Source of the DNA: Methanohalophilus portucalensis
GTDB taxonomy: Archaea > Halobacteriota > Methanosarcinia > Methanosarcinales > Methanosarcinaceae
NCBI RefSeq assembly: GCF_002761295.1
Contig: NZ_CP017881.1
Span: 248,001 to 312,000, forward strand
Length of the DNA: 64,000 bases
Reading direction: 5' to 3'
Each line of letters starts with the position of its first letter. The first letter of the stretch is position 1. Shown here piece by piece: positions 1-64,000 of this stretch. The position numbers and the translations under genes were made by a program. Below the pieces are notes generated by a model. It searched no databases. It had not been told where the DNA came from and saw only the letters and a list, made by a program, of their open reading frames with translations.

Positions 1-2
1 GA

Positions 3-449
3 ATAAAGGCCGATCATTTGATGATGGCAGAAAGCAAAACGTTCTCGAACTTCTATGTTTGTGAACTTTCCTACTGGACACAGGGAATGCCCATTGAAAC
101 ATACAATCAGATGCTTGAAATGTATGGTCTTCCAACATTACCTGAGCCTTATAAGGATCCTGTAATTGAAAAAAGGGTCATAAAGGATATTGATGAAGTA
201 GGCAAAGAAGGCCTTGAAGTTGTGAAAAATCTGGGTATCGTAATAGAAGAGGAGGCTCCGGATTGCATTCTTTGCCGTAAGTGTGAAGAGGAATGCCCTG
301 AAGATGCTATTATAGCGCTGGAAGAAGGCGGTAAGAAATATGTGCATTATGATAGTGAAAAATGCCTTGGAACTTCCTGCCATCGCTGTGTTGCAATTTG
401 TCCGGTGGACGCAATTCATTACATAGACATTGATATCAAAACAATCTGA
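3..449 (+). CDS. ramA: RamA, methylamine methyltransferase corrinoid protein reductive activase (3' part only)
   Basis: RamA uses ATP to reduce corrinoid proteins that have been oxidised to the inactive Co(II) state, so that MttC, MtbC and MtmC can accept methyl groups again. Only the C-terminal ~148 residues lie in the window; the frame is open back to the left edge, so the true start is outside. The visible part contains two ferredoxin-like clusters, CILCRKCEEECPEDA and CLGTSCHRCVAICPVDA, which match the C-terminal [4Fe-4S] domain of RamA, and a preceding YWTQGMP segment. The position directly before the TMA/DMA methyltransferase genes supports the call. The gene ends in TGA and is followed by a hairpin. 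The ASKHA-type ATPase domain cannot be checked here, so another COG3894 relative is possible but less likely. Confidence 0.85.
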   Translation: MKADHLMMAESKTFSNFYVCELSYWTQGMPIETYNQMLEMYGLPTLPEPYKDPVIEKRVIKDIDEVGKEGLEVVKNLGIVIEEEAPDCILCRKCEEECPEDAIIALEEGGKKYVHYDSEKCLGTSCHRCVAICPVDAIHYIDIDIKTI

Positions 450-468
450 TATCTCTATTTTTTAGCGG

Positions 469-489
469 GCGCGTGTGGAGCGCGCTTTT
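469..489 (+). terminator. Stem-loop and T-tract after ramA
   Basis: A GC-only 5-bp stem (469-473 with 481-485) with a 7-nt loop is followed by TTTT, 20 nt after the ramA stop. It probably ends the ramA transcript and separates it from the mtt operon. Confidence 0.55.
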
Positions 490-1127
490 CTTCTTATTTA
501 TAATTTCCGTTTGTGTCACTTATAATTCTGTATTCCTATTGTTACTCTATATTGATATTTAGAAACAACGTTGTCTTTACAATCAATATTAATATGTTGG
601 ATAATACTTGTGTGTTATTGAGGGCTTTGGAGCAAATTGCCTTGTTTTTGTAATGTAATTTTGTTGCAAAATTGATTTGATATAAACGGTGCCCATTATC
701 ATCGATAATTCAACATTGATAACATTGGACCGATGACAAATAGAATTGATTTTTAGTTGATTTCTAGATCACGAATCGATTAATATCTACTATTCTTTCC
801 CTTTTGTGATAATTAGCGGTGACGTCCTGGTCTGCTATTCACCGACAAATATATATGGGCGTATTAAAAATCAGATTATGACAGCTAGTAATGGAGATGG
901 AACTTACAGCACTACAAATTTGACGGATATTCGGCAAAGTTTGTTATGTTTATTTATGGAGGTTGTAAGTTTGCCAATGAATAAGGGTTGGTTTTCCTTC
1001 CCGTAATTTGTTGGCTAAAAAATTGCATGGGATGCGGATCACCCATCTCCTGGTCCGATATAAACCTGTGCTGGTGGTATCAATCCACTATAATATGAAA
1101 TATGAATAAATATAGGAGTGAAAGGAA
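490..1127 (+). promoter_or_regulatory. Long non-coding region upstream of mttB
   Basis: About 640 bases hold no convincing gene. Visible elements are a TATAAA at 681-686, a dyad ATTATC-ATC-GATAAT at 695-709, a direct repeat AACATTG at 712-718 and 721-727, a 6-bp inverted repeat CGGTGA/TCACCG at 817-822/839-844 with a 16-nt loop, and a second TATAAA at 1059-1064. Methylamine operons of methanogens are substrate-regulated and often have long leaders, so this is the likely control region of the mtt cluster. Which TATA box is used, and whether the repeats bind a regulator, cannot be decided from sequence. Confidence 0.5.
1059..1118 (+). promoter_or_regulatory. Proximal TATA box and ribosome binding site of mttB
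   Basis: TATAAA at 1059-1064 would start transcription near 1085, giving a leader of about 40 nt. AGGAG at 1114-1118 lies 9 nt before the mttB ATG. An AT-rich stretch with further TATA-like hexamers lies between them. The distal TATAAA at 681 is an alternative that would give a ~420-nt leader. Confidence 0.45.
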
Positions 1128-2618
1128 ATGAAAGAACACTACTATCCAGGTGCACGCCCTCTGAATGGCGTTGAACTTAACCTCTTCTCTGAAGAGGATT
1201 TAAGGATGATCCATTCCGCTACAATGGAAGTCTTCCAGAACCCGGGTATCCAGGTTTCTGATGCTGAAGCAAGACAGATCTTCAAGGAAGCCGGCTGTGA
1301 CGTCGACGAAAAGTCCCAGATCGTAAAGATCCCTGAATTCCTTGTAAACAGGTCTCTTCGTGACTGTCCATCCAGTTTCTATCTCAATGCACGTGATAAG
1401 AAGAAAGATGTAAAGCAGTCACACAAAGGTAAGGTCAACTGGACCTGCTTTGGTACCGGTGTCAAGATGTGCAACTATGAAGCACCAGGCAAGTACAAGA
1501 CTGTCGATTCCGTCGAGGAAGACGTCGCAAACACTGCCAAACTCTGTGACTGGGCTGACAACATTGACTACTACTCCCTTGCAGTATCTGCCAGAGACTG
1601 GGCAGGTAAGGGTGCACAGGATGTCCACGAAACATTCACACCAATGACCAACACCTCAAAGCACTTCCACCACATCGACCCTGTCGAAGAAAGTGTGGAG
1701 TACTACAGAGACATGGTTGTTGCATACTATGGTGGCGACGAAGAAATGGCACGTAAGAGGCCTACTATGTCCATGCTTCTCTGCCCAACCAGCCCACTTG
1801 AACTCAGTGTAAACGCATGCCAGGTCATCATTAAGGGTGCACGCTATGGTCTCCCATTGAACGTCCTGAGTATGGCAATGTCCGGAGGTTCTTCCCCTGT
1901 ATTCCGTGCAGGAACCCTCGTTACACACAACGCAGAAGTTCTCGCAGGTATTGTCCTTGCACAGCTCACTGTTCCAGGTGCAAAATGTCTCTACGGTAGT
2001 TCTACCACAACCTTCGACCTGAAGAGAGGTACAGCTCCAGTAGGTGCACCAGAGCTCGGTTTGATCAGTGGGGCAGTTGGTAAGCTTGCACAGTACTACG
2101 GTCTTCCATCCTTTGTTGCAGGTACCTAGGCAGATGCCAAGATCCCAGATGGCCAGGCAGGTCACGAAAAGACAATGACTACCCTGCTTCCAGCGCTTTC
2201 AGGATGTAACACCCTCTATGGTGCAGGTATGCTTGAACTCGGTATGACATTCTCCCTTGAGCAGCTCGTATTCGACAACGATATCATCGAGATGACCAAG
2301 TCTGCAATGCGTGGAATTCCTGTTGACGAACTGACCCTTGGTGTAGAATCTATCCAGAAGGTTGGAGTAGGTAAGAACTTCCTTGCACACAAGCAGACCA
2401 GGAACTACATCGACAGAGTCTCCGATCCAAAACTCATTAACAGGGATATGTTCGGTGACTGGGCAGCAGCAGGTTCCAAGGATCTTGCAACCGTTGCTCA
2501 TGAAAAGGTTGTTGACGTCATGAAGAACCACGAAGTCAAACCAATCGATGCTGACATCATGAAAGACATGAAAGCTGTCATGGACAGGGCAGACGAAGAT
2601 GTCAGGAACGCAATGTAA
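1128..2618 (+). CDS. mttB: Trimethylamine methyltransferase MttB, pyrrolysine protein read through amber
   Basis: MttB moves a methyl group from trimethylamine to the Co(I) corrinoid of MttC, releasing dimethylamine. The gene reads as one 496-residue protein if TAG at 2127-2129 (codon 334) is translated as pyrrolysine; the downstream half stays open to TAA at 2616-2618. The residue number and total length match MttB of Methanosarcina barkeri (about 495 aa, Pyl at 334), and the surrounding VAGT-O-ADAKIPD context fits the family. The protein begins [14 protein letters not shown] after an AGGAG site. Codon use is strongly biased and uniform on both sides of the TAG, as expected for a very highly expressed gene and not for a pseudogene. 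The next gene, mttC, follows after 33 nt. Confidence 0.97.
2127..2129 (+). other. In-frame amber codon decoded as pyrrolysine (mttB codon 334)
   Basis: TAG interrupts an otherwise continuous conserved frame. Its position equals the known Pyl site of MttB, where the residue is thought to activate the methylamine in the active site. Confidence 0.95.
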
Positions 2619-2651
2619 TTTAATTTCAATTTAATTTTTAGGAGAATAAAA

Positions 2652-3302
2652 ATGGCTACACAGGAAGAGTTACAAGAAAAAGGAAAAGCTGCAGTTATGG
2701 ATTTTGATGACGAAGCAGTTGTAGAAGTTGCAGAAGAATGTATCGCTGCAGGACTTGACCCGGTTGCACTCATTCAGGACGGCTTCACTGCCGGAATGAA
2801 TGAGATTGGTGACCAGTTCGAGCAGGGTACCCTTTTCCTTCCACACGTCATTGCTGCATCCGAAGCAATGAGTGCAGGTGTTGAAGTTCTCACCCCCGAA
2901 CTTGAGAAACTCAGCGCAAAATCCGAAGACAAAGGTACAATAGCAATTGGTACTGTAGAAGGTGACATTCACACCATCGGTAAGGATATCGTTGCAACCA
3001 TGCTCAAGATCGCTGGTTTCAATGTAATCGATCTCGGAAGAGATGTACCAATCGCTGACTACGTTACCGCTGTTAAAGAAAACAACCCAGACATCATTGG
3101 TTCCTCTGCTCTGATGACCACCACCATGGTCCTTCAGACACAGATTGAAGAACAGCTCAAGGAAGCTGGTGTACGTGATGGTGTCAAAACCATGGTAGGA
3201 GGAGCTCCTGTAACCCAGGACTGGGCTGACAAAATTGGCGCAGACATCTATGGAGAGAACGCATCTGACGTAGTCGTCAAATGCAAGGCAGCAATGGAAT
3301 AA
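2652..3302 (+). CDS. mttC: Trimethylamine corrinoid protein MttC
   Basis: MttC carries the corrinoid that takes the methyl group from MttB and passes it to MtbA, which methylates coenzyme M. The 216-residue protein has the usual two-part build: an N-terminal helical B12-binding cap (about residues 1-90) and a Rossmann-like B12 domain holding the DxHxxG motif, here DIHTIG with His107 as lower axial cobalt ligand. A later SALMTTTM and GGAPVTQ complete the family signature. The start follows GGAGA with 5 nt spacing. It is cotranscribed with mttB. A perfect 11-bp stem-loop follows, so mttP downstream may be expressed at a lower level. Confidence 0.96.
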   Translation: MATQEELQEKGKAAVMDFDDEAVVEVAEECIAAGLDPVALIQDGFTAGMNEIGDQFEQGTLFLPHVIAASEAMSAGVEVLTPELEKLSAKSEDKGTIAIGTVEGDIHTIGKDIVATMLKIAGFNVIDLGRDVPIADYVTAVKENNPDIIGSSALMTTTMVLQTQIEEQLKEAGVRDGVKTMVGGAPVTQDWADKIGADIYGENASDVVVKCKAAME

Positions 3303-3316
3303 TTCCGTTGATGTGC

Positions 3317-3342
3317 GTGGGTGTATTGTTTAATACACCCAC
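3317..3342 (+). terminator. Perfect 11-bp stem-loop between mttC and mttP
   Basis: Arms 3317-3327 and 3332-3342 are perfectly complementary around a GTTT loop, 14 nt after the mttC stop. There is only a weak T-tract (AAATTTATAACC). It may be a partial terminator or a 3'-end stabiliser that lets mttB-mttC mRNA accumulate over mttP mRNA. Confidence 0.6.
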
Positions 3343-3421
3343 AAATTTATAACCTCTTTAATATCTATATATATTTGCTATATCAACTATAAATATTTGT
3401 AAATGAACTGGAGGAGTTTGT

Positions 3422-4468
3422 TTGGTAGATCTACAAGCATTAAGACAAGCAGAACATGGAAGACGTATCCGCTTTGGATATATGTGGGCACTTTTCTGTG
3501 CTGTACTTTGGGGTCTCTGGTATATACCAGGTACCGTCGTATGGGGTCTTGCACCCTTCGTTGAAATGTACACTGAAGTCGCTTCAACAAGCGGCGACAG
3601 TATGGCATTGATAGTTACTGCAGTATTGATTACTGCATTAAATGCTGTTACAGTTGTACTTGCGCTATTCGTATGGAATGGTGTGCTTGGTAATTATGGT
3701 GAAATGATAAGGACAGCCAAGTCTTTCCACCCCTGTTCCAAGTGGTTCTTATTTGCATCTGTATTTGGTGGACCGGTTGCAATTCTTGGTTCCTTTATGG
3801 CAATGGGATTTGTCGGAGGAGCTTTTGCAGCGGTTGCCGCATTGCTTTATCCTGTTATTGGTGCCGCACTTGCCAATGTATGGCATGGTGAGAAGATCAG
3901 TAAGAGGGCAGCAATGGGTATTATTGTTATCATCGCCGGTGGTATAACCATCTTTGGTGGCGGTGTAATTACTGAACTCCAGGCAGGAAGTGTTGGCTGG
4001 ATTGGATATCTCGGCGGACTGATGGCTGCAACCGGATGGGGTATTGAAGGTGCTGTTGCTGACAAGGGTCTTGACGTTGCAAATGCCGATGTCGGTCTTC
4101 ACCTGAGATTCATCGCGGAACTTGCCATCTGGATAATCATTGCGTTGCCTTTGCTCGCAATCATGGGTTACCCGGTCTTCACATATGCATTCCAGGTATT
4201 CCAGCCTTGGACAATACTAATGTTCGTATTTGCAGGAATCACTTTCGGATTCTGTTATGTGTCCTGGTATAAGTCCTTCCCACTTATCGGTGTCGGACGT
4301 GGTCAGGGTATTGCAAACCTGTACGGTATGTTTGCTGTGATTTCCACAATTTTGTTCTTCGGTGACGTACCACAGTGGACTGTGCTGGTTGGTGGTGCTC
4401 TCTGTATTGTTGGTAGTTTCATAATGTTCTCCGAAGAGAGTCTGGAACTCGAAACACTAAGGAACTAA
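3422..4468 (+). CDS. mttP: MttP, probable trimethylamine permease
   Basis: This 348-residue integral membrane protein has about ten hydrophobic segments separated by short loops and no soluble domain. It has the size and position of MttP, the permease gene linked to mttB/mttC in Methanosarcina, which is thought to bring trimethylamine into the cell. The fold resembles drug/metabolite-type transporters, with a W-rich first helix (ALFCAVLWGLWYIPG). The start codon is TTG at 3422, five bases after a strong GGAGGAG; no in-frame ATG is near. Two small genes follow at short spacing in the same direction. Transport specificity is inferred from context. Confidence 0.85.
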   Translation: MVDLQALRQAEHGRRIRFGYMWALFCAVLWGLWYIPGTVVWGLAPFVEMYTEVASTSGDSMALIVTAVLITALNAVTVVLALFVWNGVLGNYGEMIRTAKSFHPCSKWFLFASVFGGPVAILGSFMAMGFVGGAFAAVAALLYPVIGAALANVWHGEKISKRAAMGIIVIIAGGITIFGGGVITELQAGSVGWIGYLGGLMAATGWGIEGAVADKGLDVANADVGLHLRFIAELAIWIIIALPLLAIMGYPVFTYAFQVFQPWTILMFVFAGITFGFCYVSWYKSFPLIGVGRGQGIANLYGMFAVISTILFFGDVPQWTVLVGGALCIVGSFIMFSEESLELETLRN

Positions 4469-4489
4469 AGTGATCAGGAGGTATCAAGA

Positions 4490-4783
4490 ATGTCTAACTT
4501 ACCACGAAAAATTAGGTTGATGGAACTCATGCAGGATGGCAATGAATACTGGAATTATGATGTCATCAAGCAGGCAATGCAGGACTTTGGTTTTCAGAGT
4601 GACTTCTCTCGCGACACGTTGAACATGGACCTGATTGAACTGGCAGCAGTAGCTTTCATCAAGGAAGTCGATCTCAAGGTCGATGATGAAGGTGTTTACA
4701 AGAAGGGTTTCCTTCTGCACAAGTATGTAATCACTGAAGCTGGAAAAGCCAGACTTTCCGATGCATGTATGTACGCAATCTAA
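4490..4783 (+). CDS. Small conserved-looking protein of the mtt cluster, unknown function
   Basis: The 97-residue soluble protein follows mttP by 21 nt with a good AGGAGG site. It is predicted mostly helical and has the look of a winged-helix fragment: an N-terminal helical part (RKIRLMELMQDGNEYWNYDV) and a C-terminal KYVITEAGKARL segment, a pattern common at the wing end of MarR/PadR-like domains. No catalytic motif is visible. Its place between mttP and a tiny membrane protein suggests a role in methylamine uptake or control, but this is only context. I do not recognise a named family. Confidence 0.75.
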   Translation: MSNLPRKIRLMELMQDGNEYWNYDVIKQAMQDFGFQSDFSRDTLNMDLIELAAVAFIKEVDLKVDDEGVYKKGFLLHKYVITEAGKARLSDACMYAI

Positions 4784-4796
4784 GGAGGCTTTGTAA

Positions 4797-4934
4797 ATGA
4801 CACAAATGGAAGCATATACAGCATTCTTTGAATCTTCATATGTCCCTGCAGGGGAATATGTATGGTTGTTTGTTGTACTGCTTATTGCCTTTTTGGCAAT
4901 CTGGCAGGCAAGGACTTGGGTATCGAATTTCTAA
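4797..4934 (+). CDS. 45-residue single-span membrane protein in the mtt cluster
   Basis: ATG at 4797 follows AAGGAGG (4783-4789) with 7 nt spacing and reads 45 codons to TAA. The product starts MTQMEAYTAFFESS, then has one strongly hydrophobic span of about 18 residues (WLFVVLLIAFLAIWQ) and a short RTWVSNF tail. It follows the 97-residue gene by 13 nt in what is clearly the same operon as mttP. A small single-span protein next to a permease is often an accessory or stabilising subunit; that role is an inference. It is short enough to be missed by automatic calling. Confidence 0.7.
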   Translation: MTQMEAYTAFFESSYVPAGEYVWLFVVLLIAFLAIWQARTWVSNF

Positions 4935-4972
4935 ACTTTAAAACGTAAAATATATATAGATATTAAGCAGTT

Positions 4973-5013
4973 GATGGAGTTGGCAGGTGGGTGTTCACAT
5001 GCCAATATCCATC
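4973..5013 (+). terminator. Long interrupted hairpin between the TMA and DMA blocks
   Basis: GATGGA (4973-4978) pairs with TCCATC (5008-5013), and TTGGCA (4980-4985) pairs with TGCCAA (5000-5005), giving 12 bp with a small internal loop. A T6 run follows at 5024-5029. This looks like a terminator or attenuator ahead of mtbC. A second small inverted repeat, CTATAG-TTTCA-CTATAG (5030-5046), sits just before the mtbC Shine-Dalgarno. Confidence 0.55.
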
Positions 5014-5054
5014 GCTGATTGTGTTTTTTCTATAGTTTCACTATAGAACTTTTT

Positions 5055-5072
5055 AAGGAGGTTGTAACAACG
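5055..5072 (+). promoter_or_regulatory. Shine-Dalgarno of mtbC followed by ACG instead of ATG
   Basis: AAGGAGG at 5055-5061 is followed after 8 nt by ACG (5070-5072) in the mtbC frame. No ATG, GTG or TTG lies in frame at usable spacing: the in-frame codons after the site are GTT, GTA, ACA, ACG. ACG therefore decides the start, unless the base is a sequencing error for ATG. Confidence 0.6.
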
Positions 5073-5708
5073 ACAAAAGAAGAATTATACAAAGAATTGT
5101 CTGACGCTATTGTAAGTTGCAAGAAAGATCAGGTTCTTGCTGCTGTCGAAAAAGCCCGTGGTGAACTCGAGGCTCCAGAAATCATTGAGAACGGTCTTGC
5201 AGCAGGTATGAATGAAGTCGGTACCCTTTTTGAAAGGGGTAAGTTATTCCTTCCACACGTCATGATGGCTGCAGAAGCCATGCAGGCCGGTGTGGACGAA
5301 CTTAAAGATGATATGCCTGAAGCATCCGAAAAAGCTGCTGCTGTAATTGTCAATGGTACAGTAGAGGGCGATGTCCATGACATCGGTAAGGCTATTGTAT
5401 CCACCATGCTCCAGACATCAGGATTCGAAGTCTATGACATCGGTCGTGATGCACCTGTAGCAGATTTCATTGCCAAGATCAAGGAAACAGACGCAAACAT
5501 GGTTGGCATTTCCGCACTTATGACCACCACTCTCCAGGGCCAGAAGGAAGTAATCGAAGCCCTTGAAGAAGAAGGTCTCCGTGACAAGGTAAAAGTCATG
5601 GTAGGTGGCGCACCTGCAACCAATGCATGGGCCAAAAAGATCGGTGCAGACTGCTATGCAGAAAATGCAACTGAAGCTGTCAGCAAAGCAAAAGAGCTTC
5701 TCTTATAA
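5070..5708 (+). CDS. mtbC: Dimethylamine corrinoid protein MtbC
   Basis: MtbC is the corrinoid protein that accepts methyl groups from the dimethylamine methyltransferase MtbB and hands them to MtbA. From the ACG at 5070 the product has 212 residues, the family size, with the helical cap followed by a B12 domain bearing DVHDIG (His103 as cobalt ligand). It is clearly paralogous to MttC upstream (shared FLPHV, GTVEGD.H.IGK, SALMTTT, VGGAP). The next gene, mtbB, follows after 11 nt with a GGTGAT site. An in-frame extension to TTG at 5019 has no ribosome binding site and would add residues not seen in the paralogue. Confidence 0.93.
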   Translation, partial: TTKEELYKELSDAIVSCKKDQVLAAVEKARGELEAPEIIENGLAAGMNEVGTLFERGKLFLPHVMMAAEAMQAGVDELKDDMPEASEKAAAVIVNGTVEGDVHDIGKAIVSTMLQTSGFEVYDIGRDAPVADFIAKIKETDANMVGISALMTTTLQGQKEVIEALEEEGLRDKVKVMVGGAPATNAWAKKIGADCYAENATEAVSKAKELLL

Positions 5709-5719
5709 GGTGATTATTT

Positions 5720-7123
5720 ATGGCAAATGAATATTTTGTAAGGATGGGAGACGGCGAACGTATCTCCATGACCAAGGAGCAGATCATTGCAGACCTTCAG
5801 GAAGGTACTGCAGATGCAGCAGACCTTGGTGACATTCCTGAACTTTCCGGGGATGAACTTGACAAGCTCGCAGATATCATTATGGATCCCAACCGCATGG
5901 TCAGTGTCGAGCCAGGTATGGAAATCCCTGTAACCCATGACATTGGAACCCTCAGAATCGATGGTGACCAGGGTAACAGTGGTGTAGGTATCCCATCCAG
6001 CCGTCTTGTAGGATGTATGATGCACGAGAGAGGCTTTGGTGCTGACACAATGGAACTGGGTCATATCGACTACAGTTACAAGCCTGTCAAACCGGTTATT
6101 GCTCAGGAACAGCAGGCAATGGAAGTCTGCCAGCAGAATATGACTGTCCCCCTTCTCTACGGTGCAATGCCAAATCTTGGTCTCTATTATACACCAGATG
6201 GTCCATTCGAAAACCCTGGTGACCTCATGAAGGCTTTCAAGATCAACGAGGCCCGTGAATCCATCGAACATGCCGGTGACCATGCAACTCGTGATATCAC
6301 CTGGATCATGCAGCACCTGCAGAAAGTAGGCTGTGACGGTGTCAACTTCGATACCATCGGTGCAGCAGGTGACGGGGACGTATATGCATCCCTATATGCG
6401 ATGAAAGCACTCAGGGAAGAATTCCCTAACATCTACATCGAAGCAGGTATGGCCGGAGAATGTACCCTTGGTATGCACGGTGAACTTGAGTTCGAAGGTA
6501 AGGCTCTTGCAGGCCTCTGGCCACATGAGCAGGTGCCACTTGCTGAAGAAGCCGGTGCAAACGTGTTCGGTCCGGTCTGTAACACCAACACCAGCAAGTC
6601 CTCCGCATGGAACCTTGCCCGTGCAGTAACCTTCACCAAAGCAGCCGTTTCAGCTGCAAACATCCCCTGTCATGTTGACATGGGTATGGGTGTCGGCGGT
6701 ATCCCAATGTTCGAGACTCCACCAATCGATGCAGTAACCCGTGCCAGCAAGGCAATGGTCGAGATTGCAGGTGTCGATGGTATATAGATCGGAGTTGGCG
6801 ACCCAATCGGTATGCCAATCTCACACATCATGGCTTCCGGTCTTACAGGTATGCGTGCAGCCGGTGACCTTGTTGCCAGGATGCAGTTCTCCGAGGACAT
6901 GCGCATAAATGAAGCCAAGGACTATGTTTCCAAGAAATTGGGCGTTGAAGCAATTGACCTGAGTGACGAATATGTCATGAGGGAAATCCGTGAAGAACTT
7001 GATATTGGTGTACTTACATCCGTGCCAGGATGTGCCAAAGGTATCGCATCCAAGATGAATATTGAGAAACTTCTCGATATTGAAATCAACTGCTGCGATA
7101 AATTCAGGGAAATCACAGGCTAA
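5720..7123 (+). CDS. mtbB: Dimethylamine methyltransferase MtbB, pyrrolysine protein read through amber
   Basis: MtbB demethylates dimethylamine to monomethylamine and loads the methyl group on MtbC. The frame runs from ATG 5720 (AAGGTGAT site) through TAG at 6785-6787 (codon 356) to TAA at 7121-7123, giving 467 residues. Both the length and the Pyl position match MtbB of M. barkeri. The amber lies in [15 protein letters not shown], and the sequence on both sides shows the same strong codon bias. The start [17 protein letters not shown] is typical for the family. A hairpin with a T-rich tail follows, ending the cluster. Confidence 0.97.
6785..6787 (+). other. In-frame amber codon decoded as pyrrolysine (mtbB codon 356)
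   Basis: TAG sits inside a continuous conserved reading frame at the known MtbB pyrrolysine position. Confidence 0.95.
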
Positions 7124-7139
7124 TTAAAACAATGTTCTG

Positions 7140-7178
7140 TCTGCTTCTTGCAGATGGGACTTCTTTCTTCTTTTTTTA
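7140..7178 (+). terminator. Terminator after mtbB
   Basis: A 5-bp stem TCTGC/GCAGA (7140-7144 with 7150-7154) with a TTCTT loop is followed by a pyrimidine-rich tail ending in T7. It fits the end of the methylamine cluster. Confidence 0.6.
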
Positions 7179-7382
7179 AGCTAAATATTAATGATTCTTT
7201 TCATGGATCTATTCTGATAAATATTTTATAATTGAACCCCTTTCTGGATATCAAATATAATTTCATTGGGGATGGTAGGGTATTTTTAATATAATTTTGT
7301 AAGACTGCTTCAGCCATATTTATGAAAGCAGTTAAATTGTTCAAAATATAATTTAAAATTGTGTATCTTGATGAGGATGTAA

Positions 7383-9578
7383 ATGGCAATTATTGAAACT
7401 AAAGAAAGACTAGGGCGCAGCCTTGGGTTTTTTGCTACATTCGCAATAGGTACAGGTACCATGATTGGGGCAGGTATTTTTATTCTTCCTGCAATCGCAA
7501 CATCCAGCGCCGGGCCTGCTGCAATAATTTCTTTTTTATTCGGGGGAATAATTTCAATGGCCACGGCAATAAGTATGGCTGAGCTGGCAACCGGTATGCC
7601 CCGGGCAGGAGGAAGTTATCACTTCATCAGCCGGGCAATGGGGGCTGGTTTTGGTATAGTTATCGGTCTGGGTGCATGGCTAGCTTTAATGTTTAAAGGT
7701 TCATTTGCCCTTATAGGTCTTGCCGATTATTTTCAGGTATTTTATTCTGTTCCAATCTATTTTGTGGCAATAGCAACAGGTTTAATCCTTTTAATCATTA
7801 ACTACAGAGGTGCTAGGAGTAGCGGAACATTACAAAATATCATAGTAATTTTTCTATTATTAATATTAGGCTTATTCATTATTAAAGGCAGTTTTATGCT
7901 TGATATGGGGAAATTTACCCCTGTAGTCCCATTTGGATACAGTTCTATCCTTGCTACTACGGGTCTTATTTTCATATCTTTTTTAGGTATCACTCAACTT
8001 GCTGCAATTGCTGAAGAGGTGAAAGATCCGTCCAAGAATCTTCCAAGGGCCTTTATTGTTTCAGTCGCTGTTGTAACTCTGATCTATGTTGGTGTTATGG
8101 TTGTGATCAACGGGACTTTGAATTTAGACGAAGCTGTGAATACCAGTACCCCTCTTGTAGATGTGGCTGGCATGATGGCCGGTACTTCTGGTAAATTGGC
8201 CATAGCATTTGCCGGTCTGCTTGCTACACTTTCCACGGCAAATGCTGCCATAATGTCATCTTCAAGGTTTCCATTTGCCATGGGCAGAGACGCATTGATA
8301 CCCCAGTGGTTCACAGTCATTCATGAAAAATTCGATACTCCTTCCCGTGCAATTTCGACTACCGGGATAATAATGATCCTTCTTCTGTTGTTGTTTGATG
8401 TGGAACAGCTTGCAAAATTGGGTAGTACTTTTAATATTTTAATCTTCGTTTTGATCAATATATCTGTAATAATTCTCAGAAAAAGAACTCTTGAGGAATA
8501 TAAACCGACTTTTAAAGACCCCCTCTTCCCATTCACACAAATTTTTGGTATTGTCGGCAGTTTGATTTTGTTACCTTTACTTGGTTTGTTGCCTTTATTT
8601 TTTGTTCTATTTGTTATATTTATAGGATTGTTCTGGTACCAATTCTACTGTAAAGGTACAGCTGCTCCTGGCTACAGCTTATTTGATATGTTGGAAGATA
8701 GGGCATCTAAACCATCCATTGTTCCTGAATCAATGGTCAAAGTTTTGGTCCCTATTTCCAACCCTCAACACGAAAGAGATCTTTTGAATTTGGCAGATTG
8801 GCTTGGTGACGATATAATTGGCCTTCACGTGGTCAAAGTTCCACGCCAGACCAGTTTGAATGCAGCTCAGGAAGCCTATCATAAAAACGGTATTGAAGTA
8901 GAGTCTAGTTTACAAAAGGAATTTGAAAATTTCCCCATACTTCTTGGTCATGAGAGAGAATATATTATTGCCTTTGATCACACTGTATCAAATTCAATAG
9001 TTGAACAAGCCAACATCGAAAAAGTGGATATTATTATAATGGGATGGCATGAATCTGATCGATTCCATTATTCTATTGGAGATGTGACAAATGAGGTCCT
9101 GTCTTTCTCCAAAAGTCACATTGTTCTTTTGAAGGGCTATCTTCCTGAGAAGATTAACAGAATTGTAGTATCTTATGATGGAAAAGACAATTCAAGCTAT
9201 GGTGTTTATCTGGCCAAAAGATTGGCTATTAATACAGGAGCTTCAATCCAAATTATCAATATATCTCATCCTGAAAAGGAATCAATTGACAAAAATGAAT
9301 TACTTAGTAGTCTTGATAAAATAATCGGGGATGAAGACAGAATTTCAATAGATTATAAGTTTATAGAGCGCTTTTCAATTGTTGACGGGGTTTTGGAATT
9401 TGGGAATGCTGGAGACCTATTAATAATTGGTGATTCTGATCAAAGATTTAAAATTTCTTTGCTTGGGAGTTTATCCCAAAAAATAACCAAGTATTCCAGC
9501 AAGCCAGTCTTAATTGTGAGAAGATCCAAACCAATATCTAGAGAAGGATTAACTTATTGGCTAAGAAAAAAATTCTGA
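7383..9578 (+). CDS. APC-family permease with two C-terminal universal stress protein domains
   Basis: The 731-residue protein has an N-terminal amino acid-polyamine-organocation (APC) transporter of about twelve spans (residues ~10-440, opening with the family-typical GTMIGAGIF motif) and then a soluble part with two UspA-like domains (~450-590 and ~591-731). The second Usp domain ends with a GDSDQRFKISLLG segment resembling the G-x9-G nucleotide-binding motif of ATP-binding Usp proteins. APC-Usp fusions are known in archaea and bacteria; the Usp part is thought to sense energy or nucleotide state. The substrate could be an amino acid or an amine; location after the methylamine cluster hints at amines but does not prove it. 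The ATG at 7383 follows GAGGATG. Confidence 0.85.
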   Translation: MAIIETKERLGRSLGFFATFAIGTGTMIGAGIFILPAIATSSAGPAAIISFLFGGIISMATAISMAELATGMPRAGGSYHFISRAMGAGFGIVIGLGAWLALMFKGSFALIGLADYFQVFYSVPIYFVAIATGLILLIINYRGARSSGTLQNIIVIFLLLILGLFIIKGSFMLDMGKFTPVVPFGYSSILATTGLIFISFLGITQLAAIAEEVKDPSKNLPRAFIVSVAVVTLIYVGVMVVINGTLNLDEAVNTSTPLVDVAGMMAGTSGKLAIAFAGLLATLSTANAAIMSSSRFPFAMGRDALIPQWFTVIHEKFDTPSRAISTTGIIMILLLLLFDVEQLAKLGSTFNILIFVLINISVIILRKRTLEEYKPTFKDPLFPFTQIFGIVGSLILLPLLGLLPLFFVLFVIFIGLFWYQFYCKGTAAPGYSLFDMLEDRASKPSIVPESMVKVLVPISNPQHERDLLNLADWLGDDIIGLHVVKVPRQTSLNAAQEAYHKNGIEVESSLQKEFENFPILLGHEREYIIAFDHTVSNSIVEQANIEKVDIIIMGWHESDRFHYSIGDVTNEVLSFSKSHIVLLKGYLPEKINRIVVSYDGKDNSSYGVYLAKRLAINTGASIQIINISHPEKESIDKNELLSSLDKIIGDEDRISIDYKFIERFSIVDGVLEFGNAGDLLIIGDSDQRFKISLLGSLSQKITKYSSKPVLIVRRSKPISREGLTYWLRKKF

Positions 9579-9588
9579 TAAGATAGTT

Positions 9589-10008
9589 TTAGGAAATCTT
9601 CATGGGAATATTTGCTTCTCGTGTAAATGCGATAGGGAATATATTTAACACTCCTAGAAGATCTCCTTCTTTAATGTCTCCGGTGGCCTGGCCAAATATA
9701 TATGCATATCTAATAATGCGTTCTTTATCCACAAGGCATGCTCCATTTGTGGAAGAGACATTAATTACAGATGTCATGGCGTGGTATATAAAGGCACATG
9801 GAATAGCTAATGAATCGGCTTCAAGAACTATTTCTCTGATGGGAATTTTTTTGTATTCTCCAGCTCTTATTTCTAAATCAGCATCAGAAGTTATCATTTC
9901 CCATCTTGCCTGAGTTCCAATTGTGAATTCATAAGGAGTGGCTTCTATTTTATTTGAAACGATTTCTCCTTTTTTGCGGGATACAACATTTATTATTTCT
10001 GAAGGCAT
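9589..10008 (-). CDS. DUF22-like archaeal protein, unknown function
   Basis: The 139-residue soluble protein appears mostly beta. It contains an AGEYKKIPIREIVLEAD segment, an IPCAFIYHAMTSVI segment and a DIKEGDLLGVLNIFP end, which resemble the archaeal domain of unknown function DUF22. The resemblance is from memory of the family pattern and should be checked by profile search. It is transcribed away from the antiporter gene and converges on the APC-Usp gene with a 10-nt gap. No function can be assigned. Confidence 0.65.
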   Translation of the reverse strand: MPSEIINVVSRKKGEIVSNKIEATPYEFTIGTQARWEMITSDADLEIRAGEYKKIPIREIVLEADSLAIPCAFIYHAMTSVINVSSTNGACLVDKERIIRYAYIFGQATGDIKEGDLLGVLNIFPIAFTREANIPMKIS

Positions 10009-10164
10009 CCAATCACATCATTGTAATATAATATAAATAGCATATATCAAACATTGTTGATAATGCTAATATACTTTTTTGCATAAAAAATGTTTTACTT
10101 TTATATATTATGTGGGACTTACGGAGGGTAGATAAAAAGTACAACTGAATTCTCTTTATTATGG

Positions 10165-12012
10165 ATGGATAAAATGGTCACCTCAATATATTTTATGGAA
10201 ATAATCGTACTTCTACTTTTATTGAGTGTGATGGCTTATACATTAAGTAAATCTTTCAATATTCCTATTATTGTGTTTCTACTCTTAGAAGGTATTATTG
10301 CCGGTCCGGAAGTATTAAACATGCTTGATCCGGCGGTCTTTGGCAACGGCTTGACAGTTATTGTATCGCTCTCGGTGGCCATAATTGTTTTTGACGGTGG
10401 ATTGCATATCGATTTAAGGCATATACGAACCGTTCAGCAAAGTGTTTTGAGGCTTATATCTGTTGGGGTATTAGTCACATTTATTTTGACAACTTTTGTT
10501 ACACACATGTTGCTCAGTGTGCCACTTGAATTAGCAGCTCTTTTTGGTGCTTTAATCTCAGCAACAGGCCCTACTGTTATAACTCCAATGGTTAAACAGG
10601 TGCGTCCTAACCATAAGATAAGTAAAGTGCTTGAATTAGAAGGGGTTTTAAATGATGCAGGTAGTGTAATACTTGCAGCTCTTATTTTTGAATGGATTGT
10701 ATCTCAATTATCAGGTTTTGAAGTTTTATCTTTTATTTTATTCAGGATTTTTATAGGAGTTGTATTTGGAATCTCCAGTGGTTTTCTTCTCAGTAGATTT
10801 TTGTCAATGGAATCTCTTATCACTGATCAAACGACCAGAATAGTTACCATAACAATGGTACTTGCAACTTTTGTAATAGCAGAAATTTTTGGTAACGAAT
10901 CAGGCATTATGGCAGTAGCTATTTTTGGTATATATGTGGGTAGTTCTAATGTACCCAACAAATCTGTAATAAAAGAATTTAAAGCAGATATTGTTATAAT
11001 TTTATTATCTTTCATTTTTTTGATTCTGGCATCGATGCTGAGATTTGAAGATATAGTCAATATTGGATTCAAAGGTTTTGCTATCGTAATCCTCCTTATG
11101 TTTTTCATTCGTCCATTAGCTGTATTCATTTCTACTTTGAAGTCAAAACTAACGTTGAAAGATAAATTATTCATATCATTTATAGGTCCACGGGGTATTG
11201 TCCCGGCCTCTATAGCGACTTATTTTACAATAAAACTCAACAATATGGGTATAATTGGCGGAGAATTTTTGGTAGGTCTTGTATTTTTAGCTGTTATTAT
11301 ATCAGTTGTAACAACTGGCTTTTTATCCAAAAGAGTAGCTAAGTTCTTAGGAGTGATTCCAATGGAGATACTTGTTGTAGGTGGCGGTGAGGTTGGAAAG
11401 ATCCTCGCCGAGCGTTTTGAAAAGAGAGGGGAAAATGTAGTGGTTGTAGATCCTTCCGAAGAAAATTGTCAGAAACTTATGAAATCTGACATAAGAGTTG
11501 TACATGGTGATGCGGAAGATATTAATGTCCTTAAAGAAGCAGGAATTGATCATGCAAAATATGTTGTTGCAACTACTGACAAAGACAATACTAATCTTTT
11601 AATTTGCCAGATTGCCAAGACCAAGTTTAATTTTGATAAGGACCAGATAGTTGCACGTGTAAATAATATTGAAAATCTTCATGCTTTCTGGGACCTTGAA
11701 ATAAGAGCAATGAGTCCTGCAATGACAACTGCTCTTGTGCTGGACAATATGGTCGGCCGTCCTCATATGTTTTCCATGTGTGAAGTTGGGGAAGGGGCCG
11801 ACATCATAGAGGCACATATAAGTAATCCCAAAGTTGTAGGCAAAGCTATAAGTGAACTTAAATTACCTGAAAGCAGTCTTTTGCTGATGGTCAGAAGAGG
11901 TAATGAATCCTTTATTGCCAATGGAAATGTCGTACTTGAATATGACGACATTGTAACTGTAATTGGTGAAGGCGATTCAGCACAGAAGGTTGCAGACCTT
12001 TTTGAGCGTTGA
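10165..12012 (+). CDS. CPA-type cation/proton antiporter with TrkA-N and TrkA-C domains
   Basis: The 615-residue protein carries an N-terminal monovalent cation:proton antiporter of about 12 spans (residues ~8-390) with the CPA1-like motifs ATGPTVITP and EGVLNDAG, where the ND pair is part of the ion path. A Rossmann TrkA-N domain begins near residue 400 (MEILVVGGGEVGK) and a TrkA-C ligand domain fills ~530-615. Such proteins exchange Na+ or K+ for protons under control of nucleotides bound to the TrkA part; in a salt-adapted methanogen this fits ion homeostasis. The start is uncertain: a strong GGAGGG (10123-10128) lies over 30 nt upstream of the first usable ATG codons at 10165 and 10174, with no canonical start between. 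Confidence 0.88.
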   Translation: MDKMVTSIYFMEIIVLLLLLSVMAYTLSKSFNIPIIVFLLLEGIIAGPEVLNMLDPAVFGNGLTVIVSLSVAIIVFDGGLHIDLRHIRTVQQSVLRLISVGVLVTFILTTFVTHMLLSVPLELAALFGALISATGPTVITPMVKQVRPNHKISKVLELEGVLNDAGSVILAALIFEWIVSQLSGFEVLSFILFRIFIGVVFGISSGFLLSRFLSMESLITDQTTRIVTITMVLATFVIAEIFGNESGIMAVAIFGIYVGSSNVPNKSVIKEFKADIVIILLSFIFLILASMLRFEDIVNIGFKGFAIVILLMFFIRPLAVFISTLKSKLTLKDKLFISFIGPRGIVPASIATYFTIKLNNMGIIGGEFLVGLVFLAVIISVVTTGFLSKRVAKFLGVIPMEILVVGGGEVGKILAERFEKRGENVVVVDPSEENCQKLMKSDIRVVHGDAEDINVLKEAGIDHAKYVVATTDKDNTNLLICQIAKTKFNFDKDQIVARVNNIENLHAFWDLEIRAMSPAMTTALVLDNMVGRPHMFSMCEVGEGADIIEAHISNPKVVGKAISELKLPESSLLLMVRRGNESFIANGNVVLEYDDIVTVIGEGDSAQKVADLFER

Positions 12013-12106
12013 TTACTTTCAGTCCACTTCAAACATCTATATATACCCAAACGCCATATTCACCTTTGCCTCTCTAGAAGGAAAAACAAGAGGTCAAGGT
12101 GATTTC

Positions 12107-13657
12107 ATGGAAGATATTGCAAAGGGTATACAGACCCAATTTAAGGATATGGGAATAGAAGTTCCTCTGAATGAAATTGAAGAACGGCTTGATAAACTTA
12201 TTAACAAGTTCAAAGTTCCCGCCAATGAGGCACGAAAAAATACTGTAAATGTTTTACTTAAGCAGTATAATGTCGACAAGAATGAATTTTTCAACCAATC
12301 AAAACCCGCAACAATGTCCAATATTGCGGATGTGAAAGCAGACCAATGGGTAAATGTCGACATTAAAGTATTACAATTATGGGACAATTCAAACAGTTCA
12401 ATTTCCCAGGTAGGTCTTGTCGGTGATTCAACCGGTCGAATAAAATTTATCAAATGGGCCAGGGATAATCTTCCTGATGTTGAAGAAGGCAAATCATACC
12501 GTTTTAGTAATGTGGTTGTTAATGAATGGAATGGTAAGCTGGAATTAACCCTGAATCGTACCAGTTCTGTAGAACCGCTTGCAACAGATATTGATGCCGG
12601 TTCAACTTCTGCGGGTTCTCCTGAAGAATGTCAGGTTTCAGATATGAATCAGGAAAACATGTGGGCCAATCTCAAAGCCAACGTCGTCCAGTTATGGGAC
12701 AATTCCAATGAAGCGATTTCTCAGGTTGGAATTCTTGGGGATGCATCCGGCACTATCAAATTCATCAAATGGTCTCGTGATGATCTGCCTGATGTAGAAG
12801 AAGGTAAATCTTACCTTTTCAATAATGTGGTTGTCAATGAATGGAATGGTAAGTATGAAGTTACCCTAAACCGCACCAGTAGCATTGAGCCTCTGGAAGA
12901 AGATATTGAGACCTCCTTCCAGCCACAGGGGTCGGCTGAAGACCGTTTACTTTCAGAATTACGTCAGGAAAACATGTGGGCCAACATTGAAGCCAAGGTT
13001 GTCCAATTATGGGACAATTCCAATGATGCGATATCCCAGGTAGGGATTCTTGGTGACAAAACAGGCACTATCAAATTCATCAAGTGGTCTCGTGATGATC
13101 TGCCTGATGTAGCAGAAGGACATGTTTATCGCTTCAATAACATTGTTGTCAATGAGTGGAATGGAAACTATGAGGTAATTCTCAACCGCACTACTACAAT
13201 TGAACCTCTTTCTGAAGAAATAGAAGTAGGAGCTAATAGTTTCCAGGGTGCAATGATTGATATCCAGGATGGGTCCGGTCTTATTAAACGCTGTCCTGAA
13301 TGTAACAGGGCACTTACAAAAGGAGCCTGTATGGAGCACGGCAAGGTTGATGGGAATTATGATCTGCGTATCAAAGCTGTGCTTGATAATGGGGAAACTG
13401 TGCAGGATGTTCTTCTGAACAGGGAAATTACCGAAGAATTGACCGGTATCACTCTTGAGGAAGCAATTAATCTTGCAGCAGATGCCCTTGATCAAACGGT
13501 AGTGGTAAGCAAAATGCGTGAGGACCTTGTGGGAAAATATTATTGTGTGGAAGGATCGCTTGCTGATCGTTACTTAATAGCAAAATCCATTGAACCATTA
13601 TCCACTGTTGATATGGAAAAGGTTGATGAGCTTATTGCAGATCTGGAGGTGGCCTAA
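12107..13657 (+). CDS. rpa: Replication protein A, three OB folds plus zinc finger
   Basis: RPA binds single-stranded DNA in replication and repair. The 516-residue protein has three clearly homologous OB folds at about 79-162, 186-268 and 290-373 (each with QLWDNSN, QVG.LGD, IKFIKW and VVNEWNG blocks), a C3H-type zinc finger (C396, C399, C408, H411) and a further C-terminal domain. This is the architecture of the multi-OB RPAs of Methanosarcina. The ATG at 12107 follows AAGGTGAT; a longer open frame upstream has no site and covers the region before the promoter. OB2 and OB3 are very similar at DNA level, suggesting recent duplication. The partner gene starts directly after the stop. Confidence 0.93.
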   Translation: MEDIAKGIQTQFKDMGIEVPLNEIEERLDKLINKFKVPANEARKNTVNVLLKQYNVDKNEFFNQSKPATMSNIADVKADQWVNVDIKVLQLWDNSNSSISQVGLVGDSTGRIKFIKWARDNLPDVEEGKSYRFSNVVVNEWNGKLELTLNRTSSVEPLATDIDAGSTSAGSPEECQVSDMNQENMWANLKANVVQLWDNSNEAISQVGILGDASGTIKFIKWSRDDLPDVEEGKSYLFNNVVVNEWNGKYEVTLNRTSSIEPLEEDIETSFQPQGSAEDRLLSELRQENMWANIEAKVVQLWDNSNDAISQVGILGDKTGTIKFIKWSRDDLPDVAEGHVYRFNNIVVNEWNGNYEVILNRTTTIEPLSEEIEVGANSFQGAMIDIQDGSGLIKRCPECNRALTKGACMEHGKVDGNYDLRIKAVLDNGETVQDVLLNREITEELTGITLEEAINLAADALDQTVVVSKMREDLVGKYYCVEGSLADRYLIAKSIEPLSTVDMEKVDELIADLEVA

Positions 13658-14224
13658 ATGTCTACCTATGTACGTGAAGTAGCAAAAAGAATGTTTGCAA
13701 AAGAGTTTAGGAATTCGGATCTCTCATTCAGGGAAGGTGACGATGTTTATTCTCCTCAGTATCTGTTAACACCAACCGGGGCCAGGGTAAATCGCCTTTT
13801 TATTGTAGGGACTCTTATCGAGAAGGAAAATATAGGCAATGAAGCGGAATACTGGAGAGGTCGGGTTACAGATCCTACAGGTACCTTCACAATATATGCA
13901 GGTCAGTATCAACCGGAAGCAGCACAACTGCTTTCAGAATGTGAAACTCCCGCATTTGTAGCTGTTGCAGGCAAACCCAGTGTTTATGAGACTCCTGATG
14001 GGGACACTATTACTTCCATAAGACCAGAATCCATAAGTATAGTTGATGGTAACACACGGGACATGTGGGTAGTCGATACTGCCATTCAGACAATTAATAG
14101 ATTACATAACCTGGATGGTTCGGATACATATGTGGTTCGTGCTAAAGAACATTACAATACCGATAAGGGAAGTTATTCATCCATGGTACTGGATGCTCTG
14201 AAATCCCTGAAAGAACAGATTTGA
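13658..14224 (+). CDS. RPA-associated protein (COG3390-like subunit)
   Basis: The 188-residue protein starts on the base after the RPA stop codon and so is translationally coupled to it. It resembles the archaeal RPA-associated proteins (RPA family subunit, COG3390) that are encoded next to RPA and form a complex with it: an N-terminal segment STYVREVAKRMFAKEF, then an OB-like region (FIVGTLIEKENIG, WRGRVTDPTGTF, YAGQYQPEA) and a helical C-terminus. It probably stabilises RPA on DNA or links it to other replication proteins. A clean terminator follows. Confidence 0.85.
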   Translation: MSTYVREVAKRMFAKEFRNSDLSFREGDDVYSPQYLLTPTGARVNRLFIVGTLIEKENIGNEAEYWRGRVTDPTGTFTIYAGQYQPEAAQLLSECETPAFVAVAGKPSVYETPDGDTITSIRPESISIVDGNTRDMWVVDTAIQTINRLHNLDGSDTYVVRAKEHYNTDKGSYSSMVLDALKSLKEQI

Positions 14225-14225
14225 T

Positions 14226-14250
14226 GTGTGCTTTATGCACACCTTTTTTT
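14226..14250 (+). terminator. Terminator of the rpa operon
   Basis: GTGTGC (14226-14231) pairs perfectly with GCACAC (14237-14242) across a 5-nt loop and is followed by a T7 run. It directly follows the stop of the RPA partner gene. Confidence 0.8.
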
Positions 14251-14298
14251 GCATAAGTATAATAAATGAGTAAATCTATTTTTATTCGGGTGATATTT

Positions 14299-14532
14299 GT
14301 GAAAACTTATCTGTTGGTGTGGTTTAACAGTGAAGGTGCAAGTCCCTCTGAAGTTAACCGTCGCCTTCTGTCTCTGGGGTTTAAACCAATTCAGGGATAT
14401 TATGATTATGTCTATGAATGGGGCAATAATGTTCATGTTGAGGAAATCCTCCAGTTTGGGGATAAAGTACACCTGAGCCTCAATGGGCTTGGAGTTATAT
14501 TTAAAATAGAAACGATTGATGGGAAAAAGTAA
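14299..14532 (+). CDS. Small conserved-looking archaeal protein, unknown function
   Basis: A 77-residue protein starting MKTYLLVWFNSEGASPSEVNR. I chose GTG 14299 because GGTGAT, the 16S-complementary motif used by several genes here, precedes it; ATG 14266 would add 11 hydrophobic residues without such a site. The sequence suggests a small alpha/beta fold (strand YLLVWFN, helix PSEVNRRLLSLG, strands YDYVYEW, KVHLSLNGLGVIFKIETI). No motif points to a function. It is convergent with the phosphoesterase gene, 5 nt away. Confidence 0.75.
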   Translation: MKTYLLVWFNSEGASPSEVNRRLLSLGFKPIQGYYDYVYEWGNNVHVEEILQFGDKVHLSLNGLGVIFKIETIDGKK

Positions 14533-14537
14533 ACGGA

Positions 14538-15071
14538 TTAATTGTCCGCTTTTTCTAGTTCTCTTGAAAATCCGACAAATCCACAGGATTTTCCTTTAAT
14601 TTCTATAAATCTTGCTTTTACTTCACCGTTTTCAATATTTAGTTCGGCGGCCATAGGGTCTGACATGCGGGGTGATGTCGGGGAGCCGGGGCACAATACC
14701 AGTACATCTGTTTTTTCCAGGATTGGGCTGTGAATATGGCCGAATATAAGCACATTAACACCCATTTCAAGGGCTTTGTATCGCAGGGCAGTTGTGTCAT
14801 TTATTGATAGGGCGGCTTCGTGGACCACGCCTACACTTACACCTTCAATGTCAAGTTGCAGGGTTTCGGGAAGTATCTCTTTTAATTCGTATGTATCAGA
14901 ATTTCCATATACTGATTTGAGTTTCCCTGTCTCGTTGAAAGCCTTATAACACTCAAGTGTAGTAAAATCCCCTGCATGTATTACCATGTCATACTTGTCA
15001 ATCAGGCTTTTCAAACCAGGAGGAATTTCTCCACTTTTGAGATGTGTATCTGAAATAACTAGTATCTTCAT
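14538..15071 (-). CDS. YfcE/MJ0936-type metallophosphoesterase
   Basis: The 177-residue protein shows the calcineurin-like metal ligands in order: DTH near residue 8, GD near 38, GNSD near 56 and GHIHSP near 110. This compact form matches the archaeal MJ0936/YfcE phosphodiesterases, which hydrolyse model phosphodiesters with Mn or Ni; the natural substrate is unknown. The C-terminal ~35 residues (SCGFVGFSREL) are an extension. It is the last gene of a leftward operon with two winged-helix regulators, 9 nt after the second one, which may mean its substrate is linked to their signal. Confidence 0.88.
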   Translation of the reverse strand: MKILVISDTHLKSGEIPPGLKSLIDKYDMVIHAGDFTTLECYKAFNETGKLKSVYGNSDTYELKEILPETLQLDIEGVSVGVVHEAALSINDTTALRYKALEMGVNVLIFGHIHSPILEKTDVLVLCPGSPTSPRMSDPMAAELNIENGEVKARFIEIKGKSCGFVGFSRELEKADN

Positions 15072-15080
15072 GTTTTTACC

Positions 15081-15869
15081 TTAATGAAGACTCAGGTCTA
15101 CAAGTTCGTATTCCAGGTTTTCCATTTCAAGTTTACTCATTATAGTCGGGACCTGCTCATCTATTGCAAGCACAAGGGATGAAAGCCCATGGAATGCAGC
15201 TTCTACGACCGATTCCTTAGCCCCATACATAACATCGGGTTGACTTCCAATTTTTTTGAGTGCCACGAGCGATTCAACTCCAATCACCGCTATATAGTCC
15301 TTTGATTCGGTGAGTTTTTTCAATCGTTCCAAATCTACATTTCTGGAGCCCTGCCTTTCGCTGCGGGGAATCTTGCAGACTGTAATACTTGCCGTTTCCA
15401 GATCGATCATCCCGGTAAGGTTGGTGACACCTACGTCTTCTCCTTCTTCTGCATCAGATACGGTGACACCCCGGGCATCTGCTTCTTCTTTAGTGTCAAC
15501 ATATAGCAAACCGTTTCTCATATGAAGATAGACATCTTCGCCTTTATCCAGATTTTCATCGGCAATAGCAGTCCAGGTAGATACATGGCTTATGATATCA
15601 CTCATTACGAATTTGGCATATCTTTTCATGTCAGCAGCATTTTCCAGGACCCACTCTACTCCATTTTTTGTAATTCTGTAACGTACCCTTCCATCAGAAT
15701 AAATATATCCTTCAGATGTAAGTTCTTTGATATATTCTGAAACTGCCTGTGGTGTCACTCCGACTTTCTCTGCTATTTCCTTCTGTCTGACATTGGGTTG
15801 ATGGGCGGCAACTTCGATAAGTATCTGGAATTTGGTAATGCCGCTTTTACTCTGGAGAATGTCAATCAT
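15081..15869 (-). CDS. Winged-helix transcriptional regulator with C-terminal sensor region
   Basis: The N-terminal ~75 residues form a clear MarR-like winged helix (KFQILIEVAAHQPNVRQKEI, VTPQAVSEYIKELTSEGYI, RVRYRITKNGVEWVL). The remaining ~185 residues look like an alpha/beta sensor region that contains an acidic stretch (SDAEEGEDVG) and no recognised catalytic motif. Methanogens share such 260-residue regulators. The start ATG overlaps the stop of the upstream regulator gene by 4 nt (ATGA), so the two are translationally coupled. The regulated genes and ligand are unknown; the phosphoesterase downstream is a candidate target by linkage. Confidence 0.82.
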   Translation of the reverse strand: MIDILQSKSGITKFQILIEVAAHQPNVRQKEIAEKVGVTPQAVSEYIKELTSEGYIYSDGRVRYRITKNGVEWVLENAADMKRYAKFVMSDIISHVSTWTAIADENLDKGEDVYLHMRNGLLYVDTKEEADARGVTVSDAEEGEDVGVTNLTGMIDLETASITVCKIPRSERQGSRNVDLERLKKLTESKDYIAVIGVESLVALKKIGSQPDVMYGAKESVVEAAFHGLSSLVLAIDEQVPTIMSKLEMENLEYELVDLSLH

Positions 15870-16375
15870 TTCTTTTCCTCATTTATTTTCAATCTCTGGC
15901 CCATAACCGTTAACCCATTTGCTCTTCTTGCAAGGGATCTTATGTATAATGCACTTCTGTTGAGCTTACGTGTAAGAGCACTCATAGAATGGTTGCCACT
16001 TTCTACTTCCTTTTCAAGTTCTTCTATCAGATCTTTTATCTCTTCGTAAGGAGTGAATGTTAAAGTAATTATTTCACTGAGGTCGTCAAAAGAACACTGG
16101 AAATTCGCCTGTACTTTTGAATACGATGAGTGATATTCCTTATCCGGTTTCTCTCCAGGTTTGGGCATGCGCCACTGGCTTTCCAGTAACCCGCATTTCT
16201 GGAGTATATCGATACTTTCCTCTGTGTCAATTCCCATTTTTTCGTCAAGCTGGCCTTTTGTCATCCACTCTGAACTGAGTGCATTGAAGACATGTTTATG
16301 CTCCTTTGACCTGAATGTTTGTAGGAGGGGTACCATTTCAGATGGGTCGTTTATTATTCGGGTTCTCCTGGGCAT
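15866..16375 (-). CDS. ArsR-like winged-helix protein, methanogen-specific type
   Basis: The 169-residue protein has an N-terminal winged helix (HKHVFNALSSEWMTKGQLDE, IDTEESIDILQKCGLLES) followed by a WRMPKPGEKPDKEYHSSYSK segment and a helical C-terminus (ALTRKLNRSALYIRSLARRA) that could dimerise. I took ATG 16375 because GAGG lies 7 nt upstream; the GTG one codon earlier is possible. An inverted repeat overlaps this ribosome binding site. It heads a three-gene leftward operon with a second regulator and a phosphoesterase. Confidence 0.78.
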   Translation of the reverse strand: MPRRTRIINDPSEMVPLLQTFRSKEHKHVFNALSSEWMTKGQLDEKMGIDTEESIDILQKCGLLESQWRMPKPGEKPDKEYHSSYSKVQANFQCSFDDLSEIITLTFTPYEEIKDLIEELEKEVESGNHSMSALTRKLNRSALYIRSLARRANGLTVMGQRLKINEEKK

Positions 16376-16380
16376 CACAA

Positions 16381-16397
16381 AACCTCATATGTAGGTT
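16381..16397 (-). promoter_or_regulatory. Inverted repeat over the ribosome binding site of the regulator operon
   Basis: AACCT (16381-16385) and AGGTT (16393-16397) form a 5-bp dyad with a 7-nt centre. On the minus strand it contains the GAGGTT Shine-Dalgarno of the first gene. It could be an operator for autoregulation or an RNA hairpin hiding the site. Confidence 0.35.
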
Positions 16398-16555
16398 ATT
16401 GATTCGATTTAGAAAAGGTTAATACAGCTATACTAATATGGTCTTAAGATTAATAAATGTGTTGTAGTATTTGTATTGATACTTATCGCAGTTTTTCTTC
16501 ATACATCTATACCGTTACATTTATTCAATCCTGTTAACAATACTGTTCAGTTATT

Positions 16556-17161
16556 ATGACAGAGGCACTGTATTCTAAAATTTTCAGGTTGCTTGATAAC
16601 CAACAGCTTTCAATTAGTGGCATCACGAGAGACCTCAAATCAGAAGGTATTGATGAACATCGTTTGATCATGACCGGTTATTTGAGGGCACTGAGAGATC
16701 TGAAAAAACTTGATGAAATAGAGGTGCCTCCATCAAAGACCTATAAACTTTCAGATAACGTTGAGAAAGAAGAAGATAATATTTATTCTCTTATGGGCCA
16801 TCATCTGAAAGATGTTCCTGCATCCAAACGCATCTATGTAGCAATCTATGTATTTTCTTATCTGTTGGAAAGGCCAGTTTTCAGAGCTGAGTTAAAATCA
16901 ATGGGTTTTCATGAAAATACTATTATGGGTGCAGTGCAACAGGGCAATCCTATAATAGAAGTGCCTGAAAAAGATATTAGGCCTTTTCGTAATTCCATAA
17001 CGCGAATCACAATACCTTCAGTAGACCCAGCTTATGAGTTAAAAGTTGAAGATGATAGCTATCTTCAATATACTGGAGTAGTTCTTTTGCCGATACTCAA
17101 AGTTTTTGTAAATCTGGAAGGGCTGGTTCCCAAGACAAAACAGCTGAAATTGACTATGTAA
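16556..17161 (+). CDS. Uncharacterised winged-helix-like archaeal protein
   Basis: The 201-residue protein begins MTEALYSKIFRLLDNQQLSI and its first ~70 residues read as a winged helix (SISGITRDLKSEGIDEHRLI, GYLRALRDLKKLDEI, SKTYKL). The second part contains a RIYVAIYVFSYLLERPVFRA segment that could be a second helical DNA- or protein-binding unit, and a C-terminal part rich in valine and leucine. No enzyme motif is seen. It is divergently placed from the regulator operon, and no strong ribosome binding site precedes the ATG, so the mRNA may be leaderless. Confidence 0.7.
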   Translation: MTEALYSKIFRLLDNQQLSISGITRDLKSEGIDEHRLIMTGYLRALRDLKKLDEIEVPPSKTYKLSDNVEKEEDNIYSLMGHHLKDVPASKRIYVAIYVFSYLLERPVFRAELKSMGFHENTIMGAVQQGNPIIEVPEKDIRPFRNSITRITIPSVDPAYELKVEDDSYLQYTGVVLLPILKVFVNLEGLVPKTKQLKLTM

Positions 17162-17265
17162 TTGCTCGTCCAGTTTTTTTATTGAAGTCAATTATTTATC
17201 ATTCTTTCATTTCTTAATTCTTAGTATGTCTTTTACATCGACTTTTCCAAAATTCTATGTTACCC

Positions 17266-17291
17266 ATTTGGATAACATGTATTACCCAAAT
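17266..17291 (+). promoter_or_regulatory. Strong dyad upstream of the His-rich protein gene, candidate operator
   Basis: ATTTGG (17266-17271) and CCAAAT (17286-17291) form a dyad whose centre adds TAA/TTA (17273-17275 with 17282-17284), so 10 of 13 pairs are symmetric. A direct repeat TTACCCA occurs at 17260-17266 and 17282-17288, 22 bp apart, i.e. two helical turns. An AT-rich TATA-like stretch (about 17302-17315) follows at once. The geometry suits a dimeric regulator; a metal-responsive one is an inference from the genes behind it. Confidence 0.5.
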
Positions 17292-17372
17292 CCTTGTGTT
17301 TTTATTATAATATTTTGTATCACCAAGAGTTGTAAAACAAGTTTTGTTTAATATAACTCTAAAGGTGATTGT

Positions 17373-18536
17373 ATGAGATCTTTAAATGGAAAATATGGAA
17401 TACTTTTTGTATCATTTTTACTTGTCTTTTCGACATGTTTGACCGCAACGGCTCACGAATCTCACTCCGATGCTCCTCATGCCCTTGCTGATATTGAAGA
17501 GCATGCCGGTGAACTTGTTGAACTTTCCGATACTCTGCATGTTGACTCAGCCCGAATTGCAGATGATGAATCACTGGATGAAGATCTGCGTGCCACTGCC
17601 GAATCTGTTCATCTTTCCACCCATGATATGAAACATATCGGTGAACATATTCTCTCCCATGTGGAAACCCTCGAAGGCCTGTATTCCGACCCTGAAAACA
17701 ATGCAGATGAAATAAATTCCGAGATTGCAGCCATTGAATCTGAAATAGATGAACTCAAGGAACTAGTCAATTCCAACGCTGACGCTGTCCACACTGTTGA
17801 ATCCAATACTCCTGCTTCCCATCAGGAATATGCTGAATCCCTTCACGAAAATTTCCATGAGGTTGGACATATCGGCACCCATCTTGTAAAATACACGGAT
17901 GAACTTGGAGGTAGTGAATCCCATGTAGCTGACCATGACAGCTCCAATGCATTGATGGAAGTTAAAGAGCATGCCGGTGAACTTGTTGAACTTTCCGATA
18001 CTCTGCATGTTGACTCAGCCCGGATTGCAGACGATGAAGCACTGGATGAAGATCTGCGTGCCACTGCCGAATCTGTTCATCTTTCCACCCATGATATGAA
18101 ACATATCGGTGAACATATTCTCTCCCACGCGGAAACCCTCGAAGGCCTGTATTCCGACACTGAAAACAATGCAGATGAAATAAATTCCGAGATTGCAGCC
18201 ATTGAATCTGAAATAGATGAACTCAAGGAAATAGTCAATTCCAACGCTGACGCTGTCCACACTGTTGAATCCAATACTCCTGCCTCCCATCAGGAATATG
18301 CTGAATCCCTTCACGAAAATTTCCATGAGGTTGGACACATCGGCACCCATCTTGTAAAATACACGGATGAACTTGGAGGAAGTATGACAACGGAAGATTC
18401 TGCAACCACTGGTGAGGTATCTAATGAAGAACAAAGCGAACAGGAACCTTCCGCCACATCCAATCAGACACCTGGTTTTGGAATTTTGATGGCAGTATGT
18501 GGACTGCTTGCTGTAGGGTACTTAAAGAGACAGTAA
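17373..18536 (+). CDS. His-rich duplicated surface protein with PGF-CTERM anchor
   Basis: The 387-residue protein has a signal peptide (hydrophobic stretch ILFVSFLLVFS, cleavage probably after ATA, exposing HESH), two nearly identical ~140-residue helical repeats at about 42-181 and 198-337, an acidic Thr/Ser-rich linker, and a C-terminal PGFGILMAVCGLLAVGYLKR, the PGF-CTERM sorting signal cut by archaeosortase. Each repeat has about 13 histidines, many spaced as on one helix face (HLSTHDMKHIGEHILSH; LHENFHEVGHIGTH). It is followed by a Co/Ni ECF transporter, so extracellular capture of transition metal is a reasonable idea; no binding data exist here. A GGTGAT site precedes the ATG. Confidence 0.8.
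   Translation: MRSLNGKYGILFVSFLLVFSTCLTATAHESHSDAPHALADIEEHAGELVELSDTLHVDSARIADDESLDEDLRATAESVHLSTHDMKHIGEHILSHVETLEGLYSDPENNADEINSEIAAIESEIDELKELVNSNADAVHTVESNTPASHQEYAESLHENFHEVGHIGTHLVKYTDELGGSESHVADHDSSNALMEVKEHAGELVELSDTLHVDSARIADDEALDEDLRATAESVHLSTHDMKHIGEHILSHAETLEGLYSDTENNADEINSEIAAIESEIDELKEIVNSNADAVHTVESNTPASHQEYAESLHENFHEVGHIGTHLVKYTDELGGSMTTEDSATTGEVSNEEQSEQEPSATSNQTPGFGILMAVCGLLAVGYLKRQ
17497..17915 (+). repeat. Tandem repeat copy 1 inside the His-rich gene
   Basis: This 419-bp unit recurs 468 bp downstream with only about 11 base differences, several of them synonymous. Confidence 0.9.
17965..18383 (+). repeat. Tandem repeat copy 2 inside the His-rich gene
   Basis: Second copy of the 419-bp unit, about 97% identical to copy 1. 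The 468-bp offset is a multiple of three, so the frame is kept. Confidence 0.9.
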
Positions 18537-18551
18537 ACTTTCAGGAGGGTT

Positions 18552-18570
18552 ATAGGTATCTTTTACCTAT
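18552..18570 (+). terminator. Stem-loop between the His-rich gene and cbiM
   Basis: ATAGGTA (18552-18558) pairs with TACCTAT (18564-18570) over a 5-nt loop, followed by TCTCTCCTTCCC. It lies 15 nt after the stop and could reduce transcription into cbiM. Confidence 0.5.
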
Positions 18571-18614
18571 TCTCTCCTTCCCAAATATATGTTGATTCAG
18601 GAGTGAACTAAATA

Positions 18615-19235
18615 ATGCATATATCAGATGGTATCCTCTCCACCACTGCCATAAGCGGTGGCTGGGTTGTAACTATAGTCATAGCCATACTGTCTTTCTG
18701 GTGGAGGTATAGGGAAGTTGATGTGGTAGAAGAAATTCCTAAGTTTTCAGTAATGACAGCCGCATTTTTTGTTGCTTCTCTTATTCATATTCCCTTAGGG
18801 CCTACAAGCGTACATTTGATATTTAATGGTCTTGTTGGTGTGATTCTGGGTCCTCTTGCGTATGTTGCAATGTTGGTAGGTTTGACTTTACAGGCTTTCC
18901 TCTTCCAGCACGGTGGAGTAACAACCATTGGTGTCAATACTATGAATGTCGGAATCCCTGCCCTGTTGTGTTTTTACATTTTCAAGAAAGGGGTAGATTA
19001 CGGTTTATCTGAAAAAATAATTGGAGGCATAAGTGGAGGTCTAGCAGTTTTCTTTACTACAATACTTCTCTCTATAAGTTTGTTGACCACCGGCGAGGAA
19101 TTTTTAGGCGTAGCAGGAGTAGCCGCAGCAGCTCATTTGCCGGTAATGATCATTGAAGGAATCGTAACTGCTTCAGTAGTAACTTATCTGGCAAAAGTGA
19201 AACCCGAATTATTGCCTGTCAAATTGAATAAGTGA
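18615..19235 (+). CDS. cbiM: CbiM/NikM, substrate-binding membrane component of Co/Ni ECF transporter
   Basis: CbiM is the S component that binds Co2+ or Ni2+ for import. The 206-residue protein begins MHISDGIL, the invariant N-terminus in which the terminal amine and His2 help ligate the metal, and has about six or seven spans with LGPTSVHLIFNGLVG and FLFQHGGVTTIGVNT segments typical for the family. A GGAGTGAA site lies before the ATG. It is followed by an accessory gene, cbiQ and cbiO, completing one transporter. Cobalt and nickel cannot be told apart from sequence here; both are in demand in a methylotrophic methanogen (corrinoids, F430, hydrogenases). Confidence 0.92.
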   Translation: MHISDGILSTTAISGGWVVTIVIAILSFWWRYREVDVVEEIPKFSVMTAAFFVASLIHIPLGPTSVHLIFNGLVGVILGPLAYVAMLVGLTLQAFLFQHGGVTTIGVNTMNVGIPALLCFYIFKKGVDYGLSEKIIGGISGGLAVFFTTILLSISLLTTGEEFLGVAGVAAAAHLPVMIIEGIVTASVVTYLAKVKPELLPVKLNK

Positions 19236-19249
19236 AGAGTGTGATAAAA

Positions 19250-19735
19250 ATGAATTCTAGGTTCAAGCAAATTATGTTTTTTGTATTGGTATTATCTTTA
19301 ATATTAATGCCAGTCGCTTCAGCACATAGTGTCTTCATGGATGTAGTAGAAAAATCGGAGAGCAATATAAAGGTAAAGGCATATTATGGAGGCGATGATC
19401 CGATGAAGAATGCCGAGGTCACAGTTTATATCATTGATGAAAGCGGAGAAACCCTTTATATTGAAGATGTATCGACTGACACAGATGGCTTCTATTCCTT
19501 CAGTCCTGAAGAGGGTCAAGAGCAATACAGGGTAGTTGCTTCTGATTTTGGTCATAAGGCAGAAAAAGAAATAGATATAAGTAGTAAATCATCTACTCAC
19601 TCGTCATCAGGTACTTCTTCAAGTCTGCCATTGTCTGCCGGCATTGTTGCAGGTTTTGGATATCTTGCAGGTATTGCTGGTGTAGGAATGATGATAAGTG
19701 CCAGAAGAATGAAGAAGAAATACGAAGAAAAATAA
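19250..19735 (+). CDS. NikL/CbiN-like accessory protein of the metal ECF transporter
   Basis: The product (161 residues from ATG 19250; GTG 19232 overlapping the cbiM stop would add six) has a signal peptide ending near ASA, so the mature protein starts close to AHSVFMD with a histidine at its N-terminus. A small beta-sandwich like a carboxypeptidase regulatory domain follows (KNAEVTVYIIDESGETLY, DTDGFYSF, YRVVASDFGHKAEKEI), then a Ser-rich linker and a C-terminal span (IVAGFGYLAGIAGVGMMIS). This layout is like the NikL/CbiN small components found between the M and Q genes of Ni/Co transporters. The exact subfamily is not certain. Confidence 0.75.
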   Translation: MNSRFKQIMFFVLVLSLILMPVASAHSVFMDVVEKSESNIKVKAYYGGDDPMKNAEVTVYIIDESGETLYIEDVSTDTDGFYSFSPEEGQEQYRVVASDFGHKAEKEIDISSKSSTHSSSGTSSSLPLSAGIVAGFGYLAGIAGVGMMISARRMKKKYEEK

Positions 19736-19756
19736 TTGAATTTTGGGAGCAAAGGA

Positions 19757-20518
19757 ATGAATTATCCAAGGGTTGATGAGTATTCTGGAATAGAATCAAT
19801 AATACACAATTTTGATCCACGGGCCAAGATAATTACATTTACAACCCTTATCTTTTCCTTTGTTTTTATTGAAAATATTTCGTTGGCAATATTAGCTATA
19901 TTGTTTTCAATTATTCTTGTGTCACTAGCAAAATTACCACCAGAATTCGTATATAGGCACCTAAAGTATCCTGTTCTATTTCTGTTTTCGATTTTTTTTG
20001 TAATGGCTTTCACAATTAAAGGAAATGACATTCTAAATTTACCCCTCGTAGATTTAACTTTTGAGGGGGTATATCTTGGATCTTTGATATTTTTTAGAGG
20101 CGTTGCAGCTTTATTACTTGCATTTTTGATATTTTCAACAAGCAGATTTGATGCAATAATCAAAGCTATTTATATGATGAAACTGCCCAATGTCTTTGTC
20201 CAGATGATTGCTTTTTCTTATCGGTATATATTTGTAATTATTGATGAATTCCAGAACATGAAAAAGGCACTTTCATCGAAAGGGTTTGTCTTTGGACTCA
20301 ATCAATATAGTTTATCTTTAATAGGAAATATGATTGGAGGATTGCTTATAAGGAGCTATGAACGGGGAGATCGAGTTCACAGTTCCATGGTTTCCAAAGG
20401 TTATGGCGGTGCTCAACAATTGTTTTTCGAATATAATATGAAGCTAAAGGATTATACTATGGGCATCTCATTTATTGTAATAGCTCTTTTATTCCATATT
20501 TATCCGGTGATTCTATGA
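19757..20518 (+). CDS. cbiQ: CbiQ, transmembrane coupling component of Co/Ni ECF transporter
   Basis: CbiQ is the T component that couples ATP hydrolysis by CbiO to metal movement through CbiM. The 253-residue protein has about five to six spans and, in its cytoplasmic part, two Ala-Arg-Gly-like coupling motifs reduced here to ALSSKGF and MVSKGYGG, which contact the ATPase. ATG 19757 follows GGGAG with 7 nt; a TTG 21 nt upstream lacks a site. The last 4 nt overlap the cbiO start (ATGA). Confidence 0.9.
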   Translation: MNYPRVDEYSGIESIIHNFDPRAKIITFTTLIFSFVFIENISLAILAILFSIILVSLAKLPPEFVYRHLKYPVLFLFSIFFVMAFTIKGNDILNLPLVDLTFEGVYLGSLIFFRGVAALLLAFLIFSTSRFDAIIKAIYMMKLPNVFVQMIAFSYRYIFVIIDEFQNMKKALSSKGFVFGLNQYSLSLIGNMIGGLLIRSYERGDRVHSSMVSKGYGGAQQLFFEYNMKLKDYTMGISFIVIALLFHIYPVIL

Positions 20519-21432
20519 AAAAAGAAGCAATATGCATATCCAAACTAGAGTATTCATATCCGGATGGGAAAAAAGCATTGAATAATGTTAATATGAAGAT
20601 ATTTGAAGGTGAAAAAGTTACCATAATGGGTCCAAATGGTGCTGGAAAAACCACGCTTTTATTAAATATAAATGGGACGGTGAAAACCCCTTCCCCCTCT
20701 GTATCGATATTCGATAAATCTATTTCTTCAATGGATATTGTAGAAAGGATTCAAAATGTGGGTGTGGTATTTGAAGATCCCGATGACCAGCTCTTTATGC
20801 CGACTGTTTATGATGATGTAGCTTTTGGCCCCGCAAATATGGGACTGGATAAGGATGAAGTGGATAAAAGGGTAAAAAATGCTCTTTTAAGGGTAGGAAT
20901 GGAAGATTTTGAGCAATATGTCCCCCACCATCTGAGTAGTGGGCAAAAGAAAAAGGTAGCATTGGCTGCAGTTCTATCAATGGAACCTAAAATTATAGTG
21001 CTTGATGAACCCACAGCAAACCTGGATCCCAGAAGTAAATCAGAATTGATCAATTTACTTGAAAAACTTAATCAAGATAAACAAACGACTATTATCACTG
21101 TAACTCATGATGTAAATACAATCTCCCGGCTTGCTGACAGGATATATGTATTGAATCAAACAGTGGTTGCTGAAGGTACTCCTTATGAAATATTCTCTGA
21201 CAAGGAATTGTTAGCAGCACAAAATCTAGAATCGCCTGACACTCTGCAGTTATTTTATATGTTAGCACACCTTGGTTATAGTTGTAACCAACATCCGTTG
21301 TCTGTGAATGAGGCCGCAGAAAATCTTATTTGCACAATGCAGCAAAATAATAATTTGATTCAATTGAATATGAATAGTTCTGCTTATGAAAACATAAAAG
21401 AGCTTACAAAATTACAGACGGATAATGATTAA
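20515..21432 (+). CDS. cbiO: CbiO, ATPase of Co/Ni ECF transporter
   Basis: CbiO powers metal uptake. The 305-residue ABC ATPase has Walker A GPNGAGKTT (residues 39-47), a Q-loop region VFEDPDDQLFMPTVYDDV, the signature LSSGQKKK, Walker B IIVLDEPTANLDP and the switch histidine in VTHDVNT. The ~60 residues beyond the ABC core form a C-terminal extension typical of ECF ATPases. It overlaps cbiQ by 4 nt and ends the operon; leuS converges from the other side, 33 nt away. Confidence 0.94.
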   Translation: MKKEAICISKLEYSYPDGKKALNNVNMKIFEGEKVTIMGPNGAGKTTLLLNINGTVKTPSPSVSIFDKSISSMDIVERIQNVGVVFEDPDDQLFMPTVYDDVAFGPANMGLDKDEVDKRVKNALLRVGMEDFEQYVPHHLSSGQKKKVALAAVLSMEPKIIVLDEPTANLDPRSKSELINLLEKLNQDKQTTIITVTHDVNTISRLADRIYVLNQTVVAEGTPYEIFSDKELLAAQNLESPDTLQLFYMLAHLGYSCNQHPLSVNEAAENLICTMQQNNNLIQLNMNSSAYENIKELTKLQTDND

Positions 21433-21465
21433 TATATTTAACCAATACCCGTCTGATTTCCCATA

Positions 21466-24357
21466 TCATTCAAGATAGATAGCCGGCCTCATTGGTGCTG
21501 CAAAGCGGGCTTTCTTTTCGGGATCATACGTCTCTTCTCCTTCCCTGGTGATCTGCACTTCACAACCAATTTCCTTTTCAAAGAAACTTATTGCTTCTTT
21601 CAGTGTTTCTTTTTCGTCCAGGTTGAAACCGCATACCATCTCGAATTTATCTTCTTTCATGGCTTTTATGTCATCAACAACTTTCTTTGCAAATTTTGGT
21701 ACTTCTTTTCCATAAGGTCTCATTTCGGGGTCCTGCATGAGTTTCTTTATGAGAATTCCCGGGTTGAGATCTCCCTGTAGCTGGAGTTCAAGAGCCTGCT
21801 TAAAAGCTTCTGATTTCCATTGGGAGGCTGTATAGAGGACAAGTTTTTGCGGCTTTATACCGGTGACTTTTATTATTTCCTCAACATCTGAAAAAGTGTT
21901 GCTGATCAGCTCTTCTGCAGCTTCGGCATCCCTGTCTATAAATTGCGGGTCATACTCTGGATATTTTTCCAGGGATACATAACCTTGCGTTTCTTCCATT
22001 TCACTCCAGATTTCCTCACATATGTGGGGAGTGAAAGGTGCCATCAGGCGCACCCATGTATCGAGTATATCATACTGGAGGGTCTTTCCTCCTCTTCTCT
22101 GATACCATTTCACATCATTAAGAAGCAGGAAGAAAGAATTCTGTAGGGCCTGCCGGGTACGTATACTTTTAAGTGCCTCGTTTGTCTCACTGATACGTTG
22201 CTGCAGGCGGCTCTGTATCCACCTATCTATCAATTGTTTTTCCTTACAGGCTCCAGAGGTACATTTGGTATCGATAGTATCTTTTGCAAAATGGTAGAAC
22301 CTGTCCACCTGTCTCCTGGCAGACTCGATACCACTGTTCTTCCAGTCAGCATCCTGTGTCTGTTCTGCACTGGACAGGATATACATCCTGGAAATATCCG
22401 CACCATAATCTTTCACTGCCTCACTGAGTGTTAGCAGTGGTCCCTTGGACTTACTCATTTTCTGTCCTTCAAGAGATACAAAACCATTGATTGCAATGGC
22501 ACGAGGCCAGTTCTCTTCTCCGAATATCGCAACATGATGGAAAAGGAAGAACAGGAGATGGTTTGGTATCAGATCTTTTCCTGAGGACCTGAGATTGACG
22601 GGATACCAGTAATTGAAATCCTCTCGCATGCTTTCAATTACAGAGGCATCAATTCCACTTCTTTCTGCTGCATACTGCACACTTCCCTTTCCAAGAAGCA
22701 CATGATCAAAGAGTTCGGGCACCAGTTGCTCGGTCTTAATATCTTCACTGAGAAACTTTGCAACTATGTAGTAAGACATGTATACCGTGGAATCTCCCAG
22801 GGATTCGATCAACCAGTCCTTATCAAAGGGCAGGCGTGTTCCGAGTCCTTTTTTACGGGCGCAGGCCTTGTCTTTTAGCCAGTCAACCTTATTATTGAAC
22901 TCTACCCTCAGTTCTTCGGGAATTATATCCATATTCTCTATACAGCGGTATACTTTATCCTTCCATTCAGGATTGGAATAATTGAGGAACCACTGGCCCT
23001 TAACCATGTTTACTACACATGGAGTTCCACAGCGGCAGACCACAGGTTCACTGAATTCATAGAATATCTCACCGATTTTCTCATCGATCAAATCCTGTGT
23101 AAGAAGATCCTTTATCTTTGAGACCTTCGTGCCTGCATATTTCCCGGTATTCTCTTTCAGGGTACCTCCGTGGAATTCCCGCCGATATACCATCTTTGTT
23201 GCAGATTCGGCCTTTGGATCATCCTGATCCTGTACTCCAAATTCCTCTACCGCTTCAACTGCCGGATACTCTCCGTATTCAGGAACATCGATAAGAGGTA
23301 TGAGCTGGATATTCTGGAGATTTTCTGTAATACCGTATTCTGAAAGATCTTTATCATAAAGGTCCTTCAGGGCCAGATAATCATAAGGCGCATGTGCGGG
23401 CACACTCATCACAACTCCGCTTCCGTTACCTCCCCTGACAAAAGATGCCGGCAGGGTGATTACTTCCGAGTCTGTCAACGGGTTTTTGACCTTTATTCCG
23501 ATGATGTCCAGGCCACTTATTTTCTCTATGAATTCGACTCTACGATCTGTGTAGGTAAGTTTGTTGTATGCTTCTTCACTTACAATCCAGGTCTCTTCAT
23601 ACTCGTCGGTTTTCACTTTCGCCTTGACATATTCCACATCAGGGTTTATCCAGAGGTTGGTGACCCCGAATGTGGTTTCCGGACGCAGGGTAGCACAGGG
23701 TAATACCATTCCATCATAGGTGAATTTGATCAGGGTATAATCCACGATAGTGGCTTCTTCTCCCCTGAGGATGTCATGGTCTTCCACAGGATTGTCATCA
23801 TTGGGGCACCATTTGACAGGATGTGAACCTTTTACAATCAGTCCCTTTTCGTAAAGCAGATTGTATTGCCATTCGATAAATTTTTTATATGTTTCATCGG
23901 TTGTAGTGAACTTTCTTCTCCAATCAATGGAATATCCAATGGATCGCATGGCTTTTTCTGCTTCCACACTGAAATATTCCACGATTTTTTCCGGAGAATC
24001 AAGTCCTTCGAGGATATCCTTCGGGATGCCGTGGAACTTAGAATAGACTTCCATCGTCTGAGGTTCCCTGTTTGTGATTAGTTCGGCAAGTCCTACAATG
24101 GGTGTACCGGTTACGTGGAATCCCATCGGGTAGAGTACATTGTATCCCTGCATCCTCTTGTGCCTTGCAATAACGTCCCCGATGGTGAAGGTCCTGGTAT
24201 GGCCTGCATGCAGATTCCCATTGAGATATGGGTAGGGAATAGTTATGAAATATTTATCCCGGCTGTCAGGTTCGGCCTCGAATACTTTGTCCTGAGACCA
24301 TATATTTTGCCACCTTTTTTCAATGGTTGCAGGTTTGTAGTTCTGTTCCATTATCAT
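21466..24357 (-). CDS. leuS: Leucyl-tRNA synthetase, archaeal type
   Basis: LeuRS charges tRNA-Leu. The 963-residue protein has the class I motifs HAGH (residues 50-53, the HIGH box) and KMSKS (in EGQKMSKSKGP), a large CP1 editing insertion with a VVMSVPAHAPYDY segment, and the C-terminal domains of archaeal/eukaryotic LeuRS. ATG 24357 or ATG 24351 (two codons later, better spaced from GAGGGG) may be the start. It lies 6 nt after thrC on the same strand, so leucine-tRNA charging and threonine synthesis share an operon here. Confidence 0.96.
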   Translation of the reverse strand: MIMEQNYKPATIEKRWQNIWSQDKVFEAEPDSRDKYFITIPYPYLNGNLHAGHTRTFTIGDVIARHKRMQGYNVLYPMGFHVTGTPIVGLAELITNREPQTMEVYSKFHGIPKDILEGLDSPEKIVEYFSVEAEKAMRSIGYSIDWRRKFTTTDETYKKFIEWQYNLLYEKGLIVKGSHPVKWCPNDDNPVEDHDILRGEEATIVDYTLIKFTYDGMVLPCATLRPETTFGVTNLWINPDVEYVKAKVKTDEYEETWIVSEEAYNKLTYTDRRVEFIEKISGLDIIGIKVKNPLTDSEVITLPASFVRGGNGSGVVMSVPAHAPYDYLALKDLYDKDLSEYGITENLQNIQLIPLIDVPEYGEYPAVEAVEEFGVQDQDDPKAESATKMVYRREFHGGTLKENTGKYAGTKVSKIKDLLTQDLIDEKIGEIFYEFSEPVVCRCGTPCVVNMVKGQWFLNYSNPEWKDKVYRCIENMDIIPEELRVEFNNKVDWLKDKACARKKGLGTRLPFDKDWLIESLGDSTVYMSYYIVAKFLSEDIKTEQLVPELFDHVLLGKGSVQYAAERSGIDASVIESMREDFNYWYPVNLRSSGKDLIPNHLLFFLFHHVAIFGEENWPRAIAINGFVSLEGQKMSKSKGPLLTLSEAVKDYGADISRMYILSSAEQTQDADWKNSGIESARRQVDRFYHFAKDTIDTKCTSGACKEKQLIDRWIQSRLQQRISETNEALKSIRTRQALQNSFFLLLNDVKWYQRRGGKTLQYDILDTWVRLMAPFTPHICEEIWSEMEETQGYVSLEKYPEYDPQFIDRDAEAAEELISNTFSDVEEIIKVTGIKPQKLVLYTASQWKSEAFKQALELQLQGDLNPGILIKKLMQDPEMRPYGKEVPKFAKKVVDDIKAMKEDKFEMVCGFNLDEKETLKEAISFFEKEIGCEVQITREGEETYDPEKKARFAAPMRPAIYLE

Positions 24358-24363
24358 TTCCCC

Positions 24364-25566
24364 TCAGTACAGGACCTTTCTGATAGCCTCCATTGTGGCA
24401 TCAACTACAATGGGTTTTGGTGCAACGGATATTACTTCTTCCGGGTCCTTGAGAAGGTGACCTGTAGTCACGCAGACCACGGATTCATTTGCACCTATTA
24501 CTCCGGTCTCTACAAGTTTTTTCAGGCCGGCAATTGAGGTGGCACTTGCAGGTTCAACACCGATTCCTTCAAGTTGTGCCAGGTCTATCTGGGCTTCCAC
24601 CAATTCATCGTCAGTAACACTTTCCGCACCACCATTTGATTCGGAAATTGCTATAAGGGCCTTTCTGGCATTAACCGGATTCCCTATCCGGATTGCTGTT
24701 GCGATAGTTTCGGGGTTCTTTTCAGGGGTAATATCAGTTTTTCCTTCCCTTACGGCTTTTACTATTGGGCAGGAACCTTCAGTCTGTATTCCCATCATCT
24801 GTGGGACTTTATCTGTAATTCCCAGTTTCTTGAATTCTTTGAAGCCTTTATGGATGGCAGTAATGTTTCCTGCATTACCTACCGGAAGTACCAGTCGGTC
24901 AGGCATTTGGAAATCCAGCTGGTCTGCGATCTCAAAACCTATTGTTTTCTGTCCTTCCAGCCTGTAGGGATTAATGGAGTTTAAGAGGTAGATCTTTTCC
25001 TCATCGCAGAGTTCTCTTACAAGTTCCAGAGCATCATCAAAATTGCCGCGTATGCTAAGCACCTTTGCGCCATGCATCAGGGCCTGCGCAACCTTGCCCA
25101 GTGCAACTTTCCCTTCCGGTAACAGTACAACGGCAGGAACTGCTGCTTTTGCACCGTAGATGGAAAGGGCTGCGGAAGTATTACCTGTAGATGCACAGGC
25201 AATTGTTTTCATCCCTAATTCCAGGGCTTTGCTGACACCTACGGTCATACCCCTGTCCTTGAAGGAACCGGTAGGATTCATGCCTTCATGCTTGACATAT
25301 AGTTCCCTGACCCCGATCTTTTCGGCTAACCTGTCACATTTATAGAGAGGTGTGCCACCTTCCTGTATTGTTATAGGTTTTATGTCAACAGGAAGAAGTT
25401 TTGCATATTTCCATACAGAAAGTGCAATTCCCTCTAAATCTTCCTTTTTTATATCAATTTGAGAATAATCATAAATTACATCAAGCAAACCGCCGCATTC
25501 ACAGGTATACAGGACCTCTGTTTTAGGATATTCCTTACCGCATTCGATGCATTTTAAATAGTACAT
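24364..25566 (-). CDS. thrC: Threonine synthase
   Basis: ThrC converts O-phosphohomoserine to threonine with PLP. The 400-residue protein opens with a zinc-ribbon-like pair CIECGKEYP and CECGG, then the PLP lysine motif NPTGSFKDRGMT (about residues 96-107), and later GNAGNITAIHKG for phosphate binding. This is the zinc-ribbon type common in archaea. It is transcribed with leuS just downstream; the 175-bp gap upstream holds divergent promoters for thrC and cgi121. Confidence 0.95.
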   Translation of the reverse strand: MYYLKCIECGKEYPKTEVLYTCECGGLLDVIYDYSQIDIKKEDLEGIALSVWKYAKLLPVDIKPITIQEGGTPLYKCDRLAEKIGVRELYVKHEGMNPTGSFKDRGMTVGVSKALELGMKTIACASTGNTSAALSIYGAKAAVPAVVLLPEGKVALGKVAQALMHGAKVLSIRGNFDDALELVRELCDEEKIYLLNSINPYRLEGQKTIGFEIADQLDFQMPDRLVLPVGNAGNITAIHKGFKEFKKLGITDKVPQMMGIQTEGSCPIVKAVREGKTDITPEKNPETIATAIRIGNPVNARKALIAISESNGGAESVTDDELVEAQIDLAQLEGIGVEPASATSIAGLKKLVETGVIGANESVVCVTTGHLLKDPEEVISVAPKPIVVDATMEAIRKVLY

Positions 25567-25741
25567 TGGAGTTCTCCTGATAGTTCTAAAGCTTTAATAG
25601 GGTGAATCTTATAACCTAATCAATTCCAATATAAATAAAGTACTCGGAAATGGCGCCTGACCCGTTCTATTATGTAATTGTTATTAAATCTGTTGAAAGA
25701 CCACCGTTATCTTTATTGTAGGGAAGCCCCATCCATCCACC

Positions 25742-26251
25742 ATGTATTGGAAGACAGTTCAGGGTACTCTTTTTATTGATGACCTGAATGCCTTTTTGCA
25801 AAAACTGAATGATTTTGCAGATGAGTATGATGTTACCATACAGGCAATGGATGCAGGTAAAATAGCAGGTACGGCCCATATCGAACTTGCAATAAAAAAA
25901 GCCATAAGAGCATTCGAATCCGGCAGCAATGTGGCCAGGGACCTGGGGGTTGAAATTCTCCGGTATGCTTCCGGAAAACGACAGATTGTTGAAGCTTTTT
26001 CTATGGGCATGAAGGAAGGGGATATTTCTGTTGTTTTTCTTGTCCTGGGTGAAAAAAATAAAGTAGATGCTGTTTTACCTGCACTTGATTCAATGGTCTC
26101 CAGGATTGAAGTGATCGATTATTCAGCCCAAAAGGAAGAGGCTGTAAGGGGTCATTTCAGAATCGGTTATGCAGAGACAGACGCAATCGGAGTATCACGG
26201 ATACCTGACATTGTGATGGAGCGAGTGTCACTGGTGGACATCCTGAAATAA
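25742..26251 (+). CDS. cgi121: KEOPS complex subunit Cgi121
   Basis: Cgi121 is a subunit of KEOPS, which makes the t6A37 modification on ANN-decoding tRNAs; it binds the tRNA 3' CCA end. The 169-residue protein has the family pattern IQAMDAGKIAGTAHIELAIKK near residues 38-58, then SNVARDLGVEILRYASGKRQI and a conserved GMKEGD. Other KEOPS genes (kae1-bud32, pcc1) are not in the window. The ATG has no clear Shine-Dalgarno. Confidence 0.9.
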   Translation: MYWKTVQGTLFIDDLNAFLQKLNDFADEYDVTIQAMDAGKIAGTAHIELAIKKAIRAFESGSNVARDLGVEILRYASGKRQIVEAFSMGMKEGDISVVFLVLGEKNKVDAVLPALDSMVSRIEVIDYSAQKEEAVRGHFRIGYAETDAIGVSRIPDIVMERVSLVDILK

Positions 26252-26324
26252 GACCATTGGTAAACTTATTAATAAGTACATACAGATTATTCATCTATAT
26301 ATCTATCAAATGAGAGGATTATTA

Positions 26325-27413
26325 ATGCCACACCCGAAGACTGCAGAGAATATTATGAAAAATGCCGGTCCGATAGAAAGTGCCTTACTCCCAAAACTGA
26401 TCCATGTCACAGAAGCTGCTGCTATTGCTGCTGCCCATCAGATAGGCAAAGGTGACAAGAATTATGCCGATCAGGTATCTGTGGAGGCAATGCGCAGAAT
26501 GCTCAATTGCCTGGATATCAGGGGTGTCATCAAGATTGGTGAAGGTGAAAGGGATGAAGCACCAATGCTCTATATTGGTGAAGAAGTCGGAACAGGGGAA
26601 GGCGACCTGAAGGTTAATATTGCAGTTGATCCGCTGGAAGGTACCAACCTCTGTGCAGACGGTGTACCGGGTTCCATCTCAGTTATGGCCATGTCCGAAC
26701 CCAACGGGTTGTTCCACGGTCCAGATGTCTATATGGATAAAATCGTGGTGGGTCCGGAAGTCGTGAAGTATGAACGAGAACACCCCGGCGAGGAAATTGA
26801 TCTGGACGCCCCGGCAATTGACAATCTTGAGATAGTGGCCCGTGCTTTAAACCGCAGTGTAGAGGAACTTGTGGTTGTGATTCTGGACCGTGAACGTCAT
26901 AAGGATAAAATCGAGGAAATCCGGAAAACCGGTGCCAGGGTAAATCTGGTTTCCGACGGTGATCTCATGCCCGGCGTATCAACGGCTATACGTGGCTCAG
27001 GTATTCATGTGGTAATGGGCTCGGGTGGCTCGGGTGAAGCTGTACTTACAGCCTCTGCAATGAAGATCCTGGGTGGAAAGGTTCTTGCACGCCTGGTTTT
27101 GCCTTCAGTTGCCAATCGCAAACCCGATGATGTAATTGCCCGGGAAGTAGAGGAAAAGATGCCCCGGCTTAAAAAGATGGGTATAAACGAAGACAACATG
27201 AATGATATTCTTGACACTGAAAAACTTGTACCCGGTAAAGATGTAATCTTTGCTGCAACTGGTGTGACCTCCGGGCATTTCCTCAAAGGCACCAACCTTT
27301 TTGGTTATGGGGACGCAAGGGTACATAGTATATCAATGGGTAGTTCGGGTGTTGTCAAATTTTCAGATTCGGTATATATACATGATAAGGAAAGCACGCC
27401 TCTCAGGCTATAA
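26325..27413 (+). CDS. glpX: Fructose-1,6-bisphosphatase class II (GlpX family)
   Basis: GlpX removes the 1-phosphate of fructose 1,6-bisphosphate in gluconeogenesis. The 362-residue protein shows the family's metal and phosphate motifs: IKIGEGERDEAPML, DPLEGTNL and a late GVTSGHFLKG. ATG 26325 is preceded by GAGAGG with suitable spacing; an ATG five codons upstream is too close to be favoured. Many archaea instead use the bifunctional class V FBP aldolase/phosphatase, so a GlpX-type enzyme is notable, although GlpX homologues are known in methanogens. The gene for a tRNA methylthiotransferase follows after 15 nt. Confidence 0.9.
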   Translation: MPHPKTAENIMKNAGPIESALLPKLIHVTEAAAIAAAHQIGKGDKNYADQVSVEAMRRMLNCLDIRGVIKIGEGERDEAPMLYIGEEVGTGEGDLKVNIAVDPLEGTNLCADGVPGSISVMAMSEPNGLFHGPDVYMDKIVVGPEVVKYEREHPGEEIDLDAPAIDNLEIVARALNRSVEELVVVILDRERHKDKIEEIRKTGARVNLVSDGDLMPGVSTAIRGSGIHVVMGSGGSGEAVLTASAMKILGGKVLARLVLPSVANRKPDDVIAREVEEKMPRLKKMGINEDNMNDILDTEKLVPGKDVIFAATGVTSGHFLKGTNLFGYGDARVHSISMGSSGVVKFSDSVYIHDKESTPLRL

Positions 27414-27428
27414 TATGGAGATTTTGTT

Positions 27429-28724
27429 CTGTTAAATATACATATAGCAACCTTTGGCTGTACAGCCAACCAGTCCTCTTCCGAGATCCTTGAAGCTAAA
27501 GCGGTGGGTCTGGGCCACAGGCTTGTATCTGAAAGAGAAGCTGATGTAATCATATGCAACACCTGTACAGTCAAGGATACTACAGAGCAGAAGATATTGC
27601 ACAAGATCAAGGAATGGGGTCTTCAGGGCAGGGAAGTAATTGTCACAGGTTGCATGCCTCAGGTCCAAATGGACGAAATATTAGAAAATAATCCCGAGGT
27701 TCATGTCCTGGGCATGAATTCCCTTCTTAAGCTCGGAGTAATTCTCAACCGGGTTCATGAAAGGCTGGGGGGACTCTCATTGAGGCCCATGAGTGTCTTT
27801 GATGATTCTCCTGAAGGTTTACTCAATGTTCCCCGTAAGAGGTCCAGTCCGAATATCCATATCTGCCAGATATCACAGGGTTGCAATAACCGTTGTTCCT
27901 ATTGTATTGTTACACTTGCCAGGGGTCCCCTTTACTCCTTCGATGCCGATTCAATCGTTACCGACATCGAGCAGGCTGTTTACGAAGGATGCAGTGAGAT
28001 CTGGCTAACATCCCAGGACAATGCTCAGTATGGTTTGGATAAAGGTATTTATCTGCCTGCACTGCTTGAGAGGATTATTGCAATTCCCGGAGATTTCAGG
28101 CTACGTGTGGGTATGATGAATCCTGCTTCAACACTTGAAATTCTGGATGACTTGTTAGAGGCTTATTCAAGTGAAAAGATATACAAAGTTTTACATCTTC
28201 CCATCCAGTCAGCTTCGGACAAAGTGCTTGACAGGATGAAACGCAAACATACAATGGAACAGGCAAACATTATAGTCGAAAAGTTCAGGGATGCATTTCC
28301 CGAAAGTACCTTTTTCACAGATATTATTGTGGGTTTTCCCGGGGAGGATGAGGAGGATTTCGAACTTACACTGGACTGGATTCGAACCTATCGCCCTGAT
28401 AAGGTAAATATTTCACGTTACACACCCAGGCCGCACACTGAAGCATTGCAATTCAGAAATATAGATACACGTATCGTTGTGGAGCGCTCGGGCAAACTCC
28501 ATCGTCTCTGTAATCAAATCAAACTCGGAAAAAAGGAAGATATGGTAGGAAGGGAAGTTGATGTATTCATCTCACAACAGGCAAAGGTAAAAGGATTGAT
28601 GTCCCGCACTGATTCTTATAAACCTGTTGTGATCCCTGAAGCAGGTGAATTCTGTCCGGGTCAACGTTGCAGGGTGAAGATAGAGGAAGCAACCCCGGGT
28701 TACTTTATAGGCTACCCGGTTTAA
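27429..28724 (+). CDS. Archaeal tRNA N6-threonylcarbamoyladenosine methylthiotransferase (CDKAL1/MtaB type)
   Basis: The enzyme converts t6A37 to ms2t6A37 in tRNA using two [4Fe-4S] clusters. The 431-residue product has the UPF0004 domain cysteines (FGCTANQ, Cys11; ICNTCTV; VTGCMP), a radical SAM CNNRCSYC motif, and a C-terminal TRAM domain. The start is the odd point: the conserved N-terminus requires translation from about 27429, where only CTG is available, 8 nt after GGAG (27417-27420). The next in-frame canonical start, GTG 27504, would remove the conserved GCTANQ cysteine. It acts on the product of KEOPS, whose Cgi121 gene is two genes upstream. Confidence 0.9.
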   Translation: MLNIHIATFGCTANQSSSEILEAKAVGLGHRLVSEREADVIICNTCTVKDTTEQKILHKIKEWGLQGREVIVTGCMPQVQMDEILENNPEVHVLGMNSLLKLGVILNRVHERLGGLSLRPMSVFDDSPEGLLNVPRKRSSPNIHICQISQGCNNRCSYCIVTLARGPLYSFDADSIVTDIEQAVYEGCSEIWLTSQDNAQYGLDKGIYLPALLERIIAIPGDFRLRVGMMNPASTLEILDDLLEAYSSEKIYKVLHLPIQSASDKVLDRMKRKHTMEQANIIVEKFRDAFPESTFFTDIIVGFPGEDEEDFELTLDWIRTYRPDKVNISRYTPRPHTEALQFRNIDTRIVVERSGKLHRLCNQIKLGKKEDMVGREVDVFISQQAKVKGLMSRTDSYKPVVIPEAGEFCPGQRCRVKIEEATPGYFIGYPV

Positions 28725-30447
28725 GATTATCATCTTCACCGGTTTGCATTCTGTTAACTATTTCCCGGTCATAGGATTTCACGATATCACTGCGGGTTAT
28801 TATTCCGATCAGGCTTATTCCATCATTTCTGGAGACAACAGGTAATCTGCCCACATCATGGGCTGCCAGTCTTTTGAGTACGATATCAAGGGATTCATCA
28901 GGATATGCAGTAGCAACATCTTCAGTCATTATTTGGATAACTGGTTTTTCCAGTTCCCCTTGCTTTACTTTGTCGCGCATATCATGAAGGGTAACAATTC
29001 CTGCAAGTTTTCCCTGATTGTCAAGTACAGGAAAACCTGCATGTTTGCTTTTCTGCATCAGGTTAAGAAGATTGGCAGTTGTATCTCTTACGTTAAGGAC
29101 TAAAACATCCCTTACCATATTATCCCTGACAGTCAGTGATTCCATCAAATTAATCTTGGTACCTGCCCTGATAACGTGTCCTCTTCTCCTGAGCAATTCT
29201 GTATATATCGACTCTTCATGAAGGTGAGTTGATATTACATTGCTGATCACACAGGTCAACATAAGGGGCAGTATAAGGCTGTAATCACGGGTCAATTCAA
29301 AAAGGATAAGCATGGCAGTCAGGGGTGCCCGTACAACTCCCGCAAAAACTGCCCCCATCCCTACAAGGGCATATGCTCCCGCAGGTGCTGTATAAAGAGG
29401 AAAAATATAATTCACCAGATTTCCAAAACCCCCTCCCAGCATGGAACCTGCAAAAAGGGATGGTACGATTGCTCCCCCTGAACCCCCGGAACCAACAGTG
29501 AAGGCAAATGCCACTATTTTCAGGACAAGCAATATCAACAACATTTGCATGGCAAGTTCGTTGTTTAAGGATTGTTTGATGACATCGTAACCGATTCCGA
29601 ATATCTGGGGATAGAAATAACCGATACATCCGACAACAAGTCCACCCAGGGCTGGTTTTAAATAGGGTTTAATCGGGAGTTTTTCAAAGGAATCCTGGGT
29701 TAGATATGTACACTTTATGAATATTGCAGCCACAATGCCTGCAAGTACACCCATAATGATGTAGAGTATTGGCTCGCGAAACGGGCTCTCCATCCCGTAA
29801 TAAGAAACCTGTATGGGCTGGATTCCAAAAATGATATCAGTTACAAGGGTAGAGAACACTGAAGAAAGAACTACCGGTATCAGGGTTCTCGCCTGTAATT
29901 CTCCAAGAATTACCTCTACTACAAAAACCACTCCGGCAAGAGGGGCATGAAATGCCGCTGCAATTCCTCCGGATGCCCCACAGGCAATTAATATCCTGAA
30001 ACGGTGGTCCGGACTTTTCAACCGGTTGGCCACAGTGGCTCCTACACCGGTTCCCGCAAGTATGCCGGGAGCTTCTTTGCCCACTGATCCTCCTGTACAG
30101 ATTGAGATCATTGAAAGGAATACTTCATAAAAAGCAAATTTACTCTGTATCTTCCCGCCTTGCAGAGCTGTTGCCTCTACAACCTCTGCAACTCCACAAC
30201 GACTTTTTTTCATAAATTGATGGGATATCAGGCCAACACATAATCCTCCGGCAGCGGGGAGGAGGATGATATATTTAGGGAGGCTGTTATCCGGGGTATT
30301 GAAAAAAAGGGTTGTAAAGTAAAAGGTAACCTGATCATAGGCCACAAAAGCCAGGCCTGTTATTATTCCTATTATTATGGCAAGGAAATTAGAAATGAAC
30401 CCTTCGGTGTAATACCGATTCTGTAACTCGTTTTTGAGGTTATTCAA
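28705..30447 (-). CDS. ClC-family chloride channel/antiporter with CBS domains
   Basis: The 580-residue protein has a ClC membrane domain (~20-430) with GGSVGKEAPGI, corresponding to the G(K/R)EGP filter motif, and GGAIVPSLFAG, corresponding to GxFxP, then two CBS domains (~455-510 and ~525-575) that may bind adenine nucleotides. The first selectivity motif GSGIP is replaced by CGVAEV, as in several prokaryotic members. Whether it is a Cl-/H+ exchanger or a channel is unclear. Its 3' end overlaps the 3' end of the convergent methylthiotransferase gene by 20 bp. Confidence 0.92.
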   Translation of the reverse strand: MNNLKNELQNRYYTEGFISNFLAIIIGIITGLAFVAYDQVTFYFTTLFFNTPDNSLPKYIILLPAAGGLCVGLISHQFMKKSRCGVAEVVEATALQGGKIQSKFAFYEVFLSMISICTGGSVGKEAPGILAGTGVGATVANRLKSPDHRFRILIACGASGGIAAAFHAPLAGVVFVVEVILGELQARTLIPVVLSSVFSTLVTDIIFGIQPIQVSYYGMESPFREPILYIIMGVLAGIVAAIFIKCTYLTQDSFEKLPIKPYLKPALGGLVVGCIGYFYPQIFGIGYDVIKQSLNNELAMQMLLILLVLKIVAFAFTVGSGGSGGAIVPSLFAGSMLGGGFGNLVNYIFPLYTAPAGAYALVGMGAVFAGVVRAPLTAMLILFELTRDYSLILPLMLTCVISNVISTHLHEESIYTELLRRRGHVIRAGTKINLMESLTVRDNMVRDVLVLNVRDTTANLLNLMQKSKHAGFPVLDNQGKLAGIVTLHDMRDKVKQGELEKPVIQIMTEDVATAYPDESLDIVLKRLAAHDVGRLPVVSRNDGISLIGIITRSDIVKSYDREIVNRMQTGEDDNLKPGSL

Positions 30448-30475
30448 AAAAGGTCGCCTTCATAAATAAGAAAAT

Positions 30476-30497
30476 AATAAGGAAAGGACTCCTTATT
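30476..30497 (-). terminator. Terminator after the Isf-type flavoprotein gene
   Basis: On the minus strand AATAAGGA and TCCTTATT (30490-30497 with 30476-30483) form an 8-bp stem at the stop codon, followed by a T-rich run. It probably separates this gene from the ClC gene. Confidence 0.55.
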
Positions 30498-31063
30498 TAT
30501 GTTTTCTTCATCATTTCGAGTAAGTCACACACCTTTTCAATAGTATCGTCCAGTGTCTTGGTGCCTGTCTCATCCTCGCTGAATGGCTTCTTGACAATGC
30601 CGCCGAAATGTCCGCCATCTCCCACAACAACCATTCCATGAATATGCATCCAGTCCTGGATTACCTGTATGGTCTTTTCTTGTCCCCCATTTCTGGAGCC
30701 ACCAATAGCAATACCTGCACCAATCTTATTGCTGAGCTTGAAATTATGTCTCCTGAGCAGGACGCTTCTGTCAAATAGGGCTTTCAGCTGGGCAGTGGGA
30801 CTTCCGAAATAGACCGGGGAAGCCACGATAATTGCATCCGCTTCATCCAGTTTTGGATAGATCATTTCCATATCGTCTTTGATAGGACATTCCTCGCTTT
30901 CCCTGCAATTGCCGCATGCAATACAGGGTTTGACTTCCATCTCTGAGAGGAAAACCTTCTCAGTGGTAAATCCTCTTTTTTCAGCCATTGCGAGGACCCT
31001 GTTTATCATCTGTTCACTGTTTCCGTTCTTTTTAGGACTACCTGATATGCCCAGAATTTTCAT
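30497..31063 (-). CDS. Iron-sulfur flavoprotein (Isf family)
   Basis: The 188-residue protein has an N-terminal flavodoxin-like FMN site (GISGSPKKNGNSEQM) and the compact cysteine motif C47-x2-C50-x2-C53-x5-C59 characteristic of Isf, which binds one [4Fe-4S] cluster. Isf proteins of Methanosarcina take electrons from ferredoxin and are linked to oxidative-stress defence (reduction of O2 or H2O2). An ASPVYFGSP loop contacts the flavin. It is a single-gene unit ending in its own hairpin. Confidence 0.9.
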   Translation of the reverse strand: MKILGISGSPKKNGNSEQMINRVLAMAEKRGFTTEKVFLSEMEVKPCIACGNCRESEECPIKDDMEMIYPKLDEADAIIVASPVYFGSPTAQLKALFDRSVLLRRHNFKLSNKIGAGIAIGGSRNGGQEKTIQVIQDWMHIHGMVVVGDGGHFGGIVKKPFSEDETGTKTLDDTIEKVCDLLEMMKKT

Positions 31064-31180
31064 AAGATCACCTGTCTGCCCGTATAGGTTTATGTTAATA
31101 TTAGCTTTTGGGTGACTTTGGTATAAATTTATTAATCATAGGCCCTTCTCCTTATTGTAAAGAGGGAGCCGGGAATAATC

Positions 31181-33274
31181 ATGTTATCCAGTCTTTTTAA
31201 TCCTGATTCAGTGGCTGTGATCGGGGCATCAAGGAAAAAGGGTAAAGTGGGAAATGCTGTCCTGTCCAACCTGGTAAAGGATTTCAGAGGAAATATCTAT
31301 CCCGTCAATCCCGGCGAGGAAAAGATTGAGGGCCTTACATGCTATGCCTCCATCCTTGATGTGGCCGATGAAGTGGATCTTGCTGCTGTAGTCGTACCTG
31401 CAAAAGTAGTGCCTCCTACGCTGGAAGAATGCGGCAGGGCAGGGGTGAAGTACGTGGTGGTAATCTCTGCGGGTTTCAAGGAGGCAGGTGTTGAGGGAGC
31501 TAAACTTGAACGCAGGTCCCTGGAGATTTGTAAGGAATACGGAATTCACATGGTAGGTCCTAACTGTCTGGGAATCATGGATCCGGTTGCAGGTCTGAAC
31601 GCCTCTTTTGCCGCATCGATGGCATATGAGGGCAATATTGCAATGATGTCACAGTCCGGTGCCATATGTACTTCCACCCTTGATTGGGCAGAAGCCAACG
31701 GAATGGGTTTTTCCAAATTCGTAAGCCTTGGGAATAAGGCTGATCTGGGGGAAAACGAATTCCTGGCCGAATTCCGGGACGATCCGTCAACCTCGGTTAT
31801 TGCAGCCTATCTGGAAGGTATCAAAAATGGGTCACAATTCATTGAAATTGCCAGGGATGTCTCCAGGAAAAAACCTGTGGTTTTGGTCAAATCAGGCCGT
31901 ACAGCTGCCGGTTCCCGGGCAGTATCATCCCATACAGGAACTCTTGCCGGCTCTGACCAGGCCTATAATGCCGCTTTTGATAAAGCCGGTGTGATACGTG
32001 CGGATACGCTGGAGGACATGCTGGATTACATAAGGGCATTTTCAACCCAGCCAATCCCTGCAGGCAGGCGAATTGCCATACTCACAAACGCAGGTGGCCT
32101 GGGTATTCTCACGGCGGATGCATGTTATTATGAAGGTCTGGAGCTGGCTTCTTTATCTGGTGAAACAATTGAAGGCTTACGTGAATTTCTGCCGGATGCT
32201 GCCAGTTTCTACAATCCTGTGGATGTACTGGGGGATGCAAGTGCAAAACTCTACGGTGATGCCCTTGAAATTGTGTTAAAAGATCCTAATGTGGATGGTG
32301 TTATCCTGTTGACTTCTCCCCAGGCTATGACTGATGTGGGAAGCATCGCAAGGATCGTAATTCAAAAAATGGAAAATTCTGATAAACCGGTACTTTGCAG
32401 TTTTGTAGGGGGTACACGTGTTATGGAAGGTAATTCCATTCTTGTAGCAGGGGGAGTACCCAACTACATTTTCCCTGAAAGAGCAGTTGCCAGTATGGGT
32501 GCCCTGTGTGATTACGGAAAAAGGAGAAGTATAACTTATCCTTTACCCAAACCGGTTCATTCGGATAGGAAAATGGCATCTGCACTGCTCGATGAAGCAG
32601 CAGCAAAGGATAAAAAAATCCTGGGGCTTGAATCATTTGATCTTCTGAAAGCCTATGGTATTCCAGTTGTGGATATCGGGAAGGCTTCCACTGTGGAAGA
32701 AGCGGTGGAGGAAAGTGAAAGGATTGGTTACCCTGTAGTTATGAAAGTCCTTTCTCCTGACATTTCACACAAGACCGATGTTGGAGGTATCCGGCTTTCA
32801 CTGATGAATAAAGATGATATCAGGCGTGCCTATCATACAATGATGTCGGATGTAGGCCGCTACATGCCTTCTGCACGAATTACAGGTGTACAATTGCAGA
32901 GAATGATTGAAGGTGGCCGGGAAGTGATAATAGGTATGAACAGGGATGTGCAGTTCGGCCCGCTTCTTATGTTTGGTCTGGGGGGTACATATGTAGAGAT
33001 CCTTAAAGATGTGTCTTTCAGGCTCGCCCCACTCAATGAAAAGGATGCTCACTCAATGATTTCTTCCATCCGTTCATATCCTTTACTTACAGGTGTAAGG
33101 GGAGAAAAAGCATATGATGTGGATGCGGTGGCGGATATCCTCGTGCGTGTTTCCAGGCTTGTGGAAGATTTCCCGCAGGTCCTTGAGTTTGAAATAAATC
33201 CGTTAATGGTCCTTCCAGAAGGTGAAGGTTGTTTTGCTATGGATATGCGTCTTACATTGAAAGAATCAAATTGA
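31181..33274 (+). CDS. acd: ADP-forming acyl-CoA synthetase (Acd), alpha-beta fusion
   Basis: The enzyme interconverts an acyl-CoA (often acetyl-CoA), ADP and phosphate with the acid, CoA and ATP. The 697-residue protein fuses the CoA-binding and ligase-like alpha part, including the phosphohistidine loop SSHTGTLAGSD (about 247-257), with an ATP-grasp beta part from ~470 (YPVVMKVLSPDISHKTDVGG). A TATA box (31122-31127) and GGGAG site precede the ATG. The next gene encodes a BioD-like/DRTGG protein and follows by 17 nt. The acyl group used is not visible from sequence. Confidence 0.9.
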   Translation: MLSSLFNPDSVAVIGASRKKGKVGNAVLSNLVKDFRGNIYPVNPGEEKIEGLTCYASILDVADEVDLAAVVVPAKVVPPTLEECGRAGVKYVVVISAGFKEAGVEGAKLERRSLEICKEYGIHMVGPNCLGIMDPVAGLNASFAASMAYEGNIAMMSQSGAICTSTLDWAEANGMGFSKFVSLGNKADLGENEFLAEFRDDPSTSVIAAYLEGIKNGSQFIEIARDVSRKKPVVLVKSGRTAAGSRAVSSHTGTLAGSDQAYNAAFDKAGVIRADTLEDMLDYIRAFSTQPIPAGRRIAILTNAGGLGILTADACYYEGLELASLSGETIEGLREFLPDAASFYNPVDVLGDASAKLYGDALEIVLKDPNVDGVILLTSPQAMTDVGSIARIVIQKMENSDKPVLCSFVGGTRVMEGNSILVAGGVPNYIFPERAVASMGALCDYGKRRSITYPLPKPVHSDRKMASALLDEAAAKDKKILGLESFDLLKAYGIPVVDIGKASTVEEAVEESERIGYPVVMKVLSPDISHKTDVGGIRLSLMNKDDIRRAYHTMMSDVGRYMPSARITGVQLQRMIEGGREVIIGMNRDVQFGPLLMFGLGGTYVEILKDVSFRLAPLNEKDAHSMISSIRSYPLLTGVRGEKAYDVDAVADILVRVSRLVEDFPQVLEFEINPLMVLPEGEGCFAMDMRLTLKESN

Positions 33275-33291
33275 TAACAGGGAGGGTTTGT

Positions 33292-34359
33292 ATGGCTTCA
33301 ATACTTGTAAGTTCTTCTGAAAATTATTCCGGTAAAAGTTCGATATGCAGTGGCCTTGGCTTGATTCTTAAAGAGCGTGGGAAAAGTGTGGGCTACATGA
33401 AACCGGTGGGTAACCTGCTGGTTGATGTTGATGGTGTTCTCTCCGATGAGGATGCAGAACAAATGCGGGACCTGCTGTCTCTTGAGACCCCCCGCAGCTG
33501 CATCACTCCGATTATGCTTACCGAGAATCTTACCAATGATGCTCTGATGGGGGTGGAAAAACACCTGGAAGAAACCCTGAAACAGGCTTATTCGGAAGTT
33601 TCCAGAGGTAAAGATATGGTTCTCATAGAGGGTGAAGGAGGTATAGGCAGTGGTGCCATGTACAATTTGTCAGATCCCCAGGTAGCTTCCATACTGGATA
33701 GTAAGATCCTGCTGATTACCCGTTTTGATTCGGTTAGTGCAGTGGACCGGATTCTCTGTGACATTGAATTGATAGATGACAGGAATATGCTTTCAGGTGT
33801 CATTCTCAATGAAGTTGAAGAAGATAAACTAGGAATGGTAAGGGATATGGTCGTACCCTTCCTTGAAAAGAAAGGAGTGAAGGTATTTGGTGTAATTCCT
33901 CGCGATCATACACTTGGGGCGGTTTCTATAGCAGAAATTGTGGAAGATTTGAGAGGAGATGTCCTGACGGGTGCACAGGAAATGGGTAAACTTGTTGAAC
34001 ATTATCTTGTGGGTGCTATGGAAGTTAATTCGGCGATTAAGTATTTCCGGCGCACACCAAACAGTGTAGTAGTGACTGGGGGGGACCGCGCGGATATACA
34101 GATGGCGGCTATAGAGGCTGGGGCAAGGGCATTGATCCTGACGGGCAATCTCCGGCCCAGCGAAGCTGTACTTGGAAGTGCTGATGAAGCAGGCGTGGTT
34201 GTTGTACTTGTAAGGGGTGACACTCTTTCCACGATAGAAAGAATGGAAAATTTAATAGGACATGCCCGGATTCAGCAGAAGACCAAGATTGAAACAATCG
34301 TTAGACTGATTGAAGAGAATGTGGATGTTGACTCTATACTGGATTCAGCAGGTTTATAA
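33292..34359 (+). CDS. BioD-like/DRTGG-domain protein (COG0857, Pta N-terminal-like)
   Basis: The 355-residue protein has an N-terminal P-loop domain related to dethiobiotin synthetase (SSSENYSGKSSICSGLGLIL, then MKPVGN and LIEGEGG) and a C-terminal DRTGG domain (~215-330). The same two domains form the N-terminal regulatory half of long bacterial phosphotransacetylases, but the catalytic Pta domain is absent. Coupled to acd, it may regulate or assist acetyl-CoA conversion; this is an inference. ATG 33292 follows GGAGGG; the reading frame open further upstream runs inside acd. Confidence 0.85.
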   Translation: MASILVSSSENYSGKSSICSGLGLILKERGKSVGYMKPVGNLLVDVDGVLSDEDAEQMRDLLSLETPRSCITPIMLTENLTNDALMGVEKHLEETLKQAYSEVSRGKDMVLIEGEGGIGSGAMYNLSDPQVASILDSKILLITRFDSVSAVDRILCDIELIDDRNMLSGVILNEVEEDKLGMVRDMVVPFLEKKGVKVFGVIPRDHTLGAVSIAEIVEDLRGDVLTGAQEMGKLVEHYLVGAMEVNSAIKYFRRTPNSVVVTGGDRADIQMAAIEAGARALILTGNLRPSEAVLGSADEAGVVVVLVRGDTLSTIERMENLIGHARIQQKTKIETIVRLIEENVDVDSILDSAGL

Positions 34360-34433
34360 GAACATATATAATATGGATATGTATATAGGGGCTTGGCTGA
34401 AGTAGCCTATGTTAATGGAAAGGTTGACTGGTG

Positions 34434-35675
34434 ATGGATACCGTGCAGGACAAGGATTATTTCACTATTGATGATTTTGATGTTGACGACAAAACAATTC
34501 TGGTGCGAGTTGATATCAATACCCCGATGGACCCCGAGGGCAGTATTCTGGATGACCTGAGGATAAGCAGCCACATTCCCACAATAAAGGATCTTGAAGA
34601 TTCACGGGTGGTATTGATTGCCCATCAAAGCAGGGCTGGAAAAAGTGATTTCACAACTATGCAGCCTCATGCAGAAAGACTAAGTTACTATCTGGGCAGG
34701 GAAGTGGAATACGTAGATGATATTTTTGGCTCCCATGCACGTTCAAGGATTGCAGCAATGGAAAAAGGGGATGTGCTTTTGCTGGAAAATGTACGTTTCT
34801 ATTCTGAGGAAACCATTTCACGATCTGCCAAAGAGCATGCAAGCACACATATGGTGAAAAACCTGGCTCCCCTTGCGGACATCTTTTTGAATGATGCTTT
34901 TGCAGTATCCCATCGTTCTCATCTTTCTTTAATGGGTTTTACACATCTCCTTCCCTGTGGTGCAGGCCGTTTAATGGAAAAAGAGATTACCTCACTGGAC
35001 AGAGGGATAAAGGGAGGGGGAAGACCCTGTATTTTCGTACTGGGTGGTGCCAAGGTTGACGATTCCCTTACGGTTGCTGAAAATGTACTTTCAAATGGTG
35101 GCGCTGACCGCGTACTTGTGACAGGTGTTGTTGCAAATGTAATGCTGGCTGCATCAGGTTTTGATATCGGGAAAGCAAATAAGGATTTCATTGAATCCCA
35201 GGGCTACGTTGAACAGATAGACAGGGCAAAGAAAATTCTTGACGATTTTGACGGAAAAGTGGGTTTGCCCGTAGATGTAGCATTGAATGATAACGGCAGC
35301 AGGATCGAAGTATCGGTCGAAGAAGTTGGGGATTCGATACTACCAATCAATGATATAGGAATTGAAACGATTGTTGCTTATTCCAGGGAAATCAGTCAGG
35401 CAGGCACTGTGATTCTCAATGGACCTGCCGGGGTTTCCGAATTTGATGGGTTTGAACTGGGGACCTATGAAATTGTAAAAGCTGCCACTGAAGCCGATTA
35501 CTCTATTGCAGGAGGCGGCCATATTTCTGCCGAGGTGCGGAATATGGGTTTCGATCACAGTTTTTCCCATATAAGTACAGGAGGCGGCTCATGCATCGAC
35601 TATCTTGCAGGCACTCCTCTGCCGGCAATCGAAGCCCTTAAAAAAGCTGCTGTCATAATATCAAAACACGATTGA
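34434..35675 (+). CDS. pgk: Phosphoglycerate kinase
   Basis: Pgk transfers phosphate between 1,3-bisphosphoglycerate and ADP. The 413-residue protein has the N-terminal substrate motif ILVRVDINTPM, the catalytic arginine and basic patch RISSHIPT, LENVRF and FLNDAFAVSHR, and the C-terminal nucleotide loop STGGGSCIDYL. This is the archaeal form. The ATG at 34434 (GTG one codon earlier) is used with a weak site. The gene follows acd and the DRTGG gene and precedes AMMECR1 by 14 nt, so gluconeogenic functions cluster here with glpX nearby. Confidence 0.95.
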   Translation: MDTVQDKDYFTIDDFDVDDKTILVRVDINTPMDPEGSILDDLRISSHIPTIKDLEDSRVVLIAHQSRAGKSDFTTMQPHAERLSYYLGREVEYVDDIFGSHARSRIAAMEKGDVLLLENVRFYSEETISRSAKEHASTHMVKNLAPLADIFLNDAFAVSHRSHLSLMGFTHLLPCGAGRLMEKEITSLDRGIKGGGRPCIFVLGGAKVDDSLTVAENVLSNGGADRVLVTGVVANVMLAASGFDIGKANKDFIESQGYVEQIDRAKKILDDFDGKVGLPVDVALNDNGSRIEVSVEEVGDSILPINDIGIETIVAYSREISQAGTVILNGPAGVSEFDGFELGTYEIVKAATEADYSIAGGGHISAEVRNMGFDHSFSHISTGGGSCIDYLAGTPLPAIEALKKAAVIISKHD

Positions 35676-35689
35676 GTGGAGGTAATATT

Positions 35690-36283
35690 ATGCTTGGCCT
35701 GGATGAAGGCAAGATGGCGGTAAACCTTGCCCGCAATACTATCACTGAATTTCTTGAGAGCGGTACTAAGCTTGATCCGGATTCTATAACCCTCTCTCCG
35801 GTCTTTGAAGAGGAGCGCGGCGTTTTCGTAACCCTCTCCATGGAAGGAGATTTGAGAGGCTGTATTGGTCATCCCTATCCAGATTCATCCCTGAAGGATG
35901 CAATTGTTGATTCTGCCATTTCAGCATCAACAAGGGATCCGCGTTTTCCTCCTGTAAAGTTGCAGGAGATGTCTGTAATCACGGTCGAAGTTACCGTCCT
36001 GACCCCGCCTGAAAAGATTGATGCGGCTCCTGAAGATTTGCCCGGTCTTATAGAGATAGGCAGGCATGGGCTTATAGTCAAACAGGGTTTCTATCAGGGT
36101 TTACTCCTGCCACAGGTGGCCCCTGAGCAGGGATTTAATGCTGTGGATTTTTTGAGTCATACCTGCATAAAAGCCGGACTTGCACCGGATGCATGGCTTA
36201 CAGGTGCCGAAGTGTACTGGTTTGAAGGACAGGTCTTTTCCGAAGGATCTCCTGAGGGGCAAATCGTGGAAAAGCAGTTCTAA
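35690..36283 (+). CDS. AMMECR1-domain protein
   Basis: The 197-residue protein carries the family hallmark LRGCIG (here GDLRGCIGHPYP, about residues 53-64), followed by ASTRDPRFPP and PGLIEIGRHGLIV. Homologues are found in all domains; in archaea they are often next to MEMO-like and radical SAM genes, and the biochemical role is unknown. ATG 35690 follows GGAGGT. A terminator overlaps the stop codon. Confidence 0.93.
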   Translation: MLGLDEGKMAVNLARNTITEFLESGTKLDPDSITLSPVFEEERGVFVTLSMEGDLRGCIGHPYPDSSLKDAIVDSAISASTRDPRFPPVKLQEMSVITVEVTVLTPPEKIDAAPEDLPGLIEIGRHGLIVKQGFYQGLLLPQVAPEQGFNAVDFLSHTCIKAGLAPDAWLTGAEVYWFEGQVFSEGSPEGQIVEKQF

Positions 36284-36290
36284 ACTGCTT
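36272..36290 (+). terminator. Bidirectional terminator between AMMECR1 and deoxyribosyltransferase-like genes
   Basis: AAGCAGTT (36272-36279) and AACTGCTT (36283-36290) form a perfect 8-bp stem with a 3-nt loop, followed on the plus strand by ATCTTTTCATATTTTC. It spans both convergent stop codons. Confidence 0.65.
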
Positions 36291-36717
36291 ATCTTTTCAT
36301 ATTTTCAAGTTCTGTAAGCAGCTTATCGGTTGAATACACGAGTTTAATTAGGGTTTTTTCTATCATCAGGTTGACCGTACCTTCGATTCCAAGTGTGCGG
36401 AAATCAGTCCTCAGTCCCATTACCGGGATGTTTTTAGCATAAGCATAGCCGATTTCCCAGGCTGTACCGGAATCCACATCGCTGCCTCCATCCAGTATAG
36501 CAATTATAAGATCGGCTCTATCTATAGCTTCTGAATTTTTCCGGAACAATTCTGCAGCATCCTGTTCTTTGCGCATATTTTTCGTATCTGCTGAATCCCT
36601 TTGTGGCAGGAACACGTCATATCCTGCACTTTCGATTCTCTCTGTGAGTTGTTCATTGAAATTCTTCTCAGCCTCGGAAAAAAGAGGGCCTGCCAGGTAT
36701 ATTTTTTTGTAATTCAT
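36289..36717 (-). CDS. Nucleoside 2-deoxyribosyltransferase-like protein
   Basis: The 142-residue protein fits the nucleoside 2-deoxyribosyltransferase/DNPH1 superfamily: IYLAGPLFSEAEKNFN at the N-terminus, a D-R-A-D-L-I-I-A-I-LDG strand-loop with the substrate aspartate, and GSDVDSGTAWEIGYAYA, where the glutamate is the expected nucleophile. Such enzymes cleave or exchange the N-glycosidic bond of deoxynucleosides or deoxynucleotides; the archaeal substrate is unknown, and salvage or house-cleaning is likely. It is divergent from argC. Confidence 0.87.
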   Translation of the reverse strand: MNYKKIYLAGPLFSEAEKNFNEQLTERIESAGYDVFLPQRDSADTKNMRKEQDAAELFRKNSEAIDRADLIIAILDGGSDVDSGTAWEIGYAYAKNIPVMGLRTDFRTLGIEGTVNLMIEKTLIKLVYSTDKLLTELENMKR

Positions 36718-36779
36718 TGTGTCCCTTGCCTGCCTGTATGGTAATAACTTTAATTAGTGGTAAAACATAACACTAAGGC

Positions 36780-37799
36780 ATGAAAGATAAGGTTAATGCA
36801 GGCATAATCGGTGCCTCCGGCTATACGGGGGGAGAATTGATGCGCCTTCTTCTCAATCATCCTCATGTAAATCTTGAAATGGCAACTTCAAGAAAACTTG
36901 CCGGACAAAATGTATCCAAAAAACATGCCCATCTGGCCGGTTTGACAGATCTCGAATTTGAAGAACTTGATCCGGTTGCTGTAAGGCAGAGGTGTGACGT
37001 GGTATTCCTGGCGGTGCCTCATGGCAGTGCGATGGATATTGTACCTCAACTTATTGGCAGTGGCCTGCGTATAGTGGATCTGAGTGCGGATTATCGTCTG
37101 GGTGTGGACGAATTTGAAAAGGTCTATGGCACTAAACACCATGACCCCCGCAAAGCAGTATTTGGCTTGGTGGAACTGCATCCCGAGGTAAAGGGGGAAA
37201 CCTTTGTTGCCAATCCGGGTTGTTATCCCACAGGAGCTACCCTGGCGGCTGCTCCAGTTGTTAATGCAGGGCTTGCAGATATTGCAGTTTTTGATTCCAA
37301 ATCCGGCATAACAGGCGCCGGTGTGAATCCAAGCCAAGCATCCCATTACCCTAACATGGCGGAAAACATCCAGCCCTACAAGCTCACAACCCATCGCCAC
37401 CAGGCGGAGATATGGCAGGAATTGAATGGCCTTGGTGGCCTTGATAGTGTTAATTTTACTCCTCATGTAATCCCTGCTATCCGCGGGATACTGACTACAG
37501 CTCATCTCTTTCTTAAAGAAGAATGCTCAGAAGAAGATATACGGCAACTATACGATTCTTTTTACTCTGACTGTCCCTTTGTAAGACTGGTCGATGATAT
37601 ACCTGCGCTGGGTAATGTACGTGGCTCCAATTTCTGTGATATTGGTTTTGAGATTGACGCAAACAGTAACAGGCTTGTAGTTATCTCGGCAATTGACAAT
37701 CTCGTAAAAGGAGCTTCAGGACAGGCTATACAGAACATGAATCTCATGTGTGGTTTCAGGGAAACCGATGGTCTATGGAACGCGGGCCTTGCGCCCTGA
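36780..37799 (+). CDS. argC: N-acetyl-gamma-glutamyl-phosphate reductase
   Basis: ArgC reduces N-acetylglutamyl phosphate to the semialdehyde in arginine biosynthesis. The 339-residue protein has the NADP-binding start IIGASGYTGGELMRLL, the active-site cysteine in VANPGCYPTGA (about residue 144) and the later HRHQAEI and HVIPAIRGI segments. The ATG lies only a few bases from a run with no clear ribosome binding site, suggesting a short or absent leader. A CBS protein gene and argJ follow within 500 bp, so arginine genes are grouped. Confidence 0.96.
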   Translation: MKDKVNAGIIGASGYTGGELMRLLLNHPHVNLEMATSRKLAGQNVSKKHAHLAGLTDLEFEELDPVAVRQRCDVVFLAVPHGSAMDIVPQLIGSGLRIVDLSADYRLGVDEFEKVYGTKHHDPRKAVFGLVELHPEVKGETFVANPGCYPTGATLAAAPVVNAGLADIAVFDSKSGITGAGVNPSQASHYPNMAENIQPYKLTTHRHQAEIWQELNGLGGLDSVNFTPHVIPAIRGILTTAHLFLKEECSEEDIRQLYDSFYSDCPFVRLVDDIPALGNVRGSNFCDIGFEIDANSNRLVVISAIDNLVKGASGQAIQNMNLMCGFRETDGLWNAGLAP

Positions 37800-37818
37800 T
37801 TTATTTGGAGGTGGATTT

Positions 37819-38283
37819 ATGCTTGTAAAAGAAATTATGAACAGTGATGTGATTTATTGCAGTCCCGAAGACAAAGTAAGTGATGCTGCCAGGTCGTTGA
37901 AGGATAATGACATAAGTGGTATGCCTGTAGTGGATGACGGCAAGATTGTAGGTATACTTTCAGAGGTTGATTTGCTGGCTCTGCTGGAAACCCCCGAACA
38001 TGGTGATTTCTGGCTCCCCAGTCCCTTTGAGGTGATAGAAATCCCTATCCGGGAATTTATAAGCTGGGAAGATACCAAAAAAATGCTTTCGGATGTAGGT
38101 TCAATGCCGGTTAGCAAAATAATGCGCTCCGGTGTATTCACTGTCTCTCCTGAAGATTCAATTGAAGATGCTTCCCACCTGATGTCCAGACACAAGATAA
38201 ACCGCCTGCCAGTTGTTGAAGATGATAAGCTTACAGGCATCATTACCAGGGGAGATATCATCAGGGGTCTGGGTAGTCTGTGA
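37819..38283 (+). CDS. Two-CBS-domain protein
   Basis: The 154-residue protein consists of two CBS domains (about 8-60 and 95-150), with DNDISGMPVVDDGKIVGI and HKINRLPVVEDDKLTGII as the typical halves, and a longer linker with an EIPIREFISW segment. CBS pairs bind adenine nucleotides or S-adenosyl compounds and report energy state. ATG 37819 follows GGAGGTGG. Its position between argC and argJ, 10 nt before the latter, suggests a regulatory role for arginine synthesis, but nothing in the sequence proves this. Confidence 0.88.
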   Translation: MLVKEIMNSDVIYCSPEDKVSDAARSLKDNDISGMPVVDDGKIVGILSEVDLLALLETPEHGDFWLPSPFEVIEIPIREFISWEDTKKMLSDVGSMPVSKIMRSGVFTVSPEDSIEDASHLMSRHKINRLPVVEDDKLTGIITRGDIIRGLGSL

Positions 38284-38293
38284 GGGTCCGGTC

Positions 38294-39472
38294 ATGAGAG
38301 TAATTGATGGTGGTATATGTGCGGTACGTGGGGTCCATGCTGCCGGTTTGAAGGATGATTACATGGGCCTTGCACTGATTGAAGGTGCAGGTCCTTGCGC
38401 AGGTGTTTTTACCCGCAATAAGGTTGTAGCGGCGCCGGTGGTGCTTACCAGGGACAATCTTGAAAATCATAAATATGTTGCAGGCACAATTATAAACAGT
38501 GGAAATGCCAATGCCTTCACCGGTGAACAGGGAATGGCCGATGCCCGTGAGATGGCAAGGCTTGCTGCTGATAAGCTGGGAGTTCAGAAATCCCACATCG
38601 CAGTTGCATCCACCGGTGTGATTGGTCGTTTTCTTGATGTAGGTTGGATAAAAGATCATCTGGATGAAGTTTATGGGGCGCTTTCTGCAGATCCCCAGGG
38701 CTGTCGCAATGCTACAAAAGCCATCATGACCACTGACCTGATCGAAAAGGAAGTGTCTGTAGAACTGGAATGTGGTGTACGTATCGGAGGTATTGCAAAG
38801 GGTTCCGGCATGATAGAACCCAACATGGGAACAATGCTTGCTTTTATCTATACTGATGCTATTCTTTCTGCCGATACACTGAAAGAATGTCTTGTAAAAG
38901 CCAACGATTCCAGTTTTAACATGATGGTAGTCGATGGTGATACCAGTACCAATGACATGGCTCTGTTAACCGCAACAGGTGCTTCTTCAATAGCTCCTGA
39001 TGTAGCAAATTTCCAGAGAGGACTTGATTATGTCCTTGTGGAACTTGCAAAGAAAATTGCCCGTGACGGGGAGGGTGCTACCAAACTTATCGAAGTACAG
39101 GTAAACGGTGCCTCTGACCTGGCTGATGCACGCAAGGTTGCCAAAACCATTGTACGGTCACCTCTTGTAAAATCTGCAATATACGGGCATGATCCCAACT
39201 GGGGAAGGGTTGTTGCTGCAGCTGGATATTCAGGTGCCTCTCTTGATCAGGATAAGGTTTCCCTGAAATTTTCGGATGGGAAAAATGCAGTTACTCTGGT
39301 AGATCACGGTCAGGTGGCGGATACCTCTGCCAACCAACAACTAAAATCCATAATGGAAAGCGATACTGTCATAATTTCAGTGGACCTTTCACTTGGGGAA
39401 GCTTTTGCGGTTGCCTGGGGTTGTGATCTGACATATGATTATGTGCGTATTAATGCGGAATATACTACATGA
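38294..39472 (+). CDS. argJ: Bifunctional ornithine acetyltransferase / N-acetylglutamate synthase
   Basis: ArgJ transfers acetyl from N-acetylornithine to glutamate, recycling the acetyl group in arginine synthesis. The 392-residue precursor has the autoproteolysis site AIMTTDLIEK, where the second threonine becomes the nucleophile of the beta chain, preceded by the GVIGRFLDV oxyanion segment, and KGSGMIEPNMGTML plus SNDM-type motifs (DGDTSTNDM). ATG 38294 is used; the frame open further upstream lies inside the CBS gene. Confidence 0.96.
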   Translation: MRVIDGGICAVRGVHAAGLKDDYMGLALIEGAGPCAGVFTRNKVVAAPVVLTRDNLENHKYVAGTIINSGNANAFTGEQGMADAREMARLAADKLGVQKSHIAVASTGVIGRFLDVGWIKDHLDEVYGALSADPQGCRNATKAIMTTDLIEKEVSVELECGVRIGGIAKGSGMIEPNMGTMLAFIYTDAILSADTLKECLVKANDSSFNMMVVDGDTSTNDMALLTATGASSIAPDVANFQRGLDYVLVELAKKIARDGEGATKLIEVQVNGASDLADARKVAKTIVRSPLVKSAIYGHDPNWGRVVAAAGYSGASLDQDKVSLKFSDGKNAVTLVDHGQVADTSANQQLKSIMESDTVIISVDLSLGEAFAVAWGCDLTYDYVRINAEYTT

Positions 39473-39493
39473 TATTGTTTCAGGGGAATTTTA

Positions 39494-40969
39494 ATGGATA
39501 TATCTGAGTGGGATAAGAGATACATTGAAGGTTATGAGTCGGTTGCACGAAATATTTCCTGTGTAAACAGAATATTTGTTGCCTATAACAGTAATGTGGA
39601 CGCCATCAAGCATATTGGCCCCGGTGATGTGGAAAACCTGCTGAGGAAAGTGGATGTGGATACTGTCCAGCAGAGAATATTTTCCTATCCCCGACAGATA
39701 GATTCTCCTGTAGATTTCCTTGCACGACTCCTGATTGCAATGAAGGACGGTAAAGCTGCGGAAATTCCCACCTATTCAACTGATATCCATGAATGGTTGA
39801 CCGATAATCTTGTTTTTGATGAAGCCAGGATGGGGGGGCAGGCCGGGATAATATCCAATCTGCTTGCCAACATGGACCTGAATAAAGTAATTGCTTATAT
39901 CCCCTGGCTTTCCCCTGAGCAGGCAGATTATTTTGTATCTTCACCTAATCTTTTACATCCTTTTGTCAGGCAGGGAAGAATGGAATTGCTTCCTCCTGCA
40001 GAGGCCTGCAACTCCGATTATAAAGCCAAGGTAAACTGGATAATCGAATTCAATAAAGGACTCTCTGTAAAATATGCCGAGGACAGGATAATAGTTCCTC
40101 GCAATAACCGCCTGATCATTTCATCACGTCCGCCCTGGATCCGTATTGATATGTCTGATGAGATCTATGAGCATCTTCCCGAGATGGGCAGAACCGTAGA
40201 TGGGGCAATTCTCTCTGGTTACCAGATGATAAAAGAAGAATATGAAGATGGTAAGACTTACAGGGATTATGTAGAACGTGCGGTAGGGGCAATAGGCCAG
40301 TTAAAAAAAGCCAATCCTGATATTTGTATACATGTGGAATTCACCTCCATACAGAATAAATTCATTCGCTCGGCAATTCTGAATGATATTGTGCGCAATC
40401 ATGTCCATTCACTGGGTCTTGATACTGTGGAAGTTGCCAATGCATTGAATGTTTTAGGTTATGAAGAACTTGCATATTCGGTAATCAAAAAGGAAGAAGA
40501 TGCTATAGTATCCCTTTATGAAGGAGCTGTCCGGCTGCTTCATGAGCTCAAGTTACAGAGGATTCATGTACACTCCTTGGGCTTTTATATCTGTGTTGTT
40601 TCCAAAGATTGTCCAATTGATGTTGAACAACATCTTGATTCCCTGCTTTTTGCATCCACTACAGCTGCTTCCAGGGCCCTTCTGGGCGGGATAAAAAGTT
40701 TTGAGGACATAAAAGCAGGTCTTGATGTACCTATATCCACCCAGGGAATGGACCAAATTGAAAAACTGGGTGCCTATCTTGTCAGGCAGGGAAAATGTAA
40801 TCTGGAAGATTTTGAAAACGGTTGTATCTGCACCCGCAATCATGATATATTGATAATTCCGGCCAGGGTGGTGGATCATCCCGTTGATACGGTAGGTATA
40901 GGAGACACGATTTCAGCAAGTGCCTTTGCAGCTGTGCTGGCAGGCATGTGCAGTCTGCGGGAGGATTGA
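39494..40969 (+). CDS. pfkC: ADP-dependent phosphofructokinase/glucokinase family enzyme, copy 1
   Basis: These kinases phosphorylate fructose 6-phosphate (or glucose) with ADP instead of ATP in the modified Embden-Meyerhof pathway of archaea. The 491-residue protein has the family features FVAYNSNVDAIKHI at the sugar site, MGGQAGIISNLLA and the C-terminal VGIGDTISASAF with the catalytic aspartate of the ribokinase fold. Methanosarcinales are known for ADP-dependent PFK, so this assignment is favoured over glucokinase. A second paralogue begins on the base after the stop. Confidence 0.87.
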   Translation: MDISEWDKRYIEGYESVARNISCVNRIFVAYNSNVDAIKHIGPGDVENLLRKVDVDTVQQRIFSYPRQIDSPVDFLARLLIAMKDGKAAEIPTYSTDIHEWLTDNLVFDEARMGGQAGIISNLLANMDLNKVIAYIPWLSPEQADYFVSSPNLLHPFVRQGRMELLPPAEACNSDYKAKVNWIIEFNKGLSVKYAEDRIIVPRNNRLIISSRPPWIRIDMSDEIYEHLPEMGRTVDGAILSGYQMIKEEYEDGKTYRDYVERAVGAIGQLKKANPDICIHVEFTSIQNKFIRSAILNDIVRNHVHSLGLDTVEVANALNVLGYEELAYSVIKKEEDAIVSLYEGAVRLLHELKLQRIHVHSLGFYICVVSKDCPIDVEQHLDSLLFASTTAASRALLGGIKSFEDIKAGLDVPISTQGMDQIEKLGAYLVRQGKCNLEDFENGCICTRNHDILIIPARVVDHPVDTVGIGDTISASAFAAVLAGMCSLRED

Positions 40970-42292
40970 ATGAATATCCTTTGCGGTTACAATGCTAATA
41001 TCGATGCAGTTTACAGGGTAACCGGCAGGGATGTGGAATCCGTCCTTGGTGAGGTGGATAAAAATGAACTGCTGATGAAGCTTGAAAACCAGCCACATAT
41101 TATCAATTCCCTCGAAGATTTCCTTGCCGGTCTTATCCATTGTATGGAATACGGCAGGGGTGCAGAATGGTTCATTTATTCCATGGATGTTCTTGATTAT
41201 CTCAAAAAACGTTTTTTTGAAGAGGCAGAGATCAGGATAGGAGGGAATATGGGTATAATGGCCAATGTCCTCTCCGGGCTCAATGTAGATATGATTGTTC
41301 CCAATGTTGTTTATCTTTCCGGGACACAGGAGGCTCTTTTTTCAAAAAGGGGAATGGTGCTCCCTCCAAAATTCGAAAGCCAGAGTGGAGATGAGGAACC
41401 GGTACATTTTGTTTTTGATTTCCGTCAGGGAGATAGTTTCAACTTATACGGCCGCAGGATAACTGTATCCCGGGAAAACAGGTTCATTGCAACATTTGAT
41501 GAATTCAACCCTCAAATGACGATTTCTTCCTTCTTCAAGCAATATGCAACAGCACATATTGGGGAAATCGATGGTGCAGTTGTATCCGGTTTTCATATGC
41601 TCCAACCCTCTTATCCGGATGGTTCTTCTTTCAAAGAAAAGTTGTCCCCTGTCCTTGCACAGATTGATGAATGGAATTCGGTGGCTGGGTTTTTCATCCA
41701 TGCTGAGTTGGGTCATTTTGCGACAGCGGATATGGCCAAAAATGTCTTCGTTGAACTTGCAGGAAGGGTTGATTCTATGGGTTTGAATGAAGACGAACTT
41801 GCAACCCTGACGCAGAAGATGGGTTTTGGGATTGAAGGCATACATGAAATGGATATTTCCGCAATGTTTCAAGCGGCCCGCAATTGCATTAAAAATAGTT
41901 TGGCCAGAGCCCTTGTTGTACATACCAGGGATTTTGTCTTTTGCCTCTCTGCTTCAGATAACATGGATGAAGAGAAAATAGATGCTATTGATTTTGGTTT
42001 GAAGTGTGCGGCATACTTTGCTTCTTCAGGATCATTGCCTGACAGGTCCAAACTGGAGGAAAGGTGCAGTCAATTCAAGCGCAGTGAATATGGTAGCCTG
42101 CAGGTCAAGAGAATAAAGTCTATTACTGGAGCCAAGCAGTACGGTTTTGGAATCGATGGTATCTTCAATGAGTATTATTTTTGTGCGATTCCCACACTTG
42201 TGGTCAATGAGCCGGCAGTGACAGTTGGATTGGGAGATACATTTACTGCATCTTCTTTTCTGCGCTTGCTTGAATTACGCAATAAATCCTAA
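40970..42292 (+). CDS. ADP-dependent sugar kinase paralogue, copy 2
   Basis: The 440-residue protein is a shorter, divergent relative of the preceding ADP-dependent kinase: LCGYNANIDAVYRV aligns with the sugar-site segment, IGGNMGIMANVLSGL with the GG loop, and VGLGDTFTASSF retains the catalytic GxGD. It starts immediately after the stop of copy 1 (TGA-ATG), so the two are translationally coupled. It may phosphorylate another sugar, or the pair may form a hetero-oligomer; both are guesses. In place of the copy 1 residues VAYNSNVDAI it has GYNANIDAVY, so substrate preference could differ. Confidence 0.8.
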   Translation: MNILCGYNANIDAVYRVTGRDVESVLGEVDKNELLMKLENQPHIINSLEDFLAGLIHCMEYGRGAEWFIYSMDVLDYLKKRFFEEAEIRIGGNMGIMANVLSGLNVDMIVPNVVYLSGTQEALFSKRGMVLPPKFESQSGDEEPVHFVFDFRQGDSFNLYGRRITVSRENRFIATFDEFNPQMTISSFFKQYATAHIGEIDGAVVSGFHMLQPSYPDGSSFKEKLSPVLAQIDEWNSVAGFFIHAELGHFATADMAKNVFVELAGRVDSMGLNEDELATLTQKMGFGIEGIHEMDISAMFQAARNCIKNSLARALVVHTRDFVFCLSASDNMDEEKIDAIDFGLKCAAYFASSGSLPDRSKLEERCSQFKRSEYGSLQVKRIKSITGAKQYGFGIDGIFNEYYFCAIPTLVVNEPAVTVGLGDTFTASSFLRLLELRNKS

Positions 42293-42429
42293 AATTTTAA
42301 TTTATCCATTTTATTTTGCTGCTTTTATTGATTTTATTTGATTCGAGTTAATCTTAATATAGTCTCAAGTACACTTGCCATAAGTTAAAATAATTAGGGT
42401 TCTTATTTGTAACTCAGGAGTATTTTCTT

Positions 42430-43149
42430 ATGATCGGTATCTCTTCGTTTGCTTATCACGACTTATCTCTTGGTGAAGCTTTACAAAATATTGAACACGT
42501 TGTCAATTGTGCAGAAATCTTTTCCGAAGGAAAACATGACCTCTTCAGGCAGGATGAAATCACTTTTTCCTATGACCTGGAATATACGGTTCATGCTCCC
42601 AGTACAGACCTCAATCTTGCAAGTATTCGCGAGCCTATAAGGAATGCAGCTCTTCAACTTGTGGAAGACATGGCAGATATATGTAATGAAATTGATGCTG
42701 AAGTCATGGTTGTCCATCCCGGTTATTTCCCCTTTGCTTATGATAGGGATTTTGCATTTAATGCATTCCAAAAATCGTTGCCTGTACTGGAAAGGATTGG
42801 TGAGGATGCCGGTGTACGGATATGTGTGGAAAATATGCCCAAATGGGAATGTTTCCTTTTCAGGGAACCGGATTTTGAGATAGGGGCAAATGATTTTGTA
42901 CTGGATATTGGTCATGCCAACACAATGGGCAATCTGGAGGCTTTTCTTGAACGTGAGATTTCCCATTTTCATATTCATGATAACCACGGGAATAACGATG
43001 AACATTTGCCTCCTGGTGAGGGAAACATTGATTTTTCGGCCATACAGGGATTACTCCGCCAAAACAACTCTATTAAGATAATTGAGAATAAATCAGCTGA
43101 AGATGCTCTTCAAAGTATTTCTGCTCTGAAAAATATGGGTATCAAATGA
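42430..43149 (+). CDS. TIM-barrel protein of the sugar isomerase / AP endonuclease 2 family
   Basis: The 239-residue protein has the pattern of xylose-isomerase-like TIM barrels: YTVHAPSTDLNLAS, VMVVHPGYFPF, VRICVENMPKW, DIGHANTMG and SHFHIHDNHGNNDEHLPPGEG, which supply the His, Glu and Asp metal ligands. Members include sugar isomerases/epimerases and endonuclease IV; this one is shorter than typical endonuclease IV (about 280 residues). A sugar-phosphate isomerase role near the sugar kinases, or a repair role near the downstream operon, are both possible. Confidence 0.78.
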   Translation: MIGISSFAYHDLSLGEALQNIEHVVNCAEIFSEGKHDLFRQDEITFSYDLEYTVHAPSTDLNLASIREPIRNAALQLVEDMADICNEIDAEVMVVHPGYFPFAYDRDFAFNAFQKSLPVLERIGEDAGVRICVENMPKWECFLFREPDFEIGANDFVLDIGHANTMGNLEAFLEREISHFHIHDNHGNNDEHLPPGEGNIDFSAIQGLLRQNNSIKIIENKSAEDALQSISALKNMGIK

Positions 43150-43195
43150 ACAAATCCAGTTAAATTTATATATTTACAATTCACTTGACTTATGT

Positions 43196-43711
43196 ATGAG
43201 TTCAATGGGATGCAGGATTTTTCATGCACTTGGTAGTGAAACCCGGATTAAAATACTGGAACTCTTAAGCAGCAACGAAATGCATATATCTGAAATTGCC
43301 CGGGAGCTGGATATTTCAGTACCGGTAATTTCCAAGCATGTAAAGGTGCTTGAAGAATCCGAACTTCTTGAAAGGCATGTTTTCGGTAAATCCCACGTAT
43401 TAAAACCCAACAGGAAAAATATCCATCTGGCCGTTGATTCGTTTGCTCCCACCAGGCATGTGGAAGTCGAGAAAGGTGCTTCCCTTATGGAAGCCCTGCG
43501 CAATGTGGCAGATATTGATGTCAGGAAAAAGGGGGATAGGGAGATGATTGTTTCTACTGATGGGGAGGAAGGCCTTTTTGTCTATGAGATTGATGGCCAA
43601 TTCGGGGATAAAAACGTGAATGACTGCGTGCTGGAAGATGATACAATCGTGGACTGGAAAAAGCTGGAACCTATCACACGGATTCGGCTTGACATCCATG
43701 TCAGGGAATGA
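43196..43711 (+). CDS. ArsR-family regulator with C-terminal beta-grasp-like domain
   Basis: The 171-residue protein begins with an ArsR winged helix (FHALGSETRIKILELLS, HISEIARELDISVPVISKHV, LEESELLERH), followed by a linker and a C-terminal region (GLFVYEIDGQFGDKN, DCVLEDDTIVDWKKLEP) that resembles small beta-grasp/DUF4430-like domains. A TATA box TTTATATA (43165-43172) lies about 25-30 nt before the ATG, so the transcript is probably leaderless. No metal-binding cysteine pair is visible in the helix, so the signal is unlikely to be arsenic. It precedes the repair operon by 69 nt and is a candidate regulator of it. Confidence 0.83.
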   Translation: MSSMGCRIFHALGSETRIKILELLSSNEMHISEIARELDISVPVISKHVKVLEESELLERHVFGKSHVLKPNRKNIHLAVDSFAPTRHVEVEKGASLMEALRNVADIDVRKKGDREMIVSTDGEEGLFVYEIDGQFGDKNVNDCVLEDDTIVDWKKLEPITRIRLDIHVRE

Positions 43712-43780
43712 AGGTGCCCAATGAATACTTTCAATCCACTTTCTTGTCTCTTATATAGGCGATGAACTTAGTTACATGTA

Positions 43781-44917
43781 ATGAGTATTCCTTCAGACGG
43801 CTATCATTTCACTTTGCATGAGAGGATGCGATACCTTTCCTCGGGTACAAAGTATGACAGCTGTAACCAGAGTGCAGTATGCCACGCTTTCGGGCCAGAC
43901 GGGCGCTGCATACAATTATACAAGACATTGCTGACCAACTACTGTGCCGGAGAATGTACCTATTGCCCGAATCGCTGCCATAGGGATGTGCGCAGGGTTT
44001 CCCTGTCCCCGGAAGAGATTGTGAAGATTACCTGGGACTTTTACAGGAAAAATACGATCGAAGGCCTGTTCCTTTCCTCCGGTATTATCGGAGATCCTGA
44101 AACAACAACCGAAAAACAGCTTCATGTGGCCCGGCTCCTGAGAAATCAGGGGTTTAAGGGTTATATCCACCTTCGGCTCATGCCCGGTACACCTTTCCAT
44201 TTGCTGCAGGAGGTAGCCGGGGTTGCCAACAAATTTGGGGTAAATGCAGAAACAACGGGTTCTGTGAACTATTCGGAAATCTGTCCCAATTTCGATTACA
44301 AGAATGATGTCCTTCAGCGTTTGAACTGGACCTGCAAATTGATAAGAAAACAGAGGAAACTGCACAGATATGATCGTAAGATCATAGGTGCCAACGATAC
44401 CCAGTTTGTGGTGGGTGCCCTCGACGAACCCGACAGGGATATTGTGAATACCGTGCATGATTTCATGGAAAAATACCAGTTGCGCAGGCCTTATTTTATG
44501 AGTTTTGACCCGGTTCCTGATACGCCGCTTGAGAATGGTTCAACATCTCCGAAATGGAGGGAACAGAGGCTCTATCAGGTATCCTATCTTTTGAAGGATT
44601 ATGGCCTGGATTCCGGGCATATTGATCAAATCTATAATGATGATGGTTTCCTTTTGAATGATGATCCTAAACTTGAACTTGCCCGGCTTAACCCGGAAAT
44701 GTTTCCGGTAGAAATAAACAGTGCCGATTACTCTACTTTGCTCAGGGTGCCGGGTATAGGGCCTATAAGTGCTTCCCGTATCCTGAGATCCAGGCCAATT
44801 TATGGGGAGGATGAACTTGCACGTATGGGTGTTGTTATGGGTCGTGCACGTCCCTTTATCAAAATTGGTGGTTCCGGGCAAACTAACCTTATACAGTTTG
44901 CAGGAGAATGCACATGA
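43781..44917 (+). CDS. Putative DNA modification/repair radical SAM protein with HhH motif
   Basis: The 378-residue protein has a radical SAM CxxxCxxC motif (Cys55, Cys59, Cys62 in NYCAGECTYCPNRC), the preceding RMRYLSSGTKYDSCN segment and a C-terminal helix-hairpin-helix (LLRVPGIGPISASRILRS) for DNA contact. It matches the family known as 'putative DNA modification/repair radical SAM protein' (TIGR03916 type), which is almost always paired with the family represented by the next gene. The chemistry is unknown. The stop overlaps the next start by 4 nt (ATGA), so the proteins are co-produced. Confidence 0.88.
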   Translation: MSIPSDGYHFTLHERMRYLSSGTKYDSCNQSAVCHAFGPDGRCIQLYKTLLTNYCAGECTYCPNRCHRDVRRVSLSPEEIVKITWDFYRKNTIEGLFLSSGIIGDPETTTEKQLHVARLLRNQGFKGYIHLRLMPGTPFHLLQEVAGVANKFGVNAETTGSVNYSEICPNFDYKNDVLQRLNWTCKLIRKQRKLHRYDRKIIGANDTQFVVGALDEPDRDIVNTVHDFMEKYQLRRPYFMSFDPVPDTPLENGSTSPKWREQRLYQVSYLLKDYGLDSGHIDQIYNDDGFLLNDDPKLELARLNPEMFPVEINSADYSTLLRVPGIGPISASRILRSRPIYGEDELARMGVVMGRARPFIKIGGSGQTNLIQFAGECT

Positions 44918-45768
44918 TTATTCTTTTTAAGGCCACTGTGCCAGGTGTCTTACTGGCCTGTCTGGAATTGAGAAAAAGGCCTGAGGCAGATCTGATTTTT
45001 GCCTGTGATCCCGGAGAAGGGGAAACGAAATTGAAAATGACCAACCCGACAGCTGAAGTAATTCGAGTTGGATTCAATAGTAAGGTTGATAAACAGGAGT
45101 TGGTCAAAAGAGTTTTTCCCGATGGGTGGCACAGAATAACCAATTTTGATTCCCCTCCATTGAATTACATAGAATTGGTGCTCAGGCACAGGAAATGCAA
45201 TCCTGCAGAGTTTGTGAGACTATTGCATGGGTATGAAGGGGAGGTAGATAGTCTTTATTGTGGTAAAGAAAGACTTTGCAAGCGATATTACCGATACATG
45301 CGTGAGGTAAAGAACAATTATCACAGACTTTGCATGTTTGTGCGGCCAGTTTGCGGAGAAACAGTCCTTTATGCAAATGTAACTCCCAAAAACCGTGTTT
45401 CTGATATGCTTTGCAGGTGGCTTGCAGTACGCAATCCCGATAGGGCCGTAATTGTTGTTGATGGAAAATTTGCTTATGTATGCAATGGTGAAATCCTGAA
45501 GATGCAGCACTTCCTGAAAACATCTGTGGATTCAATACGACATTTGATTCCTTCTGAAGATTCTGCTAATCTGGAAGAATTTTGGGATACTTATTACAAA
45601 AGCCAGATGATAAACAACAGGCGTAATCATTCACTTTCAAAAAGATTACAGCCCCGCGGCGATTCCGGCTATAGTACAATGTCTAAAAAAGATCGGTATT
45701 TTGTAGAACGGGGTATTCCCACATCTACACTACTTGATTTTGTGAATGAGAAACAAGGTGGTCAATAA
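44914..45768 (+). CDS. TIGR03915/DUF4130-type probable DNA metabolism protein
   Basis: The 284-residue protein matches the constant partner of the radical SAM-HhH protein: an N-terminal FKATVPGVLLACLEL segment, a central YRYMREVKNNYHRLCMFVRP with RWLAVRNPDR..IVVDGKFAYV, and a C-terminal EEFWDTYYKS..INNRRNHSL typical of DUF4130. In many bacteria the gene is fused to a uracil-DNA glycosylase-like domain; here the UDG part is absent. The start is ATG 44914 (GGAG at 7 nt), overlapping the upstream stop. It is followed directly by a MutS5-like gene. Confidence 0.85.
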   Translation: MIILFKATVPGVLLACLELRKRPEADLIFACDPGEGETKLKMTNPTAEVIRVGFNSKVDKQELVKRVFPDGWHRITNFDSPPLNYIELVLRHRKCNPAEFVRLLHGYEGEVDSLYCGKERLCKRYYRYMREVKNNYHRLCMFVRPVCGETVLYANVTPKNRVSDMLCRWLAVRNPDRAVIVVDGKFAYVCNGEILKMQHFLKTSVDSIRHLIPSEDSANLEEFWDTYYKSQMINNRRNHSLSKRLQPRGDSGYSTMSKKDRYFVERGIPTSTLLDFVNEKQGGQ

Positions 45769-45769
45769 T

Positions 45770-47872
45770 ATGCAGTCACTGGTTGATGCTCCACGTATAG
45801 GAGAAAAGATGGCACAGCGCTTTATATCTCATTTTGGATGTGAAGAGGACGCCATGGCGGCAATTCTCAGAGGGGATATAGCCAGTATATCGGAGATCGA
45901 AGGGGTAGGAAGAAGGTATGCCATATCCCTCGTACACGATGTGAGATCAACAGAGGATGGTATTGATATCTCCTCTTTTTTGAAAACCCGGGATTCAGTC
46001 GATATTTATGAAAGGGTAATTGATTCTATCAAAAATTATGCTTCTACCCCCTATGCGAGGGATAAGTTGCACACTTATATCCCATATCCTTCAAGCAGGA
46101 AAGACCTTATTGGCATAAACCGGGACTGGGTTGAAAACCATATGGAATATCTCTCCATGCTCGATGATATGGATAGGATTTCAGCAAGTCTTTCCAGAAT
46201 AAAACCTCTGAAAAACTTTCCTTCAATTCCCCGGGTCAGGGATAGGGTAATTGTCACTTCAAATACTGATGATTACAGCATTTTAAAAGAAAAATATGGT
46301 AAAAGCATTGAGGTCCAGCTGGTGGAAGATCCTCTGGAATTTGCAGATGTTGCACGCAGTTATCCCCATGTAATTGCCATAGGAGAACCCTTCCTGGAAT
46401 ATGATTTTCCAGAGGATACGAATCCTGAAATAATAACAAATACCCGGGAAATTGAGGAATGGCATATTTTACCCGAAAAACAAATTTCTTTTTTTGCTTT
46501 CAATCATGAACGAATAATGAATGCATTGGATCTTGCAATTATACTGGATAAAGCGGGCATACCTTCAATAGTCAATGCGGATATTTCGTCTCTTAGCAAT
46601 CTCATGGCTGCCATTAATCCTGAAGGAAATATTGTTGAAGGCAGGGACGGCGAAATAGACCGCTTACACCATATTCTGGACAATGTGGATTCGGAACTTA
46701 CAAAATATGTAGACCAGTGCAACCGGGAAATAAATGATCTCCTCCAAAAAAGTAGTATTACACTCAGCGGGAATGACATGTTGGGTGTTATCAGGGATGA
46801 GGTGGAGTTAAAGGATATTCTTTCACGCAATATATCGGCATCTTTCAGCCAGATAATTAATGATGCCAGGAAAGAATTCATTGACACTCTTTCAATGAAG
46901 CAAAATGAATGCCTATTTGTGGATTATTTTTTCCCCTCTGAACTTTGTTATCCTGTAGAAGCCGACGTGTCCCAGTTACAAAAATTCAAAGAACAGATCA
47001 AACAGCAGATATTCCGCAGGGAAGTTACTCATAAAAGGGATATTGCATATGAGCTACACGAATTCAGGCAACCCCTGAAACAACTTGTTATGAGGTTACT
47101 TGATCTGGATGTGGGTTTGGCAGTGGCCCGTTTTGGTCATTCTCTGCAGATGCAACTTGCCGGCTTTGAAGATGAATGTGGTATGGGACTCAAGAATGGA
47201 AAAAATATTTTCCTTTGCGAAAAGAGTGTTGCTGTGGAACCTATAGATTATTCCCTGGGCTCGATCATGTCTCCTTCGCAAGTTCCCTCCTCTCCGGTAG
47301 TTCTCTTAAGTGGTGTGAATTCCGGAGGAAAAACATCCATGCTGGAGTTAGTGGCTCAATGTACAATTCTTTCCCACATGGGTTTCCCTGTGCCTGCAGA
47401 TGAATTAAAGATAGGGCCGGTTGATAGTTTGTATTATTTCAGCAAATCCAGAGGGACTCTTGATGCGGGGGCATTTGAAACGACCTTACGCTCATTTTCA
47501 GCTCTGGCAGGGGCTGGATCCAAACTTGTGCTTGTCGATGAACTTGAATCCATTACCGAACCCGGAGCTTCTGCAAAAATCATAGCCGGTATACTTGAAA
47601 CCCTTTCTGAAGAATCCAATACAATGGCTATTTTTGTTTCCCATCTTGCCGACCAGATACTGGAAAATACCGACGCTTCCATCAGGGTGGATGGAATTGA
47701 AGCAAAAGGACTTGATAATGAATTGAACCTGATTGTTGATCGCAATCCGATTTATAATCATATTGCAAAGAGTACTCCGGAATTAATCGTGGAGCGTCTT
47801 TTCAGAAGCGGGGGGGAAGTTGAAAGGGAGTTTTACAGACGTCTGAAAAATAAATTCGAAAAAGGATGCTAA
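45770..47872 (+). CDS. MutS-related ATPase with N-terminal HhH (archaeal MutS5 type)
   Basis: The 700-residue protein has an N-terminal helix-hairpin-helix region (DAPRIGEKMAQRFISHFG; ISEIEGVGRRYAISLV), a long helical lever/clamp-like middle and a C-terminal MutS ATPase with Walker A GVNSGGKTS (about 516-524), LVLVDELES as Walker B and a later VSHLADQI. It lacks the mismatch-recognition domain I of MutS. Euryarchaeal MutS5 proteins of this type bind branched DNA such as Holliday junctions. ATG 45770 follows AAGGTGG; an earlier ATG at 45746 lies inside the preceding gene. It abuts the convergent hisB. Confidence 0.85.
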   Translation: MQSLVDAPRIGEKMAQRFISHFGCEEDAMAAILRGDIASISEIEGVGRRYAISLVHDVRSTEDGIDISSFLKTRDSVDIYERVIDSIKNYASTPYARDKLHTYIPYPSSRKDLIGINRDWVENHMEYLSMLDDMDRISASLSRIKPLKNFPSIPRVRDRVIVTSNTDDYSILKEKYGKSIEVQLVEDPLEFADVARSYPHVIAIGEPFLEYDFPEDTNPEIITNTREIEEWHILPEKQISFFAFNHERIMNALDLAIILDKAGIPSIVNADISSLSNLMAAINPEGNIVEGRDGEIDRLHHILDNVDSELTKYVDQCNREINDLLQKSSITLSGNDMLGVIRDEVELKDILSRNISASFSQIINDARKEFIDTLSMKQNECLFVDYFFPSELCYPVEADVSQLQKFKEQIKQQIFRREVTHKRDIAYELHEFRQPLKQLVMRLLDLDVGLAVARFGHSLQMQLAGFEDECGMGLKNGKNIFLCEKSVAVEPIDYSLGSIMSPSQVPSSPVVLLSGVNSGGKTSMLELVAQCTILSHMGFPVPADELKIGPVDSLYYFSKSRGTLDAGAFETTLRSFSALAGAGSKLVLVDELESITEPGASAKIIAGILETLSEESNTMAIFVSHLADQILENTDASIRVDGIEAKGLDNELNLIVDRNPIYNHIAKSTPELIVERLFRSGGEVEREFYRRLKNKFEKGC

Positions 47873-48451
47873 TCAGAGGCATCCCTTTGTACTTTTGACC
47901 CCTTTGCCCTCGATAACCGTCGCTTTTTTCATTGCCTGAGCAAATGCCTTGAAAAGGGCTTCGATTTTGTGGTGGTCATTGTAACCATATACAGTTGCAT
48001 GTAGGGTGACTTTTGCATTGGAGACGAATGATTCAAAGAAATGCCTTGTAAGCTGGGTGTTGAATTCCCCTACTTTTTCGGATTCAAAAGTAGTGTCCAT
48101 CACGAGATAACTTCGCCCTCCTATATCCACTACTACGCTGGCAAGAGCCTCATCCATTGGTATTCTTGATTCTCCAAAACGGGCAATTCCCGACTTTTCT
48201 GCCATTATCCGATCAAAGGCCTGCCCCATTACGATCCCAATATCCTCCACCAGGTGATGACCGTCTACTTCCAGATCACCTTTAGCATCGATTGTAAGGT
48301 CAAAACCTGAATGTCGTGCAAAACACACCAGCATGTGGTCAAAAAAACCGATGCCTGTATTTATCTGTGAATCCCCTTTGCCATCGATGTTGATCGTAAG
48401 TTCTATGCTGGTTTCTCTGGTAGTACGGGATACAGTGGAAATTCTTGGCAT
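47873..48451 (-). CDS. hisB: Imidazoleglycerol-phosphate dehydratase
   Basis: HisB dehydrates imidazoleglycerol phosphate in histidine synthesis. The 192-residue protein is the monofunctional form with the two metal-binding repeats [17 protein letters not shown] and [14 protein letters not shown], then TRHFFESF and [14 protein letters not shown]. It is the last of three leftward his genes, only 2 nt after hisA. Confidence 0.97.
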
Positions 48452-48453
48452 AC

Positions 48454-49206
48454 TTACTCTCCACCAGAGATTTCCTCTCTGATTGTATTTATCGCTTCTG
48501 TAAGGGTAAAATTTCCTGCATAAAGGGCACTACCTACCACAACACCGCAGGCACCGGTCTTTTTCAGGGTCATTATGTCTTCCAGGGTGGTAACTCCTCC
48601 GGAAGCAATCACCGGTATTGTAAGTTCATTAACCAGCTCTGTTGTGGGTTCTGTGTCCACACCTTCCATTAATCCTTCTTTGTCTATGTTGGTGAACAGA
48701 ATGCTTCCTGCGCCTTTTTCTTCGAACATTTTCCCGAGCTGTACTGCAGTATACTCGGATTGCTCGGTCCATCCCTTTGTAGAAACCTTGCCATTTTTTG
48801 AATCCAGGGCGACATTAATGTTTTCAGGCTTGAATTTTCTGGCAAGTTTTTCAACCAGATCAGGATTTTGGACAGCTGCGGTGCTTAGTATAACCCTTTT
48901 GGCGCCCATGTGCAGGAGGTTTGCAGCATCCTCAAAAGAGCGAATTCCGCCACCTACCTGTACTTCGACTCCTTGTCTTTCACACAGCACTATGATTTTT
49001 TCTATTATAGGGGCGTTTTTCCTTTTCCCTTCGATGGCTCCGTCAAGGTCTATCAGATGCAGGGTTTTTGCTCCCTGTCCAATCCACTTAATCGCAACTG
49101 CTTCGGGATCATCAAGTGAAATACGTTCCTGGTCTGGCAGTCCCTGTATCAACTGGACACATTTCCCGTTTTTCATATCTACAGCGGGGATGACCTCAAA
49201 TTCCAT
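48454..49206 (-). CDS. hisA: Phosphoribosylformimino-5-aminoimidazole carboxamide ribotide isomerase
   Basis: HisA opens the ribose of ProFAR by an Amadori reaction. The 250-residue (beta/alpha)8 barrel has [15 protein letters not shown] with the catalytic aspartate, VQVGGGIRS for phosphate, LFTNIDKEG with the second aspartate, and [11 protein letters not shown]. It sits between hisG and hisB, 12 nt from hisG and 2 nt from hisB. Confidence 0.97.
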
Positions 49207-49218
49207 TATTTACTCTCC

Positions 49219-50073
49219 TCAGGGTATCATTCTTTCGATGGGTACAACAAGTATGTCTGATGCACCTGCTTTTTTCAGTTCACTGACTATTGCAAAGACC
49301 TGGTCTGCATCAATAACAGCATGTACTGCATGGGTGGAATTCTTTGATTCTACTTTCATAACAGTCGGTCCCGCAAGACCGGGTAGTATGTCTTTGATAT
49401 TTTCCAGTTTTCCTGATGGGGCATTCATCATAAGATAGCGTTTTTGTTTTGCATGGAGTACGCTTTCAAGGGCTGTTTTTATGTGCTGGATCTTTTCTTC
49501 CCTTTGGGAACTTTCGGCATTTGAAATCAGGTAAACAGATGAGCTGAACACCTCTGCAATTTTCCTGAGATGATTTGTCACAAGAGTTGTGCCGGAACTG
49601 GATATATCAACAATTGCATCCGCAATTCCCACATGGGGTGTCATCTCGCAGGCACCACTTACTTTGATCACTTCAACTGGTATGTCAATATTTTTAAAAT
49701 ATTTCTCTGTAATATTTGGGAATTCAGTAGCAACCCGCATGTTTTTCAGCTCTTCAGGGGCTTTTATCCCTGAGTCTTCAGGGACTGCAAGTACCAACTT
49801 TGCCCTCCCGAAATGCAGGTCCAGCATAACTTCAACTTCTGCATCAGTTTCATCTATAAGATCAAGCCCGGTAATTCCTACGTCTGCAGCTCCGTCCTGC
49901 ACATATTCGGGGATATCCGCCGCTCTTGCGAATAAAAATATCATTTCCGGGTCTGTTGTTTTTGCAAAAAGTTTCCGGCTTGATCCCTCAAGTACCGGGA
50001 GACCTGCTTCTTTGAAGAGTTTCACGGTCGGATCGTGGAGTCTGCCTTTATTTGGTATTGCAATGCGTATCAT
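49219..50073 (-). CDS. hisG: ATP phosphoribosyltransferase, long form
   Basis: HisG starts histidine synthesis by joining ATP and PRPP. The 284-residue protein (from MIRIAIPNKGRLH) is the long form with a C-terminal ACT-like regulatory domain (~210-284), so no HisZ is needed and histidine feedback is likely. An ATG at 50118 would add 15 residues, but a TATA-like TTTATATG directly before it predicts transcription starting inside that extension, so I use 50073. It heads the hisG-hisA-hisB unit. Confidence 0.95.
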   Translation of the reverse strand: MIRIAIPNKGRLHDPTVKLFKEAGLPVLEGSSRKLFAKTTDPEMIFLFARAADIPEYVQDGAADVGITGLDLIDETDAEVEVMLDLHFGRAKLVLAVPEDSGIKAPEELKNMRVATEFPNITEKYFKNIDIPVEVIKVSGACEMTPHVGIADAIVDISSSGTTLVTNHLRKIAEVFSSSVYLISNAESSQREEKIQHIKTALESVLHAKQKRYLMMNAPSGKLENIKDILPGLAGPTVMKVESKNSTHAVHAVIDADQVFAIVSELKKAGASDILVVPIERMIP

Positions 50074-50290
50074 CCTGGTTGCCTCTGGAATCTGGGTCAA
50101 CATTTCCAATACTTTCATTGCATATAAAGGTTTGATGAAGAAAAAGTATCCATAAGATATCTTGCTTCCAGTAATTAATTCATTTTCATATAGTATCCAA
50201 TTTATATAGAATGGATATTTTCATATCATCTGGGATTTGATACTGGAACCTTATTTAGTTCATATTTCATTGTTTTCATGAGGTTTGTTT

Positions 50291-51490
50291 ATGCGGAATA
50301 TAAAGGTTGAGCAACTTGTCCAGACACCTGTGGAAAATCAGGAGATAGAGCTTGTTGAACGTAAGGGTCTGGGACATCCAGACAGTATATCTGATGGGAT
50401 TGCAGAGGCTGTAAGCCGTGCCCTTTGTGCGGAATATATCGAAAAATGCGGTGCAGTACTTCACCATAATACGGATGAAACCCAGATTGTTGCAGGTCGC
50501 TCCTCTCCTGCTTTTGGAGGTGGGGAAGTCATCAAACCAATTTATACTCTTCTTGTAGGACGGGCTACAAAAGAATTTAATGGTGTGGAAATCCCGGCTG
50601 AGGCAGTGGCTCTCTCGGCAGCCCGTGATTACCTGAGGAAGAATATTGTAAATCTTGATCTTGACAGGGATATAATCCTTGACTGCAAACTTGGTACGGG
50701 TTCTTCTGACTTGCGGGATGTTTTTGGCCGGGAAAAAATTCCCACTGCCAATGACACATCTTTTGGTGTTGGACATGCATCATTCTCCGAACTTGAGCGT
50801 ATCGTCTATGATACCGAGAAGCAGCTTATAGGTGATCTGAAAGGTAAATTACCTGCAATAGGTGAAGACATCAAGGTTATGGGATTGCGGGATAAAGATG
50901 ATATTTCCCTGACTGTTTGCTGTGGAATGGTTGACAAATATGTTGATGATATGGATGCCTATGTTAGTTTCAAGGAACAGATGAAGGATTATATTCTGGA
51001 TATTGCGGGCAAATACACTGACAGGAACATTAATGCATATGTCAATGCTGCCGATAACACCGCAGATGGTTGTGGCTGTATCTTCCTGACGGTAACAGGC
51101 ACCTCTGCGGAAATGGGTGACGATGGTTCTGTTGGTCGGGGTAACCGGTGTAATGGTTTGATAACCCCGAACAGGCCCATGAGTATGGAGGCAACCAGTG
51201 GTAAGAACCCTATCAATCATGTAGGTAAGATATACAATTTGCTTTCTACTCAGATGGCCTGGGATATTGTGGAAGCCGTGCCACAAGTAGATGAAGTATA
51301 TGTGCGACTGCTATCACAGATAGGTAAACCTATTGATCAGCCCATGGCTGCCAGCATCCAGGTAATTCCCGAAGATGGGGCAAATTTTGCTACGGTTCAG
51401 GATGATGCCGAAGCAGTAGCCGATGAGTGGCTTGGTAATATTACCAAGGTTACCGATCTTGTTATAAATGGGGCAATTGACACTTTCTGA
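50291..51490 (+). CDS. metK: S-adenosylmethionine synthetase, archaeal type
   Basis: The enzyme makes SAM from methionine and ATP. The 399-residue protein is of the divergent archaeal class: LVERKGLGHPDSISDGIAEA, HHNTDETQIVAG, DLDRDIILDCKLGTGSSDL and DDGSVGRGNRCNGLITPNRP are all characteristic. ATG 50291 is preceded by GAGG; a TTG two codons upstream is unlikely. A TATA box TTTATATA lies at 50201-50208. It is divergent from hisG. Confidence 0.96.
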   Translation: MRNIKVEQLVQTPVENQEIELVERKGLGHPDSISDGIAEAVSRALCAEYIEKCGAVLHHNTDETQIVAGRSSPAFGGGEVIKPIYTLLVGRATKEFNGVEIPAEAVALSAARDYLRKNIVNLDLDRDIILDCKLGTGSSDLRDVFGREKIPTANDTSFGVGHASFSELERIVYDTEKQLIGDLKGKLPAIGEDIKVMGLRDKDDISLTVCCGMVDKYVDDMDAYVSFKEQMKDYILDIAGKYTDRNINAYVNAADNTADGCGCIFLTVTGTSAEMGDDGSVGRGNRCNGLITPNRPMSMEATSGKNPINHVGKIYNLLSTQMAWDIVEAVPQVDEVYVRLLSQIGKPIDQPMAASIQVIPEDGANFATVQDDAEAVADEWLGNITKVTDLVINGAIDTF

Positions 51491-51623
51491 GACAAGATTG
51501 CCTCTTTTTATTCTTTTCAGTGGTTTTGAATTCTGTTTTTTTATTTTTGCTTTTAAGCGCTGGTGAAATTTCCTGCGGATATTGAATTTATATGCCTTTG
51601 GAATGGGAATTCGGCGAAAAGTC

Positions 51624-51630
51624 TATATAA
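51624..51630 (+). promoter_or_regulatory. TATA box of tRNA-Tyr
   Basis: TATATAA lies 36 nt upstream of the tRNA gene, so transcription would begin about 10-15 nt before the mature 5' end. Confidence 0.6.
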
Positions 51631-51665
51631 GATTGTGAGGATGAGAGTATCTCGCTGAGTAATGT

Positions 51666-51777
51666 CCCGCCTTAACTCAGTTGGTAGAGTGCGCGGCTGT
51701 AGTATGGTTTGTGTGGATTATCCACATACCGCGCGGTTACCGCGATGCCCCCGGTTCGAGTCTGGGAGGCGGGACCA
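51666..51777 (+). tRNA. tRNA-Tyr (GUA), with intron and encoded CCA
   Basis: The acceptor stem CCCGCCT pairs with AGGCGGG (51767-51773), followed by A73 and an encoded CCA (51775-51777). The D stem is ACTC/GAGT, the anticodon stem CGCGG/CCGCG, the anticodon GTA (51699-51701), and the T arm CCCGG-TTCGAGT-CTGGG. The C1:G72 pair is the archaeal tRNA-Tyr identity element. The anticodon loop is interrupted after position 37 by an intron. Confidence 0.95.
51703..51738 (+). other. 36-nt intron of tRNA-Tyr at position 37/38
   Basis: The bases between G37 and A38 fit an archaeal intron at the canonical site, to be cut by the splicing endonuclease at a bulge-helix-bulge. The intron has its own hairpin GTGTGGATTATCCACAT. 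Boundaries follow from tRNA folding and could shift by a base. Confidence 0.85.
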
Positions 51778-51778
51778 A

Positions 51779-51799
51779 ACACCTCTTCTAAAGGGGTGT
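51779..51799 (+). terminator. Stem-loop after tRNA-Tyr
   Basis: Nine pairs (51779-51787 with 51791-51799, one G-T) and a CTA loop directly follow the CCA end. No T-tract follows, so it may act in processing or termination. Confidence 0.5.
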
Positions 51800-51872
51800 A
51801 AACAAAACCCTTATATAGAATTAAATGTATTTGGGTGCTGCTCTTGTGAGCGGAAAAGTGTGCCCGGACATT

Positions 51873-51945
51873 GTCCGAATAGTGTAGAGGCCTATCATGG
51901 GGCCCTGTCGAGGCCCCGACCCGGGTTCGAATCCCGGTTCGGGCG
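51873..51945 (+). tRNA. tRNA-Asp (GUC)
   Basis: The acceptor stem GTCCGAA pairs with TTCGGGC (51938-51944, one G-T wobble pair) with discriminator G73. The anticodon stem is GGGCC/GGCCC around CTGTCGA (anticodon GTC), and the T arm is CCGGG-TTCGAAT-CCCGG. No CCA is encoded. A TATA-like TTATATAG lies at 51811-51818. Confidence 0.93.
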
Positions 51946-51963
51946 TACAAAACTTTTCCGAAA

Positions 51964-51984
51964 GGTCCCGGTTCTGCCGGGGCC
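51964..51984 (+). terminator. GC-rich stem-loop after tRNA-Asp
   Basis: Eight pairs, GGTCCCGG (51964-51971) with CCGGGGCC (51977-51984), around TTCTG form a strong hairpin 19 nt after the tRNA. The tail is A-rich rather than T-rich. Confidence 0.55.
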
Positions 51985-52127
51985 AAAACTCACATCTAAT
52001 TTTTCTATAATTCTGTAACAGAGTAGTATAATTATTGTTCTAGTAACACGTCTGTCCATGTGTATATACAATTACTTAGTTCTAAAACGATAATTTTTAT
52101 ATAGTTTTCATCCTTAGTTGTTTCAGA

Positions 52128-52793
52128 ATGTCGGATAGAATATTGCTATGGAACAGAATCACAGATCACTACCTATTCAGATTGCTCTGTGTCTTTTTCA
52201 TTTTCACAATATCTTTTTCTACAGGCGTGCTTGCCAATGATTCCTATGCAGTGACTGAGGTCTATTGTAATGGTGAATTATATCCAGAACATTTCACCCC
52301 TTCTCCGGTTCTGGATGCAAATGAGTCTTTCTCATTGGCGGTTGAGATGACCGTAAAACAGGCAAGCGTTGTCGATGTCACTATCGATCAACATATTTTG
52401 GATCCTGGTGCGTATCTGGAAATACAGAAAGGCCCATGTGCATTCAATTCAACTCATTCACGTGAGTTTGCCCCAAATGAGACTTTTACTTATAAGTGGA
52501 TACTCAGGGAGACAAAAAATACGGCGTGTGGGCCGGTTCCGGTTGGATTCCACTATTCAATCAATCCGCTAAATTCTCCTGAGTTAACTATTGAGCAATC
52601 TTCTATTGTTGTAACTCCCCGCATCACGGATGAATATGTTGAAGATGAGATATGGGATGATGATTATCCTCTCTCTTTAAATTCCTACATCCCACGATCA
52701 GAATCATCTTCAGGGTTTTCATTTGTTGGTTTTTTCAGTCCTCTTTTTGCTTTTGCAATAGTGGGTGTACTATTGCTTCGTCGCAAAAATTAA
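52128..52793 (+). CDS. Membrane-anchored surface protein, possibly sarcinarray-like
   Basis: The 221-residue protein has a hydrophobic signal segment (LLCVFFIFTISFSTGVLA, cleavage near LA-ND), an extracellular beta-rich region with several N-glycosylation sequons (NES, NST, NET) and cysteines, and a C-terminal span FFSPLFAFAIVGVLLL followed by RRKN. The region VDVTIDQHILDPGAYLEIQKG and TFTYKWILRET recalls the small 'sarcinarray' surface proteins of Methanosarcina; this is tentative. A TATATA box about 30 nt before the ATG and no ribosome binding site suggest a leaderless mRNA. Confidence 0.72.
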   Translation: MSDRILLWNRITDHYLFRLLCVFFIFTISFSTGVLANDSYAVTEVYCNGELYPEHFTPSPVLDANESFSLAVEMTVKQASVVDVTIDQHILDPGAYLEIQKGPCAFNSTHSREFAPNETFTYKWILRETKNTACGPVPVGFHYSINPLNSPELTIEQSSIVVTPRITDEYVEDEIWDDDYPLSLNSYIPRSESSSGFSFVGFFSPLFAFAIVGVLLLRRKN

Positions 52794-52920
52794 TAATATT
52801 GTGATTTATGGTTTCAGGATCAATTGAAAAGCTACAAATATTATTAGTAAATTGAAACCATCGGATAGACTTTTATACGTACATCTCTCCCTCTTATCCA
52901 ATAATCGTTGATGTGATCAT

Positions 52921-53772
52921 ATGTCTTATAATATACTTGAAACACGTAATCTTGTTCCTGATGTGAACCTCATGAAGGTCGAAGCTCCGGATATAGCAAA
53001 AGTAGCGAAAGCGGGGCAATTTGTAATATTACGTATTGATGAAAGCGGAGAACGCATCCCTCTAACAATAGCTGACTTTGATGTTGATGAGGGTTCTATA
53101 ACGGTAATCTATCAGGTAATGGGCAAGACTACCAAACAATTAACAATCCTCAAAAAAGGTGACACACTGCAGGATTTTGTCGGTCCTCTGGGTACCCCCT
53201 CGGATATCCGCAAACTCGGCACAGTAGTAATGGTGGGGGGTGGTGTCGGTGTGGCTCCTGTCTACCCGCAGGCACGTGCCTACCGTGAAGCAGGCAACCA
53301 TGTAATATCTATAATCGGTGCCCGCAATGAAGAAATGCTCATTCTTGAAGATGAAATGGCAGAGGTGAGTGATGAACTCTATGTGGCTACTGACGATGGG
53401 AGCAAAGGCCATCACGGTTTTGTAACCGATATTGTCAAAGATATTCTTGACAGTGACCAGCAGGCTGACCGTATTGTCATAATCGGACCACCTATAATGA
53501 TGAAAGTAGGGGCCGGTGTAACTGCTCCCTATGGCGTGGAAACCCTTGTTAGCCTCAATCCAATTATGATTGATGGTACCGGGATGTGTGGTGGTTGCCG
53601 TGTATCTGTTGGCGGGGAAACCAAGTTTGCATGTGTTGATGGACCGGAGTTTGATGCCTCCGGTGTGGATTTTGACCTTATGATGAGCAGGCTTTCACTT
53701 TACAGGCCGCAGGAAAAGGAAGCTCTTGAAAGTTACAACAAAAAATGCGGAGGGGATTGCAAGTGTCACTGA
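52921..53772 (+). CDS. NfnA/SudB-like FAD and [2Fe-2S] subunit
   Basis: The 283-residue protein resembles the small subunit of NADH-dependent ferredoxin:NADP oxidoreductase / sulfide dehydrogenase: an FAD domain with RIPLTIADFD, an NAD(P) domain with VMVGGGVGVAPVYPQARA, and a C-terminal [2Fe-2S] site with CGGCRVSVGGETKFAC. It forms a pair with the next gene, whose start lies inside its 3' end. In methanogens the pair probably links NADP(H) pools to ferredoxin or reduces polysulfide; the exact role is open. A GATGTGAT site precedes the ATG. Confidence 0.88.
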   Translation: MSYNILETRNLVPDVNLMKVEAPDIAKVAKAGQFVILRIDESGERIPLTIADFDVDEGSITVIYQVMGKTTKQLTILKKGDTLQDFVGPLGTPSDIRKLGTVVMVGGGVGVAPVYPQARAYREAGNHVISIIGARNEEMLILEDEMAEVSDELYVATDDGSKGHHGFVTDIVKDILDSDQQADRIVIIGPPIMMKVGAGVTAPYGVETLVSLNPIMIDGTGMCGGCRVSVGGETKFACVDGPEFDASGVDFDLMMSRLSLYRPQEKEALESYNKKCGGDCKCH

Positions 53773-55139
53773 AACAGGAAATGCCTGAGCAAAAACCACA
53801 GGAAAGAATTGGAAACTTCGGTGAAGTGGCGTTGGGTTATACGCAACAACAGGCTGTAATTGAGGCAGGACGCTGTCTTGAGTGCAATGATCCCCAATGT
53901 GTGGCAGGATGTCCTGTTAATATTGATATACCAGGTTTTGTTTCAAGGATCAAGAACAAAGACTTTGATAAGGCTATAGGTCTACTCAAGGAATCCAATG
54001 CCCTGCCGGCAATCTGTGGACGTGTTTGTCCTCAGGAAGAGCAGTGTGAGAAACTCTGTGTACTTGGGAAAAAGGGTGAACCGCTTGCTATCGGAAGGCT
54101 TGAGCGTTTCTGTGCGGATTATGAAAGGGATGCAGGAGTAAAATCCCCGGAAAAAGCAAAATCCAGCGGGAAAAACGTGGCTGTCATTGGTGCAGGTCCT
54201 GCTGGACTTACTGCAGCAGCAGAACTTGCAAAAGCAGGGCATGGTGTAACTATTTATGAAGCCCTCCATGAACCTGGGGGTGTCCTGACCTACGGTATAC
54301 CCGAATTCAGGCTACCCAAGGACATTGTCAAGCAAGAAGTAGATTATATCCGTAACCTTGGTGTTGACATAAAAGTAGATTATGTTATAGGAAGGATAAA
54401 AACTCTTGATGAACTCCGCGATGAATTCGATGCGGTCTTTGTGGGTACAGGTGCCGGTCTTCCCAGATTTATGCGTATTGAAGGGGAGAACCTCAATGGT
54501 GTTTATTCTGCAAATGAGTTCCTTACAAGGGTCAATCTGATGAAAGCCTATCGTTTTCCGGATTATGACACACCCATCAAATGCGGAAATAAGGTTGTTG
54601 TAGTAGGGGCCGGCAACGTTGCGATGGATGCTGCCCGCAGTGCTCTCCGGCTGGGTGCAGAAGAAGTAACAGTTGTGTACCGGCGTAGTGAGGCGGAGAT
54701 GTCTGCCCGTATTGAAGAGGTTGAACATGCAAAGGAAGAAGGTGTGATTTTCAACCTGCTTACCAATCCGGTCCGTATCCTTGAAGGTGAAAATAAGACT
54801 GTGAATGGTGTGGCATGCGTAAAAATGGAACTCGGTGAACCCGATGAATCAGGCAGGAAGCGACCTATGCCAATTGAGGGTTCAGAGCATGTGATCGATG
54901 CTGATATAGTAATAGTTGCGATCGGAACGTCTCCAAATCCGGTTATCTTTGTAGGTTCTGAAGAACTTGAAACCACATCTAAGGGCACAATAGTTGTCGA
55001 TGAGGATGCGATGTCATCCATGGCAGGATTATGCGCAGGTGGCGATGTGGTTACCGGTGCTGCAACCGTAATCAGTGCAATGGGTGCAGGGAAACAGGCA
55101 GCTTCAACCATTAGCCTTTATCTTGGTAACCAATCCTGA
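53763..55139 (+). CDS. NfnB/SudA/GltD-like NADPH oxidoreductase subunit
   Basis: The 458-residue protein is a glutamate-synthase-beta-like flavoprotein: N-terminal cysteine-rich region ECNDPQCVAGCPVNI and CGRVCPQEEQCEKLCV for iron-sulfur clusters, an FAD-binding GAGPAGLTAAAELAKAGH, and an NADPH-binding GAGNVAMDAARSALRLG. No glutamate synthase large subunit is nearby, and the partner is an NfnA/SudB homologue, so an Nfn or sulfide dehydrogenase role is favoured. I choose GTG 53763, placed 8 nt after GGAGG within the upstream gene, which overlaps by 10 nt. Confidence 0.88.
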   Translation: MSLKQEMPEQKPQERIGNFGEVALGYTQQQAVIEAGRCLECNDPQCVAGCPVNIDIPGFVSRIKNKDFDKAIGLLKESNALPAICGRVCPQEEQCEKLCVLGKKGEPLAIGRLERFCADYERDAGVKSPEKAKSSGKNVAVIGAGPAGLTAAAELAKAGHGVTIYEALHEPGGVLTYGIPEFRLPKDIVKQEVDYIRNLGVDIKVDYVIGRIKTLDELRDEFDAVFVGTGAGLPRFMRIEGENLNGVYSANEFLTRVNLMKAYRFPDYDTPIKCGNKVVVVGAGNVAMDAARSALRLGAEEVTVVYRRSEAEMSARIEEVEHAKEEGVIFNLLTNPVRILEGENKTVNGVACVKMELGEPDESGRKRPMPIEGSEHVIDADIVIVAIGTSPNPVIFVGSEELETTSKGTIVVDEDAMSSMAGLCAGGDVVTGAATVISAMGAGKQAASTISLYLGNQS

Positions 55140-55178
55140 CAAAAGGTTAATTGAAGAAAGGATTCATATCACTATAAA

Positions 55179-57152
55179 ATGCAAAAAAAACGTTCTACAT
55201 TTACTTTTGCTTCCGCAGGCAAAAAGAGTCGTCCCAAGACCCGGAAGACGCGAAAACGATCTGATAAACAGGTGTTAGCAGATCATATTTTCTGGTGTAA
55301 CTCCTGCAATGTACCTTTAATAGGTCCTGTCTGTGATATTTGTGGCCGTGAAGGTACAAAATTACCCTTGACCTCTCCTTGTGATGTGAGATTTGCTTCT
55401 GCCTATGAGCGGGAATTACTTGATGGCCTGCTACGGCAACTTTATGATTGTAATCCTTTTGTTGACAGAGTCATACTGTTGAACAAGGTTGCAGGGGATG
55501 ACCGCAATGATGAGGTGCTGGTTGATGGCATATGTATCGGGCATATTTATTTTGATATCCTGCAAAAACAATTCAGGTTTGAACCCACTGACATTGGTGC
55601 CAGCGTCCTGCTAAACCATACACATTCAAAAACAGCATATCTTCATTATACCGGTCGCCATCTGAACGGTAAAAAAATCTCCATGGAAGGTATCGACCAT
55701 TTTTCACCGGATATCGAAAAAGGTGACCCGGTATTGCTGCGATGTGGAAATCTGGTGGGTATTGGCATATCTCTTGAGGATTCAGCTAATTACAGGCCGG
55801 GCAAACCTTTGCTTCGGGTCAAAAAAATCAAAAAGATTTCTGCAAACCTGAAGCAATCAGCGCCTTCCATGGATTCTGTCATTAAGGCCAACCAATCTTC
55901 TCTCAAAAGAATAGAATCCAATGCGATAAACATGATAAAAGGGATTGGCAATGATCCTGCCTATTCTTCTTTTCCCGTCAATGTATCATTCAGTGGGGGC
56001 AAGGATAGTCTGGTTGTGCTGGATCTTGCCCGAAAGGCACTGGACGCCAGCCGTCTCAGGGCAATTTTCCTCAATACGGGGATAGAATTTCCTGAGACAG
56101 TGCAATTTGCACATGAGTTTTGTAATGCCAATGATATAGAACTTATTGAAAAAAGGGCAGAAAATGCTTTCTGGGATAATGTGGAGAGTTTCGGTCCACC
56201 CGGCAAGGATTTCCGCTGGTGCTGTAAAGTCTGTAAACTGGGTCCTGCTAATTCGGCTTTTGAGTCCTGCAGTGCGGACAATCCCTGTCTTGCAGTTGAC
56301 GGTAAACGCAAATATGAGTCTTTTTCCAGGCAGGAGACTGCCGCAACCGAGGCCAATCCCTTTGTGCCGGGTCAGCTGAACGTTTTTCCAATCAGGCAGT
56401 GGAGGGCTATTGAGGTCTGGCTGTACATCTACTGGAAAAAACTTGCTTATAATCCTCTCTATGACATGGGTTTTGAAAGGGTGGGTTGCTATCTTTGTCC
56501 TTCGACCCCGGAATGTGAATTTGAGAGGGTCAGGCAATTGTTTCCCGACTTGTATGAAAGATGGATGACATACCTTCAAAATTGGACGGCTTCAAAGGGC
56601 CTGCCCCCTGAATATGCCGAATATGGTTTCTGGCGCTGGCAGCAACATCCTCCTAAAATGCTTGCCCTGGCAAAACAGCTGGGAATATCTATCACACCTG
56701 TTGAAACAGAAGATTTCAGCATAAGTGCAGTTTCCGGACATTCTGTCTGTAGTGGAGGCGATTTTTCCGTTGAGGCCCGGATATGCGGGGTGTCACTTTT
56801 AGAAGCAGCGGATGTAATGAGAATGCTGGGTAATGTCGTATATTCCCCTGAGATAGGTGTTGTCCTCGCAAAGGGCCGCTCATATACGGTTAAATTCTTT
56901 GCATCGGGTAACTTGAAAGTAACAGCTGCTGACAGGAAGATTGCAGACAGGATGTACAGGAATACATGTTTGCAGTTGCTACGTATTGCCCGTTGCAGTG
57001 GCTGCGGGGTATGTCTCAATGCATGTGCCAGAGGTTCCATTGAATTGAAAAACGGGAAAATAAAAATACATGACTCATGCACAGGCTGTGGAAAATGCAA
57101 CGAATCCTGTGTGGTAGTCCGGTATGCGAATCGGATCATTCCTGACATTTGA
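55179..57152 (+). CDS. Multidomain PAPS reductase-like protein (Zn ribbon, PUA-like, PP-loop, ferredoxin)
   Basis: The 657-residue protein has a basic N-terminus, a zinc ribbon (CNSC and CDIC, about residues 40-54), a region with PUA-like traits (~150-215, FSPDIEKGDPVLLRCGNLVGIG), an adenylyl-binding PP-loop SFSGGKDSL (about 270-278) with a CysH-like core (INTG-type LNTGIEFPET; CCKVCKLGP; GCYLCPSTPE), a variable region and a C-terminal 2x[4Fe-4S] ferredoxin (CSGCGVCLNAC, CTGCGKCNESC, ~605-650). Methanogens have such PAPS-reductase-like proteins of unknown substrate; sulfur transfer to tRNA or sulfate/sulfite assimilation are options. It lies 40 nt after the NfnAB-like pair, a plausible electron source. 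Confidence 0.87.
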   Translation: MQKKRSTFTFASAGKKSRPKTRKTRKRSDKQVLADHIFWCNSCNVPLIGPVCDICGREGTKLPLTSPCDVRFASAYERELLDGLLRQLYDCNPFVDRVILLNKVAGDDRNDEVLVDGICIGHIYFDILQKQFRFEPTDIGASVLLNHTHSKTAYLHYTGRHLNGKKISMEGIDHFSPDIEKGDPVLLRCGNLVGIGISLEDSANYRPGKPLLRVKKIKKISANLKQSAPSMDSVIKANQSSLKRIESNAINMIKGIGNDPAYSSFPVNVSFSGGKDSLVVLDLARKALDASRLRAIFLNTGIEFPETVQFAHEFCNANDIELIEKRAENAFWDNVESFGPPGKDFRWCCKVCKLGPANSAFESCSADNPCLAVDGKRKYESFSRQETAATEANPFVPGQLNVFPIRQWRAIEVWLYIYWKKLAYNPLYDMGFERVGCYLCPSTPECEFERVRQLFPDLYERWMTYLQNWTASKGLPPEYAEYGFWRWQQHPPKMLALAKQLGISITPVETEDFSISAVSGHSVCSGGDFSVEARICGVSLLEAADVMRMLGNVVYSPEIGVVLAKGRSYTVKFFASGNLKVTAADRKIADRMYRNTCLQLLRIARCSGCGVCLNACARGSIELKNGKIKIHDSCTGCGKCNESCVVVRYANRIIPDI

Positions 57153-57231
57153 TGCGCTGCTTTTAATATTATGAAATAGTAATATGAGGTAGTTTATTCA
57201 GAGACTATTATCAGTAATGTAAGGGAGTTTC

Positions 57232-58326
57232 ATGGAGTTAAAAGATATAGACGGTGTATCTGTAATTATCGAAAACAGGTGGAAAATACTTGCTTTTATT
57301 GTTTTTTTCATTGTATTCCTGGCTCTTGTGAAAATTCTTCTACCTCTTGCAGACGGTATCGTGTTGGGTCTGGTTTTTGCCTATATCTGCAGGCCTATAT
57401 ATGACAAGATAAACAGGAAAAACCATTATGGGGCATTCATTGCGACGATGTTTATCGTAACGCCTCTAATTATCATAATAGGCACAGGTTTTATTGAGAT
57501 ATTCAGACAGCTTATCTGGGTTATCGAAAACCAGTCACAGGTCCTTGAGATCATATTTGATTTTATAAGGGCAATAGTGCCGGGTACATATTTTGAACGT
57601 ATCAATCAGCTTGTTTGGGAATCATCGCTTTCGATTCTTTCTTTTGCAGGTAGCCTGGGTTTTGTTTCGTATGCCAAAAGCCTGGGTATGTTTATGATCA
57701 ATCTGGTTGTGGCAATCTTTGTTTGCTATTTCCTGCTGCTTGAAGGTGAAAAACTGTATGCTTCCGCTGTATGTATCGCTCCAACGGGGACCCAGTTAAA
57801 TACGGGCCGTTACCTTCGGGAGCTGGACCGGATACTGAGTGGAATATTTATAGGTAATGCCTACGCTGCTCTTAGTGTAAGTACGATTTCAGTAATTGTG
57901 TTTTATGCCTTTGGTTTATCTCATATACCGGCACTTGCGACCCTGATATTTATTGCTTCTGTGATACCCCTTTTTGCCGGTTATATGGTACTTCTGGCAC
58001 TGTCTGTTATCAGGTACATAGAAATGGGTGCAGAGGCTGCAATTCTCTTTTTCATTGTGTCATCTATAGTAATCTACGTCCCTCCTGAGCTTTTCCTGCG
58101 TCCATATTTTGTGAGCATGAAATCCCAGATACATCCGGTAGTACTTGTCGTTGTATTTCTGGGTGGAGGTTTTGTAGGAGGAATAGCGGGATTCTTTGCC
58201 GCACCGGTACTCCTGGGGGCTTTGGTGGCGGCTTACCGGGTATATATTGACAATTCGAACAGCCAGGATACCGAAGATTCAGGCAATGATTTGGATGAAG
58301 CATGCCTTAAGAATGATTCCATTTGA
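57232..58326 (+). CDS. AI-2E family (UPF0118) transporter-like membrane protein
   Basis: The 364-residue protein has about eight spans with the AI-2E family layout: paired N-terminal helices, a long cytoplasmic or extracellular helical part (~80-150), and a C-terminal half containing SGIFIGNAYAALSV and FLGGGFVGGIAGFFAAPVLLG. The family exports diverse solutes, including some Na+/H+ exchange members; the archaeal substrate is unknown. GGGAG precedes the ATG. thrS begins 53 nt downstream. Confidence 0.87.
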   Translation: MELKDIDGVSVIIENRWKILAFIVFFIVFLALVKILLPLADGIVLGLVFAYICRPIYDKINRKNHYGAFIATMFIVTPLIIIIGTGFIEIFRQLIWVIENQSQVLEIIFDFIRAIVPGTYFERINQLVWESSLSILSFAGSLGFVSYAKSLGMFMINLVVAIFVCYFLLLEGEKLYASAVCIAPTGTQLNTGRYLRELDRILSGIFIGNAYAALSVSTISVIVFYAFGLSHIPALATLIFIASVIPLFAGYMVLLALSVIRYIEMGAEAAILFFIVSSIVIYVPPELFLRPYFVSMKSQIHPVVLVVVFLGGGFVGGIAGFFAAPVLLGALVAAYRVYIDNSNSQDTEDSGNDLDEACLKNDSI

Positions 58327-58378
58327 AAAAGGTTAATAAGGATTGTTCCAATTTATCCAGAAGACCCGAGGTGAGTTC

Positions 58379-60274
58379 ATGCAATTATTGCTTATCCATT
58401 CCGATTATATTGAATATGAAGTGAAAAAAAGTACTCCCGTTGCAGAGCAAATAGAGGATTCCTTCAAAAAAGGCAGACTAGATGAAGCTTTGACCGCTTT
58501 CATGGCGGTGGAAAGTACTGATGAGGCAAACCCGAAAGATGTGGCTGAAAAGGCAGTTGCTGAGATCAAAAAGACTGCATCGCAGGTAAATACTGACAAT
58601 GTAATGCTTTATCCTTATGCCCACTTAAGTTCCGATCTTTCTTCCCCTAAGATGGCAGTTTCTGTAATGAAGGATATTGAAAATAGCCTTATTGATTCAT
58701 TTAATGTCAAACGTGCTCCTTTTGGTTGGTACAAAGCATTCAAAATCAGTTGCAAAGGGCATCCTCTCTCAGAACTTTCCCGAACGATCAACCCAGAAAG
58801 CGAATCATGTGGTGAAGGCGTAGATACAGCGGAAGAAGTTGTATCTGAAGCCCTGAAAGCCGAAAGTACGGCCAAATCTTACTGGAAGGTCCTGTCTCCG
58901 GACGGTGTTCTACATGATGTTGATGATTTCAATTTCAATGATCATGAGAATCTAGGTACCTTTGTAGATCATGAAATCTCTAAAAGCAGGGCTGTGGAAA
59001 AGGTTCCTCCTCATGTTGAATTGATGCGCAGGCTTGAGATTGCTGATTATGAACCCGGGTCTGATTCCGGTAACATGCGTTATTATCCCAAAGGCAGGCT
59101 GATCAAATCCCTGCTTGAGCGATATGTGCTGGATTCTTCTGCCAGGGAAGGAGCAATGGAAGTAGAAACACCTTTGATGTACGATATGAACCACCCTACA
59201 CTCAAAAAATACCTGGACAGGTTCCCTGCACGTCAGTATTCCATCGAATCCGACAAACGCCAGATGTTTTTGAGATTTGCTGCATGTTTTGGTCAGTTTC
59301 TGATGAGTCATGATATGACCATCTCCCACCACAACCTCCCAATGAAAATGGTGGAACTTACACGTTACAGTTTCCGTAAGGAACAGAGGGGTGAACTGGT
59401 GGGCCTGCGCAGGTTGCGGGCTTTTACCATGCCGGATATGCACACAATGTGTGGCGATATGGACCAGGCTGTTGAACAGTTCGGTCGCCAGTACCAGATG
59501 TCAATAGATGTGTTGAAAGATGTCGGAATCGATGTTTCCGATTATGAAGTTGCAATCAGGCTAACCCGGGAATTTTATGAGGAGAACAAGGAATTTATCA
59601 CTGCTCTTGCAAAGAAAGTCAATAAACCTGTTCTTGTGGAAATGTGGGAGAAACGTTTCTTCTACTTTGTGCTCAAGTTCGAGTTCAATTTTGTGGATGC
59701 CCTGAAAAAGGCAAGTGCGCTTTCCACAGTCCAGATAGATGTGGAAAATGCAGAACGATACGATATTAAGTATATCGACCAGGCAGGGGAAGCTAAAAGA
59801 CCTGTCGTATTGCATTGTTCACCCAGTGGAGCAATTGAACGCTGTATTTATTCCCTGCTGGAAAAAGCCTCGATGAAGGCTGAAGGTGGAGAAGTCCCGA
59901 TGCTTCCGGTCTGGTTATCGCCCACGCAGGTCAGGATCATACCCATTGCAGAGCGACATATGGAATTTGCCGAAGAGATTGCATCACGTCTTCAGTGTCG
60001 TGCGGATATAGATGACAGGGAAGAAACAGTTGGTAAGAAGATACGTAATGCAGGACAGGAATGGGTTCCCTATGTGGTAGTTGTCGGTGACAGGGAAGCC
60101 GAAAGCGGTAATGTCAATGTCACTGTGAGGGAAGAATCCAAACCAAAGAAGCCTTCCAAGATTGAGATGACTGTGGATGAACTCAACAGCCGCATTCTTG
60201 CAGAGACTGCCGGGATGCCTCAGGGTCACCTGCCTCTTGCACAAAAACTTAGCATGAGACCAAGATTCATATAA
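58379..60274 (+). CDS. thrS: Threonyl-tRNA synthetase, archaeal type
   Basis: ThrRS charges tRNA-Thr. The 631-residue protein begins [17 protein letters not shown], the archaeal editing domain related to D-aminoacyl-tRNA deacylase (~1-140) that removes serine, followed by the class II catalytic core ([18 protein letters not shown]; motif 2 region [30 protein letters not shown] as motif 3) and the anticodon domain ([15 protein letters not shown]). ATG 58379 follows GAGGTGAG; the frame upstream has no site. Confidence 0.96.
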
Positions 60275-60295
60275 TATCATCTCGAAAATTAATTT

Positions 60296-60574
60296 ATGGA
60301 TATGGAACGCGCAATAATACATGTATCCGGTGTTGTGCAGGGTGTTTTCTTTCGCTCCTTTACCATGCAGAAAGCATCCGACATCGGACTTACCGGTTAT
60401 GTGGTAAACCTCACGGACGGCAGGGTTAAAGCTGTTGTCGAAGGTAGCAAGGTAAAAATAGATGCCCTGTTGGATGCTCTCAAACAGGGCCCTCCGGCAT
60501 CCCAGGTCAGAGATGTCGAAATAGTTTGGGAGTCACCAACAGGCGAATTTAATGATTTCAGTATCAGGAGATAA
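60296..60574 (+). CDS. acyP: Acylphosphatase
   Basis: The 92-residue enzyme hydrolyses carboxyl-phosphate bonds. It has the catalytic loop VQGVFFRSF with the phosphate-binding arginine and GYVVNLTDGRVKAVVEG with the catalytic asparagine (Asn in VVNL). Length and fold are standard. It follows thrS by 21 nt and converges on the F390-synthetase-like gene with a 1-nt gap. ATG 60302 is an alternative start. Confidence 0.95.
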   Translation: MDMERAIIHVSGVVQGVFFRSFTMQKASDIGLTGYVVNLTDGRVKAVVEGSKVKIDALLDALKQGPPASQVRDVEIVWESPTGEFNDFSIRR

Positions 60575-60575
60575 T

Positions 60576-61895
60576 TCATCTCCTGTCAACTACTCTTTTG
60601 GGGCGTCCCTTGACTTTATAGAATTCCATCTCTCCTTCAGGAAGGAAATTGAATAATATCTCAAAGGCTTCCTCATTATAGGCATCCTGCAGACCAGGTT
60701 TGTATTGCAGGAAACTCTTCAGGAAGTTTTCCTGAACCATCTCGCGGTCACATTTTTCAGGTTCTTCACATTCAAGACTTACCCGTAAAGTGGTGTTTCC
60801 GGTTTCACCATAAAGGAATGCCTCATATTCACCGGTCAGGTATTCCATGTTATCTCTCTGGAAGACTCCTTTTTCAACATTCACACGGTTGAAGGGTGTT
60901 CCTTCCACCCAGAATGTCTCGGCTTCCCTTTCAGGATTTAATATTCGCATATGTGTCCTTCCACATTCACACTTGTCCCTGGAGACAACTACGGTAGTAT
61001 CTTCCGTATCATAATTTAGCAGCAGACTACCACACTTTTCCCCCGGTGCAAGTAATGTTGTTAGGACGATCCTGCCACATTCACCATCTTTTACAAATGT
61101 TTTTTTGTGTGGATCATAGACATCCAGATGCACAATATCCTCGGGTACATGCAATCCGTTTTTAATTCTACACTCACCGCACATGGTACCTTCAGTACTT
61201 CCATATGTGTTGTAAACCGGGCAGTCCCATACCTCTTCAAGATACGTTCTGGATTCTTCTGCAAAACTTTCCCCGCCGACCACCATTTTGTTAATTGAGG
61301 TTTCTGAGGGTTCAATTCCCTGTTTTCGGAGCCTTTTTGCAAGACGTAGTAATTTGAATACACTTGCAACAACACCGGTAGGTTGATAACTTTCAATTAT
61401 GCGGGGAGGGAACGTGCATTTTCCTTCAGGTATGATTGCCATGCCAATATCCCGGGCTGCAAGGGTCATCGTGTTTGCTCCCACGTTCATTCCATAGGAA
61501 GCGCACATGATTACCCTGTCATCTTCATTAAAATTCTGTGACACAAAACTTCTGCCATATTTCTGGGCGTACCTTTGCCAGTCCTGCCATGTAAGGAAAA
61601 ACGATTTGGGTACTCCGCTGGTGCCACTGGTTTCATGCACTGTATAGACATCTTTCCAGCCTACACTCTTAAAACGAAAATCCGGTGTTTCAGGAGGCTG
61701 GTTGTTTCTTATGATTTCACCTGTAACAATTGGTAATTCCAGCAAATCCTCATGGGTGGTAATATCTGCGGGTGTGACATTATTTTCCCTGAACCATTTC
61801 CTGTAAAATGGCGAATTTTCTGCTGCATACTTGACAGTATATTTGATCCTTTCATCAACAAGGTTATCCAGTTCTTCTCTTCCGAGATTTTCCAT
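60576..61895 (-). CDS. Phenylacetate-CoA ligase / coenzyme F390 synthetase family enzyme
   Basis: The 439-residue protein is an adenylate-forming enzyme of the PaaK family: the P-loop-like ETSGTSGVPKSFFLT, the NTYGSTEGTMCG acyl-adenylate motif and LLNYDTEDTT are visible. A cysteine set (CGECRIKNG; DKCECGRTHM) may bind zinc. In methanogens this family includes coenzyme F390 synthetase, which adds AMP to F420 when cells meet oxygen. That role is likely but not shown by the sequence; an aryl- or fatty-acyl-CoA ligase is the alternative. Confidence 0.82.
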   Translation of the reverse strand: MENLGREELDNLVDERIKYTVKYAAENSPFYRKWFRENNVTPADITTHEDLLELPIVTGEIIRNNQPPETPDFRFKSVGWKDVYTVHETSGTSGVPKSFFLTWQDWQRYAQKYGRSFVSQNFNEDDRVIMCASYGMNVGANTMTLAARDIGMAIIPEGKCTFPPRIIESYQPTGVVASVFKLLRLAKRLRKQGIEPSETSINKMVVGGESFAEESRTYLEEVWDCPVYNTYGSTEGTMCGECRIKNGLHVPEDIVHLDVYDPHKKTFVKDGECGRIVLTTLLAPGEKCGSLLLNYDTEDTTVVVSRDKCECGRTHMRILNPEREAETFWVEGTPFNRVNVEKGVFQRDNMEYLTGEYEAFLYGETGNTTLRVSLECEEPEKCDREMVQENFLKSFLQYKPGLQDAYNEEAFEILFNFLPEGEMEFYKVKGRPKRVVDRR

Positions 61896-61936
61896 CTCCG
61901 GGTTAAAATAAGGGATAAAATCATCCTCCTTATTTA

Positions 61937-62143
61937 TCAGCGGATAGTCTCTTCAACTATCTCATATTCTACGGAAGAAACTTCCCTTTCAAGAGAAGTG
62001 ACTCCCAGTACATCTCGCAATTCTTCGATACAGTCCAGGCATACATGGACTTTCCCTATTATTTTCCCCGGTTCTGCATCTTTTTCGGATCCGCCCTCAA
62101 TATCGTAATCCATACATTCTTTTCCACAAAATATACAGCTCAA
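61937..62143 (-). CDS. Small zinc-finger-like protein
   Basis: The 68-residue protein begins MSCIFCGKECMDY and has a second pair in VHVCLDCIEEL, giving a C4 zinc site of the ribbon type, with an acidic valine-rich C-terminus. It lies 41 nt upstream of the F390-synthetase-like gene on the same strand and is probably cotranscribed with it. The function is unknown; the first half recalls the treble-clef start of small regulatory zinc proteins. Confidence 0.75.
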   Translation of the reverse strand: MSCIFCGKECMDYDIEGGSEKDAEPGKIIGKVHVCLDCIEELRDVLGVTSLEREVSSVEYEIVEETIR

Positions 62144-62247
62144 GAAACCCCCTCCTTCTTATTATATTTTGAAAAGATTTGTATATATTACTTTCGACCC
62201 TTTACAGAAGGGTTATTTTTATAAGTTCTCCCTTTCTATGGCTATTG

Positions 62248-62700
62248 ATGTCTTCTTTTTTGAACAATAGTTCCTTGACCCCTTCTTCGATGTATGAAAT
62301 TAAGAGAAGATATGAACTGCTTGATGAATTGCTGAAAGAGCTCATCAAATGTTCTGATGAAGGTGACATTATTCTGGTTGAAGGAAAAAGGGATGTTTCT
62401 TCATTGCGCAGTCTCGGTATACATGGTATTATTAAAAAGGTAACCCATATCCCCCTGCTTGATCTATCCGAAAAACTGCGGGACATGGATCGCTGTGTTA
62501 TTATTCTGACTGATTGGGACAGAAGGGGAAATATACTTGCAGACAAAATTTCTTCCGATCTGGAATATATGGATGTCGATGTGGATACTTCTATCAGAAA
62601 TAGATTGGTGTCCCTTGTTCAAAAAGAGATAAAAGATGTAGAAAGTCTTGATAGTCACATGAAAAAAATGAAACATACTGTTTTACAACAGTATTATTGA
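62248..62700 (+). CDS. Toprim-domain protein (UPF0292 type)
   Basis: The product is a small Toprim protein: LVEGKRDVSSLRSLGI holds the catalytic glutamate and IILTDWDRRGNILADKI the DxD-type acid motif. UPF0292 members are short archaeal Toprim proteins of unknown function, related to primase, topoisomerase and RNase M5 nuclease folds. The start is uncertain: ATG 62248 (150 residues) would give a leaderless mRNA from a TATA box at about 62216-62225, and ATG 62290 (136 residues) matches the usual family start more closely. Its last bases overlap a small convergent gene. Confidence 0.82.
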   Translation: MSSFLNNSSLTPSSMYEIKRRYELLDELLKELIKCSDEGDIILVEGKRDVSSLRSLGIHGIIKKVTHIPLLDLSEKLRDMDRCVIILTDWDRRGNILADKISSDLEYMDVDVDTSIRNRLVSLVQKEIKDVESLDSHMKKMKHTVLQQYY

Positions 62701-62825
62701 AGTAATTCTCGGGAAGTTGTCCTGCCACATTTGCGGCAGTAGTAAAGGACATTGGATTTCATCTTCATTACTTTTAACTTTTCCCTGCATTGAGTGCATA
62801 TCTTACAGGAGGATGCTTGCATCAT
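62694..62825 (-). CDS. 43-residue zinc-ribbon protein
   Basis: Read leftward, ATG 62825 (or 62822) opens 43 codons to TAA. The product contains CKICTQCREKL and YYCRKCGRTT, i.e. two CxxC knuckles about 20 residues apart, a complete zinc ribbon with basic surface. GAGGG precedes the start at proper spacing. It lies 7 nt downstream of a second small zinc-ribbon gene. It may bind nucleic acid or be a transcription accessory protein. Confidence 0.72.
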   Translation of the reverse strand: MMQASSCKICTQCREKLKVMKMKSNVLYYCRKCGRTTSRELLQ

Positions 62826-62832
62826 ACTACCC

Positions 62833-62970
62833 TCAAGCAAGCATAGTTATGGAATCAAGGCGTGCTGTTCCCTCTACTGTCCAGTAATCGCACACATTGC
62901 AATATTCTATTCCATTTTCATTGACTTCCATTTCTGAATGGCATTCAGGACATCTTTTCAGTCTTGTCAT
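62833..62970 (-). CDS. 45-residue zinc-ribbon protein
   Basis: Read leftward, ATG 62970 opens 45 codons to TGA. The protein starts MTRLKRCPECHSEMEVNE and has a second knuckle in EYCNVCDYW, so a small C4 zinc ribbon. GGGGAG lies 6-7 nt upstream of the ATG. It forms a probable two-gene unit with the 43-residue ribbon gene. Function unknown. Confidence 0.75.
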   Translation of the reverse strand: MTRLKRCPECHSEMEVNENGIEYCNVCDYWTVEGTARLDSITMLA

Positions 62971-63141
62971 ATTATTCTCCCCATATATCTTTGAAATAGG
63001 ATTAGTACTAAAAGTAAATTATTCGTACCCCACTTATTAGTAAATCCCGTTTGTACTTATAGGATTATTTTTGTATTTAAATGTAGTGTGACAATTCAAC
63101 TTGTTTTTTATTAAATGTTATTTTCATGTATGTTTGGTCCT

Positions 63142-64000
63142 TCAGGTATTTCTCAGGAATGAATATCCAAAAAGCAGGATGGCTACTACAAATCCGGCGA
63201 TTCCCAGTTCATTGGTTGCTGTGTCGGCTCTGGTAGCAAGATAGGCCGATGTAATCAGGATTATTGATAGGAATACATAGCTTGCGAAGTTTTCATACAT
63301 CCTGTTTCTTTTAATCTCATTGGTTTTGTTCTCCAATTTTTCTATCCTGTAACCCCGGATCGTTTCGATAACGTCATCTACTCCCTGGGGCAAATTTTTG
63401 AAAATTTCAAGATAACGATCTCCTTCAAGCTGGAAGTATTCCATCGCCCTGCCCGGCGAATATCTCTGCAACATTACTTTTGTTATGAGAGGTTTAGCAT
63501 CATCAATAAGATTGAAGCCGGGATTTAGTTCGAGGCAAACACCTTCGATGAGGATAAGGGATCTTTCAAGTGTGGAAAAATCACTTGGAAGAGATAGGTT
63601 GTATTTCAGGGCGAGGTTTGCATAACTGTCATTCTGTCTCTGGCCCAGCGCATAGTTTTGCTTTGCTATCAAATTATCAAGATCAAGTTTGAAATGACGC
63701 ACATTGATATCTTCCTTTTTTATATCCGCGATTCTCAGGAAAGCCTCAAAAGCAATATCCAGATTCTTTTTGTATATTCCGTAGAAAAGGTTGAGCATGT
63801 TGCGTCTCAGTTCACCATCTATGATTCCGATTGCTCCAAAATCAATGTAGGCAATACTATTATTCTGGATGAGGATATTCCCTCCATGAGGGTCTGCATG
63901 ATACAGGCCATCGAGATAAACCTGCTTTAAGTAACTGGAACTAATCATGTGGGTATATTTTAAACGCTGTTCAGGATCCAGGTCCTGTATATTTTTCACC
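63142..64000 (-). CDS. UbiB/ABC1-type atypical kinase (C-terminal part, gene continues past the window)
   Basis: The visible ~285 residues are the C-terminal portion of a UbiB/AarF/ABC1 protein: YHADPHGGNILIQ and IAYIDFGAIGIID are the catalytic-loop and metal-binding DFG motifs, and a membrane anchor of two spans ends the protein (FLSIILITSAYLAT; IAGFVVAILLFGYSFL). The open frame runs to the window edge, so the N-terminal KxGQ region is not seen. Family members bind ATP and support quinone or isoprenoid lipid metabolism; in Methanosarcina a link to methanophenazine or membrane lipids is plausible. Confidence 0.88.
   Translation of the reverse strand, partial: VKNIQDLDPEQRLKYTHMISSSYLKQVYLDGLYHADPHGGNILIQNNSIAYIDFGAIGIIDGELRRNMLNLFYGIYKKNLDIAFEAFLRIADIKKEDINVRHFKLDLDNLIAKQNYALGQRQNDSYANLALKYNLSLPSDFSTLERSLILIEGVCLELNPGFNLIDDAKPLITKVMLQRYSPGRAMEYFQLEGDRYLEIFKNLPQGVDDVIETIRGYRIEKLENKTNEIKRNRMYENFASYVFLSIILITSAYLATRADTATNELGIAGFVVAILLFGYSFLRNT

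Follow-up and report, generated by a model that had tools for sequence, protein, structure and literature searches.

The window analysed here is a stretch of 64,000 nucleotides (G000:C1:248001-312000) from a complete archaeal genome of 2.08 Mb. On its plus strand, the ORF at 17373..18536 encodes a protein of 387 aa which, from ORF analysis, Pfam, homologue searches and AlphaFold, we describe as a secreted and anchored His-bundle protein, a name coined for this product and abbreviated HBP. Read by eye, the precursor starts with a probable signal peptide (residues 1-27, 17373..17453, plus strand) ending in ..ATA/HESHSD, where the slash marks the junction, and mature HBP likely begins with a histidine, His28. 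An AxA-H-like junction was read in 14 of 17 HBP, 26 of 27 NikK and 46 of 47 NikL sequences, cleavage being a prediction for HBP. At the other end, residues 366-386 (18468..18530, plus strand) form a PGF-CTERM surface anchor, which scores 32.1 bits against a curated Pfam cut-off of 18.8 and, with NCBIfam TIGR04126, 23.8, slightly below the cut-off of 24.5. Histidine makes up 8.0% of the residues (31 in all), against a median of 1.9% and a next highest value of 4.4% among 61 ORFs of the window, and HxxxH pairs number 15, where 10,000 shuffled sequences average 2.4 and none reaches 15. The only two cysteines lie within the signal and anchor segments. Apart from PGF-CTERM, no curated domain of Pfam or NCBIfam covers HBP; matches to coiled-coil proteins in Pfam and the PDB (Cluap1, SKA1, SMC, coronavirus S2) were dismissed as a product of helical-repeat composition, and Rfam gave zero matches over 16000-22000.

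Between signal and anchor, repeat analysis and AlphaFold delimit two units on the plus strand, each predicted to be a four-helix bundle: unit 1 (residues 36-179, 17478..17909) with 14 His and unit 2 (residues 192-335, 17946..18377) with 13. The sequence-only reading had described a secreted PGF-CTERM protein with two His-rich repeats of no named family; this description stands, with units of 144 residues, and the lack of a named family holds for Pfam and NCBIfam. The units recur with a period of 156 aa (468 nt) and are 97% identical across 300 nt, and a 21-nt repeat at an exact spacing of 234 nt suggests an inner duplication of about 78 aa in each. Homologues carry from one unit (L046) up to three (L047, L049). 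In the genus g9, which we take to be Methanohalobium, the two units within one HBP are much more similar to each other than units compared across genera; this likeness within a protein, seen also in the HBP of the window, suggests that unit copies are kept uniform. HBPs of the Methanococcoides type have first units without the second set of histidines. Across 25 unit rows, AlphaFold modelled the unit as a four-helix bundle with a mean pLDDT of 97.4, and the full-length model places bundles at residues 34-177 and 190-337, followed by a disordered stalk (about 338-369) and the anchor helix. The histidines at unit positions 21, 45, 49, 105, 123 and 127 are conserved in 88-100% of these rows, 45/49 and 123/127 forming HxxxH pairs. 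All six point 90-164 degrees away from the hydrophobic moment of their helices, towards a groove or the surface, and are thus predicted from the sequence to lie outside the hydrophobic core. The same angles disfavour a buried binding site, so exchangeable capture sites would fit better than a buried catalytic one. A search of the PDB with the unit returned generic four-helix bundles only (best E 0.03).

Downstream on the same strand follow four genes of an energy-coupling factor (ECF) metal importer: cbiM/nikM, the S component (18615..19235; Pfam PF01891, E 3e-52); a NikL-like subunit (19232..19735; NF058648, E 1e-14, under the curated cut-off) in which a signal peptide, a predicted mature N-terminal His and a C-terminal membrane helix were read by eye; cbiQ, the T component (19736..20518; TIGR02454, E 2e-37, over the cut-off); and cbiO, the ATPase (20515..21432; TIGR04520, E 6e-77, below the cut-off of that model, and Pfam ABC_tran, 3e-30, over its own). 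HBP and cbiM are 78 nt apart and the later genes are separated by 0-4 nt or overlap. Pfam and NCBIfam thus bear out the position claimed for the gene, directly upstream of cbiM-(nikL-like)-cbiQ-cbiO on a shared strand, and the operon has the CbiM/NikM, NikL, CbiQ and CbiO components of an M-L-Q-O importer, the NikL-like one below its curated cut-off. This cbiM is the third in the genome, which holds three ECF metal systems: cbiM-cbiN-cbiQ-cbiO, adjoining cbiD/cbiE in the order cbiD-cbiE-cbiM-cbiN-cbiQ-cbiO; NikK-nikM-nikL-cbiQ(-cbiO); and HBP-cbiM-nikL-cbiQ-cbiO. The sole CbiN lies at G000:C1:2022024, away from the HBP operon. CbiM of the HBP operon is closer to the nickel-type NikM encoded in this genome, with 59% identity, than to its cobalt CbiM.

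The whole operon is present or absent as a unit. On the left it is bordered by an uncharacterised gene of 201 aa (16556..17161, plus strand) and on the right by a gene for a LeuRS-like aminoacyl-tRNA synthetase, assigned by eye (21466..24357, minus strand). Five genomes of this genus, all without HBP, have the two border genes joined, only tens of bases apart, where the window holds a block of 4.1 kb. Within the genus, HBP and cbiM-nikL-cbiQ-cbiO are present or missing as one block. Four genera show both states, with at least three CbiM in all 10 HBP-positive genomes and two in all 15 HBP-negative ones.

We then asked where else HBP is found. Homologues turned up in several families when 186 genomes from the order and 393 from the phylum were searched; 40 of the homologues were read with their surroundings, a set that leaves out some weaker matches (in f3 and f4, for example). 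A genome-wide scan with the single HBP protein gave no confirmed relative; 25 rows shared no sufficiently conserved pattern, and with five rows the scan gave five loci, all in Methanosarcinaceae. Homologues do not lie mainly away from metal transporters: 25 of the 40 adjoin cbiM-nikL, 18 within the family and 7 in other families. Among the other 15, two lie among feoA/feoB genes; single homologues were seen next to cobS and a cobY-like gene, close to a CobW-like GTPase, and in the vicinity of a weak DUF4198-like gene. The two Feo cases are HBP-like proteins of another family (L098:5641-6369, L099:5875-7155) inside feoA-feoB groups with split GTPase and membrane parts, which suggests a use for ferrous iron. 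With some 15 of 40 homologues elsewhere, two of them beside Feo iron transporters, the family may not be cobalt-specific. Bundles like those of HBP were also seen, by eye, fused to beta-propeller-like repeats and an N-terminal FmdE-like part (L085, L086, L093), and divergent relatives with another repeat spacing (the MGKAEVVHGVSHDI motif), fewer histidines and unrelated neighbours occur at L053:223-1284, L054:2877-3956 and L100:5914-6960. Such fusions of homologous domains to other modules, together with the designed heme/metal four-helix bundles among the closest PDB folds (all E > 0.02), could be read as signs of a non-metal or broader surface role, as an S-layer spacer or in heme or corrinoid binding by bis-His bundles, co-opted beside transporters. 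We give this very little credence, since the position before cbiM is conserved across several families, the copies found next to Feo and cobalamin genes indicate a link with metals, and the conserved histidines face outward where a buried heme site needs them facing the core.

The position of HBP is shared with a known protein. In 49 loci of the family with a CbiM like that of the window, the gene before cbiM encodes HBP in 18 and NikK in 26; of the remainder, one locus is cut by a contig end, three have an orphan cbiM, and in one neither protein precedes a complete operon. One of the 18 HBP loci, L178, has an additional NikK-NikL pair further upstream. The orphan genes (L171, L180, L189) lack nikL, cbiQ and cbiO, cluster together on the CbiM tree and come from genomes in which an HBP system is present as well. 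On that tree the HBP and NikK labels require at least two and at least three changes, respectively, on well-supported branches; some of the branches that set the two labels apart are weak, and a very distant outgroup was used. NikK of the window genome is a DUF4198 protein (E 6e-29) with a PGF-CTERM anchor, encoded before the sister cbiM-nikL-cbiQ operon. DUF4198 (PF10670) is absent among the listed Pfam matches of HBP, which is, as NikK is, a secreted protein encoded beside nikM/nikL. A bacterial DUF4198 protein is secreted and binds Ni with a Kd of 18 nM via its N-terminal His (PMC12537917). A 2009 survey placed NikK/NikL systems in bacteria and, in archaea, only NikMN types (PMC2667541). 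The NikK-MLQO operons found here, such as that of L002:2207-3196 in Methanosarcinaceae with its PGF-CTERM-anchored NikK, extend this survey, and HBP-MLQO adds a further type. They also mean that the pairing of a surface metal catcher with an ECF importer is, contrary to the earlier proposal, no novelty for methanogens, because the window genome itself has an anchored NikK before its sister operon. The rest of that proposal, a surface metal collector feeding the importer, is well supported by the conserved linkage to cbiM, the joint presence and absence, the conserved exposed histidines and the replacement of NikK. The high histidine load, the amplification from one to three units and the copies away from importers would also suit a protective sponge, which sequesters surplus metal at the surface and does not feed the importer. 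We hold this to be improbable, if slightly less so than a non-metal role, given the tight co-gain with the import operon, the slot common to NikK and the finding that no efflux genes were recognised in the HBP neighbourhoods read.

Which metal HBP serves was approached from gene context. Firstly, in three Methanosalsum genomes HBP-cbiM-nikL-cbiQ sits between cbiD-cbiE and cbiO, the position of cbiM-cbiN-cbiQ in the window genome, and CbiN was not detected in any of the three (one complete, one 98% complete). Secondly, in two other families HBP follows cbiD-cbiE within cobalamin operons, with HBP and cbiM downstream of cobalamin methyltransferase genes at L088 and L089. Thirdly, locus comparison revealed a palindromic dyad, TTACCCATTTGGATAA (17260..17275), a candidate operator about 100 nt before the HBP start. 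Allowing up to one mismatch, TTANCCANNTGGNTAA is present in 8 of 18 HBP loci (the other 10 are without it) and in none of the remaining 31 loci with this type of cbiM, every NikK operon included. About 115 nt before cbiM-cbiN, the TTACCCATTTGGATAA dyad recurs in both genomes of one related genus, as an identical copy in G103 and as a copy with a single mismatch in G104; it is absent from the cbiM-cbiN operon of the window genome. The Methanosalsum replacement, the cobalamin context of L088 and L089, and the presence of the dyad before cbiM-cbiN but not in NikK operons make cobalt, as far as gene context can tell, the likelier metal of the HBP system. Cobalt is not proven for the copy in the window, because that genome also has CbiMNQO, whose operon is without the dyad. 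Against cobalt, the CbiM and NikL-like subunits of the HBP operon resemble the nickel type. In Methanohalophilus-type genomes the same mechanism could thus serve nickel, giving the cell another nickel system alongside NikK-MLQO, whose type these subunits share, cobalt being already provided for by CbiMNQO. HBP systems in cobalamin loci, the replacement of CbiM-N-Q in Methanosalsum and a dyad that a related genus has before cbiM-cbiN and that no NikK operon shares all speak for cobalt, and we consider nickel unlikely. An ArsR-type regulator is encoded in the window (43196-43711) and at L207:726-1271, and in g9 a close ArsR-type paralogue lies directly before HBP, itself preceded by a second copy of the dyad. 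The ArsR-type protein is a candidate regulator of the dyad, and only a lead, since all 19 genomes searched contain homologues, whether or not they carry HBP. A match of the regulator to DUF4430 (E 0.005-0.01) fell under the cut-off and was discounted.

We therefore favour, with fair confidence, the reading in which HBP is an extracellular subunit that captures Co2+ and hands it over to NikL/CbiM; binding, the identity of the metal and transfer are all inferred, and the fold is predicted by AlphaFold. HBP would be exported and stay tethered to the cell surface by its PGF-CTERM anchor, and a flexible stalk of about 30 residues would carry its two rigid four-helix bundles outside the cell. HxxxH pairs on their outer faces, probably with the N-terminal His, would loosely bind divalent cobalt from dilute surroundings. 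The bound cobalt would raise the local concentration near NikL and CbiM, both of which would also present N-terminal His sites, and CbiQ/CbiO would then power its uptake for cobalamin synthesis. HBP would so occupy the slot held in sister operons by the nickel-binding NikK (DUF4198). A broader reading has, to our mind, about an even chance: that HBP stands for a hitherto undescribed family of archaeal proteins that catch cobalt while anchored at the surface, with HBP-M-L-Q-O as an additional type of ECF importer for cobalt, carried on a mobile cassette of five genes, exchanging its slot with the unrelated NikK, replacing CbiM-CbiN-CbiQ in the Methanosalsum cobalamin locus, controlled by its own cobalt/cobalamin operator, and with side branches serving Feo iron importers.

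Methanogens growing on methyl compounds have a high cobalt demand for their corrinoid methyltransferases, and HBP bears on how ECF importers are supplied with cobalt from nanomolar surroundings across the archaeal surface layer. It also shows that one presumed capture subunit outside the cell can take the place of another with an unrelated fold, perhaps together with the metal. As close relatives exist without the five-gene cassette and others with NikK instead, a capture role is directly testable.

The libraries and literature searched held neither the HBP family nor its His-laddered four-helix bundles, the exchange with NikK or the probable use of cobalt, and no literature on CbiM with PGF-CTERM was found. 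Several known systems are nonetheless close. NikK (DUF4198, PF10670; NikKMLQO) is, like HBP, secreted, encoded directly before the M-L-Q-O genes, anchored by PGF-CTERM in these archaea and likely to carry a mature N-terminal His; it is a beta-sandwich, whereas HBP is predicted to consist of helices only, carries ladders of histidines and shows no detectable similarity to DUF4198. The CbiMNQO cobalt importers share CbiM, CbiQ and CbiO and, in several genomes, the cobalamin gene context, but they have CbiN, where the HBP operon carries HBP and a NikL-like subunit. The anglerases Ang-1 and Ang-2 are N-terminal-His proteins of metal permeases (PMC12537917). They are proposed to pick up extracellular metal and hand it to the permease, as we propose for HBP; Ang-1, however, is fused to a HupE/UreJ permease, while HBP belongs to an ECF system, is anchored and predicted to be helical, and is encoded by a gene of its own, without a permease domain. 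Finally, the Csp copper storage proteins are also four-helix bundles with many metal-ligand side chains; they bind Cu(I) through cysteines lining the core, in contrast to the predicted bundles of HBP, whose histidines face outward and whose units contain no cysteine. Proteins that capture metal outside the cell as partners of an importer are a kind already known, and what is probably new here is the HBP protein family with its probable role in cobalt capture.
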